Part shown: positions 1 to 52,280 of the stretch, piece by piece
Numbering within the stretch: position 1 is the first letter of the stretch
Layout of the letters: each line of letters starts with the position of its first letter
Origin: Fibrobacter succinogenes
Lineage (GTDB): Bacteria; Fibrobacterota; Fibrobacteria; Fibrobacterales; Fibrobacteraceae
Direction: 5' to 3'
DNA: 52,280 nt
NCBI RefSeq assembly: GCF_902779965.1
Contig: NZ_CACZDK010000025.1
Location: 1 to 52,280, forward strand
Translations under genes and position numbers: made by a program
Notes under the pieces: model-generated
What the model was told of the DNA's origin: nothing
The model's database searches: none
What the model saw: only the letters and a program-made list of their open reading frames with translations

Positions 1-1
1 T

Positions 2-400
2 ACCGATCCAGAAATCGAGGGAACAGCCAAGGCCGCGGCCTATGGCTTTGCGGGTTCATCCGCTACAGATATCTCGATTGGCCAGTTTGTCAAGGTGGGC
101 GAAGGCGCCTTCATCAAGCCGTTCCGCGGCTATATCTATAAAAAGCCGGTACCGCAATCGGTCAAGGGAGCCTATGGCTTGCGCCAGACTGCATCTATCG
201 ACAACGACATTCCGGATGTGATGAACATTGTTATCGTTGACCGCAAAAAGGATGGCGAGGAACAGACGACGGTTATTGGCCAGTTCAACAGCCGTACCGG
301 AGAAATCCGCCTGAACCGCACAAAGCGTACCTACGACCTGAAGGGCCGTCATGTCCGCGACGCAGGCCGCATGGCTAAGGGCGTGTATCTGAAAAAGTAA
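2..400 (+). CDS. C-terminal part of a surface or secreted protein (5' end outside window)
   Basis: The frame is open from the first bases and ends at TAA 398-400, so the gene starts upstream of the window. About 132 residues are visible. I cannot name the catalytic or binding domain. The last 35 residues carry the pattern YDLKGRHV...AKGVYLKK, which resembles the C-terminal tails of many exported Fibrobacter proteins and the sorting tails of type IX secretion substrates. This suggests an exported protein. A short peptide gene follows 27 nt downstream and may be co-transcribed. The GTG at 95 is an internal codon, not a credible start, because the frame continues upstream without a stop. Confidence 0.7.
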   Translation, partial: TDPEIEGTAKAAAYGFAGSSATDISIGQFVKVGEGAFIKPFRGYIYKKPVPQSVKGAYGLRQTASIDNDIPDVMNIVIVDRKKDGEEQTTVIGQFNSRTGEIRLNRTKRTYDLKGRHVRDAGRMAKGVYLKK

Positions 401-427
401 AACATTTAACAATACGAGTTGGTAAAT

Positions 428-559
428 ATGAAAAACGAAACCGAACATAAAAAAGAATACTCAACCCCTACAGTGAGAGTGGTTGAACTCAAGCATCAGG
501 GTCAGCTGTTGGAAGCCTCGTCGTTGGATCCTTTACCGACTGGCGGTGAATTGATTTAG
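428..559 (+). CDS. Small hypothetical peptide (43 aa)
   Basis: ATG 428 to TAG 557-559 encodes 43 residues: a charged start (MKNETEHKKEY), then STPTVRVVELKHQGQLLEAS, then a short polar tail (SLDPLPTGGELI). The layout Y-x-x-P-x-x-x-V-x-x-L-(6)-LL-x-x-S resembles short orphan peptides I have seen in Fibrobacter and Bacteroidetes genomes, but I know of no characterised function. There is no signal peptide or membrane segment. The Shine-Dalgarno is weak (GAG about 10 nt upstream). It lies 27 nt after the upstream gene and 144 nt before the GH30 gene. A hairpin (564-579, 6-bp stem, AACA loop) follows without a T-run. The reading frame is real; the function is unknown. Confidence 0.5.
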   Translation: MKNETEHKKEYSTPTVRVVELKHQGQLLEASSLDPLPTGGELI

Positions 560-703
560 ACGCCAATCTAACAAGATTGCCTCCAAAAAGCCTCCAAACC
601 AAATGGAAAATTTTCCCGTTTTTGCGAGAAGCGCGCGGGGGAGGTATAAATTTAAATTGCAGCACTTTAGTGCAGGGGTTTGATTTTAAATGGGAGACAG
701 ACA

Positions 704-2779
704 ATGAAGAGTTTGGGTAATGTTTTGAATGTTGCCGCTTTTGGTTTAGCTTTGGCTATTCCGGCGCTTGCTTCTACTGTGAACGTTGACGTGACCGAAG
801 AACACCAAGTTATTCGCGGTTTTGGTGGCATGGTCCACAACGAATGGCAGGGTGGTGGCGGCCTTTCCGAAGCTGATGCGAAAATTGCTTTTGGAACGGG
901 CGATGGCACGATTGGTCTCAATACGCTTCGTATTCCGGTGTATGCAAATAGCAACTCCTTCAACAAGGAAGTGAACGCCGCAAAGTATGCCAAAAAGTAT
1001 GCCGGCGATGATTTTATTTTGTATGCAACTCCGTGGACGTCTCCGTATGCGGGCGCTAACCAGCACATGTCTTCTTCGAACTATCAGAAGTATGTGGACC
1101 ACCTGAATAGCTTTAACGATTACATGAAGAACCAGGGCGTTCCCTTGTACGCCATCTCCATCAGTAACGAACCGGACTGGTGCGGTGAATGGGCTTGCTG
1201 GAGTGCCGACGAAATTTACAACTTCACCAAGGGCTACGCCGATAAGATGCGCAAGAACGGCGTGAAGGTGATTTCGACAGAATCCTTCCGCTACGACAAG
1301 AATCTTTACAACAAAGTCTTGAACGATGCCAATGCCCTCAAGAACTGGGATATTCTTGGGGCGCACTTCTACGCCAGCGACAGAAGGACTGGTGACAACT
1401 TCTTCCAGTATAGCCTTGCCGACCAGAAAAAGGTCGAGCGCTGGATGACGGAACACTACACCGAAAGCCAGGGAAGCGGTAACGACTGGCGTACCATCCG
1501 CAATACCGGTGACCAGGCGAATGCCAACAAGCGCGACACCGTGAACGCTATGGACGTGGGTTACGAAATCCACCGCGCCATGGTCGTGGGTAACTTTAAT
1601 CAGTACACTTGGTGGTACATCCGTCGTTGCTACGGCCTCATCATGGAAAAGGATTTTGGAAACAAGCTCCAGATTCCGCAGAATGAAATAGGCAAGATTT
1701 CTAAGCGCGGTTACGTGCTTTCGCAGTTCGCTCGATTTGTCCGTCCAGGTGCTGTTCGCGTGGGCGCTACAGCAAACCCCGAGAAGGAAGTTTTTGCAAG
1801 TGCTTACAAGAGTGCCGATGGTGACTCCGTGATCGTGGTGCTTGTGAACCGCGATTATAAAAATTCCAAGAGTGTAACCGTGAAGGTGCAGGGCGCCGAT
1901 GTCCAGTCGTTCCACGTGTACACCACTAGCGAAGCAAAGAACGCCAAGTACGAAGGCGAAGTCGAGGTCAAGAACGGTTCCGTGACGATTTCAATGGATG
2001 CTGGGAATTCGAACAACAAGGATTGCATCGTGACGCTCGTTGGTGTGGGCACTCCATCTGAACCGACTCCTCGTGAACCGTTTGGCGGCAAGGTCGCTGA
2101 AATCCCGGGCAAGATTGAAGCTGAAAACTTCGACATTCCGGGTACGGGCAAGGCTAACAAGTCCTACTACGAAAATGATTCCGAAGACCGTGGCGAAACG
2201 AATTTCCGCGAAGGCACTGGCGTTGACATTTACAAGAAGGCAACGGGCTACGTTGTGGGCTACAACGAGGAAGGCGAATGGCTTGAATACTCCGTGAACG
2301 TGAAGGAAGCTGGTGATTATACCATGTTTGCTTCTGTCGCAACGAGCAATTCGACGTCAGGTTTCTCGCTTTCCTTGGATGGCGAAACGCTTGTCGAAAA
2401 TGTCGCTCTTTCGGGCTCAAGCTTTGACGAATTCACCAAGGTCAAGGCCAATGTAAAACTCCCGGCTGGCGAACATATCCTCCGCATGACGGTAACGGGT
2501 TCCTGGTTCGATATCGACTACTTCAACTTTGCAAAGGGCAAGGATGCTGCCGATCCGGACGATAAGACGATTGGTTTGCGCGGTGTCGATTTCCGCATGC
2601 CGACCGAGGCTGAAAATTACAGCGTGTTTGATATGAACGGCGTGTTGGTGGGTAAGTTTGAAGCCGTGACTAAGGCTGATGTCCAGCGCATGACCAAGAA
2701 CGTGGTGCATCAGAATGGCGTTTACTTCGTGAAATCGTTGAAATCCGCCAAATCCTTCCGCGTTTCAGTCGTTAAATAG
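704..2779 (+). CDS. Secreted GH30_8 glucuronoxylanase with CBM6 and FPm-1
   Basis: A 691-residue endo-xylanase expected to cut glucuronoxylan next to 4-O-methyl-glucuronic acid branches. Residues 1-24 are a signal peptide. The GH30 domain (about 25-440) has the acid/base Glu156 in SISNEPD and the nucleophile Glu250 in WMTEHYT. The motif QYTWWYIRRCYG contains the arginine pair that subfamily 8 uses to bind the glucuronate branch, which supports GH30_8 rather than a glucosylceramidase. A CBM6 follows (about 466-612), then FPm-1 (about 623-691). ATG 704 is chosen over the in-frame TTG at 680 because GGAG sits 8-9 nt upstream and the signal peptide begins there. It is the first gene of the hemicellulase island, with its own terminator. 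No TTGA-N7-TCCA box is visible upstream. Confidence 0.93.
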   Translation: MKSLGNVLNVAAFGLALAIPALASTVNVDVTEEHQVIRGFGGMVHNEWQGGGGLSEADAKIAFGTGDGTIGLNTLRIPVYANSNSFNKEVNAAKYAKKYAGDDFILYATPWTSPYAGANQHMSSSNYQKYVDHLNSFNDYMKNQGVPLYAISISNEPDWCGEWACWSADEIYNFTKGYADKMRKNGVKVISTESFRYDKNLYNKVLNDANALKNWDILGAHFYASDRRTGDNFFQYSLADQKKVERWMTEHYTESQGSGNDWRTIRNTGDQANANKRDTVNAMDVGYEIHRAMVVGNFNQYTWWYIRRCYGLIMEKDFGNKLQIPQNEIGKISKRGYVLSQFARFVRPGAVRVGATANPEKEVFASAYKSADGDSVIVVLVNRDYKNSKSVTVKVQGADVQSFHVYTTSEAKNAKYEGEVEVKNGSVTISMDAGNSNNKDCIVTLVGVGTPSEPTPREPFGGKVAEIPGKIEAENFDIPGTGKANKSYYENDSEDRGETNFREGTGVDIYKKATGYVVGYNEEGEWLEYSVNVKEAGDYTMFASVATSNSTSGFSLSLDGETLVENVALSGSSFDEFTKVKANVKLPAGEHILRMTVTGSWFDIDYFNFAKGKDAADPDDKTIGLRGVDFRMPTEAENYSVFDMNGVLVGKFEAVTKADVQRMTKNVVHQNGVYFVKSLKSAKSFRVSVVK

Positions 2780-2797
2780 TTTTCATATTCCTAAAGC

Positions 2798-2827
2798 GGG
2801 GGCCAAGCAATTGGCTCTCGTTTTTTT
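2798..2827 (+). terminator. Rho-independent terminator of the GH30 gene
   Basis: Nine-pair stem (2798-2806 with 2811-2819, two G-U pairs), GCAA loop, then seven T from 2821. Confidence 0.85.
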
Positions 2828-2917
2828 AGGAGTGTTGGTTTGACAAAAAAAATTTGCAGATAAATAAGAAATAATAGGATATTTTTAAAAAGTAACTGAT
2901 TGGAATAAGGGGTAAAA

Positions 2918-4567
2918 ATGAGTGTGGAAAATCTTAAAAAACTGATGGCTGTCGCTGGCGTTGCGGCTGGCTTTTCTCTGTTCGCGGTTTCTGGATCTAA
3001 TGCAGCTCCGAATCCGAACTTCCATATTTATATCGCATATGGTCAGTCTAACATGGCGGGGAATGGCGATATCGTCCCTGCAGAGGACCAGGCCAAGGAT
3101 CCCAAGAATTTCCTCATGTTGGCTTCGCACAACGCAAATGCGAACCAGCGTAGTGGCAAAACGACCCAGTCTATCAAGGTGGGCGAATGGTATCCGGCGA
3201 TTCCCCCAATGTTCCATCCTACCGAGAATCTCTCCCCGGCGGACTATTTTGGCCGCGCGATGGTGGATTCCTTGCCGGGTGTGACCGTGGGTATTATCCC
3301 TGTGGCTATCGGTGCTGTAGCTATCAAGGCTTTTGACAAGGATCAGTACAAAGCTTACTTCAATTCTGCTGAAAGTTATATCAAGAACTGGGCAAAGGAC
3401 TATGATTCCAATCCCTATCAGAGAATTGTGGACTTGGGCAAGAAGGCTAAGGAAGTAGGCGTCATCAAGGGATTTATTTTCCACCAGGGCGAAACCGATG
3501 GATCTGGCTCGGAATGGCAGAATAATGTCTATAAGACCTACAAGGACATTGTAAATGCTCTTGAACTGGACGAAAACGAAGTGGCCTTTGTGGCAGGCGA
3601 ATTGCTCCAGGAAGGCAACAACTGCTGCGGCGGCAAGAATGCCGGTATTGCCCAGCTTAAAAGCAAGTTCAAAAAGTTCGGTCTGGCCTCTTCCAAGGGT
3701 TTGCAGGGTAACGGCAGGGACCCTTACCACTTTGGCCGCGCGGGCGTGATTGAACTGGGCAAGCGCTACTGCTCCGAAATGCTCAAGCTTATCGACAAGA
3801 CTATCGATCCGGATGCTCCGGCTGTCGACCTGGTTGACCCCAGCAAGTCTGTGGTTCCCGACGAACCTCCCGAGGAATATGGCCCCTATGGCGATGCTCC
3901 CGCAAGTATTCCTGGCACTATTGAAGCTGAAAACTACAACAAGGGCGGAGCCGACAAGGCCTATTACGATTTGAGTAAAGGCAACGAAGGCAACAAGTTC
4001 CGCAAGGACGATGTTGATATTTACCAGCCGAACATGGGTATTGTTGTAGGTCACTGCCAGAAGGGCGAATGGCTCAAGTACACCGTGAAGGTGGAAGCCG
4101 ATGGCGAATATGAAATTTCTGCCCTTGTGGCTGGTGAAAACGGCTCCGGTAGCTTTAAGCTTTATGTGGACGATAAGCAGATTGGTGATGAAATTGTAAA
4201 CGAAGGCAAGGGCTTTGACACGTTCTCCGAAGTGAGCGGCGGCAAGGCTACTTTGAAGGCTGGCGAACATGAATTGAAACTTGAAATTGCCAATGACTGG
4301 ATCGATATCGACTATGTCGAGTTCAAGAAGGTTGACGATACTAACGGAATAAAGAACATTCGCTTGAATTTGACCGATACCGAAAGCCTCTTTAGCGTGT
4401 TCGATATGCAGGGCATTAAGCTTGGTTCGTTTACCGCCAAGGGCATGGAACATGCAGTTGCTCTCGTCAAGACCGATGCCAAACTCCGCAAGTACTCTAA
4501 GGGCGTGTTCTTCGTCCGTAAGGATGGTGCAACGCATATGGCCAAAAAAGTGGTTGTGCGCGAGTAA
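2918..4567 (+). CDS. Secreted CE6 acetylxylan esterase with CBM6 and FPm-1 (first copy)
   Basis: A 549-residue esterase that should remove acetyl groups from xylan so that GH10 and GH30 enzymes can bind. Signal peptide about 1-30. The SGNH-like CE6 domain (about 31-300) shows IYIAYGQSNMAGNGD with the catalytic Ser in GQSNM, the block HQGETDG, and the catalytic His in DPYHFGRAG. CBM6 about 330-471, FPm-1 about 480-549. The start ATG 2918 has AAGGGG 6-7 nt upstream. It is a close tandem paralogue of the next gene, similar over its full length. A pair of adjacent family 6 acetylxylan esterases has been described from F. succinogenes S85, and this locus fits, but I cannot tell which copy carries which published name. 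A candidate -10 TAGGAT lies at 2875-2880. Confidence 0.92.
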   Translation: MSVENLKKLMAVAGVAAGFSLFAVSGSNAAPNPNFHIYIAYGQSNMAGNGDIVPAEDQAKDPKNFLMLASHNANANQRSGKTTQSIKVGEWYPAIPPMFHPTENLSPADYFGRAMVDSLPGVTVGIIPVAIGAVAIKAFDKDQYKAYFNSAESYIKNWAKDYDSNPYQRIVDLGKKAKEVGVIKGFIFHQGETDGSGSEWQNNVYKTYKDIVNALELDENEVAFVAGELLQEGNNCCGGKNAGIAQLKSKFKKFGLASSKGLQGNGRDPYHFGRAGVIELGKRYCSEMLKLIDKTIDPDAPAVDLVDPSKSVVPDEPPEEYGPYGDAPASIPGTIEAENYNKGGADKAYYDLSKGNEGNKFRKDDVDIYQPNMGIVVGHCQKGEWLKYTVKVEADGEYEISALVAGENGSGSFKLYVDDKQIGDEIVNEGKGFDTFSEVSGGKATLKAGEHELKLEIANDWIDIDYVEFKKVDDTNGIKNIRLNLTDTESLFSVFDMQGIKLGSFTAKGMEHAVALVKTDAKLRKYSKGVFFVRKDGATHMAKKVVVRE

Positions 4568-4624
4568 GCGTCGTTGGCGCTAGGCGACTTTGTCGCAATT
4601 AAATGTTTCTAGGTTAAAATTAGC

Positions 4625-4651
4625 TTCCCCGCCTCTGTGCGGGGATTTTTG
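4625..4651 (+). terminator. Rho-independent terminator of the first CE6 gene
   Basis: Stem CCCCGC/GCGGGG (4627-4632 with 4639-4644), loop CTCTGT, then ATTTTT. A smaller GCGAC/GTCGC hairpin sits at 4584-4596 just after the stop codon. Confidence 0.8.
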
Positions 4652-4657
4652 CTTAAA

Positions 4658-4685
4658 AACTAAGTTCTAGTAACTAGTAACTCCC
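4658..4685 (+). repeat. Degenerate heptad tract T1
   Basis: Four consecutive 7-nt units (AACTAAG, TTCTAGT, AACTAGT, AACTCCC) between the first CE6 terminator and the promoter of the second CE6 gene. It is one of seven similar tracts in the window. Confidence 0.55.
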
Positions 4686-4690
4686 CTCCG

Positions 4691-4708
4691 TTGACAAAAC
4701 GTCCATAA
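4691..4708 (+). promoter_or_regulatory. TTGA-N7-TCCA box upstream of second CE6 gene
   Basis: TTGACAAAACGTCCATAA, 82 nt before ATG 4791. It differs at one of 18 positions from the box upstream of the second GH10 gene, which lies in the opposite orientation. A second half ATGGA follows at 4712-4716. A candidate -10 (TAGGAT) lies at 4745-4750. I infer a binding site of a shared regulator. Confidence 0.6.
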
Positions 4709-4790
4709 TATATGGAGCCCATAATTGAAACAAAACACTCTTTTTAGGATAGTTTTTGAATGGTGAAAAATTTGGATTAAGGAAAAAATT

Positions 4791-6452
4791 ATGGGTGTTG
4801 AAAAATCTTTAAAAAAATTGATGGCGGTTGCAGGTGCTGCGGCTGGCCTTTCTCTGTTTGGGCTTACAAGTGCAAATGCTGCCCCGAACCCGAACTTCCA
4901 CATTTACATTGCCTACGGACAGTCCAACATGGCGGGTAACGGCGATATCGTCCCTTCCGAGGACCAGGCCGAAGCTCCCAAGAACTTTATCATGCTCGCT
5001 TCGCACACGGCAAATGCGAGCCAACGTAGCGGCAAGACGAATCAGTCCATTAAGACTGGTGAATGGTACCCGGCAATTCCGCCGATGTTCCATGCTTTTG
5101 AAAACCTCTCGCCGGCAGACTACTTTGGCCGCGCGATGGTCGATTCCTTGCCGGGCGTGACCGTGGGTATCATTCCGGTCGCTATCGGTGCCGTGAGCAT
5201 CCGCGCTTTTGACAAGGATCAGTACGAGGCGTATTTCAGAGGTGATGGCAAGGACATTATGAACTGGGGCTGGCCCAAGGATTACGATAACAATCCTCCG
5301 GGACGCATCTTGGAACTCGCCAAGAAGGCTAAGGAAGTGGGCGTTATCAAGGGCTTCATCTTCCATCAGGGCGAAAGTGACGGTACCGATGCCAACTGGC
5401 GCAAAACGGTTTATAAGACTTACAAGGACATTATTGACGCTCTCGACTTGGACGAAAACGAAGTCCCGTTCGTGGCTGGCGAACTTCTCCAGGAAGGCAA
5501 TAACTGCTGCGGCAGCAAGAACGGCGGTATTCGCGAACTCAAGAATAATTTCAAGAAGTTCGGTTTGGCCTCTTCTAAGGGTTTGCTGGGTAACGGCAAG
5601 GACCCGTACCACTTTGGCCGCGCCGGCGTGATTGAACTTGGCCGCCGTTACTGCTCCGAAATGCTCAAGCTTATCGACAAGACAATTGACCCCAATGCTC
5701 CTGCCGTGAACTTGGTGGACCCGAGCCAGTCTACGGTTCCGGATGAACCGCCTGAGGAATATGGCCCGTACACCGAAGCCATTGCCATTCCGGGCAAGGT
5801 ACAGGCCGAAAACTACAACAAGGGTGGTGCCGAAGTCGCTTACCATGACGAAAGCAAGGGTAACGAAGGCGGCAAGCTCCGTAAGGATGACGTCGATATT
5901 TACCAGCCGAATATGGGTATAACTGTGGGGCATAACCAAAAGGGTGAATGGCTCAAGTACACCGTGAATGTGGAAGCTGATGGCGAATACGGAATTTCAG
6001 CTAATGTCTCTGGTGAAAACGGAACAGGCAGCTTTGTTCTTTACATCGATGACAAGAAAATCGGTACGGAAATCGTTAACGAAGGTAAGGGCTTTGATGA
6101 ATTTACGACGGTAGATGGTGGCAAGGCAACGCTCACCAAGGGCGAACATGAACTGAAAATCGAAATCACGAATGACTGGATTGATATCGACTATATTGAA
6201 TTCAAGGAAATCAGCTCCCAGCCGCCTATCGGAATCAAGAATGTGCGCTTTGACATGACCGAAGCCGAAAGCAGCTTTAGCGTGTTCGATATGCAAGGCA
6301 TTAAACTTGGATCGTTTACCGCCAAGGGCATGGATGACGCCATGAACCTCGTGAGGGAAAACGCAAAACTCCGTAAGCAGTCAAAGGGCGTGTTCTTTGT
6401 CCGCAAAAACGGAAGTAAATCTTTAACCAAGAAGGTGGTAATACATGAATAA
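4791..6452 (+). CDS. Secreted CE6 acetylxylan esterase with CBM6 and FPm-1 (second copy)
   Basis: A 553-residue tandem paralogue of the preceding esterase, with the same order of parts: signal peptide (about 1-31), CE6 domain with catalytic Ser in GQSNMAGNGD and His in DPYHFGRAG, CBM6 (about 332-473) and FPm-1 (about 485-553). The main differences are a slightly longer loop around residues 145-165 and many substitutions in the CBM6. Two paralogues may differ in preference for O-2 or O-3 acetyl groups or in binding; this is inference. ATG 4791 is preceded by AAGGA. Unlike the first copy it has a TTGA-N7-TCCA box, so the two may be regulated differently. Its last codons overlap the start of a 27-residue microprotein gene. 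Confidence 0.92.
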   Translation: MGVEKSLKKLMAVAGAAAGLSLFGLTSANAAPNPNFHIYIAYGQSNMAGNGDIVPSEDQAEAPKNFIMLASHTANASQRSGKTNQSIKTGEWYPAIPPMFHAFENLSPADYFGRAMVDSLPGVTVGIIPVAIGAVSIRAFDKDQYEAYFRGDGKDIMNWGWPKDYDNNPPGRILELAKKAKEVGVIKGFIFHQGESDGTDANWRKTVYKTYKDIIDALDLDENEVPFVAGELLQEGNNCCGSKNGGIRELKNNFKKFGLASSKGLLGNGKDPYHFGRAGVIELGRRYCSEMLKLIDKTIDPNAPAVNLVDPSQSTVPDEPPEEYGPYTEAIAIPGKVQAENYNKGGAEVAYHDESKGNEGGKLRKDDVDIYQPNMGITVGHNQKGEWLKYTVNVEADGEYGISANVSGENGTGSFVLYIDDKKIGTEIVNEGKGFDEFTTVDGGKATLTKGEHELKIEITNDWIDIDYIEFKEISSQPPIGIKNVRFDMTEAESSFSVFDMQGIKLGSFTAKGMDDAMNLVRENAKLRKQSKGVFFVRKNGSKSLTKKVVIHE

Positions 6453-6528
6453 GAACGAGTTGGTTATCGTAAAGCAAATTGCTTTCTTCTTTGTCGTCGC
6501 AGTTGCCCTTGGCATCATGTACGGGTAA
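6445..6528 (+). CDS. 27-aa single-pass membrane microprotein, overlapping the CE6 stop
   Basis: ATG 6445 to TAA 6526-6528. The first ten residues are MNKNELVIVK; the rest (QIAFFFVVAVALGIMYG) is one hydrophobic stretch long enough to span a membrane. GAAGGTGG lies 6-7 nt upstream of the ATG. The start overlaps the CE6 stop by eight bases in another frame, the usual geometry for translational coupling. No protein family is recognised. It could be a membrane peptide linked to export of the esterase, or a chance frame; the good ribosome site and the all-hydrophobic C-terminus favour translation. Confidence 0.45.
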   Translation: MNKNELVIVKQIAFFFVVAVALGIMYG

Positions 6529-6611
6529 GCCTGGCTGGCAGTTGGCAGAATGCAGTGGGCGGTGGATCTTTACGCTGGCCTAGTCTGCAAAAAAATTAGT
6601 GTGACTCCCTC

Positions 6612-6640
6612 AGAGCCCTGGTGAACCCAGGGCTCTTTTC
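6612..6640 (+). terminator. Rho-independent terminator of the CE6/microprotein transcript
   Basis: Ten-pair stem AGAGCCCTGG/CCAGGGCTCT (6612-6621 with 6627-6636), loop TGAAC, then TTT. The rest of 6529-6844 holds no convincing gene. An AAGGAGG followed by a 16-codon TTG frame (about 6698-6760) is noted but not called. Confidence 0.85.
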
Positions 6641-6775
6641 GTATCGACCATTAGTCTTGAAGCGAAACGTCAATGTCGCGGCCCCGGTCATCCGCAAGGA
6701 GGTTGGGCTTTGCTTCATCTGAAATTTCTTATTACAATTGCAACGGGATTCGTTATATAGTTGCTTTCTTTGCAT

Positions 6776-6807
6776 AAAAAAATCGCTCTGGATGTTTCCA
6801 GAGCGAT
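6776..6807 (-). terminator. Rho-independent terminator of the minus-strand CE1 gene
   Basis: Eleven-pair perfect stem (6782-6792 with 6797-6807), loop TGTT, and an A-run at 6776-6782 that is the T-run on the minus strand. It lies 37 nt beyond the stop of the esterase. Confidence 0.85.
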
Positions 6808-6844
6808 CTAGTGTAGTATAGGATGAATTATGAAATCAAATTCA

Positions 6845-8314
6845 TTACGGGAGTGTGAACTGCTTCAGGAACGGCCAGCCAATCTTGCCGTCGCCCTGTT
6901 CGTGGCCACCACCCTGCTTGGTGCAGAGCACAACCTTCGTGCCGTCCTTGCACTTGGAGTATTCTTGGCAACCATTGCTGTTCTTAGACGGAGAGCCTTC
7001 GCAACCGTTCTTTTGGGCCCAGAACTGGAAGTTCCTTTCGGCACCAAGGAAGTTCAGGCCGTCGCCATAGCCGCTATCGCCACCTTGGTATTTGCAGACG
7101 GGGTCGGACGTGCCACGGAACATGATGATAGAAATCGGACGTTCAGGATTGCACTTGGCGCTGTTTGTGGTGTTCAAGTCCATACCTGCCGGAGCAACTG
7201 CGGCGTACACATCAGACATGAAGCATGCCACATGGTTACTCATACCGCCACCCATTGAGAATCCGGTTGCATAAACGCGCTTCTTGTCGATGCAGACCTT
7301 TTCTTCGACTGCGGCGATCATTTCGCGAGAGAACTTCACGTCGTCATCGTCGGAGCAGCAAGGACCAACGTTCCAGCCCGGACCCATCTTTCTGGAGTCA
7401 GCAGACTTCGTGCCATCGGGGTACAGAGAGATAACGCCTTCAGGGTCTGTCTGAGCCTTGTAGGTCGTGCCGTTGAGCTGGTTGGAGCCAGAACCCATAA
7501 CCGGATGGTAGTCCACAACGAGAGGTACCGGCTTGTCGCCCTTGTAGGCGCTCGGCACGTGCATGATGAAGGTGCGCTTCTTGCCATCGACAGTCACGCT
7601 CATGTTGTGGTTGCCGGACTGGTAAGCCTTGCCGGAGCAGTCGATGATTTCTTCAATCTTGCTGCTGGAGGATGCAACCGGCTTTTCAGAGCTGGAAGAC
7701 TGTTCAACCTTTTTGCTGGAGGAACTGGAAGGTTCCGTGCCGCCGGCCTTCATGGTGACGTTGACATTGGTTTCGGTGAACTTTGTCATGTTGTAGGTCG
7801 TGTTCTGGTAGCCTTCCTTGGCGAACATAATAGCCGGAAGCGGACCATCGTCCTTGAGAAGTGTTACGACCTTGCCGAGCTGGTAGGTGCTGCGGTTTCC
7901 ATCAACGTTGATGCGGAGGTACTTGGCGCCCTTTGCTGTCGTCTTGTTCAAGTCAAAACTTAATGTTTCGTTGACGTAGTGTTGCGTCCTGGAGAAGGCG
8001 ACCTTACCGAGTGCATCCATGACAGACACTGTGATAGTCTGAGCCTTGATGTTTGCGATGGTAATCACATTGTTTTTGAATGTGACGGCGGTCTGGATGG
8101 CCTGAATGCCATTGTTTGCAGTCTGTTCATAGGCGAGACTGAATTTTCCGCCTTCAATAGAGGTTGTTTCGACACCAGCGTAGTTGAATGAGCTGATTTT
8201 TACATCAGAAAGAGGCTCGCCCTTGTCGGATTGAACAACACCACTGATGCTCCATGCGAAAGTAAGCGTGCTGAACAACGCTACTGTTCCGGTTAATGCC
8301 ATGAATTTGGACAT
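6845..8314 (-). CDS. Secreted CE1-type feruloyl esterase / PHB-depolymerase-like esterase with Ser-rich linker
   Basis: A 489-residue protein, the only hydrolase on the minus strand of the island. MSKFMALTGTVALFSTLTFAW is the signal peptide. Residues about 22-190 form beta-rich segments, first a carboxypeptidase-regulatory-like repeat (SGVVQSDKGEPLSDVKISSF), then a segment reminiscent of a sorting tail but internal here. A serine-rich linker (about 195-225) leads to the esterase domain (about 230-489): nucleophile Ser in GFSMGGGMSNH, the GPCCSDDDDV loop, and a terminal GGGHEQGDG with the likely catalytic His. This matches the CE1/LpqC group that includes feruloyl and acetylxylan esterases; ferulate release is the likely role but not proven. 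Start 8314 is chosen over 8365 because AAGGAG lies 8 nt upstream and the signal peptide begins there. It has no CBM6 and no FPm-1. Confidence 0.85.
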   Translation of the reverse strand: MSKFMALTGTVALFSTLTFAWSISGVVQSDKGEPLSDVKISSFNYAGVETTSIEGGKFSLAYEQTANNGIQAIQTAVTFKNNVITIANIKAQTITVSVMDALGKVAFSRTQHYVNETLSFDLNKTTAKGAKYLRINVDGNRSTYQLGKVVTLLKDDGPLPAIMFAKEGYQNTTYNMTKFTETNVNVTMKAGGTEPSSSSSKKVEQSSSSEKPVASSSSKIEEIIDCSGKAYQSGNHNMSVTVDGKKRTFIMHVPSAYKGDKPVPLVVDYHPVMGSGSNQLNGTTYKAQTDPEGVISLYPDGTKSADSRKMGPGWNVGPCCSDDDDVKFSREMIAAVEEKVCIDKKRVYATGFSMGGGMSNHVACFMSDVYAAVAPAGMDLNTTNSAKCNPERPISIIMFRGTSDPVCKYQGGDSGYGDGLNFLGAERNFQFWAQKNGCEGSPSKNSNGCQEYSKCKDGTKVVLCTKQGGGHEQGDGKIGWPFLKQFTLP

Positions 8315-8523
8315 GGTCGTACGACTCCTTTTGTTGTTAAAATTTTTTCCAAACCAGTTTTGCACCCAAGCCAGCCTATCCCAAGATAAAATGCTAAGCC
8401 TGATACGCTCAAAATATAGAAGTAATCATTTTTTTTTAAATAGAAATTTGTTGTGAAAAATTATAAAGCGTTGTGAAAATTGAGAAATGTCACGTGCTCT
8501 GTAAAAAAAAGAAAACTAGGCTG

Positions 8524-8541
8524 TTGATAAAAAATCCATGA
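8524..8541 (+). promoter_or_regulatory. TTGA-N7-TCCA box in the divergent CE1/GH43 promoter region
   Basis: TTGATAAAAAATCCATGA, identical over all 18 nt to the box upstream of the first GH10 gene (opposite orientation there). It lies 89 nt before the GH43 ATG and 209 nt before the divergent CE1 start. A candidate -10 (TATAGA, 8593-8598) follows. The remainder of 8315-8630 is AT-rich with no gene. Confidence 0.65.
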
Positions 8542-8630
8542 AAAGGGGGAATATTGCTGCAATTTAGGCCTATAAACGGGGTAAATTAGGGTTATAGATA
8601 AGTCCATTCTTGGTTGGAAAGGAGTCGTTT

Positions 8631-10931
8631 ATGGGATTGTTTAGTAAAATGGCAAAAACAGCCGCTTTTACGGTTTTAGCGGCAGCTGTTGTGAATAGTT
8701 TTGCCGTGACGGTCAATAACCCGATTATGTATGTCGATAGCCCGGACCCCTCGATTGTCCGTGTCGATGATGCCTATTATATGGTGACGACCACGATGCA
8801 TTTTGCGCCGGGCGTGCCTGTTTTCAAGAGCACCGATTTGGCCCAGTGGCGCACGGTGGGGTATGCTTATCAGACTCTTTCTAATGGCAACAATATCAGT
8901 TTGAATGGCGGTCAGGATGCTTACGGCAAGGGTTCGTGGGCATCGAGCATCCGCTACCACAAGGGTTTTTTCTACGTCTTGACGCCGTCTTACACGACGA
9001 ACAGGACGCACCTTTACAAAACCGCCGATGTCGAAAATGGCCCGTGGTCCGAAGTGCAGCTCCCGTTCTATCACGATCCGTCGCTGTTCTTTGACGATGA
9101 CGGCACGGTTTGGGTGTTCTATGGCTCGGGCGACCAGATTAGCTACGTGCAGCTGAACGACGATGCGAGCGGCGTAAAGGCCGGTGGCAAGAGCGGTAAG
9201 GTTGGCGGCGTGAGTGTGAACCAAGTGACCGGCACCAATAACTATTATGTGCAGCAGGAAGGCTCGCACATGGAAAAGGTGAACGGCGAATACTACCTCT
9301 TTACGATTTCTTGGCCGGCTGGCAAGAGCCGTAGCGAAATTGTCTATCGTTCCAAGAACCTTCTCTCCGGATTTAGCGGAAGATATTTCTTGTCCGATAA
9401 CGGTGTTGCGCAGGGTGGCATCTTCGATACGCCGGATGGCAAGTGGTATGCATTGTTGTTCCGCGATTCAGGCCCGGTTGGACGTATGTCGCACCTAGTT
9501 CCGATGGAATGGAAGGACGGCTGGCCAGTGCCCACGAGTGGTTCCAAGGCCCCCGCGACGATTGATTTGCCGGAATCCCCGCTTCCTGGCTATGGCATGG
9601 TGACTTCCGATGACTTTGATTCCGACGTGCTTCCGCTGGAATGGCAGTGGAACCACAACCCGGATAACAAGAATTGGTCTTTGACGGCGAATCCGGGATT
9701 CTTGCGCATTACCACGGGCCGCACCGATAGCCGCATTGTCAACGCGAAGAACACGCTCACGCAGCGTTCCTTTGGCCCCAAGAGTTCTGGCCGCACGCTT
9801 GTGGATGGCAAGGGCATGAAGGATGGCGACATGGCTGGCCTCGTTGCATTGCAAGATGACAAGGGCTTTGTCGCTCTTGCAAAAGACGGTGGCAGCTACA
9901 AGGTAGTGATGTACAGCGGAAACAAGGATCGCGAGAGTCTTGTCAAAAGCGAAAATCTTTCGGACTCCAAGGTTTACTTGCGAATCGATTTCGACTTGCC
10001 CATTGACCGCGGCACTGCATATTTCTACTACAGCACCGATGGCAATACTTGGACAAAAATTGGCAACGATGTCAAGCTGAATTATGACCTTCACATGTTC
10101 GTGGGGGTACGCTGGGGACTCTTCAACTTTGCGACAAAGACTGCCGGCGGTTATGCAGACTTCGACTGGTTCAAGGTCGGTACCGACTACAAGGACGAAA
10201 TTTATCTGGATGCGGCTCAGGATACGACTCCGCCGACACCGTATGGCGATGTTGCAGCCAAGATTCCAGGCAAGGTTGAAGCCGAAAATTACGATGTCGG
10301 TAAACCGAACCGCGCCTACTACGACAAGGACGGCGACAATCAGGGCAAGGCCTACCGCGAAGAATCCGTGGACATTGTGCAACTTGATTCCACTGACAAG
10401 TCCAAGGGCTACGCCATTGGCTACACCGGTGAAGGTGAATGGTTGCGCTATACAGTGAATGTTGCCGAAACGGGCACTTACGAAGTAAAGGTGAACATGG
10501 CGACACCTTCCGAGAATGCCGGCGTCAAGCTTTACATCGATGGCAAGGCTGTGACGGATGAAATTATTGCTAAGCAGAATGGCGAAAGCGATTGGTCCAC
10601 TTATAGCGAAGTTTCTGTTCAGACAAAGGAAATCGAAAAAGGCGAACACGCTCTTAAAGTGGAAATTGTTGGTAACAACGTCAACGTAGATTGGCTCGAA
10701 TTCTGTCTTGGCGAATGCAAGACGGTAAAGATTGGCAATGTGCGCTACGGCATGGATGCCTCCAGAACGTATGGCGTTTACAGCCTCAACGGTTCGTTTG
10801 TCGGCCGTGTCGATGCGTCGAACTCTTTCGACGTTCGTTCTAAGGTTAGCTCGCTCGTGAAGGAAAGTGGCGTGTATGTCGTCAAGTCCCTCACCACCGG
10901 CCTCTCCCACCGCATCTCTGTCACTAAGTAA
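8631..10931 (+). CDS. Secreted GH43 beta-xylosidase/arabinofuranosidase with beta-sandwich, CBM6 and FPm-1
   Basis: A 766-residue enzyme. Signal peptide about 1-24. The GH43 five-bladed propeller (about 28-310) has the general base Asp39 in DSPDPSIV, the pKa-modulating Asp in HDPSLFFDDDG, and the acid Glu in QEGSHMEKVNGEYY. A beta-sandwich (about 322-520, starting MVTSDDFDSD) is the accessory C-terminal domain typical of GH43 xylosidases. CBM6 about 544-690, FPm-1 about 700-766. It should remove xylose or arabinose from xylan fragments; the exact specificity cannot be read from sequence. Start 8631 (AAGGAG 7 nt upstream) is chosen over 8610. It is divergent from the CE1 gene and shares its promoter region. 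Confidence 0.9.
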   Translation: MGLFSKMAKTAAFTVLAAAVVNSFAVTVNNPIMYVDSPDPSIVRVDDAYYMVTTTMHFAPGVPVFKSTDLAQWRTVGYAYQTLSNGNNISLNGGQDAYGKGSWASSIRYHKGFFYVLTPSYTTNRTHLYKTADVENGPWSEVQLPFYHDPSLFFDDDGTVWVFYGSGDQISYVQLNDDASGVKAGGKSGKVGGVSVNQVTGTNNYYVQQEGSHMEKVNGEYYLFTISWPAGKSRSEIVYRSKNLLSGFSGRYFLSDNGVAQGGIFDTPDGKWYALLFRDSGPVGRMSHLVPMEWKDGWPVPTSGSKAPATIDLPESPLPGYGMVTSDDFDSDVLPLEWQWNHNPDNKNWSLTANPGFLRITTGRTDSRIVNAKNTLTQRSFGPKSSGRTLVDGKGMKDGDMAGLVALQDDKGFVALAKDGGSYKVVMYSGNKDRESLVKSENLSDSKVYLRIDFDLPIDRGTAYFYYSTDGNTWTKIGNDVKLNYDLHMFVGVRWGLFNFATKTAGGYADFDWFKVGTDYKDEIYLDAAQDTTPPTPYGDVAAKIPGKVEAENYDVGKPNRAYYDKDGDNQGKAYREESVDIVQLDSTDKSKGYAIGYTGEGEWLRYTVNVAETGTYEVKVNMATPSENAGVKLYIDGKAVTDEIIAKQNGESDWSTYSEVSVQTKEIEKGEHALKVEIVGNNVNVDWLEFCLGECKTVKIGNVRYGMDASRTYGVYSLNGSFVGRVDASNSFDVRSKVSSLVKESGVYVVKSLTTGLSHRISVTK

Positions 10932-10960
10932 TTTATTCTAATTCCTCCAAACACACCCGA

Positions 10961-11017
10961 GGCTTGGATGCACCCGCGGAAAGCTTGCTTTCCTGCGGGT
11001 ATGTCCAAGCCGTTTTT
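10961..11017 (+). terminator. Long nested terminator of the GH43 gene
   Basis: GGCTTGGA pairs with TCCAAGCC (10961-10968 with 11004-11011). Inside it ACCCGC pairs with GCGGGT, and GAAAGC with GCTTTC. T5 follows at 11013. The stem is unusually long and three-tiered. Confidence 0.8.
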
Positions 11018-11067
11018 GTGTTTTGTAACCACACCCTTCTTAACACCCTCTTTCGTTCGCGTTGTAT

Positions 11068-11088
11068 CCACTTCCTACTGTCTACTAA
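11068..11088 (+). repeat. Degenerate heptad tract T2
   Basis: Three 7-nt units (CCACTTC, CTACTGT, CTACTAA) upstream of the second CE1 gene, with the same unit types as tract T6. Confidence 0.5.
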
Positions 11089-11199
11089 TCAATATCATTG
11101 ACAAATCGCAACGAAAAATAACGCTCTCCGCGTGATATAGCCTCACTCCAGAAGTATCTTCTATTTAGGTGAATAGGGGTACTTTCTAAAGGAGTAGGT

Positions 11200-12648
11200 A
11201 TGTTTGGTAAACTGTCCGTCGGTTTGGCGACTGTAGCGTTCTTGGCAAGTTTCGCCTTTGCAGACAACATTAATGTAAACGGCACGAACCGTACCATGAA
11301 TGTTTATGCGCCGAGAAACATTGAAAAAAATCGTCCGCTTATCATCCAGATGCACGGCATGAATCAGGATGCTCCGTATCAGCAGAACGCTGCCAAGTGG
11401 GAGCCGATTGCCGATACGGCCCGCTTTGTGGTCGTGTTTCCGAACGGTCAAAATAAGGCTTGGGATATTTCCGGCGACAAGGATCTCAATTTCATCAAGG
11501 CCATCATCAACGAAATGTATAACAAGTACGGCATCGACAAGAATCGCGTTTATGTTTCGGGCTTCTCGATGGGTGGCATGATGAGCTACCATGTGGCGAA
11601 CAAAATGGGCGACCAAATTGCAGCGATTGCTCCGGTTTCCGGTGGCGGTGGGGTAAACTCGCCCAAGCGCGCCATGCCGATTATGCATACGCATGGCACG
11701 ACCGATGACGTGGTGAATTACAACAGCACCGTGAATACCCTCAAGGGTTGGGTTTCTGCGCAAAAATGTTCTTCAAGTTCCAAAGTCACAAAGCCGTATC
11801 CTGCACACAAGTCGGGCTCTGCCGCCTCTCTTGAAGTCTGGAGCGGCTGCAAGGACAATGTCGAAGTCCGTTTGCTTACCATTGCAGGCAAGGGACACTG
11901 GTATTCCATGGACGAAGCGAGCGTCAACACGAGTGTAGAAATCTGGAACTTTGTCAAGAATTATTCGCTCGACGGTTCTAGCATTACGCCACCGATTCAG
12001 GTGCCGACCGACCGCGACAGCATTTTTAACGGCGGTTTCGATTCCACAGATGTCGCTTGGACTTTGCAGACTCACGGCAGCGCCGCTGCCACAGGTGACG
12101 TGAAAAATGGCAAGTATGAGCTCGACATTTCTGCAATTGGTACGGAAAATTACCAAGTGCAGGTTATCCAGCACGATTTGCACCTCGAAAAAGGCCAATG
12201 GTACGAAGTGAGCTTTGACGCCAGCGCCGGAGCAAACCGCACGCTCGAAGTGAATGTGGAACAGCATACCGATCCGTGGGCGAGCTACCTCACCGAAAAG
12301 CAGAATTTTGAAATCGGCAAGGAATCCAAAACGTATTCCTTCCAGTTCCAGATGACTGCTGCCACCGACAAGGATTCCCGCTTGAGCTTTAATGCGGGCG
12401 CCTCGACGGGCACGCTCACGCTCGATAACGTGAAACTCAAGAAAATTGCGGAACCCGATCAGGGGACAATTGCGCTTACGCCATCTCTCCGCTTTGCAAC
12501 TGCCGCTGGCAAGTATAACGTCTATAGCCTCACGGGCAAGCGCCTCGGCTTTGTCGAAATCATCGAAAACGATGTGCCGAACATGCAAAAGACGGTGAAA
12601 AATGCAGGCTTTGGCAAGGGCGTCTACATCTTGCGTCGCAAAAAATAG
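11200..12648 (+). CDS. Secreted CE1-type esterase with CBM4/9-like module and FPm-1
   Basis: A 482-residue esterase of the PHB-depolymerase/feruloyl esterase fold. Signal peptide about 1-21. The alpha/beta-hydrolase domain (about 22-255) has the oxyanion region QMHGMNQDAP, the nucleophile Ser in SGFSMGGMMSYH, the acid Asp in HGTTDDVV and the His in GKGHWYSMD. Residues about 274-415 (IFNGGFDS...LTLDNVKLKKI) match the CBM4/9 jelly-roll pattern, so this is the one island member using that module instead of CBM6. FPm-1 about 425-482. ATG 11200 has AAAGGAG 7 nt upstream. It probably de-esterifies xylan (ferulate or acetate); the substrate is inferred from context. A half-match (TTGACAAATCG) lies at 11098. 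Confidence 0.87.
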   Translation: MFGKLSVGLATVAFLASFAFADNINVNGTNRTMNVYAPRNIEKNRPLIIQMHGMNQDAPYQQNAAKWEPIADTARFVVVFPNGQNKAWDISGDKDLNFIKAIINEMYNKYGIDKNRVYVSGFSMGGMMSYHVANKMGDQIAAIAPVSGGGGVNSPKRAMPIMHTHGTTDDVVNYNSTVNTLKGWVSAQKCSSSSKVTKPYPAHKSGSAASLEVWSGCKDNVEVRLLTIAGKGHWYSMDEASVNTSVEIWNFVKNYSLDGSSITPPIQVPTDRDSIFNGGFDSTDVAWTLQTHGSAAATGDVKNGKYELDISAIGTENYQVQVIQHDLHLEKGQWYEVSFDASAGANRTLEVNVEQHTDPWASYLTEKQNFEIGKESKTYSFQFQMTAATDKDSRLSFNAGASTGTLTLDNVKLKKIAEPDQGTIALTPSLRFATAAGKYNVYSLTGKRLGFVEIIENDVPNMQKTVKNAGFGKGVYILRRKK

Positions 12649-12669
12649 TTTCGTTCTCTCTCTAATCAA

Positions 12670-12703
12670 GAGCAGTCCCCTGAAAAGGGGGCTCTCTTTT
12701 TTT
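12670..12703 (+). terminator. Rho-independent terminator of the second CE1 gene
   Basis: GAGC (12670-12673) pairs with GCTC (12691-12694) and CCCC (12677-12680) with GGGG (12687-12690). Seven T follow. Confidence 0.8.
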
Positions 12704-12718
12704 GGGGCTTTTCCCAAT

Positions 12719-12771
12719 AACTAAGCTCTAAGTTCTAAGTTCTGCCAACTAACTAAGCTCTGCCAACTAAT
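12719..12771 (+). repeat. Degenerate heptad tract T3
   Basis: Units AACTAAG, CTCTAAG, TTCTAAG, TTCTGCC, then a phase slip of four bases and AACTAAG, CTCTGCC, AACTAAT. It ends directly at the regulatory box upstream of the GH27 gene. Confidence 0.6.
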
Positions 12772-12776
12772 ATCCA

Positions 12777-12794
12777 TCATGGATAATATGTCAA
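12777..12794 (-). promoter_or_regulatory. TTGA-N7-TCCA box upstream of GH27 gene (reverse orientation)
   Basis: Minus strand TTGACATATTATCCATGA, 90 nt before ATG 12885. It extends into the inverted repeat TCCATCATGGA (12773-12783). A candidate -10 TATAGT lies at 12855-12860, 82 nt from the start of the inverted repeat, against 71 nt at both GH10 genes. The 11-nt difference is about one helical turn. Confidence 0.6.
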
Positions 12795-12884
12795 GGGAAT
12801 TGTTAAGGCGTATTGAAATAATTCGTTTTTTAGGGGATATCTTTAGTTTTGGGGTATAGTTAGTACCTAGGAACAGGAGTGCCT

Positions 12885-14780
12885 ATGTTTGGTTTGATGA
12901 AAAAAAACGGTTGCAAACTTGGGGTGTTGGCAACTTTGGCTTTAACGAGTTTGGTGGGATCGGCTTTTGCTAGTGCCGATACTTTGGTGCTTACGCCACC
13001 GCTGGGATGGAACAGCTGGAACGTTTTCCACGAAAACATCAACGAAAAGCAGATTCAGGAAATCGCCGATGCCATGGTCTCTTCGGGTTTGAGAGATGCG
13101 GGCTACGTCTTCCTGAACCTCGATGACAACTGGATGGATACCAAGCGCGATGCCCAGGGCAACCTCCAGAACAACCCGAAGACTTTCCCCAGCGGCATGA
13201 AGGCCATTGCCGATTACGTGCATAAAAAAGGCCTGAAGTTCGGTCTTTACGGTGACCGCGGCAAACGTACCTGCCACCATTACAACAGCAAGTGGGATAG
13301 CCAGAGTGGTTCCAACGGTCACGAAGAACAGGACGCCAAGAAACTCGCCGAATGGGGTGTGGACTACTGGAAGTACGACAACTGCGATTCTGACCCGAAT
13401 ACCCAGGAAAAAGATTATACCGCCATGTCCAAGGCTCTCCGCAATTCCGGACGCGACATCGTGTTCAGTATTTGCATGTGGGAATACAAGGACTGGATGC
13501 CCAAAATCGCTAACCTCTGGCGCACCACTTTCGATATCGGCCCCGAATGGATTTCCACTTCGTGGTACCGCGGCGTCTATGAAATTATCGATGCCAACAA
13601 CAAGTATTGGCAAATTGCAAAGCCCGGCCACTGGAACGACCCGGACATGCTTGAAGTCGGCAACAGGGGCCTCTCTTACGAAGAACAGCGCTCCCAGATG
13701 ACGATGTGGTCCATCATGGCGGCTCCTATCATGATCAGTTCCGACGTGCGCAACATGAGCAACGAGACCAAGGAACTTTATCTGAACAAGGACATGATTG
13801 CTATTAACCAGGATTCCTTGGGCGTTCAGGGCCACCGCATTTCCGATAAGCAAGGCAAGCAGGTTTGGACCAAGCCTTTGAAGAATGGCGACATTGCTGT
13901 GGCGCTCCTCAATAACAACGGCTCTACCCAGACAGTTGAATGTAACTTTGCTGACATTGGCGTAGAAGGCGAAGTGGAAGTTCGCGACGCTTGGAAAAAG
14001 AAAGATCTGGGTCCGGTTTCCCATGTCTCTATTGAACTCCCGGCTCACGGTTCTGCTCTGCTCCGCTTGATTCTCAAGCCTGTTCCGCGCGAACCGTTCA
14101 AGGGCAAGGCTCTCGCCATTCCGGGCAAGATTGAAATGGAAGACTTCGACATCAACGGCGTGGGTGAGGGCAACACCACTTACAACGAAAGTGATACCGA
14201 AAACCACGGTGACTCTGACTACCGCAAGGGTACGGGCGTCGATTTGTACGAGAAGGCTACTGGCGTTATCGTAGGCTACAACCAGGCCGGCGAATGGCTG
14301 GAATACACCGTGAAAGTTGCCAAGACGGGAGCTTACACGATGAATGCTTCCGTTGCCTCTGCCAACAGCACTTCTAGCTTCAAGCTTTCCATGGATGGCA
14401 AGGACATCACTGAAGAAATTTCTGTTCCGCAGGCGACCTCCGGCGAAGACAACTATGACGAATACAATACGGTTGAAGCCAAGGTGGACTTGACCGAGGG
14501 CGAACACATTCTCCGCTTCACGGTTACCGGCGATTGGATGGACATTGACTGGATCGAGTTCGTTGATGAAAAAGTGGGGCTTGCTAAAACTCGCCTGACT
14601 TCGCTCGAATCCGAGAATTCGTACAACGTATTTAGTGCGACAGGAAAGCATCTTGGCCGTGTAGAATTGAATGGCGCTAGCATGGTGCAGGCGCTTGAAA
14701 ACGCTGGCTATGCACGTGGCACGTACATGATGCGCGCCGTCAAGGGTAATCAAATTCATCGCGTGAACATCGCGAAATAA
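12885..14780 (+). CDS. Secreted GH27 alpha-galactosidase with CBM6 and FPm-1
   Basis: A 631-residue enzyme. Signal peptide about 1-28. The GH27 barrel plus C-terminal beta domain (about 30-405) begins LTPPLGWNSWNVF. It has the nucleophile Asp165 in YWKYDNCD, the acid/base Asp within GHWNDPDM (Asp252 or Asp254), and the family block MAAPIMISSDVR. CBM6 about 411-560, FPm-1 about 570-631. It removes alpha-galactosyl branches (galactomannan, galactosylated xylan or xyloglucan); GH27 also includes beta-L-arabinopyranosidases, which cannot be excluded. ATG 12885 has GGAG 5 nt upstream and is preferred over GTG 12879, which overlaps that site. It is monocistronic. Confidence 0.92.
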   Translation: MFGLMKKNGCKLGVLATLALTSLVGSAFASADTLVLTPPLGWNSWNVFHENINEKQIQEIADAMVSSGLRDAGYVFLNLDDNWMDTKRDAQGNLQNNPKTFPSGMKAIADYVHKKGLKFGLYGDRGKRTCHHYNSKWDSQSGSNGHEEQDAKKLAEWGVDYWKYDNCDSDPNTQEKDYTAMSKALRNSGRDIVFSICMWEYKDWMPKIANLWRTTFDIGPEWISTSWYRGVYEIIDANNKYWQIAKPGHWNDPDMLEVGNRGLSYEEQRSQMTMWSIMAAPIMISSDVRNMSNETKELYLNKDMIAINQDSLGVQGHRISDKQGKQVWTKPLKNGDIAVALLNNNGSTQTVECNFADIGVEGEVEVRDAWKKKDLGPVSHVSIELPAHGSALLRLILKPVPREPFKGKALAIPGKIEMEDFDINGVGEGNTTYNESDTENHGDSDYRKGTGVDLYEKATGVIVGYNQAGEWLEYTVKVAKTGAYTMNASVASANSTSSFKLSMDGKDITEEISVPQATSGEDNYDEYNTVEAKVDLTEGEHILRFTVTGDWMDIDWIEFVDEKVGLAKTRLTSLESENSYNVFSATGKHLGRVELNGASMVQALENAGYARGTYMMRAVKGNQIHRVNIAK

Positions 14781-14830
14781 AAGACTAGGGTGGCTTCACC
14801 CTTTCGCAAAATTTCTCCTCACACGCATTC

Positions 14831-14868
14831 AAAATGCCTCGCTTTCCCGCGAGGCATTTTGTGCTTTT
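14831..14868 (+). terminator. Rho-independent terminator of the GH27 gene
   Basis: Twelve-pair perfect stem AAAATGCCTCGC/GCGAGGCATTTT (14831-14842 with 14849-14860), loop TTTCCC, then GTGCTTTTG. The A/T ends make it usable in both directions. Confidence 0.8.
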
Positions 14869-14950
14869 GTCGCCGTATCTTTTTGACGCCGAAAGCAAAA
14901 AAACATTAATTAGTAACTATTAACGAGTAACTGCGTTGAAGCCGCTTAGT

Positions 14951-15013
14951 AACTAAGCTCTAAGTTCTGTCTACTTCCAACTTCCTACCGCCTGCTTCCT
15001 ACTTCCTACTATC
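14951..15013 (+). repeat. Degenerate heptad tract T4 (nine units in phase)
   Basis: Nine 7-nt units in one phase: AACTAAG, CTCTAAG, TTCTGTC, TACTTCC, AACTTCC, TACCGCC, TGCTTCC, TACTTCC, TACTATC. It links the two unit types (CTAAG-type and CTACTTC-type) in one tract. The rest of 14781-15136 holds the GH27 terminator and the GH141 promoter. Confidence 0.65.
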
Positions 15014-15015
15014 CA

Positions 15016-15033
15016 TGGATAAACAGTCCACGC
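15016..15033 (+). promoter_or_regulatory. Variant box (TGGA-N7-TCCA) upstream of beta-helix gene
   Basis: TGGATAAACAGTCCACGC, 103 nt before ATG 15137. It keeps the N7 spacing and the TCCAC of the GH2 box but has TGGA for TTGA, which makes the core symmetric. A near match, less certain than the six full boxes. Confidence 0.4.
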
Positions 15034-15136
15034 TATCTTGATGCTGCGCATAGAAAAAAGCCTTTTTCAAGAATAATTTTAAAGTGTTGTTAGGGAAAAC
15101 CCAAGGTGTATGGTTTTTAACGTGAGGTTAGGTATT

Positions 15137-17737
15137 ATGAGCTTCAAAACATTAAGTCAAATGGCTGCGATTTCTGCGCTCTTCTTGGGTGCAACTATTG
15201 CAACCGCTGCTGATCAGGCTACATTCTATGTCGCTCCGAATGGTAGCGATTCCAACAAGGGTACCGAAGAGGCTCCCTTCAAGACGATTACGCAGGCACA
15301 AAAGGCTGTGCGCGCTATCAACGGCACGATGACCGGCGATATTTCCGTTATTCTCCGTGGTGGTACTTACCAGCTCCCCGCAACGGTGAACTTTACCGAA
15401 GCCGATGGCGGTAAGGATGGTCATTATGTGCGCTATAAAGCCTATCCGAACGAAACTCCGCTTGTCACGGGCGGTATCCCGATGTCTGGCTGGACCATTC
15501 ACGATGAAAAGAATAACATCTGGAAGGTCGAAGGTGTCGATGCTCGTTTCCGCCAGCTTTACGTGAACGGCAAGAAGGCAATTCGCGCCCGTATGCCGAA
15601 CCTCAAGGATAATGGCGACCACAACTTCTTCCGCTTGAACAAGGTGGACTCCACTGGTTCTGCGTTCCTCTTGAATGGCAATGATATTAAATCGACTGAC
15701 TGGAAGAATCCCAAGAAAGTCGAAATCCACTTGATGATTGCATGGGCCGAAAGCATCTTGCGTCTTGATAAGATTACGCAACAGGGCGGTGTCTATAAGT
15801 TCGAGCCGCAGGATCCTGAAAGAAGCAAACTTTTCCGCCGCAAGTACCCGATGCTCGGTACCGCATTCATGAGTAATCCGCCGAAGCAGCAGGTTTACTA
15901 CCTCGAAAACGCATACGAATTTATCGACCAGCCGGGTGAATGGTACCTCGACGAATCGACCAACACGCTTTACTACAAGGCTCGTGAAGGCGAAGCGATG
16001 GGTACGGCTAATGTGGTTGCACCGCGCGTCAATACGCTCTTCAGCATCCTCGGTAAGGATACTAAGAACAAAGTTGGTTACATGTCTTTTGAAGGTATTA
16101 CCTTTGCACATACAAACTATTTGCGCCCGAGCGAAGAAGGATTCTTGGATTTGCAGGCCGGTATGTTCAACATCGAAGTCATGGAAGAAAATGGCCGCCT
16201 CGGCAGTAACAAGTTCCTCCTCTGGCGTCCGGATGCAGGCTTCCGCATCGAAAACGCTCACCACATGAAGATTAAGAATTGCACCTTCACGCAGATGGCT
16301 GCAACCGGTCTTGATATGGTTTCAGGCACGAACGACGACCTTGTCGAAGGCAACGTGTTCTACGAACTTGGAGCAAACGGCATTATGCTCGGCAAGTTCT
16401 CTCAGGACTCCTTGACCGAAATCCACATTCCGTACAATCCGACCGATAAGGACGAAATCAGCACTCGCGATACGCTCCGTTACAACCTCATTACGAACGT
16501 GACGAACGAACATCAGGGCGCTGTGGGTATTGCCGCTGGTTATCCGCGCTATGTCGTGATTGAAAACAACGAAGTGTCTTATACAAACTATTCCGGTATT
16601 TCTGTGGGTTATGGCTGGACGACTAAACAAACAGCTATGACGAACAACCACATCAATAAGAACAACATCCACCACATTTCCCGCTTGCTTTGCGATTCTG
16701 GTCCGATTTACACTTTGAGTAACCAGGGTACGGGCAGCGAAATCAAGGAAAACTACCTCCACGATTACGGTGGATCTGATTGGGCTGACTATTGGGTTCT
16801 TCCGATTTACCTCGATGAAGGTTCCAGTGGCTTTACTGTTGAAAACAACTCTTACAAGAATGCTCCGAGTGGTGTTGGCCGTAACGCTCCGGGTCAGTAT
16901 ACTGAAAAGAATAACAATGGCTACATCGCTTCTGTTGCCGAAGCTGCAGGCCTCCAGGGCGAATTCAAGAACATTGGTGACCGCATCGCGACAATCCCGC
17001 TTCCGGATTTTTCCAACGTGGTTCCGCAGGCTCCGTTTGTCGAAAATATGACGATTCCGGGCATTGTCGAAATGGAAAATTACGACGAAGGTGGCCAGAG
17101 CATTTCTTTCAACGACAAGGACTTTGTGAACGAAGGCGGCGTCTATCGCGAAGATGGCGTGGACATTGTCCAGATCGATTCTACCGACAAGACGAAAGGC
17201 TATGCAGTGGGTTACACGCAGGCTGGTGAATGGATGGAATACACTGTGAATGTCTCTGCTGCTGGCGAATACGCTTTCATGGCTAACGTGGCTACCGGTC
17301 TCGAAGGCTCTGGCTTCCAGCTCTTCTTGGATGGCAAGGCTATCTCTGATACGATTGTGGCCCCGCAGGGCGAAGACTGGAATACATATGGCACGGTCGA
17401 TGGAAAAACGACTGCTATTGAAGCTGGCGAACATGTGTTGCGCGTGGCTATCACAGGAGCTTACTTGAACATTGACTGGATCAAGTTCGGTAAGAGCAAA
17501 GAAGAAATCATTTCTATCAAGCCAAGTGTCCGTTATGGTTTGAACATGGATATCTCTCGCAGCTCTACGCTCAACGTCTTTGATATCCGTGGCCAGCGCT
17601 TGGGAACGCTCCGCGTGATGGGTATGCCGACGACGAGTTCTGTGCTTCAGGAAATGCATGCAAAGAACTTTAAGTCTGGTGTCTACTTTGTTCAGAGTGC
17701 GAACAAAGTCTTTGGCAAGATGGTGCAAGTAAAATAA
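15137..17737 (+). CDS. Secreted right-handed beta-helix enzyme (GH141-like) with CBM6 and FPm-1
   Basis: An 866-residue protein. Signal peptide about 1-25. The catalytic region (about 28-630) starts with FYVAPNGSDSNKGTEEAPFKTITQAQKAV, the entry motif of right-handed parallel beta-helix hydrolases. It continues with the block RQLYVNGKKAIRARMPN and repeated helix turns (IENNEVSYTNYSGISVG). This layout recalls GH141 (alpha-L-fucosidase and xylanase members known) and more distantly GH120 beta-xylosidases; I prefer GH141 but cannot name catalytic residues with confidence. CBM6 about 639-785, FPm-1 about 795-866. Start 15137 gives a clean signal peptide; ATG 15110 is an alternative with AAGGTG close upstream. 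The GH43 gene starts 18 nt after its stop, so the two form an operon. Confidence 0.8.
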   Translation: MSFKTLSQMAAISALFLGATIATAADQATFYVAPNGSDSNKGTEEAPFKTITQAQKAVRAINGTMTGDISVILRGGTYQLPATVNFTEADGGKDGHYVRYKAYPNETPLVTGGIPMSGWTIHDEKNNIWKVEGVDARFRQLYVNGKKAIRARMPNLKDNGDHNFFRLNKVDSTGSAFLLNGNDIKSTDWKNPKKVEIHLMIAWAESILRLDKITQQGGVYKFEPQDPERSKLFRRKYPMLGTAFMSNPPKQQVYYLENAYEFIDQPGEWYLDESTNTLYYKAREGEAMGTANVVAPRVNTLFSILGKDTKNKVGYMSFEGITFAHTNYLRPSEEGFLDLQAGMFNIEVMEENGRLGSNKFLLWRPDAGFRIENAHHMKIKNCTFTQMAATGLDMVSGTNDDLVEGNVFYELGANGIMLGKFSQDSLTEIHIPYNPTDKDEISTRDTLRYNLITNVTNEHQGAVGIAAGYPRYVVIENNEVSYTNYSGISVGYGWTTKQTAMTNNHINKNNIHHISRLLCDSGPIYTLSNQGTGSEIKENYLHDYGGSDWADYWVLPIYLDEGSSGFTVENNSYKNAPSGVGRNAPGQYTEKNNNGYIASVAEAAGLQGEFKNIGDRIATIPLPDFSNVVPQAPFVENMTIPGIVEMENYDEGGQSISFNDKDFVNEGGVYREDGVDIVQIDSTDKTKGYAVGYTQAGEWMEYTVNVSAAGEYAFMANVATGLEGSGFQLFLDGKAISDTIVAPQGEDWNTYGTVDGKTTAIEAGEHVLRVAITGAYLNIDWIKFGKSKEEIISIKPSVRYGLNMDISRSSTLNVFDIRGQRLGTLRVMGMPTTSSVLQEMHAKNFKSGVYFVQSANKVFGKMVQVK

Positions 17738-17755
17738 GTAGGAATGGGGTGCTTT

Positions 17756-19819
17756 ATGAAAATGACAAGTAAAATACTTCTCGCGTTTGGACTTGGTTTT
17801 GCGTCCAATGCGCTTGCAGAAAACCCGATTATCCAAACGTACTATTCGCCGGACCCGGCTCCGGTTGTGTTTGGCGACACCGTCTGCGTCTATACCGGTA
17901 ACGACGAAGGTGGTTCCTTCTTTACCATGCACGGTTGGCGCGTTTCTTGCACCACCGATATGGTGAACTGGACCGACATGGGTGAGCTCATCCTTTCGAA
18001 TAAAGACTTTGGCGGCAACGCAAAAGATAACGGCGACTGGGCTGCTCAAGTTGTCCGTCGTAATGGCAAGTATTATTACTATGTGACCGTCGAATCGACT
18101 CGCGGTGGCCGCGCTATCAACGTTGCCGTGGCCGACAAGCCGCAAGGTCCGTTCAAGGATGCCCGCAATGGTCAGCATCTTGCTGGTCCGAACTGGGATT
18201 ACATTGACCCGACTGTTTGGATTGACGATGACGGCCAGGCTTGGCTTTATTGGGGCAACCCGAAGCTCTATTACGCCAAGCTCAAAGAGAATATGATTGA
18301 GTTTGACGGGCAAATTCAGGTGACGGACATGAGCCGCGGTTTTTCACCGAACGGAAACTCCGTCTATACCGAAGGCCCGTGGATTCACAAGCGCGATAAG
18401 AAGTATTACATGATTTACGCTTCTCATGGCGTGCCTGAAAAGATTTCGTACTCCACCAGTGATTCTCCGACGGGTCCGTGGAAGTGGGGTGGAATCATCA
18501 TGGACCAGGGCAATGGAACTGCGTTCACGAACCACTCCGGCCTCATTGACTTCAAGGGCCGCAGCTTCTTCTTCTATCACAACCAGAAGAATGTGAGCGG
18601 TGGTGGCTATAGCCGTTCTACCGCAGTTGAAGAATTTACCTGGAATGCAGATGGTTCTATTCCGACCATCAAATCTACGGACAATGGTGTCGTGAAGCCT
18701 ATCAAGAATCTTGACCCGTTCGAACGCGTTGAAGCCGAAACCAAGTCTTGGGTGGGTGGCATCAATGTGGACAAGAGCGGTGGATACACCATCATCAAGC
18801 ATGTGGCAAAGCAGGGCGATAATGTTTATCTCACCAACATGGGCAACAACTTCTATACGAAAGTTCGCTCCGTGGACATGGGTGATGGTGCCGAAAATAT
18901 CATCATCTGCACCAAGGGTAATGGCGGTAAGCTTGAAGTTCATACCGGTTCTACGACGGGTCCGACGATTGCAACGATTGATGTGCCGAAGAGCTCCAGC
19001 TGGCAAGAAAATACATTTGCTTTGACGGATGCAGCCGGTGTCGAAGATCTCTACTTTGTTGTAAAACAGGGCGGTTTTGATTTCGACTATTGGTACATGG
19101 AAAGTGCTGCAACCAAGATTCCGCAGGAACCGTTCAAGGGCACGGCTTCCGCAATTCCGGGCAAAATCCAGGCCGAAGATTATGACAAGGGCGGCCACAA
19201 CAAGGCCTTCTACGATAACGATCGCGCTAATCAGGGCGGCGCCTATCGCGAAGACGAAGTGGATATTGTCCAGCTCGATTCTACCGACAAGTCTAAGGGT
19301 TATGCCATCGGCTACACCGAAGACGGCGAATGGGTCGAATACACGGTCGATAACCAGATTGCATCTGAATACACAATCGTTGTGAACATGGCAACAGCTT
19401 CTGACGATGTGGGCGTCCAGTTCTATATCGATGGCGAGGAAATCACCGATGTTATCAAGGCCGAAAAGGGCGAAGATTGGTCGCACTATTCTACAATTGA
19501 AGCCAAGACAAAGGAAATCCCGAAGGGTGAACATGTGCTCAGAATGCAAATCGTCGGAAATTTCGTAAACGTAGATTGGTTCAAGTTCTGCATGGGATTC
19601 GATTGTGAAGATCAAGTTGGAATCAAGAACGCTCGCGTGGAACTCCCGATTGCCGAAAAGTCTTACGCTGTGTTCACTATGACTGGCAAGTACCTTGGAC
19701 ACGTTGACGCTAAGGGCCAGAGCCTTGCAAAGTCCATCCGCTCTGCAGGTTTTGTTCCGGGCGTGTACATGGTTCGCGGCCTTGGCCATTCCAAGACATT
19801 CCGCGTTCTCGTGAAATGA
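17756..19819 (+). CDS. Secreted GH43 arabinofuranosidase-type enzyme with two CBM6-like modules and FPm-1
   Basis: A 687-residue enzyme, second in an operon with the beta-helix gene. Signal peptide about 1-22. The GH43 propeller (about 25-310) has the base Asp33 in YYSPDPAPVV, the modulator Asp in YIDPTVWIDDDG and the acid Glu in YTEGPWIHKRD. A CBM6-like module (about 321-450, FERVEAETKSW) directly follows, as in arabinoxylan arabinofuranohydrolases; then a typical CBM6 (about 467-615) and FPm-1 (about 625-687). The likely role is removal of arabinose from arabinoxylan, inferred from architecture. Start 17756 has GGGG 5 nt upstream and is preferred over 17744. Confidence 0.88.
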   Translation: MKMTSKILLAFGLGFASNALAENPIIQTYYSPDPAPVVFGDTVCVYTGNDEGGSFFTMHGWRVSCTTDMVNWTDMGELILSNKDFGGNAKDNGDWAAQVVRRNGKYYYYVTVESTRGGRAINVAVADKPQGPFKDARNGQHLAGPNWDYIDPTVWIDDDGQAWLYWGNPKLYYAKLKENMIEFDGQIQVTDMSRGFSPNGNSVYTEGPWIHKRDKKYYMIYASHGVPEKISYSTSDSPTGPWKWGGIIMDQGNGTAFTNHSGLIDFKGRSFFFYHNQKNVSGGGYSRSTAVEEFTWNADGSIPTIKSTDNGVVKPIKNLDPFERVEAETKSWVGGINVDKSGGYTIIKHVAKQGDNVYLTNMGNNFYTKVRSVDMGDGAENIIICTKGNGGKLEVHTGSTTGPTIATIDVPKSSSWQENTFALTDAAGVEDLYFVVKQGGFDFDYWYMESAATKIPQEPFKGTASAIPGKIQAEDYDKGGHNKAFYDNDRANQGGAYREDEVDIVQLDSTDKSKGYAIGYTEDGEWVEYTVDNQIASEYTIVVNMATASDDVGVQFYIDGEEITDVIKAEKGEDWSHYSTIEAKTKEIPKGEHVLRMQIVGNFVNVDWFKFCMGFDCEDQVGIKNARVELPIAEKSYAVFTMTGKYLGHVDAKGQSLAKSIRSAGFVPGVYMVRGLGHSKTFRVLVK

Positions 19820-19860
19820 CACGAATAGTGTCATCCTGAGCGATTTTTCTAACCTCACTG

Positions 19861-19884
19861 GGCCCGCCTCTGGCGGGCCTTTTT
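19861..19884 (+). terminator. Rho-independent terminator of the beta-helix/GH43 operon
   Basis: Stem GGCCCGCC/GGCGGGCC (19861-19868 with 19872-19879), loop TCT, then TTTTT. Confidence 0.9.
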
Positions 19885-19912
19885 CTATTGCTGAAATAAT
19901 TGTCGAAAAAGT

Positions 19913-19924
19913 TGTAACGTTACA
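19913..19924. promoter_or_regulatory. Palindrome upstream of GH2 gene (LacI-type look)
   Basis: TGTAACGTTACA, a perfect 12-bp palindrome with a central CG, 148 nt before the GH2 start. A central CG with TGTAA arms is typical of LacI/GalR operators. Seen once in this window, so it is only a candidate. Confidence 0.35.
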
Positions 19925-19978
19925 GATTAAAACATTCCAGGTTGCAATAACGACGGACGTTTAAAAGGATTGTAACCC

Positions 19979-19996
19979 TTGATAAAATGTCCACAG
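19979..19996 (+). promoter_or_regulatory. TTGA-N7-TCCA box upstream of GH2 gene
   Basis: TTGATAAAATGTCCACAG, 76 nt before ATG 20073. It shares the exact spacing with the other boxes. Confidence 0.55.
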
Positions 19997-20015
19997 AACC
20001 TTGCTTTTTTGGTGA

Positions 20016-23534
<3,519 letters not shown>

Positions 23535-23555
23535 AAAATAATCGATTGAAGAACT

Positions 23556-23596
23556 GTCATCGCGAGGCTTGCAAATGGCCCCGCGATGACTTTTTT
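23556..23596 (+). terminator. Rho-independent terminator of the GH2 gene
   Basis: GTCATCGCG (23556-23564) pairs with CGCGATGAC (23582-23590), with a GC-containing inner loop, then TTTTTT. Confidence 0.8.
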
Positions 23597-23701
23597 ATGC
23601 AATCGTCATTCTGAGCGAAGCGAAGAATCCATTAATGTTGGAGTAAGCGAGAAAGACTATTAAATAATTTAATGATGATAATAAAACGTCGAGAGAATGG
23701 A

Positions 23702-23880
23702 AGCGTCGGCCAAGGATGGGGAGGGTGCAGGGAGGGGCCCGTGCGGCCTTCGCAAAAGTGTGCAAAATGAGTGTCGCGGGAGGCTGCTTGCAGACTCTCA
23801 TGACCGAATGCAGCCACGGACGCGTAAGCGTCAACTCTGAGCTGGGGCCCCGCCCGCATGACGTACTTTTTGCATTTAAA
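23702..23880 (+). repeat. GC-rich intergenic repeat, copy A (with 81-bp internal extra segment)
   Basis: Left part 23702-23753 (AGCGTCGGCCAAGGATGGGG..., ending GGCCTTCGC) and right part 23835-23880 (CTCTGAGCTGGGGCCCCGCC..., then CATGACGTACTTTTTGCAT) are nearly identical to copy B at 29255. Copy A has an extra 81-bp segment, 23754-23834, between them. The GGGGCCCC core is palindromic. It fills most of the 563-nt gap 23535-24097. Open frames crossing it are by-products of the repeat. Just upstream (about 23605-23630) lies a separate GTCATTCTGAGCGAAGCGAA-type motif, with related fragments at 19830, 24004 and 27119. Confidence 0.8.
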
Positions 23881-23910
23881 ATGCACCTTGGGCGGCGAGA
23901 CCTTTTCCTA

Positions 23911-23928
23911 TTGATAAAAAATCAATGA
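23911..23928 (+). promoter_or_regulatory. Near-match TTGA-N7-TCCA box upstream of GH95 gene
   Basis: TTGATAAAAAATCAATGA differs at one position (TCAA for TCCA) from the GH43 and GH10 boxes. It is 169 nt before ATG 24098, farther than the others. The preceding TTTTCCTA is shared with the region upstream of the GH5 gene (about 27323-27330). Confidence 0.4.
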
Positions 23929-23953
23929 GAAGAATTATTTGACTATATGAAAA

Positions 23954-23976
23954 CCCCTCTCCGAGGGGTATTTTTT
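23954..23976 (+). terminator. Terminator-like hairpin in the GH95 upstream region
   Basis: Stem CCCCTC/GAGGGG (23954-23959 with 23963-23968), loop TCC, then TATTTTTT. It lies downstream of the GH2 terminator and 121 nt before the GH95 start, so it may end read-through or act in the GH95 leader. Confidence 0.6.
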
Positions 23977-24097
23977 ATTGTGGGAATAGGTTCCTTTTTT
24001 ATTTGTCATCCTCGCGACTTGCACTGCCTGCGCTGAGCCATGTCGAAGTAAGGCGAGGAGTTGATAAAAGGTGTGTTTAGGTTAAGAGGTGAACATT

Positions 24098-27097
24098 ATG
24101 TTTAGTACAAAGAAATCTTTAGCAAGCCGCGTTATTGCTTCTGCAGCGTTTGTTTGCGCTGTGGGCTTTACAAGCTCTTTTGCGACGACGGACAATCCGC
24201 TTACGCTTTGGTACAATAGCGATGCCGGTACCGAATTTACGAATGCGCTCCCGATTGGTAACGGCTACATGGGTGGCCTTATTTACGGTGGCGTCACCAA
24301 GGATTACATTGGCCTAAACGAAAGTACCGTTTGGTCGGGCGGTCCTGGCGATAACAACAAGCAAGGTGCTGCAAGCCACTTGAAAGAAGCCCGTGATGCG
24401 TTGTTCCGTGGCGACTACCGTGCTGCAGAATCCATCGTGAATCAGTACATGATTGGCCCTGGTCCTGCAAGTTTCCAGCCGGTGGGTGATCTCGTGATTA
24501 CAACATCCCATAACGGGGCGACGAATTATCGCCGTGAACTTGATTTAAAAACTGCTATTGCAAAGACGACTTACACGCATAGCGGTGTCAAGCATACCCG
24601 TGAATATTTCGCAAGCTATCCAGACCATGTAATTGTCGTTCATTTGTCTGCTGACAAGAGCGGCTCCGTGAGCTTTGGTGCAACCATGACCACGCCGCAC
24701 CGCACAAACCGCATGTCATCTAGTGGCAACACGCTCATTTACGATGTGACCGTCAACTCCATCAAGTTCCAGAATCGCTTGAACGTGATTACGGACGGCG
24801 GCACGGTCAGTGTCGTCAACGGCAACATCAATGTCGAAGGCGCAAACAGCGCAACGCTCGTGCTCACAACTGCAACGAACTTCAAATCGTATAACGATGT
24901 GAGCGGTGATCCGGGCGCAATCGCTTCTGAAATCATGGCCAAGATCGCAAAGAAGTCTTACGAAGATTTGCTTGCCGCACACCTCAAGGATTACCAGACT
25001 ATTTTCAACCGCGTCAAGCTGGATCTCGGTACAGCCGACAAGAGCGCTGGCGATATCACGTCCACGCGTGTCAAGAATTTCAATTCTACAAACGACCCCT
25101 CTCTCGTAGAACTCCATTACCAGTACGGTCGTTACTTGCTCATTGCAAGTTCCCGTAAGGGTGGCCAGCCGGCTAACTTGCAGGGTATTTGGAACAAGGA
25201 CACGAACCCGATTTGGGGCAGTAAATATACGACCAACATTAACCTCGAAATGAACTACTGGCCGGCAGAATCTGGCAACCTCGAAGAATGCGTTTGGCCG
25301 CTCATTGATAAAATCAAGAGCATGGTCCCGCAAGGTGAAAAGACTGCAAAAGTGCACTGGGGCGTTGACGAAGGTTGGGTCGAACACCACAATACTGACC
25401 TTTGGAACCGTTCTGCTCCGATTGATGGCGCATGGGGCCTTTGGCCGAGTGGCGCAGGCTGGCTCAGTACGCATCTTTGGGAACACTACCTCTACAATCC
25501 GACTGACAAGGCGTACTTGCAAGATGTTTATCCGACGATGAAAGGGGCTGCGCTCTTCTTCGTGAACAGCCTCGTCGAAGAACCCGAAACGGGCAATAAG
25601 TATTTGGTGACCGCTCCGAGCGATTCTCCGGAAAACGATCACGGCGGCTACAACGTTTGCTTTGGCCCGACGATGGACAACCAGATTATCCGCGACGTGT
25701 TGAATTACACAATCGAAGCCTCCAAGATCCTTGGCGTTGATGAAGATGTTCGCGCCAAGATGGAAGCAACTGTCAAGCGTTTGCCGCCGACAAAGACCGG
25801 TAAGTACGGACAAATTACGGAATGGCTCCAAGACTGGGACGATCCGAATAACAAGAACCGCCACATTTCTCATTTGTACGGACTTTTCCCGAGTGCTCAG
25901 ATTACCCCGGAAGAAACACCGGACTTGATCAAGGGTGCAGGAGTTACGCTTCAACAGCGCGGCGATGATGCAACCGGTTGGTCTCTCGCTTGGAAAATCA
26001 ACTTCTGGGCGCGTATGCATGACGGCGACCACGCTTACAAAATGATTCGTATGCTGCTTACGCCGAGCAAGACTTATAACAACCTGTTCGATGCCCATCC
26101 GCCGTTCCAAATTGATGGTAACTTTGGTGCAGTCTCCGGCGTGAACGAAATGCTCATGCAGAGCCATAACAACAGAATCAATTTGCTTCCGGCTCTCCCG
26201 TCGCAGTGGGCAAACGGCTCCGTGAAGGGCATCCGCGCTCGCGGTGGTTTCGAAATCGATTCCATGGCATGGAAGGGCGGCAAGCTGACCTATGTTGCAA
26301 TTAAATCTCTCGTCGGTAGCACGCTTAATGTTGTGTCTGGTACAAATAAATTCTCGACTTCGACCGTTCCAGGCAAGGTCTATGAATTCGATGGCAATTT
26401 GAAAATCACGAATGCTCCGTTCGAACCGCTCGAAATTACAGACAAAATTCAAGCCGAAAACTATGTGGCTATGGATGGTGTGCAAATTGAAGAAGATTCC
26501 TTGGGCACTCCGAACATCGGCTGGATTAACGATGGCGACTGGACACAGTATTACATCAATGTTCCGGCTGCTGGTAGTTACATTTTGACGGGTCGCGTTG
26601 CAACAGGTTCCGAAAAAGAAAGCATCATCACGGTCACGGATTCTACGGGCAAAATCCTCGGAACGCTCTCTGTTGACCCCGCAAAATCTAAGGGCTGGAA
26701 TGATTGGTACGAAGTTTCTACGAAGATTGCGCTCCCGGCAGGTAAGCAAAAACTCACGTTTACATACACCGGCGAAGACACGTACCTCTGCAATGTGGAC
26801 TGGTATGATTTGAAGGCTGATCCGACGGCGCTCCCGCAGGTCAAAATGCATAATGCTTCGCTCTCTGTAAGCCGCGTCCCGCATTCGAGTGCATCCATCG
26901 CCTTGATGGTAAACGCTCCCGCAAACGATTACGTTGTCCATCTCGTTAGTGTCAACGGACAGTACATTGGAACGCAACGCGGCCACGGCGAAGGCCTCGC
27001 CGAGTTTGGCAAGAGCGCTTCTCTCGCACCCGGCATGTACTTTGCCATCGTCAAGAGCGGCTCCATCCAAAAGACCATGAAACTCTCCGTCCGCTAG
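24098..27097 (+). CDS. Secreted GH95 alpha-L-fucosidase/alpha-L-galactosidase with CBM6/35-like module and divergent FPm-1
   Basis: A 999-residue enzyme. Signal peptide about 1-31. The GH95 region (about 33-760) begins LTLWYNSDAGTEFTNALPIGNGYMGG, the family's N-terminal signature. The catalytic blocks are NINLEMNYWP (asparagines), YGQITEWLQDWDDP (acid Glu) and HPPFQIDGNFG (Asp). A beta-sandwich CBM6/35-like module (about 782-905, DKIQAENYVAMDG) and a divergent FPm-1 (about 915-999) follow. GH95 enzymes release terminal alpha-L-fucose (1,2-linked) or alpha-L-galactose, as in xyloglucan; which one cannot be told here. ATG 24098 has AAGAGGTG 6-7 nt upstream and is preferred over GTG 24089. Confidence 0.9.
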   Translation: MFSTKKSLASRVIASAAFVCAVGFTSSFATTDNPLTLWYNSDAGTEFTNALPIGNGYMGGLIYGGVTKDYIGLNESTVWSGGPGDNNKQGAASHLKEARDALFRGDYRAAESIVNQYMIGPGPASFQPVGDLVITTSHNGATNYRRELDLKTAIAKTTYTHSGVKHTREYFASYPDHVIVVHLSADKSGSVSFGATMTTPHRTNRMSSSGNTLIYDVTVNSIKFQNRLNVITDGGTVSVVNGNINVEGANSATLVLTTATNFKSYNDVSGDPGAIASEIMAKIAKKSYEDLLAAHLKDYQTIFNRVKLDLGTADKSAGDITSTRVKNFNSTNDPSLVELHYQYGRYLLIASSRKGGQPANLQGIWNKDTNPIWGSKYTTNINLEMNYWPAESGNLEECVWPLIDKIKSMVPQGEKTAKVHWGVDEGWVEHHNTDLWNRSAPIDGAWGLWPSGAGWLSTHLWEHYLYNPTDKAYLQDVYPTMKGAALFFVNSLVEEPETGNKYLVTAPSDSPENDHGGYNVCFGPTMDNQIIRDVLNYTIEASKILGVDEDVRAKMEATVKRLPPTKTGKYGQITEWLQDWDDPNNKNRHISHLYGLFPSAQITPEETPDLIKGAGVTLQQRGDDATGWSLAWKINFWARMHDGDHAYKMIRMLLTPSKTYNNLFDAHPPFQIDGNFGAVSGVNEMLMQSHNNRINLLPALPSQWANGSVKGIRARGGFEIDSMAWKGGKLTYVAIKSLVGSTLNVVSGTNKFSTSTVPGKVYEFDGNLKITNAPFEPLEITDKIQAENYVAMDGVQIEEDSLGTPNIGWINDGDWTQYYINVPAAGSYILTGRVATGSEKESIITVTDSTGKILGTLSVDPAKSKGWNDWYEVSTKIALPAGKQKLTFTYTGEDTYLCNVDWYDLKADPTALPQVKMHNASLSVSRVPHSSASIALMVNAPANDYVVHLVSVNGQYIGTQRGHGEGLAEFGKSASLAPGMYFAIVKSGSIQKTMKLSVR

Positions 27098-27263
27098 CAA
27101 ACTTCAACCCTCCTTAACGTCATTTCTCTTCGTGGCTTGGTCATTCTCGACTGAGCAAGGCGAAGGAGGGAATCCATACAATTGTTTTCTTCGTAGTCAT
27201 TATCGTCCTTGAGGATTCGCGGAACCCGATAGGATTCATAAAAAATTCCTCCTCACTCACAAA

Positions 27264-27297
27264 GCCCTGAACTTGAAAAAGTCCGGGGTCTTTTTTT
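27264..27297 (+). terminator. Rho-independent terminator downstream of the GH95 gene
   Basis: Stem 27264-27274 with 27279-27289 (one mismatch), GAAA loop, then seven T. It is 167 nt after the stop codon. The 337-nt gap 27098-27434 otherwise holds a GTCATT-type motif, a second hairpin and the GH5 promoter. Confidence 0.75.
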
Positions 27298-27303
27298 ATA
27301 GTC

Positions 27304-27326
27304 ATTCCCGCGATAGCGGGAATTTT
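27304..27326 (+). terminator. Second hairpin, terminator-like
   Basis: ATTCCCGC/GCGGGAAT (27304-27311 with 27316-27323), loop GATA, followed by TT. The GTCATTCCCGCGATAGCGGG form is a common intergenic palindrome in many bacteria, so it may be a repeat rather than a true terminator. Confidence 0.45.
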
Positions 27327-27434
27327 CCTATTGATAAATTGACAAAACAACTTGCATCTCCTCATGCGCCATCCCGCTCCCCATAGAATACTTTTATAAG
27401 TGGGTTAGTAGAACGATTAAAAAAGGATGCTATT

Positions 27435-29099
27435 ATGAAAACGTTAGGAGTTCTTGGTTTATCTTTTTTTCTTTGCGCAAACTCATTCGCTGTTACAAGC
27501 CAGTTCCGCGGAGTCAACTGGGCGGATAAGCGCGACAACTTCGTCTCTGATGTGCTGGTGCTTTCGGGCCTTAGCCTTTCGGACAATCACGAATCGGCTT
27601 ATGCCATTGCCGACCGTATTGTCGGGCAGTTCCAAGAAGTGCTTGGTACAAACAGCGTGCGCATGCCGGTGAACGAACCGACCATTCTCAAAGCTTTTGA
27701 CATGTATTCGGGCGCCTTGGATGCAGCCCTTGAACATGGTCGTGTGGCTATGGGCTATTGGGGCCCTGCGCAGCCTGCGGGCCCCAAAAACATGGACGAT
27801 TGGTGGAAAATGTGGGCCAAACTCGTCGAAACATACGGCGACCATCCGAACGCCTACTTTGAAATTTTCAACGAACCGCACATGTATAGCAAGGACGAAC
27901 TTCGCAATCTCTATGCGGAATGGCTCAAGAAATTCCCGAACGTCCCGCGCGACCACATTTTGCTCGATGGCTCCGGCCTCGCTTGGAACGTCCCGGACAT
28001 CGCTGACGACCCGCGATTTGAAGGCTGCCTCTTTGCCGTTCATGAATACACGTTTTGGAACATGAGCATCACCACCGAACAAGGCTGGAAAAACAGCTTT
28101 AAGGGCAAGGTGGGCAAATACATCGATCGCACCGTTTGCACGGAATGGGGTGGCGCCATGTCTCCTGGCGAAAAGAACGGCGTGCATTACGATTATCAAG
28201 ATTACAACAAGGCTCCCACCAACTACTTCACGGCTTACATCCGCGGCATGTCCGATCAGCTGCGCGAATGGGAAATGGGCAGTTTCTACTGGCCGGGTCT
28301 CCGCGATGGCGACTGGTACAGTATGACCAAGCGCAGCGGGGAAGGCGTAAACACCAAGCTCCAGATAGTGAACCAGTCCGGTGTGGACCGCATGCAAATG
28401 GCTTGGGCCGATACCGTTGAAACAACGCCTCCTCAACAGGATCCGTTTGGCGGTTTTGATGCGGATGGAAAAGCAATCGCAGGCAAGCCTGCTGCAATCC
28501 CTGGTAAAATCGAAGCCGAAAACTATGACCTCGGTGGCAGCCGCGTCTCGTTCTACGACAAGTCTTCCGACAACGAAGGCGGTTTCTACCGCAAGGATGC
28601 TGTGGATATCGTCGCCTTGGATTCCGCCGACCTCTCGAAAGGCTATGCGATTGGATTCACGAACGATGGCGAATGGCTCGAGTACACGGTCAATGTCGCA
28701 AAGACTGCAACCTACTCAGTCGAAGTGCAAATGGCGACCGCTTCCGAAAAAGCCGGCGTGCAATTCTTTGTCGATGGCAAGGCCGTTTCTGACAGCATCA
28801 TTGCAAAACAGGGCGAAGATTGGTCGAATTACTCCGCTATTCAATCTAGGTTGGGCGAAATCGCTGCCGGCGAACACATCCTCAAAATGCAAATCGTCGG
28901 GAATTACGTGAATATCGACAACATCCGTTTCTGCGAAGGCGAAAAATGCGAAGAATCTGTTGGAATCCGCGCATCCCGCGTGGCAGTCCCTGCTGGCATT
29001 CTCGAAAATGCAACCCCGCGCCTTCGCGTCCAAAATAACAAGCTCTACATCGAGAAAAACGGCAAACGCTTCGACCTCACCGGCCACCGTGTTAAATAA
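27435..29099 (+). CDS. Secreted GH5 glycosidase with CBM6 and a shortened C-terminus
   Basis: A 554-residue enzyme. MKTLGVLGLSFFLCANSFA is the signal peptide. The GH5 barrel (about 22-330) has the acid/base Glu147 in EIFNEPHM and the nucleophile Glu237 in VCTEWGG; FRGVNWADKRD opens the domain. I cannot assign the subfamily, so endoglucanase, xylanase and galactanase activities all remain possible. CBM6 about 355-500. The C-terminus is odd: instead of a full FPm-1 it ends KLYIEKNGKRFDLTGHRVK. That resembles the tail of the partial gene at 2-400 up to the point where AKGVYLKK would follow. A copy of the GC-rich repeat starts six bases after the stop. ATG 27435 follows AAAAAAGGATG. Confidence 0.87.
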   Translation: MKTLGVLGLSFFLCANSFAVTSQFRGVNWADKRDNFVSDVLVLSGLSLSDNHESAYAIADRIVGQFQEVLGTNSVRMPVNEPTILKAFDMYSGALDAALEHGRVAMGYWGPAQPAGPKNMDDWWKMWAKLVETYGDHPNAYFEIFNEPHMYSKDELRNLYAEWLKKFPNVPRDHILLDGSGLAWNVPDIADDPRFEGCLFAVHEYTFWNMSITTEQGWKNSFKGKVGKYIDRTVCTEWGGAMSPGEKNGVHYDYQDYNKAPTNYFTAYIRGMSDQLREWEMGSFYWPGLRDGDWYSMTKRSGEGVNTKLQIVNQSGVDRMQMAWADTVETTPPQQDPFGGFDADGKAIAGKPAAIPGKIEAENYDLGGSRVSFYDKSSDNEGGFYRKDAVDIVALDSADLSKGYAIGFTNDGEWLEYTVNVAKTATYSVEVQMATASEKAGVQFFVDGKAVSDSIIAKQGEDWSNYSAIQSRLGEIAAGEHILKMQIVGNYVNIDNIRFCEGEKCEESVGIRASRVAVPAGILENATPRLRVQNNKLYIEKNGKRFDLTGHRVK

Positions 29100-29105
29100 A
29101 CATTC

Positions 29106-29168
29106 CTGAGCTGGGGCCCCACCCGCATGACGTACTTTTTGCATTCAAAAACTTCGGTTCCAACCGAA
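29106..29168 (+). repeat. GC-rich intergenic repeat, copy C (right part only)
   Basis: Begins CTGAGCTGGGGCCCC six bases after the GH5 stop, has the right part of copies A and B, and ends in a hairpin TTCGGT-TCCA-ACCGAA (29153-29168). No left part is present. Confidence 0.75.
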
Positions 29169-29254
29169 ATTATAATGCTTAAAAAAGCATTGTATAACGT
29201 TGTAGTGAGATATTTGGCAAATGTGAAAAGGGATAAAGTCGTTGTGAGAATAAA

Positions 29255-29376
29255 AGCGTCGGCCAAGGATGGGGTGGGTGCAGGGAGGGGCCCGTGCGGC
29301 CTTCGCCACTCTGAGCTGGGGCCCCGCCCGCATGACGTACATTTTTGCATTCAAAAAAAACTTCGATTCCAACCAA
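29255..29376 (+). repeat. GC-rich intergenic repeat, copy B (complete)
   Basis: The left part (29255-29306) is joined directly to the right part, with no 81-bp extra segment. It ends CTTCGATTCCAACCAAAA, a decayed form of the terminal hairpin of copy C. With copy C it fills most of the 403-nt gap 29100-29502. Confidence 0.8.
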
Positions 29377-29386
29377 AAATATTCCA

Positions 29387-29404
29387 TCATGGATTTTTTA
29401 TCAA
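29387..29404 (-). promoter_or_regulatory. TTGA-N7-TCCA box upstream of first GH10 gene (reverse orientation)
   Basis: Minus strand TTGATAAAAAATCCATGA, identical to the GH43 box at 8524. It extends into TCCATCATGGA (29383-29393) and lies 98 nt before ATG 29503. A candidate -10 TAGGAT is at 29454-29459. Confidence 0.65.
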
Positions 29405-29502
29405 TGATAAGTATTTGCGTTTTTTGAGCATTCCTTAAAAACGAGAATATGTTTAGGATGGTTATATGGGGTTTAACTTTTTTTGGTATAAGGATTAGGG
29501 TT

Positions 29503-31332
29503 ATGAAAAAAATCTCTCTCTCTCTTGCTGTTGTAGCTATCGCGGGATTTGCCTCTATTGCAAATGCAGCTTTAGCCGATGGCGGTGCTAAGTTTGTCGG
29601 TAACATTACTACAAGTGGCCAAATCCGTGACGATATGGGCACTTACTGGAACCAGATTACTCCCGAAAACGGCTGTAAGTGGGGTTCAATCCATTCCCTT
29701 TCTAACGGTAACAGCGGTACAAGCAAGTTCGCTTGGGACAACTACGATAAGTGCGAAGGTGCTTACAAGTGGGCCAAGGAAAAACCGGGCGAACGTCACT
29801 TCAAGTTCCATGCTCTCGTTTGGGGATCTCAGTACCCGAACTTCCTTTGCAAAAAGAAAAATCCGGGCATTACCGTAGAACTCACCAAGAAATACATTAC
29901 CGAATGGTTCGATGCCGTCGCCGCAAAGTTCCCGGATCTCGAATACATTGACGTGGTGAACGAAGCAATTTGGGCCGGCGACAACTACCACTCCGGTTAC
30001 GGTAAACCGGCTGCAGGTGCCGAAGGCCGCAGTACCGATGATACCGAATGCGGTGGTTCCTATATCATTGAAGCTCTCGGTGGTGACCGTGTTGTCAATG
30101 GCAAGCACCAGTATGACTTTATTACAACCGCTTTCAAGATGGCTCGCGAACGCTGGCCGAAGGCTGTGCTTATCTATAACGACTATAACACGCTCTCTTG
30201 GCAGATGAACGAAGGTATCGAACTCATTCAGACCATCGTCAAGAATGGCGCTCCGGTGGATGCTTACGGCCAGCAGGCTCACGACTGCAAGGGCATGAGC
30301 AAGTCCGATTTCGAAAGCAAAATGACGAGAATCCATAACGAAACTGGCCTTCCGCTTTTGGTTTCGGAATACGATATCGGTGAAGCCGATGACAACAAGC
30401 AAAAGAATGACTACGCCAACCAGATCCCGTTCATGTGGGAAACTCCGTGGGTTGCTGGCATTACCATCTGGGGCTACATCAATGGCGCAACATGGGCCGC
30501 TAATACTGGAATTATGGAAAAGGACGGTAGGAAGCGTGCTGCAATGACTTGGCTCGAAGACTATTTTGCCAAAAATCTTAACAAGGGGAAGAACGATGTG
30601 ACCTTCACTCCTGTCGAACCGGAACCGCAAACTCCGTTCAAGGGCAAGGTGCGCGAAATTCCGGGCAAAATCGAAGCCGAAGACTTTGACGTTCCGGGCA
30701 AGGGTGTTAACGAAGACGGTACGACCAACGCTTCTTACAGCGATGATTCCGAAAACCATGGCGATTCCGACTACCGCAAGGATGACGCTTCGGCTGTTGA
30801 CCTTTACAACAAGGCTACAGGCGTTATCGTGGGTTACAACCAGACTGGCGATTGGTTGGAATACACGGTCAATATCGCAGAAGCCGGCGATTACACCATG
30901 ACCGCTTCTGTTGCAGCGGAAAGCGAATCCGCCTCCTTCACGCTCTCCATCGATGGCAAGTCCGTAGCTGAAGTTCCTGTTTCGGGTTCTAGCTGGGATG
31001 ATTACTTCGATGTTACTGCAAACGTGACACTCCCAGCAGGCAAGCATATCTTGCGTATGGATGTGACTGCAGAATACTTTGATGTGGACTACTTCAACTT
31101 TGTCAGCAAGGGCGAAATTGGAATCCGCACGAAGGCTCACATGGAAACGCCGGTGCTTACCGATTACGATGTCTTTGACATGAACGGTGTCCGCCTCGGT
31201 CGCATGAGCGCTTACTCCATGAACGATGCCGTAACGATGCTCAAGAGTTCGAGCGCCATCAAGGTCCAGGGCCTTTACCTGCTTCGTTCTGTGAAAAATG
31301 GCGCTGTCAAGTCTGTCCGTATCGCTCGCTAA
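29503..31332 (+). CDS. Secreted GH10 endo-1,4-beta-xylanase with CBM6 and FPm-1 (first copy)
   Basis: A 609-residue xylanase. Signal peptide about 1-22 (MKKISLSLAVVAIAGFASIANA). The GH10 barrel (about 23-365) has the acid/base Glu154 in IDVVNEAIW and the nucleophile Glu289 in LLVSEYDI, with HALVWGSQYP as the substrate-binding His/Trp block. CBM6 about 385-535, FPm-1 about 545-609. It cuts the xylan backbone. Start 29503 has AAGGA 8 nt upstream and is preferred over 29449, since the upstream codons cover the promoter. Promoter, gene and terminator all resemble the next locus. F. succinogenes S85 has a published cluster of GH10 xylanase genes; this locus fits, but I do not assign a letter name. 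Confidence 0.95.
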   Translation: MKKISLSLAVVAIAGFASIANAALADGGAKFVGNITTSGQIRDDMGTYWNQITPENGCKWGSIHSLSNGNSGTSKFAWDNYDKCEGAYKWAKEKPGERHFKFHALVWGSQYPNFLCKKKNPGITVELTKKYITEWFDAVAAKFPDLEYIDVVNEAIWAGDNYHSGYGKPAAGAEGRSTDDTECGGSYIIEALGGDRVVNGKHQYDFITTAFKMARERWPKAVLIYNDYNTLSWQMNEGIELIQTIVKNGAPVDAYGQQAHDCKGMSKSDFESKMTRIHNETGLPLLVSEYDIGEADDNKQKNDYANQIPFMWETPWVAGITIWGYINGATWAANTGIMEKDGRKRAAMTWLEDYFAKNLNKGKNDVTFTPVEPEPQTPFKGKVREIPGKIEAEDFDVPGKGVNEDGTTNASYSDDSENHGDSDYRKDDASAVDLYNKATGVIVGYNQTGDWLEYTVNIAEAGDYTMTASVAAESESASFTLSIDGKSVAEVPVSGSSWDDYFDVTANVTLPAGKHILRMDVTAEYFDVDYFNFVSKGEIGIRTKAHMETPVLTDYDVFDMNGVRLGRMSAYSMNDAVTMLKSSSAIKVQGLYLLRSVKNGAVKSVRIAR

Positions 31333-31379
31333 GATTTCCTAATCCAGACTCCCGAAAGGGAGCCTTAAATACCACACAG

Positions 31380-31412
31380 GCCTTCGAGTTCACCCTCGAA
31401 GGCTCTTTTTTT
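31380..31412 (+). terminator. Rho-independent terminator of first GH10 gene
   Basis: GCCTTCGAG/CTCGAAGGC (31380-31388 with 31395-31403), then TCTTTTTTT. Near-identical to the terminator at 33509. Confidence 0.9.
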
Positions 31413-31415
31413 ACC

Positions 31416-31445
31416 CTGTGGGGCCCCGCCCGCAAGACGTGCTTT
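31416..31445 (+). repeat. GC-rich intergenic repeat, copy D (short fragment)
   Basis: CTGTGGGGCCCCGCCCGCAA followed by GACGTGCTTT: the palindromic core of the repeat family only, directly after the GH10 terminator. Confidence 0.6.
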
Positions 31446-31501
31446 AAAAAAATGGGATTTTTAAAGGTTTTTACCTCAAAAAGCGTTTTGTAAAAATTCC
31501 A

Positions 31502-31519
31502 TTATGGACATTTTGTCAA
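31502..31519 (-). promoter_or_regulatory. TTGA-N7-TCCA box upstream of second GH10 gene (reverse orientation)
   Basis: Minus strand TTGACAAAATGTCCATAA, 17 of 18 identical to the CE6 box at 4691. It extends into TCCATTATGGA (31498-31508) and is 93 nt before ATG 31613. Confidence 0.65.
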
Positions 31520-31568
31520 TGATAAATTTTTTCGTTTTGCGAGAATTTTTCAAATACAAGGATATGTT

Positions 31569-31574
31569 TATAAT
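31569..31574 (+). promoter_or_regulatory. Candidate -10 box of second GH10 gene
   Basis: TATAAT within a stretch conserved between the two GH10 loci (ATATGTTTA-NN-ATGGTT-N-TATGGGGTTT). The counterpart upstream of the first copy is TAGGAT (29454-29459). Both lie exactly 71 nt after the start of the TCCATNATGGA repeat. No clear -35 is present, which would suit an activator-dependent promoter. Confidence 0.45.
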
Positions 31575-31612
31575 GGTTGTATGGGGTTTCTTACTTATAT
31601 GAGGATGTGGAT

Positions 31613-33460
31613 ATGAAATCAAAATTCATGAAAGGTATAATGACCGCTGCCCTTTTGGGTGGTGCAGTAAGCGCTTTTGCTGGCCCCGGTTTGGCTGATG
31701 GCGCTGCAAAGTTTGTTGGTAACATCACTACTCGCGGAGCGGTCCGTAGTGACTTTACGCAACTGTGGAACCAGATTACAGCAGAAAACGAATGTAAGTG
31801 GGCTTCTATCGAAGGCTCCCGCGGTAACTACAACTGGCGTGGTTGCGATGCTGCCTATAACTGGGCAAAGCAGAACGGAGGCCACTTCAAGTTCCACGCT
31901 CTCGTGTGGGGTTCCCAGTATCCTAACTGGTTGAATGGCCTTAGCGCAGCTGATACCAAGACTGCTATCACGAACTGGATGGATGCAGTTGCAAAGCACT
32001 ATCCGGATCTCGAAATGATCGACGTGGTGAACGAAGCTATCAAGTCTGGTGGCAAGTACCACTCCAACTATGGCTCTCAGGGCAACAACAACATCATCGC
32101 TGCTCTCGGTGGTGACAATGGCAACTATGAATTTGTCGCCGAAGCGTTCAGAATGGCTCGCAAACGTTGGCCGAACGCAATCCTTATCTATAACGACTAT
32201 AACACCGTCCAATGGCAGAAGAATGAAGGTATCGACCTCATTCAGAAACTGAAAAAGGCCGGTGCTCCGGTGGATGCCTACGGCTTGCAGGCTCACGACA
32301 TGCAGGTTTCTGGCGGTCAGGCTGGTGGCCAGGGCGGTGGCGGTTCCTGCTTGAACATCAATACGCTCAAGAGCGCTATTGAAGAAATTTGGAACAAGAC
32401 TCAGATTCCGCTGTTCATCTCTGAATACGATATCGCTAGTAACGACGATAACGACCAGAAGAACTGCTACTCTCAGCAGATTTCCTACTTCATGGAAAAT
32501 GAACATATCGCAGGTATCACCATTTGGGGTTACCTCTATGGTGCCACCTGGACCTCCGGCGGTAACTCCGGTATTATCAGGGAAAGTAACGGTAAGGTTA
32601 CGGACCGCCCGGCAATGACTTGGCTCAAGGATTACCTCTCCAAGAACAAGGGTGTAAATACTACCGGTCTTGCAACTGGCGTTGTTACCCCAGTTGAACC
32701 TGAACCGCAGCTCCCCTTCAAGGGCGAAGCGCTCGCTGTTCCGGGCAAGATTGAAGTTGAAGACTTCGACATTCCGGGCAAGGGCAAGAACGAAGACGGT
32801 ACGAGCAATGAATCCTATGGCGATGATACCGAAAACCATGGCGATTCCGATTACCGCAAGGATACCGGTGCAGACCTTTACAAGAAGGCAACTGGCGTCG
32901 CTCTCGGCTATAACACGACTGGCGACTGGTACGAATACACCATCAATGTCGCTGAAGCTGGCGATTACACTGCAATTGCGTCCGTCGCTTCTGATGGTAC
33001 GGGGGGATTCACGCTCTCCATCGATGGCAAGTCTCTTGCTGAATTCGAAGTCACTGGATCTAGCTTCGATGAATTCTCTGATGTGAAGAAGAAGGTTTCG
33101 CTCACCGCAGGCAAGCATGTGCTCCGCCTCGATGTGACTAAGCAATATTTCGACATCGACTACATCAACTTCGTCAAGGGCGATGGTGAAGACCCAGGTC
33201 AGGGTGGTGATAATCCTGGTCAGGGCGGCGACGATCCTGGTGTCGGTATCCGCGTGGCTCCGGTTCACTACGAAGTTCCGACGCTTGGTGCTTACGATGT
33301 CTTTGACATGAACGGTGTCCGCCTCGGTCGCATGAGTGCTTACACTATGGACGAAGCTGTGTCCATACTCAAGAACACCAGTGATATTAAGATCCAGGGT
33401 ATCTACATGCTCCGCTCCGTCAAGAACGGCATGGTGAAGACTGTTCGCGTGACTCGCTAA
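31613..33460 (+). CDS. Secreted GH10 endo-1,4-beta-xylanase with CBM6, Gly/Asp/Pro linker and FPm-1 (second copy)
   Basis: A 615-residue paralogue of the preceding xylanase. Signal peptide about 1-23. The GH10 barrel (about 25-355) has acid/base Glu141 in IDVVNEAIK and nucleophile Glu271 in FISEYDIAS. A glycine-rich loop (SGGQAGGQGGGGS, about residues 232-244) before the nucleophile strand is absent from the first copy. CBM6 about 375-522; then a short linker of repeats like DPGQGGD (about 525-545) that other island enzymes lack; FPm-1 about 550-615. Start 31613 (GAGGATG upstream) is preferred over 31577. Confidence 0.95.
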   Translation: MKSKFMKGIMTAALLGGAVSAFAGPGLADGAAKFVGNITTRGAVRSDFTQLWNQITAENECKWASIEGSRGNYNWRGCDAAYNWAKQNGGHFKFHALVWGSQYPNWLNGLSAADTKTAITNWMDAVAKHYPDLEMIDVVNEAIKSGGKYHSNYGSQGNNNIIAALGGDNGNYEFVAEAFRMARKRWPNAILIYNDYNTVQWQKNEGIDLIQKLKKAGAPVDAYGLQAHDMQVSGGQAGGQGGGGSCLNINTLKSAIEEIWNKTQIPLFISEYDIASNDDNDQKNCYSQQISYFMENEHIAGITIWGYLYGATWTSGGNSGIIRESNGKVTDRPAMTWLKDYLSKNKGVNTTGLATGVVTPVEPEPQLPFKGEALAVPGKIEVEDFDIPGKGKNEDGTSNESYGDDTENHGDSDYRKDTGADLYKKATGVALGYNTTGDWYEYTINVAEAGDYTAIASVASDGTGGFTLSIDGKSLAEFEVTGSSFDEFSDVKKKVSLTAGKHVLRLDVTKQYFDIDYINFVKGDGEDPGQGGDNPGQGGDDPGVGIRVAPVHYEVPTLGAYDVFDMNGVRLGRMSAYTMDEAVSILKNTSDIKIQGIYMLRSVKNGMVKTVRVTR

Positions 33461-33508
33461 AAAGTTCCTAATCCATACTCCTCAAAAGGGAGCCTTAAAT
33501 ACCCAAAG

Positions 33509-33541
33509 GCCTTCGAGTTAACCCTCGAAGGTTCTTTTTTT
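33509..33541 (+). terminator. Rho-independent terminator of second GH10 gene
   Basis: GCCTTCGAG/CTCGAAGGT (33509-33517 with 33524-33532), then TCTTTTTTT. The preceding AGGGAGCCTTAAATACC is also shared with the first GH10 locus. It ends the hemicellulase island. Confidence 0.9.
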
Positions 33542-33693
33542 TGCGGCCACACCAGCTTCCTTTGGCCTCCTGCATCTGTTCTGGAATGGGGTAAGTGCAT
33601 GAAATTATTCAAAATAATTGACAATTTATTACTCGATTTTATCGGAGCGCGCAAAAATGATGTATTTTATTTAACTACCGAGTGGGAGCCGAA

Positions 33694-36600
33694 ATGAGTG
33701 ATGGTAATAATCAAGCCGCTTACGCCGAACTGTTTGCTGATATATTCTATGAACAGTTTATTTCCGCATATTATGTCAATCTTGTTGATTTGACATATGT
33801 TGTTTACTATCGTAAAAAAGGCCTCGAAAAAAAGTACGGCAATGGCGAAAATGCCGCAAAAGCCATTAAAAAGTTTATTTCCGAAGATGTCCGCCCCGAA
33901 GATCGTGAACAGCTGAAAGATCTTTCATCGCCGGAGTATGTCCGTGAACGCCTCAAAAGAGAAAGTAGTTTTTCGTTTGTCGTGCGCGAAATGGTAACAG
34001 GCAAGGAACGTTACTGCAAACTTCAGGTGACTCGCGGTCGCGACGAAGACCACATGGCCATCTGTTTTTTGAACGTGGATGATGAAGTCCGTAAACGTCA
34101 AAAAATTGAAGAAAACAACCGCATTATCCAGGCCATTTCGTCTGAATACAAAGCTCTTTTTCGCATTAATCTTGATACGGATAAATTTATTTCCTTTATA
34201 AAAAAGGAAGCAAGAACCGGTTTCCAAAAGACAATTCGCGATAACAGCTCGTATTCCGAAACTTTTAAAAAGTACGCTAAAGAAGTTGTATGCGATAAAG
34301 ACCGCGAAAAGGTCTTGGCTGGCGGGACAGTACAAAATATCCGTGAAAAGCTCTTGAATTTTGGCCATTTTGAAATTGAATACCAAAATAAAGAGGGCCG
34401 CTACCACGAGATGAAGTTCGTTCGGATTTCCGACGAAAATTCATCGGTTGTTGTGCTTGGTGTTGCAGACCGTGACGAAAAAATGCGCACGGATTTGATG
34501 AATCGCGAATTTTCCGAAATTGCGAATGCGCTAAGTGTCGAGTACGAAATCATCTATTACATAAATCTGAAAGACGAATCGTACGATATGTTCAGTCAGG
34601 AAGGCAGCTATATCAAGCTTAAGCTTTTAACGACTGGGCAAAATTTTTTCCAGGAATGTGCCAGGGATATCAAGAAAATTGTGTATCCGCAGGATATGGA
34701 AAAAATGCATTCGACGCTGAAACGTGAAAATTTGCTATCGAAGCTTGCGGACAGCAGATTCTTTTCCATGGAATACAGGCTAATGGTCAATGGCGAACCT
34801 CAATATTATCGCCTCAAGGCTCTTTTGTCTAACTCCGTGGATAATTATGTCATTATTGCTGTCTCCAATATCCATAAAGAGGTTATTGCAAGGCAAGAGC
34901 GCGAACGCAATATGGAACGCAACTTCGATATCATTAACGTCCTTGCAACGGAATATTCATCAGTCTATTACATTGACCTCGAAACGGATAGCCTTACCCC
35001 TTACACGATGAATGCAAATACGGAATCGAAATTCGGAAAGATTTTTTCGAGCGGTATCCATTATTCCGATGCATTCAAGATGTATGTTGATAGCTTTGTC
35101 TACGAGCTCGACAAGAAAATGGTGCTTGATGCCGGTTCTATCAAAAAAATCAAGGCTCAACTTGATGCGCAAAAGTCTTTCATTACACAGTACCGCAGTT
35201 ATGAAAGCGGTGTTGCACGTTTTTGCGAAATGAAATTCGTGAAAGTCGGGCCTGAAAATGAAAAACCGCGTGCCGTTGTGCTCGGGTTTGCCGACAAGGA
35301 TGCCGAAATCCTGAACCGTTATGTCGATAGTAAACTTTACGAAGACTATTTTGGTGTTTATTTCGTAAATCTTGAAGATGATACCATCCGCGGCGTCCGC
35401 GAGTCGCCTATTTATGAAAAGGGAAGCACCAACGGCGGCTACACCAAATACAGCAGTGCCGTTCTTGAATTTAGCAAGGCCGTTCTTCCGGAGTTTCGTG
35501 AAACCTGGGAAAACATGTCGAGTGTCGAATTCATGCGTTCATATTTGGCCGATGATGACAAACGCGAATACAATTATAGGGCGCTTAAAGGAGAATGGCG
35601 TCGTGCAACGATTGTTGTCGTTGAACGTAAAAACGGCATTCCGATGAGCTTTATTTTGGCATTCATGTTCATCGACAATGTGACTGCGCAGAAGATGGAA
35701 TTGGATGCTAAAATTGCAGAACAGAAAATCGCGCTAGAAGAGCAACAAGGACTTTTGGAAAAGGCTTTGGTGCAGGCCGAGTCTGCGAATAAGGCAAAGA
35801 CGATGTTCCTTTCGAACATGTCGCATGATATTCGCACGCCGATGAATGCTATTATCGGTTTTACCAATTTGGCTTTGAACAACTTGGATGACCCTTCTGC
35901 GGTCAAGAGCTATTTGGATAAAACGGTTGTTTCCAGTACGCATTTGCTTTCGCTCATTAACGATATTCTCGATATGAGCCGTATTGAGTCGGGCAAGATT
36001 CGCCTTGAAGAAGTGAATTGTAACTTGTCCGAAATTATGCATGACTTGAATACAATTGTTTTGGGGCAAGCCAATGCAAAGCAGCAAAACCTTTACATGG
36101 ATTGCTTTGATATCGAAAACGAAAATGTTGTTTGCGATAAATTGCGATTGCACCAGATGTTGATCAACTTGCTCTCGAATGCGGTCAAGTTTACGCCTGT
36201 GGGTGGAAATATCCATGTGATTGTGCGAGAAACAAGTAAAGACGAAACTACGGGAATGTTCGAGTTCCATGTCAAGGATGATGGAATTGGTATGAGTCCC
36301 GAATTCTTGAAAGTTCTGTACGAACCGTTTGAACGCGAACGTACTTCGACGCTCTCCAAGACGCAGGGCACTGGGCTTGGCATGTCCATCACGAAAAAAA
36401 TTGTCGATATGATGGGCGGTACGATTGAAGTCGAAAGTGCTCCCGGCAAGGGAACAGAATTTATAGTTCGTCTCAAGTTGAAGATTCAGAATTCGACGGT
36501 GGATTCTTCAAATCTTGTGGCTTTGCAAAATGCGCGTGCCCTTGTCGTTGAAAGCGATTACAATGCATGCTCCAGTGCGACAAGCTTGCTTCGCCGTTTG

Positions 36601-37326
36601 GGAATGAGGGCTGAATGGACCATGTATGGTAACGAGGCGGTTCTGCGCGTGAAAGAAGCGATAGAAAGGCATGAAAGCTATGGCGTTATTGTCGTTGATG
36701 ATTTCATGATCGATTTGGATAGTGTCGAGGTGGTGCGCCAAATTCGTTCGATTCCGAATAACGATAATCCGATTATTCTCATGACGGCTTATGATTGGAC
36801 GAACATTGAAAAAAACGCTCGTGAAGCCGGCGTGACCGATTTTATTAGTAAGCCCTTGTTCCTTTCTGAAATGCATGGAGTCTTGGGGCGTGCCATTGGT
36901 GTGCTGAAAGACGATGTAAAGACAGAAAACGAAAAGGAGGATGATTTCTCCGGAAAGAAAATACTCCTTGTCGAAGATAACGAACTGAATCGTGAAATTG
37001 CAGAGAATGTCCTAGAAGAAATGGGCTTTGTTGTGGATTATGCCGAAGACGGAAGCGTGGCTCTACAAAAGCTCTGTGCCGAAAAGCCTGGCTGCTATGA
37101 CATGATTTTGATGGATGTGCAAATGCCAATTATGGATGGCCTTGAAACATCTCGCCGCATTAGGGATTTGCGCGATGAATATTTCCGGAATGTCCCGATT
37201 ATTGCAATGACGGCCAATGCGTTTGAAGAAGACCGTAAAGCAGCACTCGATGCCGGCATGAACGAACATGTCGCGAAACCGATTGATATCGGTAAGTTCA
37301 GAAAAGTTCTAAAGAAATTTATTTAA
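33694..37326 (+). CDS. Hybrid sensor histidine kinase with five PAS-like repeats and two receiver domains
   Basis: A 1210-residue soluble kinase with no signal peptide or membrane helix. Five PAS-like repeats follow each other with a period of about 130-135 residues; their hallmark strand (YYVNLVD, LFRINLDTD, IYYINLKDE, VYYIDLETD, VYFVNLEDD) starts near residues 24, 154, 286, 421 and 553. HisKA contains His711 in NMSHDIRTPMNAIIGF; the HATPase has the N box NLLSNAVKF (about 825) and GTGLGMSITKKIV. A first receiver (about 947-1062) is degenerate at the acidic pair (VVESDYN); the second (about 1089-1209) is intact with phosphoacceptor Asp1141 in LMDVQMPIMDG. Start 33694 has GGGAG 5 nt upstream. 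It converges on, and overlaps by 8 bp, the HD-GYP gene, a likely partner. The ligand is unknown. Confidence 0.9.
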   Translation: MSDGNNQAAYAELFADIFYEQFISAYYVNLVDLTYVVYYRKKGLEKKYGNGENAAKAIKKFISEDVRPEDREQLKDLSSPEYVRERLKRESSFSFVVREMVTGKERYCKLQVTRGRDEDHMAICFLNVDDEVRKRQKIEENNRIIQAISSEYKALFRINLDTDKFISFIKKEARTGFQKTIRDNSSYSETFKKYAKEVVCDKDREKVLAGGTVQNIREKLLNFGHFEIEYQNKEGRYHEMKFVRISDENSSVVVLGVADRDEKMRTDLMNREFSEIANALSVEYEIIYYINLKDESYDMFSQEGSYIKLKLLTTGQNFFQECARDIKKIVYPQDMEKMHSTLKRENLLSKLADSRFFSMEYRLMVNGEPQYYRLKALLSNSVDNYVIIAVSNIHKEVIARQERERNMERNFDIINVLATEYSSVYYIDLETDSLTPYTMNANTESKFGKIFSSGIHYSDAFKMYVDSFVYELDKKMVLDAGSIKKIKAQLDAQKSFITQYRSYESGVARFCEMKFVKVGPENEKPRAVVLGFADKDAEILNRYVDSKLYEDYFGVYFVNLEDDTIRGVRESPIYEKGSTNGGYTKYSSAVLEFSKAVLPEFRETWENMSSVEFMRSYLADDDKREYNYRALKGEWRRATIVVVERKNGIPMSFILAFMFIDNVTAQKMELDAKIAEQKIALEEQQGLLEKALVQAESANKAKTMFLSNMSHDIRTPMNAIIGFTNLALNNLDDPSAVKSYLDKTVVSSTHLLSLINDILDMSRIESGKIRLEEVNCNLSEIMHDLNTIVLGQANAKQQNLYMDCFDIENENVVCDKLRLHQMLINLLSNAVKFTPVGGNIHVIVRETSKDETTGMFEFHVKDDGIGMSPEFLKVLYEPFERERTSTLSKTQGTGLGMSITKKIVDMMGGTIEVESAPGKGTEFIVRLKLKIQNSTVDSSNLVALQNARALVVESDYNACSSATSLLRRLGMRAEWTMYGNEAVLRVKEAIERHESYGVIVVDDFMIDLDSVEVVRQIRSIPNNDNPIILMTAYDWTNIEKNAREAGVTDFISKPLFLSEMHGVLGRAIGVLKDDVKTENEKEDDFSGKKILLVEDNELNREIAENVLEEMGFVVDYAEDGSVALQKLCAEKPGCYDMILMDVQMPIMDGLETSRRIRDLRDEYFRNVPIIAMTANAFEEDRKAALDAGMNEHVAKPIDIGKFRKVLKKFI

Positions 37327-38842
37327 GAAATTCCACGCAACCATAAACAGAAATAAGTTCTGGATTCTCTGGGTCGCGCCTATTCCAATTCTGTTGCACC
37401 TTGATTTTGCAGGGCCTCTTTTCACCCTTAATTCTCATATCGCTGTTGAAAATAAAGGCGTCGTTGTTGAGCTGCGGGTCATGCAATAGCTTGGCAAATT
37501 CATCCCAGTTGTCTCGTCCAAAAATATTCCAGAATTCGGGATTGTTCTCGGGTTCGACCATCGTTTTCGGGAAACTCAAATCCTTAGATTTTTTTGCACT
37601 GAGCTTGAGCATCGAGGGCTCGTAGGTGTACTCGAAAGTAACCCCGTTATGCAAAGATGCAAAGAACTTGCTTTTCTTGTGCTCGTTAATGTATTGCTCG
37701 TAAACGATATTGTCTGAATTGTCATCTTCGGTACTTTCGAAAATGGACCTTGCTATTTTTGCGAATTCAGCTTCGCTTAAATGGCTCATGCTGTTGTCGT
37801 TGATTTCTTGAGGTAGTCGGTCGGCAACATCGCCGAGGCATTCCAAAAGCAATGGATTGAACACTCCGCATTCGTTGTTGCGTATCATTTCGAGAGCTTT
37901 CTCGTGGGAGAATGCCTTCTTGTAGCAGCGTTCGCTAGTCAGTGCGTCGTAAACATCAGCGACAGAGACAACTTGCGCACTGATGGGAATTTCGTTTCCC
38001 TTGAGTCCGTCGGGGTAACCACGGCCATCCCAGCGTTCATGATGCCAGCGGCAAATATCGTAAGCATGCTTCATCAAAGGTTCTTTCTTGAAGAACTGGA
38101 TGGCGTCAAGCATTTGGGCGCCATTCATGGAATGTTGCATCATGATTGCAAATTCTTCTTTTGTGAGTTTGCCGGGCTTGTTTAAAATTTCATCGGGAAT
38201 CGTAATTTTGCCGATATCGTGCATCGAAGAGGCTGTAGCGATGGTGCTGATATCTTCTTCGGAAAGATTGTATTCTTTAGTGCGGTTGTTCAATGCGCGT
38301 AACAGAATGTCCGTAATCTTTTTGATATGCAAAACATGTTGGCCGCTTTCACCGTTACGGAATTCGACGATGTGACTCAAGATGGAAATGAGCATGTCGC
38401 TGTTTCGCGTTCTTTCGTAAATCTTGTCTGTTACGAGTTCCGAAAGGCGCATCTGTTTCACGTACAGCCCGATAGTATTGCGCACGCGGTTTTGAACAAC
38501 CATCTGGTCGAACGGACGGTAGATAAAATCGGTAACGCCAAGTTCAAAAGCTTTTTCTACATGTGGACTTGATGTTTCTGCAGAAATCATCACGACCGGA
38601 GTGCCTTTGATCCATTCCTTTTCGTTCATGATTTCAAGAACTTCGAGTCCGTCTTTTCCTGGCATAACCATGTCTAACAAGACGAGCGTAATTTCCTTTG
38701 CCATCTTTTCGAGAATCTCGATGGCTTCGTCGCCGTCTTTTGCTTCGATGATATCATATTCGTCTGAAAGCAGGTCGGAAAGCACGACTCTGTTCATCGC
38801 GTCATCATCGACGATTAATATTTTAGCCCTCTCATTATTCAT
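37319..38842 (-). CDS. Response regulator with HD-GYP phosphodiesterase and C-terminal PAS-like domain (first copy)
   Basis: A 507-residue protein. The receiver (about 5-125) has acidic residues VDDD and phosphoacceptor Asp57 in LVLLDMVMPGKDG. The HD-GYP domain (about 150-345) has His208-Asp209 in MHDIGKI, HHERWDGRGYP (Gly275-Tyr276-Pro277) and DVYDALTSERCYKKAF, so it should hydrolyse cyclic di-GMP. Residues about 385-507 form an alpha/beta segment (FEYTYEPSMLKLSAKKSKDL...) that looks PAS-like; a C-terminal PAS after HD-GYP is an unusual order. ATG 38842 lacks a clear Shine-Dalgarno. The stop overlaps the convergent kinase gene by 8 bp. Paralogue of the protein at 43271-44812. Confidence 0.88.
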   Translation of the reverse strand: MNNERAKILIVDDDAMNRVVLSDLLSDEYDIIEAKDGDEAIEILEKMAKEITLVLLDMVMPGKDGLEVLEIMNEKEWIKGTPVVMISAETSSPHVEKAFELGVTDFIYRPFDQMVVQNRVRNTIGLYVKQMRLSELVTDKIYERTRNSDMLISILSHIVEFRNGESGQHVLHIKKITDILLRALNNRTKEYNLSEEDISTIATASSMHDIGKITIPDEILNKPGKLTKEEFAIMMQHSMNGAQMLDAIQFFKKEPLMKHAYDICRWHHERWDGRGYPDGLKGNEIPISAQVVSVADVYDALTSERCYKKAFSHEKALEMIRNNECGVFNPLLLECLGDVADRLPQEINDNSMSHLSEAEFAKIARSIFESTEDDNSDNIVYEQYINEHKKSKFFASLHNGVTFEYTYEPSMLKLSAKKSKDLSFPKTMVEPENNPEFWNIFGRDNWDEFAKLLHDPQLNNDAFIFNSDMRIKGEKRPCKIKVQQNWNRRDPENPELISVYGCVEFLK

Positions 38843-39063
38843 TGTCTTAATTCGTGTTGTGCGTTTGGAAAATCATAACGCTGTGTTACATTAATTTAAG
38901 AAAAAACGGCCCAAAGTGGTAACTGTAATACTATGAATTTATTGATATAGGCTTTTTTTTCGTTTTTTCCGCACTCTTATATTCCGGTTTAGAGTCGTTT
39001 GACTTCGGTTGACATTCTCCCGAACGTGAAATTCTCCTTGTTTTTCTACATTTTCTTTTTGAA

Positions 39064-40209
39064 ATGTCGAAATCCGCAAATTATTTTCCCGCTATTGACG
39101 GCCTGCGCCTTCTTGCTAGTCTCAATATTGTTATGCTTCATTTGGGTAGTTCTAGTGCCCTTACGTACATGGCCGATTGCAAATGGGTGATGCCTATTAT
39201 TTCGGCTCCGGCATTTGCGGCGGGAATTTTTTACGTGCTGGCAGGGTTCCTCTTTGCGAGCAAGTATAGCGACCCTGATCGCAGAATCCCTGTGATTCCG
39301 TTCATGTTTGGCCGCATTGCAAAACTGTACCGGTTGCATTTTTTCATGACGCTTCTGATGTTTGTGCTCGTCGTGTTCAAGATGAGCGGTTATACGCATT
39401 TCCCTGCGCTTTCTGAAATTGGCGATTGTGCATCGGCCGGGCTTTCTAAAATGTTCCATCCGTGGCGTAGCCTCTTGATGCACCTTACGCTCACGTGGTC
39501 TATCGCTCCCGATCTAGGCATGAAGTTGAATGAACCTTCTTGGTCCTTGACGAGCTTTTTCCTTTGCTATGCCATTACGCCTTGGTTTAGCCGTTGGCTG
39601 ATTAAGCAGAACCGTCGTACGCTTTGGATGCTGTTTGGCGCTGTATTTATTCCGGGGATTCTTTGGGCGGTTGTTTACGGTAATTCCGGCAATCTTTGGT
39701 TCGACGGGTACGATGCAAAGTACCGGTTCTTCCACATGTTTGCGCCGGTGCGCGTTTTTGAATACTTGTTCGGTATGGTGCTCTATCGCCTTTACAACGA
39801 GGGCGTGTTCGATTTTCTCAAGAAGGATTTTATGAGTGGCATTGCGCAAGCACTTTTGCTCTTGGCGCTTTATGGGAGTCTTTTCCTCATGCGCGCTGAT
39901 GCTAATCCTGGATACAATTACTTTATCCACCATAGCCTCCCGATTTTCATTTACGGCATGTTCGTGGTGAGTCTCCTTTCGGGCAAGGGCTTCTTGGCAA
40001 AGTTCTTCTGCATCCCGCTTGTGCGCCGAATTGGCCGCGCATCGTTCTATCCGTACTTGATCCATCTGCCTATCATTACGTTTGCATGGGGCATTTGCAA
40101 TCTGAATCGCCCGAAGAATACCATCCTTTTGCTCATCTTCGTTTACACCGTCAGCACGCTATACATGGAATTTAAAGTCTGGCGCCGCAAGAAAGCAATT
40201 AGAACTTAG
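39064..40209 (+). CDS. Membrane acyltransferase (acyltransferase 3 / OafA-like)
   Basis: A 381-residue integral membrane protein with about ten hydrophobic segments. The opening FPAIDGLRLLASLNIVMLHL matches the acyltransferase-3 entry motif, with the conserved His in the first membrane helix; GIFYVLAGFLFASKY and FMFGRIAKLYRLHFF follow the family pattern. It should transfer acyl groups (often acetyl) to surface polysaccharide or lipid; the substrate is unknown. ATG 39064 has no recognisable ribosome site and no better start is seen. It sits alone between two kinase/HD-GYP units. The stop codon TAG (40207-40209) lies in the first unit of heptad tract T5, so the tract defines the C-terminus. Confidence 0.85.
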   Translation: MSKSANYFPAIDGLRLLASLNIVMLHLGSSSALTYMADCKWVMPIISAPAFAAGIFYVLAGFLFASKYSDPDRRIPVIPFMFGRIAKLYRLHFFMTLLMFVLVVFKMSGYTHFPALSEIGDCASAGLSKMFHPWRSLLMHLTLTWSIAPDLGMKLNEPSWSLTSFFLCYAITPWFSRWLIKQNRRTLWMLFGAVFIPGILWAVVYGNSGNLWFDGYDAKYRFFHMFAPVRVFEYLFGMVLYRLYNEGVFDFLKKDFMSGIAQALLLLALYGSLFLMRADANPGYNYFIHHSLPIFIYGMFVVSLLSGKGFLAKFFCIPLVRRIGRASFYPYLIHLPIITFAWGICNLNRPKNTILLLIFVYTVSTLYMEFKVWRRKKAIRT

Positions 40210-40276
40210 AGCTTAGAACTTAGAACATTCTCTGTTATCTTTAAGCAATTCTAAGCTCCGCCAACTAAGTTCTAAG
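40203..40276 (+). repeat. Degenerate heptad tract T5, inverted arrangement
   Basis: Left block AACTTAG, AGCTTAG, AACTTAG, AACATTC (40203-40230); right block TTCTAAG, CTCCGCC, AACTAAG, TTCTAAG (40249-40276). The left units are the reverse complement type of the right ones, so the blocks can pair. The first unit supplies the stop codon of the acyltransferase gene. Confidence 0.65.
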
Positions 40277-40398
40277 AGCGAAGCGGGCTAAACAAGCAAA
40301 AATTCAAGTCTATATTCGTCTTTCCGAAAACAAGTCTCGAAAATAAGTGTATTTTATACTATAGGGCAACCGCTAATGGTTGTTTGGAAGGGATATTC

Positions 40399-42804
40399 TT
40401 GTCGGAGGAACTGCAAATCATGGACTGCCTTGAATCGTCAGACTTGACGCATGCGATTCTTTCTAGTGCAGGTCTCGGCTTGTGGACCATCGAACTTGAC
40501 GATGGCAAGCCTCCTAGATTGTACGCAGACAAAGCATTCCTCCAAACTCTTGGTTTACCCGAAGAAACGCTCCCCGAAGATCTTTACAATTTATGGTGCA
40601 ATAACATTGACCTCTCGTATTACGAGGCGTTTGCGGAATCTATCGAGCAAATGACTCGCGGTGAAATGTCTGAACTGGAGTACGCATGGAACCATGAGAC
40701 GCGTGGGATTATCTACCTCAGAAGTCACGGTGGCCGAAATAAAGAATACACACGCGGTGTACGGCTAGAAGGGTGTTCTGAGGATGTTACCGACCAGATT
40801 GAGTTCAAGATGCACTTGCGTGAACTGGCTCAGTATTCCGATATTGCAAATACGCTTGGTGATGGCTTCGATAACATATACTATGTCGATACGAATGATA
40901 ATTCTTTTATCGAATTTAACGCCCAAGGGGTTGTGAAAAATCTTGATGTCAAAACGTGCAACAATTTTTTTCAGGGATTTGAACAAGCATTAGAAAAAGT
41001 GGTTTATCGGGACGATTGGGATGCTGTCAAGGATTTTGTCAATAAAGAAAAACTCTTGAGCGGCCTGGAAAAAGATCGCGCCGTGTCTGTTGCTTTCCGT
41101 TTTTTCACTGATAATCGGTTGGTGTATTACCGTTTAAAGGCTGCGAAAACTCCCGATTCCGATAGCCATATTGTGGTGACTCTTGAAAACGTAGACGAAG
41201 AAGAAACCGCCAAGGCCGAACGCAAGGCTATTGCCGTTCGAGACATGGCTGTGATTTCGGGTTTGTCCGATGACTTTGGTTGCGTGGTCTACGTCGATTA
41301 CGATACGCTTTCCGAAGCGCATTATCGCTTTGATCCAGTGTTCGAAAAATTTGTGCCGGGTTGGTCTAAAATTGATAATTTTGGGAAGCGTCTGGAACTC
41401 CTCGTCAATACGGTTGTGCACCCTAGCGACCGCGAAGCGTTCTGTGCGGCAACGGAACCTGCAAAAGTTCTCGAAATGGTCGAGCGCGAGCACATGTATT
41501 TCGTCAATTTCAGATTGCAAATCGATGGCGAAGATATTTACTACCAAATCAAGTTCGTAAAAGATGAAAATTCCAAGAATCACGTGATTGCGGGTTTCCA
41601 TAGTGTCGATGCCGAAACAAAACGTGAAATGGCGAGTCTCGAAAAAGCGGAACTGGCAAACAAGGCAAAGAGTGCGTTCCTCTTTAACATGTCGCATGAT
41701 ATCCGCACACCGCTCAATGCGATGATTGGCTTTACCGACATGGCGGTGAAAAATATCGACGACAAGGCAAAGGCGCTTGATTGCTTGAGTAAATCTAAGC
41801 TTTCGAGTGAACATCTTTTGTCTCTGATTAATGACGTTTTGGACATGTCGCGCATTGAAAGCGGTAAGGTCGAGCTGGATTTGAACCCGGTTAATTTGGA
41901 TGAAAACGGTGATGACATCGTTCCCATGCTGACGTCGCTTGCCGAAAAGAAAAATGTCCGATTTGAATTTGTGCGTCATGACGTCAAGAACCGCTATGTC
42001 TATGTGGATTTCTTGCGCATGAATCAGGTGGTTATCAACGTCGTTTCTAATGCTGTAAAATACACGCCATCGGGAGGCTCTGTTCTCGTTGACATTAGCG
42101 AAATTCCTTCAGACCGCGAAGGGTACGGGATGTACCAATTCATTATCCAGGATACTGGAATCGGTATGAGCCCGGAATACTTGCAACACCTCTTTGATGA
42201 ATTTTCCCGTGAAAGAACATCTACGGTCAGTAAGCAGCAGGGAACAGGCCTTGGCCTTGCCATCACCAAGCGCATTGTCGATATGATGGAAGGCTCTATT
42301 AATGTAGAAAGCAAGGTGGGTGAAGGTTCCAAGTTTACGATTTGCATCCCCTTGCGTATTCAAGAAAATCCAGAAGCGGTAGAGCAGGTTCGCTTTGTGC
42401 ATTCTGAACGCGAAATCATTTCGTTTGAAGGGTTCAGAGTCCTCGTTGTCGAAGACAATGAATTGAATCTCGAAATTTCGAGAGATGTTCTTGAAAGCGC
42501 TGGCATTGTTGTCGATTCGGCTGAAGACGGTTCCGTTGCCGTTGAGCGCTTAAAAGAAGTGGGCGCCGATTACTACGATTGCATTTTGATGGATATCCAG
42601 ATGCCGGTAATGGATGGCTTCGAGGCGACACGAATTATCCGTAAAATGTTCCCGGATAAGCGAATCCCAATTATTGCACTTTCGGCCAATGCGTTTGACG
42701 AGGATCGTAGCAAGTCTGTTGATGCGGGAATGGACGGACACTTGGCAAAGCCCATCGTCATCGCTCAACTCGAAGACGCATTGAAGAAATTCTTGAGGAA
42801 ATAA
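40399..42804 (+). CDS. Hybrid sensor histidine kinase with PAS domains and receiver
   Basis: An 801-residue soluble kinase. An N-terminal PAS (about 10-120, AGLGLWTIELDDGKPP) and two PAS-like repeats (around YYVDTNDNS and VVYVDYDTLS) resemble those of the kinase at 33694. HisKA has His433 in NMSHDIRTPLNAMIGF; HATPase has VVSNAVKYTPSGG and GTGLGLAITKRIV; one C-terminal receiver (about 685-800) has Asp732 in LMDIQMPVMDG. The start is uncertain: TTG 40399 (AAGGG 6 nt upstream) is used, but ATG 40420 with GGAGG 12 nt upstream is a fair alternative. It converges on the Hpt/HD-GYP pair, repeating the arrangement at 33694-38842. Confidence 0.88.
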   Translation: MSEELQIMDCLESSDLTHAILSSAGLGLWTIELDDGKPPRLYADKAFLQTLGLPEETLPEDLYNLWCNNIDLSYYEAFAESIEQMTRGEMSELEYAWNHETRGIIYLRSHGGRNKEYTRGVRLEGCSEDVTDQIEFKMHLRELAQYSDIANTLGDGFDNIYYVDTNDNSFIEFNAQGVVKNLDVKTCNNFFQGFEQALEKVVYRDDWDAVKDFVNKEKLLSGLEKDRAVSVAFRFFTDNRLVYYRLKAAKTPDSDSHIVVTLENVDEEETAKAERKAIAVRDMAVISGLSDDFGCVVYVDYDTLSEAHYRFDPVFEKFVPGWSKIDNFGKRLELLVNTVVHPSDREAFCAATEPAKVLEMVEREHMYFVNFRLQIDGEDIYYQIKFVKDENSKNHVIAGFHSVDAETKREMASLEKAELANKAKSAFLFNMSHDIRTPLNAMIGFTDMAVKNIDDKAKALDCLSKSKLSSEHLLSLINDVLDMSRIESGKVELDLNPVNLDENGDDIVPMLTSLAEKKNVRFEFVRHDVKNRYVYVDFLRMNQVVINVVSNAVKYTPSGGSVLVDISEIPSDREGYGMYQFIIQDTGIGMSPEYLQHLFDEFSRERTSTVSKQQGTGLGLAITKRIVDMMEGSINVESKVGEGSKFTICIPLRIQENPEAVEQVRFVHSEREIISFEGFRVLVVEDNELNLEISRDVLESAGIVVDSAEDGSVAVERLKEVGADYYDCILMDIQMPVMDGFEATRIIRKMFPDKRIPIIALSANAFDEDRSKSVDAGMDGHLAKPIVIAQLEDALKKFLRK

Positions 42805-42814
42805 GAACCGACAG

Positions 42815-42905
42815 CCACTAGCCACTAACCACTAATCACTAATCACTAATCACTAACCACTGTCTACTGTCTACTTCCTACTGTCTACTTCCTACTACTC
42901 ACTAC
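42815..42905 (+). repeat. Degenerate heptad tract T6: 13 units of YYACTNN
   Basis: Thirteen uninterrupted 7-nt units from CCACTAG to TCACTAC, all fitting YYACTNN. It fills the gap between two convergent genes and its last unit contains the Hpt stop codon (42902-42904, minus strand). No classical terminator is present here. Confidence 0.85.
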
Positions 42906-43255
42906 CCGTCCAGCTGCTTAATCCCTTCCACGGCGGCTTTGTAATCCAATTCCACCTTTTCTAAAAGCGCGGGCGAATTAGCCGTAAATGCACCTGGTCG
43001 CAAATCTTCGGTAAGCTCACTGCTCGATGTTGAAAGCTTGTTCAAACCGAGGTTTGCTGCCACGCCCTTAAGCGTATGGGCTGCACGGAATGCCGTTTGC
43101 GAATCATTGCTCGCAAAGGCGTTCTTAAGCTCGGTTAAGCTTGGGTCGCTGAGGAACAGCTTCAAATATTTCACGACACGGGATTCCATGCGGAGTCTTT
43201 CAAGTACTTCGTCTAATGATTCGTCGATAGAGCTATAAAATTCAGAGAGAGTCAT
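42902..43255 (-). CDS. Hpt phosphotransfer protein
   Basis: A 117-residue helical protein. AAHTLKGVAANLG around His60 is the Hpt phosphorylation motif. It should relay phosphate between hybrid kinases and a response regulator. Start 43255 is chosen over 43264 because AAAAAGG directly abuts the upstream ATG, while it is 8 nt from the second ATG. It lies 15 nt downstream of the HD-GYP gene on the same strand, so the two are co-transcribed, and the relay is probably kinase receiver to Hpt to HD-GYP receiver (inference). It is the only Hpt in the window and could serve all three hybrid kinases. Confidence 0.87.
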   Translation of the reverse strand: MTLSEFYSSIDESLDEVLERLRMESRVVKYLKLFLSDPSLTELKNAFASNDSQTAFRAAHTLKGVAANLGLNKLSTSSSELTEDLRPGAFTANSPALLEKVELDYKAAVEGIKQLDG

Positions 43256-43270
43256 AACAAACATCCTTTT

Positions 43271-44812
43271 TTATTGTAATACATCAATATGTCCATACAT
43301 CGACGTGAGCACGGGAACTTCGTTTTGGCCTTTGGTCCAAATCTGAAGGACCTTGACATTGCAAGGAGTGCTCTTTCCGTCAATGTTGAATGCCTGCTTG
43401 ATTAAAGTAGGCTTTTCTTTTGGCGCGGTATGGCGCCTTAAAATCTTTTTGATTTTTTCCAGATTTTCGATAGCCGCTTTGCTTTGTTCTTTATCGTTAG
43501 GTCTATAATCGTCAATAATAGTTCTTGGCAACCCCAATTTTTGGGATGCTTTTGAAGAAAGTTTCATGACGCCTGGCGTATAGGAGTATTCAAAGAGAAT
43601 CCCGTTCAACATGGATTCAAAGAAATGAGACTTTTTACGCTCGTCGATAAACTGCCTGAACACCTGATTGTAAATGGGGTGTTTGCTGTGGTTCATCATG
43701 GCGTCAGCGATGTAGAAGAAGTCCTTGTCTGCCTGCTTGCTCCAATCGAACGCCTGTAATGAAATCACGAGCTTGTCGGCGATGGCGTCGAAGCATTCTA
43801 TCAAAAGCGGGTTGAATACGCCGCATTCGTTGTTGTGGATCATCTCGAGCGCCTTTTCGTGCGTGAAAGCTTTCTTGTAGCAGCGTTCGCTTGTAAGCGC
43901 GTCGTACACGTCCGCGATAGACACAATTTGGGCCGTTATAGGAATTTCATCCCCTTTGAGCCCATCGGGGTATCCATTGCCGTCCCAGCGTTCATGGTGC
44001 CAACGACAAATTTCGTAGGCGTACTTCATCAAGGGCTCGTCTTTTCCGACCGGAACTGCGTTGAGCATCTGGGCGCAGTTTATGGTATGCTCCTTCATGA
44101 TTTCGAATTCTTCTTTCGTAAGCTTGCCGGGCTTGTTCAAAATTTCATCTGGAATCGTGATTTTCCCGATATCGTGCATGGACGAGGCCGTGCAGATAAC
44201 GCCGATATCGTTCTTGTTGATATTGTATTTTGTGATATTGTATCTTTTGCACCGGCGCAAAAGTTCGCGCAAAAGCATTTCGGTAATCGTATTGATGTGC
44301 AGTACGTGCATCCCGCTTTCGCCATTGCGGAATTCCACGATATGGCTAAGCATAGTCACCATCATGCTGTTGTTGCGCGTTTTTTCATAAATCTGGTTTA
44401 AGACGAGGTCCGAAAGGCTCTTTTGTTTTTTGTAAAGGCGAATCGTGTTGTTCACTCGGTTCTTGAGCACCATTTCGTCGAACGGTCGCCCGATAAAATC
44501 CGTAACGCCGAGCATGTATGCGCCTTCTACGAGCGAATGTGCCGTTTCCGCAGAAATCATGATGACCGGTATTTCGTTAATCCAGCCATTTTTGTTCATG
44601 ATGGTAAGCACTTCTATACCGTCTTTTTCGGGCATCACCATGTCGAGAAGTACAAGCGAAATTTCGGAGGTTTTTTCCCTGAGCAAAAGGAGTGCTTCGT
44701 TTCCGTTTTGGGCTTCTATGATATCGTATTTATTGCCGAGTATATCGGATAACAGGGCTCTGTTCATGGCCACATCATCAACAATCAGTATAAGAGGGCG
44801 CTTTTCATCCAT
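43271..44812 (-). CDS. Response regulator with HD-GYP phosphodiesterase and C-terminal PAS-like domain (second copy)
   Basis: A 513-residue paralogue of the protein at 37319-38842, with the same order of parts: receiver (phosphoacceptor Asp57 in LVLLDMVMPEKDG), HD-GYP (MHDIGKI, HHERWDGNGYP, DVYDALTSERCYKKAF) and a PAS-like C-terminus (about 390-513, FEYSYTPGVMKLSSKASQKL). All metal-binding and GYP residues are present, so active cyclic di-GMP hydrolysis is expected. Start 44812 (AAAGGA 9 nt upstream) is preferred over 44842. It is divergent from the kinase at 45022 and co-directional with the Hpt gene. Confidence 0.88.
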   Translation of the reverse strand: MDEKRPLILIVDDVAMNRALLSDILGNKYDIIEAQNGNEALLLLREKTSEISLVLLDMVMPEKDGIEVLTIMNKNGWINEIPVIMISAETAHSLVEGAYMLGVTDFIGRPFDEMVLKNRVNNTIRLYKKQKSLSDLVLNQIYEKTRNNSMMVTMLSHIVEFRNGESGMHVLHINTITEMLLRELLRRCKRYNITKYNINKNDIGVICTASSMHDIGKITIPDEILNKPGKLTKEEFEIMKEHTINCAQMLNAVPVGKDEPLMKYAYEICRWHHERWDGNGYPDGLKGDEIPITAQIVSIADVYDALTSERCYKKAFTHEKALEMIHNNECGVFNPLLIECFDAIADKLVISLQAFDWSKQADKDFFYIADAMMNHSKHPIYNQVFRQFIDERKKSHFFESMLNGILFEYSYTPGVMKLSSKASQKLGLPRTIIDDYRPNDKEQSKAAIENLEKIKKILRRHTAPKEKPTLIKQAFNIDGKSTPCNVKVLQIWTKGQNEVPVLTSMYGHIDVLQ

Positions 44813-45021
44813 AAACGCGATTCCTTTAAATCCCAAATACAATGCATATTAAATGTATATAATTTTTAATATTTTGCGTAAGAAAAATGTAACTTCGTCG
44901 AAATTATTGTTCGAGGTCACAAGCCAAATACTGTGCTAAAATGTTCAATATTGCCTTTTTTATTAAAATTGTATATGTTTTTGTAATATAAATGTAAGAT
45001 TATTTGGCAGGATGTTTGCTT

Positions 45022-47286
45022 ATGCGTGCAAAAATCTTCGTTTTTTTGCTTTTTTTGTTGCTAGGGGGGTATGCCTATGCGGGCCCACAAAAAATAAAAG
45101 TGGGCTTTTTCGCTAGTTCCGGTTACCACGAAATTTCCGATAATGGTGAAATTGAAGGATATGGTTATGAACTGTTCCGTCGCCTGTCCCGCTATGCCAA
45201 TTTGAATTTTGAATATGTTTTCCGCAACAGAACTCGTGACGATATGTTGCGCATGCTCGAAAATGGCGAAATTGATGCCGTTGTGCCCGTGAATAAGACG
45301 AAAGAATTGGAAAACTTGTTCGCCTTCTCGTTGCCGGTAGGGCTAAATTCAGATTATATCGTTGTTCGTAAATCAGATTCGACGTTGCTGGATGAAATTG
45401 ACTATGCGATTGACCAGATGGATTTGACAGAACCGAACTGGAAGAATCAGATGTATCGCAAGTATTTCGGAGACGATGTGCTGGATGTATCTGTGCTTAC
45501 CGAGCGTGAACGCAAGTATTTGCAGGAGTTTCGCAGTGCAGACCGCATGCTCAAGGTGTCTGTTCGTAATGCTGTATTTCCGTATGCTTATGTCGATAAT
45601 GGTATTCCGAAAGGAATTTTGTTAGACATCTTTGCCGAAATTGCGCTCCATAATGGTTTGAAATATGAATTTGTTGCTAATGACGATTCCAGAAAAACGG
45701 TGATTGTACTTGATGGCCGCTATAACATGGATGGCGGTGATGACTCGTGGGTGTTTACTCCGCAATATCTTCACGAACAAGTGCTAGCCGGTTACGATAG
45801 CTTGCTGTATGGAATGTGCATTGCTGTGCCGAGAAATTCCCCGCGTGAACTCGCTTCCATTTTGACGAAGGGCGTTTTAGCCCTATCTCCAAAGACCGTA
45901 CGTTCAAAGGTGACAAAGTATGCCGGGTTCCGTATACCTAATTATTCGGGCGAATTGCTGCATAAGCATTCCCGCGTGGCGATTGTATTTGGATCGATCT
46001 TTGTGCTTTTGGGAATTGGCTTGATTGCATCTCTTGTGTTGCTTTCGTTTAGGCGTAAGCTGAAAACTCGACAAAATGAATTGACCTATAAACTGCGCGA
46101 AGCCAATGCGTTTGCCGCCGAAGCGAAAGAGGCAAAATCTAAATTCCTCCTCAATATGAGTCACGATATCCGCACTCCGATGAATGCGATTATTGGCTAT
46201 GCGGATCGTGCCGAGCGCCATATCAAAAACACCGCCTATGTGCAGGATGCTCTGAAAAAAATCCACATGTCGGGAGGTTATTTACTACAGCTGATTGAAG
46301 AAGTACTTGATATGGCTAGAATCGAGTCTGGGCAGATGACGATCAAGGAACGTATGGTGAATTTGACCTCTTGCATGACTGATCTTTGCGAAAGTTTTGT
46401 CCCCATGATGACCCAAAAGAATCTTTCGTTTATTTGGGACTTTTCTGCGGTTAAGAATAAGTTTGTCATGGTCAACGTGAATAGCCTTCGCCAAATCATG
46501 TACAACATTATATCGAATGCCCAGAAGTTTACGACTTATGGTGGGCGTGTCGTTTTTGTCATCGATGAACTGCCTTGCCAAGTGGATGGCTATACGGTGT
46601 TTGACTTTGAAATTAGCGACAACGGGCTTGGTATGTCCAAGGCGTTTTTGGAGCATATTTTTGAAGAATTTGCGCGTGAACAAAATTCGACGCAAAGTAG
46701 GTTGCAGGGGACCGGGCTTGGCATGTCCATTGTAAAGCGGCTTGCCGATATTATCGGAGCCGAAATCAATATCCAAAGCGAAATTGGACTTGGAACGACT
46801 GTTCACGTGCGTACGCAGCTCAAGATTGCAACAGAAAAAGATGTCGCTTTAGATCGTGGCGAAAATAGCGCGCTCGATGATGACCATTTTTTGAAGGGCA
46901 AGCATGTCTTGCTTGTTGAGGATAACGAGTTCAATAGGGAAGTCGCCCAGGACTTTTTGCAAGATGCCGAAATGACTGTAGATATGGCTGAAAATGGACT
47001 CGAAGCTGTGACTCGGGTTCGTGAACATTCTCCAGATTTTTATGACTGCATTTTGATGGATGTGCAGATGCCGGTCATGGATGGCTATGAAGCGACAAAA
47101 GCCATTCGAAAGATTTATCCGGACACAAGAATTCCGATTATCGCATTGTCCGCAAATGCTTTTGAAGAGGATCGTCAGAAATCTCTTGCCGCTGGAATGG
47201 ACGATCATTTGTCGAAACCCTTTGTGGTTGCGAAAGTTCTAGAGACGATGAACGCTCTAATGCAAAGAAAAGTTAACGTAACTTAG
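45022..47286 (+). CDS. Membrane hybrid histidine kinase with periplasmic solute-binding-type sensor
   Basis: A 754-residue BvgS/EvgS-like kinase. Signal peptide or anchor about 1-20, then a periplasmic sensor of two PBPb-like segments (about 22-165 and 175-300, KIKVGFFASSGYHEI and LKVSVRNAVFPYAYVDNGI). Both segments look shortened compared with a full solute-binding fold. Membrane helix about 319-344. HisKA His381 in NMSHDIRTPMNAIIGY, HATPase with GTGLGMSIVKRL, receiver with Asp680 in LMDVQMPVMDG. It is the only membrane-bound kinase here and the likeliest to sense an external sugar or amino acid. Start 45022 (AGGA 9 nt upstream) is preferred over TTG 45004. It is divergent from the HD-GYP gene and lies upstream of the GH8 gene. 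Confidence 0.9.
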   Translation: MRAKIFVFLLFLLLGGYAYAGPQKIKVGFFASSGYHEISDNGEIEGYGYELFRRLSRYANLNFEYVFRNRTRDDMLRMLENGEIDAVVPVNKTKELENLFAFSLPVGLNSDYIVVRKSDSTLLDEIDYAIDQMDLTEPNWKNQMYRKYFGDDVLDVSVLTERERKYLQEFRSADRMLKVSVRNAVFPYAYVDNGIPKGILLDIFAEIALHNGLKYEFVANDDSRKTVIVLDGRYNMDGGDDSWVFTPQYLHEQVLAGYDSLLYGMCIAVPRNSPRELASILTKGVLALSPKTVRSKVTKYAGFRIPNYSGELLHKHSRVAIVFGSIFVLLGIGLIASLVLLSFRRKLKTRQNELTYKLREANAFAAEAKEAKSKFLLNMSHDIRTPMNAIIGYADRAERHIKNTAYVQDALKKIHMSGGYLLQLIEEVLDMARIESGQMTIKERMVNLTSCMTDLCESFVPMMTQKNLSFIWDFSAVKNKFVMVNVNSLRQIMYNIISNAQKFTTYGGRVVFVIDELPCQVDGYTVFDFEISDNGLGMSKAFLEHIFEEFAREQNSTQSRLQGTGLGMSIVKRLADIIGAEINIQSEIGLGTTVHVRTQLKIATEKDVALDRGENSALDDDHFLKGKHVLLVEDNEFNREVAQDFLQDAEMTVDMAENGLEAVTRVREHSPDFYDCILMDVQMPVMDGYEATKAIRKIYPDTRIPIIALSANAFEEDRQKSLAAGMDDHLSKPFVVAKVLETMNALMQRKVNVT

Positions 47287-47369
47287 TGTGCAGGAACGTT
47301 TTAAGAACACTTTTTTGTGATTTCTCGCATTATGTCAATCCTTTTACATAATAAGGGTTGAAATTTTTT

Positions 47370-47384
47370 ATAGTTTCAAACTAT
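47370..47384. promoter_or_regulatory. Palindrome in the GH8 promoter region
   Basis: ATAGTTTCAAACTAT, 7-bp arms with a 1-nt centre, 44 nt before ATG 47429. It overlaps TATAGT, a candidate -10 at 47369-47374. The spacer is too short for an RNA hairpin, which favours a protein-binding site. A half-match TTGACATAATG (minus strand) lies upstream near 47329-47339. Confidence 0.4.
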
Positions 47385-47428
47385 CTTTTACCTTGGATGG
47401 GTGAAATCTTTTTTTTAAAGGAATTCAT

Positions 47429-49636
47429 ATGAAGAATTTGGCAAAAGTTATGTTTGGCGTTGCTGCTGTCGCTGCAGTGACGGCTTCTGCTGGGCAGTAT
47501 CCGTTCCCGCAGAACATGAAACATCCGCACGGCACGATCATTGAATATGCCGATACGGACATGATTAAGGAACATTATAAGCTGTGGAAGCAGGCCTGGT
47601 ACCAGGCAAGCAATGGTTGGGTGCTCGCTCCGGAAGGAACTTGCTCTACCGTTTCTGAAGCTATTGCTTACGGTATGTTGATTTCCGTCTACATGGACGA
47701 TCAGGATGTGTTCAAGAATCTTTATAAGACTTGGACGGGCAATTCTGTTAATGGTGGCGGTATGAACTGGCGTATCGGTTGCAGCGGTGGTACTGGTACC
47801 GCATCTGACGCTGACTTCGACGCCGCTCTCGCTCTCGTGATGGCTTCCAAGCAGTGGAATGACGATTCTTACCTCACTGCTGGTAAAAATCTCATTTCTT
47901 GGATTGCTTCCAACGATATCGCAAGCAACAAGATTAAGCCGGGTAACCAGTGGAATGATGGTTTCAACCCGAGTTATGCAACGACTGCCAACTTCAAGCT
48001 TTTCCAGGATGTTGCCGGTGGTTCTTGGTCTAGTGTTATTTCTCAGGCCTATACCGATTTGAACGCTTGCCAGAATTCTAAGACCGGTCTTGTTCCGGAC
48101 TGGTGCGACTGGAATTCTCATGAACCGATTTTGACGTCCGCAGCCGTTTCTAACGATATCGGTTTCTACGATGACGCTGCCCGTACTCCGTGGCGTATGG
48201 CATGGGCTTACTATTGGTATGGTGATACCAAGGCTCAGGCTTTCAATAAGAAAGTGGTTGACTGGCTTATCCCGACAACCCGTACCGCAAGTGGTGTGAA
48301 CTCCGGTTATGCTTGGGTTAAAAGCCAAAAAACTTATGAGGCGGATGAATCCGATATTCGCAACTTCGTTTCTTCTACGTTCTCCGGTGGTCTCGGCCTT
48401 GCCGCATCTTCTGTAGATGGTGAACAGGCTCAGACTTATCTTGGTACGGTTTACAAGGTTCTCAAGGAAAAGAAGAGCTGCTCAAAAGCTCAGGGTTGCG
48501 GCGAAGGCTCTGTCGAAGGTGAAAAGTACTATCCGGCTACCTTGAACATGCTTTACCTCCTCCTCGTGACGGGTAACATGCCGAACCTCTATAACTTGAC
48601 TGGTTTTGATAAGTTCACACCGGATCCGTCCAAGGCTCCGTCTATCAAGGAAGGCGCTGGTGAACAGCAGGCGTTTGGCGATACGACTATTGGTGTTACT
48701 GGTCTCTGGAACTGGGGTGCATACCATGACAAACTCGGCATCGGTACCAAGATGATTCCGGATTCTGGTTCTTCTCCGCTTTACAAATTGGATGATGGTT
48801 CTATCATTGCCCGTGCTTCTATGAATATCGGCCCGGAACCGGAATGGACTCAGGCAAAGGCTGATGTTTGCAAGAACAGCCCGGCTCAGTGCGAGCTCAA
48901 GTATCCGTCTGCTGGTATCGCTGTTTCCTTCAAGAAGGACGAATGCAAGGAAGATGGTAGCTGCGGTGTTGACTTCAAGGCTCTTGGTATCAAGTATGTT
49001 CGCGTGACGGCTAAGACTTCTGGCCCGATCCGCATGGCAGTTCTCAATACCATCACGGATGAAAATGAAAAGAAAAAGGTTCCAAACGCTGGTGCCGGTT
49101 CTGAACCGGGTGTCTATGTTGACAATACCTCCGATTATGAGGCTGTTACTTATGACATGACTCCGTATGAATACGGCTTCAAGGGTTTGGGTGATGGCAA
49201 GGAAATCGCTATTCTTGATTGGGTTGACGGAAATGCTGCTCCGTTAGGCGAAGAGATTCTCACCTGCATCAAGGGCTTCAAGTGGGAAGTCAAGGATGCC
49301 AAGGGTGGCATTGGCGATATCTCTATCAAGGCTGTTGAATTCCTCGATGGAAGCAAGGCCGCTATTGATCCGGTCAAGCTCACGGGTATCGAAATCAAGG
49401 AACGCGTTGGCTTGTACAAGGTTTCTATGATCCCGAGCTTCAGTGTCCGCGCCAACGGCATGCAGCTCGAAATCAACGGTGCTAAGGCTGGTAGCGTGTT
49501 CGCTGTCTACGACATGCAGGGCAAGGCTATTGCCGGTGGTATGTTGATGAGCAGCAACTTGGCTGTTAACGTTCCGAATGCAGGTTCCTACATCGTTCGC
49601 GTTGGTTCCGAAATGAACCGCATCAACGTGAAGTAA
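47429..49636 (+). CDS. Secreted GH8 endoglucanase/xylanase with C-terminal beta domain and sorting-type tail
   Basis: A 735-residue enzyme. Signal peptide about 1-21. The GH8 barrel (about 22-400) has the general acid Glu77 in TVSEAIAYGM and the SDADFD block (Asp127, Asp129, Asp131) containing the catalytic base region. Residues about 410-640 form a beta-rich, cysteine-containing module I cannot assign. The C-terminus (SVFAVYDMQGKAIAG...GSYIVRVGSEMNRINVK) looks like a type IX secretion sorting tail and parallels FPm-1. It is probably an endo-beta-1,4-glucanase, although GH8 also holds xylanases. ATG 47429 follows AAAGGAATTC. It has no CBM6, so it is not a standard member of the hemicellulase set. 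Confidence 0.88.
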   Translation: MKNLAKVMFGVAAVAAVTASAGQYPFPQNMKHPHGTIIEYADTDMIKEHYKLWKQAWYQASNGWVLAPEGTCSTVSEAIAYGMLISVYMDDQDVFKNLYKTWTGNSVNGGGMNWRIGCSGGTGTASDADFDAALALVMASKQWNDDSYLTAGKNLISWIASNDIASNKIKPGNQWNDGFNPSYATTANFKLFQDVAGGSWSSVISQAYTDLNACQNSKTGLVPDWCDWNSHEPILTSAAVSNDIGFYDDAARTPWRMAWAYYWYGDTKAQAFNKKVVDWLIPTTRTASGVNSGYAWVKSQKTYEADESDIRNFVSSTFSGGLGLAASSVDGEQAQTYLGTVYKVLKEKKSCSKAQGCGEGSVEGEKYYPATLNMLYLLLVTGNMPNLYNLTGFDKFTPDPSKAPSIKEGAGEQQAFGDTTIGVTGLWNWGAYHDKLGIGTKMIPDSGSSPLYKLDDGSIIARASMNIGPEPEWTQAKADVCKNSPAQCELKYPSAGIAVSFKKDECKEDGSCGVDFKALGIKYVRVTAKTSGPIRMAVLNTITDENEKKKVPNAGAGSEPGVYVDNTSDYEAVTYDMTPYEYGFKGLGDGKEIAILDWVDGNAAPLGEEILTCIKGFKWEVKDAKGGIGDISIKAVEFLDGSKAAIDPVKLTGIEIKERVGLYKVSMIPSFSVRANGMQLEINGAKAGSVFAVYDMQGKAIAGGMLMSSNLAVNVPNAGSYIVRVGSEMNRINVK

Positions 49637-49664
49637 TTCCTTTACGAATTAAGAATTGCAAAAA

Positions 49665-49693
49665 AGCCGAGGCTCAACGCCCCGGCTTTTTTT
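49665..49693 (+). terminator. Rho-independent terminator of the GH8 gene
   Basis: AGCCG-a-GGC pairs with GCC-c-CGGCT (49665-49673 with 49679-49687), loop TCAAC, then TTTTTT. Confidence 0.85.
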
Positions 49694-49880
49694 ATGCTGT
49701 CACAAAATTAATTTGGGCAGACCATCCGAAGTCAAATTCGGATTTTGTCATTCCAAACATGTGTCCCGTGGCTAGCAGAAAAACAGTGTCGTTTGCATAG
49801 ACAAAGCTGGGGGTTACATAGGCCGAAAAGGATTTTTTTGTGAAATAAGTTTTATACGGGGGAAATACAATTTTAAGCAC

Positions 49881-49912
49881 AAAAAAATCGTCCCGGAAAA
49901 CCGAGACGATTT
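49881..49912 (-). terminator. Rho-independent terminator of the MFS transporter gene
   Basis: Stem around ATCGTC-c-CGG and CCG-a-GACGAT (49887-49896 with 49901-49910), loop AAAA. The A-run at 49881-49887 is the T-run on the minus strand. Confidence 0.8.
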
Positions 49913-49933
49913 GCTGTAAGTCGAGTATTTGAA

Positions 49934-51328
49934 TTACATCGATTCGAGCGCCTTGCCCTTGGTTTCGTGCACTAGTTTAGCGACGAATACAAAGCTTATT
50001 GCTGCGAAAGACGTGTAAATCAAATAGGTCGGGCCAATGCCGATACCGTGTTCGCCGACAAGAACTGGGAACGACCAGCTGACAAGGAAGTTTGCACCCC
50101 ACTGGGCGAGACCGCAAACAGAGATTGCCACGGCGCGAATACGGTTGTTGAACATTTCGCCAAGCATCACCCACATCACCGGACCCCATGTTGCAGCGAA
50201 GAAGGTCACGTAGAGGTTTGCTGCAACGAGTGCTACAATGCCGCTATTGGAGCCCAAATTACCGCTGGCGTCAGAACCGAACATAAAGCAGAGGGCGAGA
50301 GCGCCAAGTGTAACGGTCATGCCGGCAGAACCGATGAGCAAAAGCGGTTTACGACCAATCTTATCGATAAGGAGAATAGCGGCGATAGTCATGGTCAGGT
50401 TGATAGCACTAGAAATCATGCTGGTGAAGAACGCATCGCTTTCGCCAAAGCCAACACTCTGCCAAAGCATGGAACCGTAATAGAAGATGACGTTGATACC
50501 GACAAACTGCTGGAGAACTGCAAGACCAAGGCCCGCCCAAACGATTGGAGCGATGCGCTTTTTGCCAGCGACCTTTTCGAGAAGGTCAGAAAGCTTTGCC
50601 TGTTTTTTGTTCTTGAAGGAATCTTGGATTTCTTTAGCTTTTTCTTCAATGTTGGATCTCGAAAGAAGGGAAAGAACGCTTTTGGCTTCTTTCATTAAGC
50701 CCTTGCTTACGAGGTAGCGCGGGGATTCCGGGAGCTGCCAAGCGGCGATGCCGTAAATGAGTGCCGGAACGGCTTCGACCCAGAACATCACTTTCCATGC
50801 ATGGACTCCCATAATCAAGTTGCTTGCAGAACCTGAAATGCGGACGATGATGTAGTTCGAAAGCAAAGCTACGAAGATACCGATAACGATGGCGAACTGC
50901 TGCATGGAGCCGAGACGCCCACGCAAGTGTGCCGGAGAAGTTTCGGCAATGTAAATCGGAGCGATGATGGATGCCACGCCAATACCGACACCGCCAATGA
51001 CACGCCATGCGATAAAGTCGTAGATGGTGAACGGAAGGCCAGAACCGATTGCACTGACAAAGAAAAGAATGGACGCGGCAATCATACAACGCACACGTCC
51101 AAATTTATCGGCCAAGCGACCTGCAAAATAGGCACCGACGGCAGCGCCAATCAAAGCGAGAGAAACTGCAAGCCCAAGCTGCATGTCGTTGCAGTTGAAA
51201 TAGCCTTTAAGCGCCACATTGGCACCGTTGATAACAGATGAGTCAAAGCCGAACAGGAATCCACCGATGGCGGCGGATAGGGTCACCATAATGACGTGTC
51301 CGACGTTATAATTATTTTCTGTTGACAT
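49934..51328 (-). CDS. MFS sugar porter (sugar/H+ symporter family)
   Basis: A 464-residue transporter with about 12 hydrophobic segments. Sugar-porter signatures: GGFLFGFDSSVINGA in helix 1, GRLADKFGRVR, RVIGGVGIGVASIIAPIYIAETSPAHLRGRLG, the post-helix-6 motif PESPRYLVSKG, and GLAVLQQFVGINVIFYYG with the sugar-binding QQ pair. It resembles the XylE/AraE/GalP and glucose-porter group; the sugar cannot be named. Glucose is plausible in an organism that lives on cellulose. Start 51328 (AGAGGTAGGG upstream) is preferred over 51361. It is convergent with the GH8 gene and is the only transporter in the window. Confidence 0.92.
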   Translation of the reverse strand: MSTENNYNVGHVIMVTLSAAIGGFLFGFDSSVINGANVALKGYFNCNDMQLGLAVSLALIGAAVGAYFAGRLADKFGRVRCMIAASILFFVSAIGSGLPFTIYDFIAWRVIGGVGIGVASIIAPIYIAETSPAHLRGRLGSMQQFAIVIGIFVALLSNYIIVRISGSASNLIMGVHAWKVMFWVEAVPALIYGIAAWQLPESPRYLVSKGLMKEAKSVLSLLSRSNIEEKAKEIQDSFKNKKQAKLSDLLEKVAGKKRIAPIVWAGLGLAVLQQFVGINVIFYYGSMLWQSVGFGESDAFFTSMISSAINLTMTIAAILLIDKIGRKPLLLIGSAGMTVTLGALALCFMFGSDASGNLGSNSGIVALVAANLYVTFFAATWGPVMWVMLGEMFNNRIRAVAISVCGLAQWGANFLVSWSFPVLVGEHGIGIGPTYLIYTSFAAISFVFVAKLVHETKGKALESM

Positions 51329-51388
51329 GTCCCTACCTCTTTTTTTTAATTTGGTTGTCATTCAAGTTGCGTACAATATACAAAACGG

Positions 51389-51417
51389 CTTTTTGTAAAT
51401 TCAAGTTTTACAAAAAG
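51389..51417. promoter_or_regulatory. Perfect 11-bp inverted repeat upstream of the sugar porter gene
   Basis: CTTTTTGTAAA and TTTACAAAAAG separated by 7 nt, 61 nt upstream of the start codon. A candidate -10 (TATATT on the minus strand, 51380-51375) lies directly downstream, so a bound protein would cover the -35 region. A second short inverted repeat TCCAATATGGA sits at 51427-51437. Confidence 0.5.
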
Positions 51418-51740
51418 GCTCGATATTCCAATATGGACTAACGCTTTTGTTACATAAGTCGAAAGTTGTGCAACCACTGCTCCCGTCTTATCTGTAAATA
51501 GATATATATAATTTTCTTACAGTGTGAAAGTTTTTTGCAGAATTTGTGAATTTATTTTGGAGTGTGGGGCGAATTTTCGTATCTGTTGACGCTTGCTAAA
51601 TGGTGTTCCTTCGGAGTGCTTTTGCTAGGCTCGGAAATGGGCCTGTAAAGAAGCCCGCTTCACTCGCCTTACGCAAAAGTTTCTATTTTTACGCCCGAAA
51701 ATTTAACGCCTTGTGGTCGGTAGAAGTTCAAGCGGACACC

Positions 51741-51768
51741 CTGTCTACTTCCTACTGTCTACTATATC
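51741..51768 (+). repeat. Degenerate heptad tract T7
   Basis: Units CTGTCTA, CTTCCTA, CTGTCTA, CTATATC, ending just before the ribosome site of the ileS remnant. The 788-nt gap 51329-52116 otherwise holds the transporter promoter (to about 51440), about 300 nt in which I see nothing convincing, and the ileS remnant. Confidence 0.6.
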
Positions 51769-51777
51769 GAGGTAAAC

Positions 51778-51983
51778 ATGTTTCGTGAAGTAAAGAAAGA
51801 AGAAACGTTGCGCAAGCGCCAACTTCTTCGCCTCGGTCATGGGAGCCTGTAAACAGTCTCCCGCGACTACCACCTAAAGGTGGCCATGCCCACATAAGTG
51901 CTAAAGCACTAAGTGGTCAAAGGTCGGCTTGCGAAGTTGTCCCGCAAATCGAAGAGCGCGTGCTTTCCCTTTTGAATTCTTAG
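51778..51983 (+). pseudogene. 5' remnant of an ileS paralogue, split by a 131-bp insert
   Basis: ATG 51778 begins MFREVKKEET; after the insert the frame resumes as PQIEERVLSLLNS and stops at TAG 51981-51983. The intact ileS at 52117 begins MALFREVDKNETFPDIEERVLTLW. Joining 51809 to 51941 gives ACG TTC CCG CAA ATC, which restores T-F-P-Q-I in the IleS frame exactly. Differences from the intact gene are largely synonymous, pointing to an old functional paralogue rather than a recent duplication. GAGGT lies 5 nt upstream of the ATG, so it keeps a ribosome site. Read without removing the insert, it gives only a 24-residue peptide (51778-51852). Confidence 0.7.
51810..51940 (+). mobile_element. 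131-bp hairpin-rich insertion in the ileS remnant
   Basis: Bounded by CAACTTC (51820-51826) and GAAGTTG (51933-51939), which can pair. Inside are three hairpins, each with a TAAA loop: GGGAGcCTG/CAGtCTCCC (51841-51862), CCACC/GGTGG (51870-51883) and AGTGC/GCACT (51897-51910). The last is extended by CCAC/GTGG (51890-51893 with 51913-51916). It encodes no protein. It looks like a small palindromic mobile repeat or a folded RNA. Exact excision restores the coding frame, which supports insertion. Confidence 0.6.
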
Positions 51984-52000
51984 TCAGTTTTTTCTAAATT

Positions 52001-52074
52001 GGCGCTCTTTCAGAGCGCATTCAATGCGGCTCGGCCATGTCAAATCAATAAATTGCATTGCCGTGGCTCTCGCC
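52001..52074 (+). repeat. Second palindromic segment between direct repeats, upstream of ileS
   Basis: Flanked by the 12-nt direct repeats TTTTTCTAAATT (51989-52000 and 52075-52086). It starts GGCG and ends CGCC, and contains the perfect hairpin GCGCTCT-TTC-AGAGCGC (52002-52018). It may be a second small insertion with target duplication, or leader structure of ileS. Confidence 0.4.
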
Positions 52075-52116
52075 TTTTTCTAAATTTCCCGCGTAAATTT
52101 TATAGAGGTTATTATA

Positions 52117-52280
52117 ATGGCTTTGTTTCGCGAAGTAGATAAAAACGAGACGTTCCCTGATATTGAGGAACGAGTTCTTACCTTGTGGGATAAGGATGAA
52201 TCGTTCAAGAAGTCGCTGGACTCCCGTCCGGAAACTGAACCGTACACTTTCTACGATGGCCCTCCGTTTGCAACGGGCCT
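52117..52280 (+). CDS. ileS: Isoleucyl-tRNA synthetase, N-terminal part (3' end outside window)
   Basis: ATG 52117 with AGAGG 8 nt upstream. The visible 54 residues, MALFREVDKNETFPDIEERVLTLW, then KSLDSRPETEPYTFYDGPPFATGL, match the N-terminus of class I isoleucyl-tRNA synthetases. YTFYDGPPFATGLPHYGH is the usual entry to the HIGH-type active site, and the window ends within it. It charges tRNA-Ile in the cytoplasm and is essential. The leader (51984-52116) holds structured DNA but no recognisable T-box. Confidence 0.9.
   Translation, partial: MALFREVDKNETFPDIEERVLTLWDKDESFKKSLDSRPETEPYTFYDGPPFATG

Follow-up and report, generated by a model that had tools for sequence, protein, structure and literature searches.

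The window analyzed here, a 52,280-nucleotide stretch of Fibrobacter succinogenes DNA, almost certainly harbors a genuine protein-coding gene under purifying selection, which specifies a predicted membrane protein of only 27 residues and begins within the last codons of a gene for a CE6-type acetyl esterase. The microprotein appears to represent a lineage-restricted family of single-span inner-membrane proteins of 27 to 29 residues, some of which are encoded at the very ends of genes for polysaccharide-degrading enzymes and others elsewhere in the genome. The best-supported general mechanism, to which we assign a probability of about one half, is that the microprotein would act in trans as an accessory of an inner-membrane partner, with its dose raised by the coupling to hemicellulase genes.

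The microprotein gene (MNKNELVIVKQIAFFFVVAVALGIMYG; positions 6445-6528, plus strand) is delineated by its reading frame, by conservation across the family and by purifying selection; it starts with the ATG at 6445, comprises 27 codons and ends with the TAA at 6526-6528. The CE6 frame (4791-6452, plus strand), which encodes a SASA domain (36-293), a CBM6 domain (372-472) and a basic C-terminal region, terminates with the TAA at 6450-6452, such that the two genes share the eight bases ATGAATAA (6445-6452, plus strand), exactly as the original prediction had it. The ribosome-binding site that was claimed to be well placed is indeed found six bases 5' of the ATG: GAAGGTGG (6431-6438, plus strand) falls within the codons for the C-terminal KKVV of the esterase. 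A hairpin scan of the window detected a terminator-like hairpin 3' of the microprotein (6612-6636, plus strand), so that the microprotein would be the last cistron; altogether, 7 terminator-like sites were found in the window compared to a mean of 3.2 in shuffled sequences. Upstream, in tandem with this esterase gene, lies a CE6 paralogue that lacks a terminal microprotein (2918-4567, plus strand) and has AAAAAAGTGG instead of AAGGTGG at the KKVV codons. A matching pair of adjacent CE6 genes, likewise featuring CBM6 and BTD, is listed for F. succinogenes S85 as Fisuc_1766/1767 (FSU_2266/2267) in a table that itself makes no mention of a microprotein (PMC3079729). The word TTGACNNNNNGTCCAT is present in two exact copies in the window (4691-4706 and 31504-31519), outside long ORFs, with weaker copies in other intergenic stretches, and similar words recur between CE6-type and adjoining genes of relatives; it is a possible operator of a hemicellulose regulon, which, when two mismatches are allowed, is not enriched window-wide (19 found against 14.6 expected from shuffles).

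The microprotein is predicted to form a single hydrophobic helix, in line with the initial claim, with a best 17-residue Kyte-Doolittle mean of 2.59 (cut-off, 1.6). Because 5 of 47 chance frames, taken from around the stops of 690 long ORFs (unrelated, ATG-initiated, 20-40 residues), also pass this cut-off, such an observation on a single sequence is by itself only mildly surprising. When the 601 bases at 6200-6800 were searched against 41 genomes, the DNA similarity in three of these (G001, G004 and G014) spanned query bases 1-329 and ended exactly at the last base of the microprotein ORF, which argues that the frame is more than a product of chance. Across 13 MNKNEL loci, pairwise DNA identity averages 0.86 within the ORF and 0.82 over the preceding 99 bases but 0.27 (ungapped) beyond the ORF. 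The dN/dS ratio is 0.066 in the group with the eight-base overlap, outside the overlap itself (26 sequences, 268 pairs), 0.171 in the eleven-base group, 0.132 in the MQKED group and 0.087 in the GDSL-linked group; the first four codons are excluded throughout and, with synonymous distances close to saturation (dS of 1.4 in the eight-base group), these ratios are approximate, their direction being clear. In shifted frames of the same DNA, pN/pS ranges from 0.97 to 5.3. Thus, the general hallmarks of single-span small membrane proteins, namely a short ORF, one hydrophobic helix and purifying selection, are all observed, and the sequence evidence supports the reality of the gene and of the family, the genomic layouts, the selection and two kinds of expression signals.

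A profile built from 35 rows matched 64 of the 80 genomes of the same genus at E < 1e-6, the family being absent from the other 16. With 36 rows, the profile retrieved 65 of 167 genomes of the phylum at E no higher than 0.01. These fall into 2 of 40 genera and comprise the same-genus 64 and one genome of a sister genus (G158), whose own sequence is part of the 36-row profile and which the 35-row profile, built without it, detected at 6e-7. Among the fetched loci, there is a gap in the profile scores between 33.6 and 14.4 bits, the weak matches at L171-L174 having been assessed by one profile score. Merging of the 159 profile matches in 174 loci (when the peptide and 60 bases on each side were identical) yielded 129 unique copies, a procedure that undercounts genomes with identical DNA; the second G024 copy, at C52, lies outside the loci counted. 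These copies correspond to 104 distinct peptides, all hydrophobic; 110 copies are 27 residues long, 18 copies have 28 residues and a single copy has 29, and 125 of the 129 start with ATG. The C-terminal end is YG in 123 copies, YR in four, YH in one and FS in one. Over the 103 distinct 27-mers, L22, G23 and a K or R at position 10 are present in all, Y26 in 102, Q11 in 100, G27 in 98 and A19 in 94, which defines the family core as K/R-Q...A..LG..YG; in the sister-genus copy (L089), Phe replaces the Tyr. Positions 14-15 are chiefly occupied by F, L and V, glycine being rare there, and the N-terminal 12 residues usually carry a net charge of +1. Conservation shows weak periodicity along the helix wheel (permutation p of 0.05-0.14 depending on the stretch), which is not significant, so that the notion of a small-residue edge formed by A19, G23 and G27 rests on invariance. 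No family in Pfam, NCBIfam or PHROG describes the microprotein.

Where, then, are the genes of this family located? In 71 of the 129 unique copies, the gene is coupled to a gene for a polysaccharide enzyme (62 CE6 and nine GH43), and the remaining 58 are uncoupled. A CE6 gene lies upstream of 64 copies: 58 overlap its stop (26 by 8 bases, as in the window, 29 by 11, two by 14 and one by a single base), four start 14-18 bases away and two, counted as uncoupled, are far off; nine copies start 3 bases after a GH43 gene, most of them with a GH53 gene downstream. The layout of a coupled pair, that is, a start that overlaps or adjoins the upstream stop and is conserved in relatives, is accordingly found in 58 overlapping copies and 13 more within 18 bases. 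Representative neighbors were searched against Pfam, NCBIfam and PHROG. The uncoupled copies reside near a GDSL-type gene, near a gene that we take, from its sequence, to be coaE together with a gene for an unrecognized protein of ~340 residues, near a Na+/H+ antiporter gene and in other places. The copies at L047 and L091 and one copy at L170 were counted as uncoupled; with a CE6-like gene or AAGGTGG just upstream, these may in fact be coupled to a frame that is broken or was mis-called. Copies of the two kinds coexist in at least 43 of 65 genomes (12 hold only coupled and 10 only uncoupled copies), the counts of genomes with both kinds, from a locus-to-genome table compiled by hand, being lower bounds given that many genomes are incomplete. 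For the initial idea of an esterase-linked microprotein, the recurrence after CE6 genes is upheld, with one correction: given nine copies after GH43 genes and 58 uncoupled ones, the microprotein is not specific to the esterase.

Tandem CE6-microprotein units exist as well, with three at L135 and L178. On named MAG contigs, 24 loci carry CE6 genes 70-91% identical to that in the window, with the microprotein present in 20 and absent in four (L190, L191, L194 and L197). The existence of intact CE6 genes without the microprotein, at these four loci and in the first CE6 gene of the window, implies that the esterase can do without it. One locus, L176, combines an intact microprotein with a decayed one, ATGAATAAAAAAGAAATGGCCTGA (L176:4655-4678), at the end of the second CE6 gene, which retains the same start and overlap and stops after seven codons. 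At L191 and L197, CE6 has VGSF in place of its last residues, and the sequence beyond, common to both loci, contains no microprotein, as though the operon end had been swapped. At four loci (L148:2504-2824, for example), a DUF3392 membrane protein of 107 residues is encoded ~130 bases 5' of an uncoupled copy. Furthermore, the signal peptide of a downstream GH43-like enzyme at L085 (6107-6172), L086, L087 and L088 resembles the N-terminal 22 residues of the microprotein, with four matches at E of 0.01-0.13 by the 35-row profile and three at 0.003-0.005 by the 36-row profile. These signal peptides were rejected as family members for want of the YG end; the similar starts hint at common origin or exchange.

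The coupled and uncoupled copies are preceded by different expression signals. AAGGTGG supplies the codons for K-V-V at 44 of 48 coupled ends, whereas 2 of 13 comparable ends that lack a microprotein have it (Fisher 2e-7; only C-termini matching [KRQ]KV[VIGT] were compared, and related sequences were counted separately), and thus the frame and its ribosome site, conservation of which in other Fibrobacter strains had been set as the test of the original prediction, are indeed both conserved there. Overlaps of -11 and -14 are described as less favorable for translational coupling (PMC12548453, in part), so the embedded AAGGTGG site may recruit ribosomes independently. As for the translational coupling to CE6 that was originally proposed, the overlapping layout is conserved, and coupling itself is what we infer from that layout. 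A Shine-Dalgarno match precedes 36 of the uncoupled copies; another 20 lack such a match and instead have a TAnnTT -10-like element no more than 19 bases from the ATG (background, 55 of 882 first ATGs), the two sets being disjoint; the remaining two of the 58 have GTATTTTGTGG at the -10-like position, outside both search patterns. By eye, a CTTACA-like element is discernible ~20 bases 5' of the -10 in many uncoupled copies, and the promoter-like array CTTACA ... TGTATTTTA ends 5-6 bases before the ATG, for example, at L058:2322-2397, L065:2606-2681, L149 and L164. Thus, 20-22 of the 58 uncoupled copies are probably translated from leaderless mRNAs.

So how could a protein that is little more than a single helix function both next to and away from these enzymes? 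The usual +1 charge points to a cytoplasmic N-terminus, in which case the K-Q pair would be positioned near the cytoplasmic face and the helix would end at Tyr-Gly on the outer face of the membrane. The edge A19-xx-L22-G23-xx-Y26-G27, with its small residues spaced four apart, would pack against a conserved polytopic membrane partner, modulating or stabilizing it much as AcrZ, CydX and KdpF do for theirs. The microprotein would act in trans, with the uncoupled copy providing a basal dose and the second copy, translated by ribosomes that finish a secreted hemicellulase or pectinase, raising the dose upon induction of the operon. Translation of the gene, topology, binding of a partner and control of the dose are all parts of this accessory model that we infer.

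Under a further reading, which we entertain as a possibility of rather low likelihood, the microprotein would be an envelope cofactor coupled to the cargo: the ribosome that completes a surface hemicellulase would restart on the short overlap, and the resulting helix would ready the inner membrane, be it the export apparatus or a pump for efflux or uptake, to handle the enzyme or the products of its activity, the uncoupled and often leaderless twin giving the basal supply. If this is the case, small membrane proteins translationally wired to extracellular enzymes would amount to a new regulatory layout.

The identity of the partner was sought through co-occurrence. All 64 genomes of the genus with the microprotein contain at least two SASA matches, compared to none in six, one in nine and two in one of the 16 genomes without it (Fisher 2.4e-15). 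In 11 of these 16 genomes, the SprA frame is 2281 residues long, which suggests, with other shared features, that the 16 largely form one clade; since, in addition, many copies sit on CE6 genes, this correlation reflects few independent events and is partly circular. RND transporters and T9SS tails are present in 80 of the 80 genomes of the genus, SprA in 76, and MBOAT genes in 36 of 41 relatives, none of which separates genomes with the microprotein from those without it, so that none of them is singled out as the partner. Nor does any one partner gene accompany every copy of the microprotein, and we regard any named partner as unlikely at best.

The microprotein could be an AcrZ-like modulator that binds an AcrB-type RND transporter and tunes the export of phenolic acids and other toxic compounds that cleavage of acetylated, feruloylated hemicellulose sets free, a role that would account for the wiring to CE6 operons. 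AcrZ is the best match of the family profile among solved structures, over 12 residues (query 16-27), with the A, LG and YG in register in the HMMER alignment (VVMAIILGLIYG versus svlAvvLGfiYG); one member of 35, outside the 10 of the 35 that were rescanned, matches Pfam AcrZ (E 0.048); and the RND transporters are available throughout the genus. However, the E value of 0.88 for the structure match is at the chance level, and no match above the PF10766 cut-off was found in any of the five genomes searched. Furthermore, AcrZ is described as requiring a bend around Pro16 for AcrB binding and as having a periplasmic N-terminus (PMC7267776, in part), whereas the last 17 residues are free of proline in all 104 peptides and the charge predicts the opposite orientation. 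Membership in the AcrZ family was rejected accordingly. RND pumps are equally common where the microprotein is missing, and an AcrZ-like role appears doubtful.

Similarly improbable is a role as a secretion cofactor, whereby a ribosome fresh from completing cargo with a C-terminal domain would make the microprotein on the spot to help that cargo through Sec or through the type IX components of the inner membrane. The coupled copies, 71 in all, without exception lie after secreted-type polysaccharide enzymes, and the basic C-terminal domain of such enzymes has been proposed as a T9SS signal (PMC6851124, in part). Yet, G000, for which paralogue counts and genome-wide controls derive from searches plus fetched stretches, carries 41 T9SS-tail matches against two microprotein genes, the 16 genomes that lack the microprotein all carry such cargo (14-43 matches each) and in 15 cases SprA, NCBIfam did not find a T9SS tail in P0002, and the uncoupled copies mostly do not adjoin cargo of this kind.

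A small hydrophobic toxin, or the precursor of a peptide pheromone with the conserved C-terminus as the active part, would fit with a multicopy, short and hydrophobic gene product whose C-terminus is fixed to the last residue, and with the likeness that some copies bear to the signal peptide of the GH43 enzyme encoded downstream. We consider this very unlikely because a toxin could be coupled to digestive enzymes that the cell needs only at a cost; no match to the microprotein was found among 50,697 phage records or 72,556 plasmid records, nor any Rfam family in the 4500-8600 region; and conservation is strict across the genus, pheromones being usually prone to diversify.

Even less credence can be given to a DltX-like acyl shuttle, in which the outer-face Tyr26 would carry an acyl group between an MBOAT protein and an SGNH-fold enzyme. 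The single span, the near-C-terminal Tyr and the MBOAT genes of the relatives are compatible with this scheme, as are the SASA and GDSL enzymes among the neighbors, both of which we take to be SGNH-superfamily folds; one of 35 members, again outside the 10 that were rescanned, matches Pfam DltX (E 0.0052). Against it, the C-terminal FXYXXF motif described for DltX and the MBOAT acyl shuttle (PMC12148441, in part) is absent, the peptides ending mostly in YG and the sister-genus copy having Phe, on which grounds DltX membership was rejected; in MBOAT systems other than Dlt, that motif is on the MBOAT protein itself (same source). In G000, moreover, the MBOAT genes are on contigs C1 and C17 and the microproteins on C25 and C43, and the CE6 enzymes are tabulated as characterized acetylxylan esterases (PMC3079729, in part). 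In terms of gene linkage, the representative neighbors include, by Pfam, esterase/lipase-type proteins and no MBOAT. The least probable alternative, that there is no functional protein and that the frame is accidental or else an element acting in cis within the esterase mRNA (a stop context or a spacer before the terminator), could appeal to the ability of any KKVV ending to supply AAGGTGG and to the hydrophobic control frames (5 of 47) but is already strongly contradicted by dN/dS of ~0.1, the uncoupled copies' own start signals, the fixed length and the family-wide invariants.

Searches of the literature on Fibrobacter small membrane proteins, microproteins, type IX secretion, acetylxylan esterase operons and small-protein discovery, with most subscription journals outside their scope, returned no description of the microprotein. 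We know of no described precedent for a one-helix protein that is encoded as the last cistron after a secreted enzyme and has an uncoupled copy elsewhere. Fibrobacter is a leading degrader of fiber in the rumen, and little is known of how its envelope adapts to active hemicellulose operons; a genus-wide membrane protein that family libraries have missed and that is wired to acetylxylan esterases would offer a small, directly testable handle on the envelope. Fibrobacter does not feature in a survey of small membrane proteins (PMC10903887).

Among the known systems, AcrZ (PF10766), the accessory of the AcrB efflux pump, is likewise a small single-span inner-membrane protein and has an A-xx-LGLIYG stretch in common with the microprotein, which differs in being 27-29 rather than 49 residues long, in having no equivalent of Pro16 and nothing past the YG, and in its opposite predicted orientation. 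With DltX, the microprotein shares the status of a membrane microprotein with an almost invariant Tyr near a C-terminus on the outer face; it differs in the missing FXYXXF, in that no linked MBOAT or carrier protein is seen, and in the replacement of Tyr by Phe in the sister genus. CydX, KdpF and similar one-helix subunits are usually encoded together with their partners. Unlike these, the microprotein matches no family, nearly half of its copies are uncoupled and the coupled neighbor is a secreted enzyme, yet it belongs to the same size class, consists of one helix and, under the accessory model, would likewise serve a larger complex.
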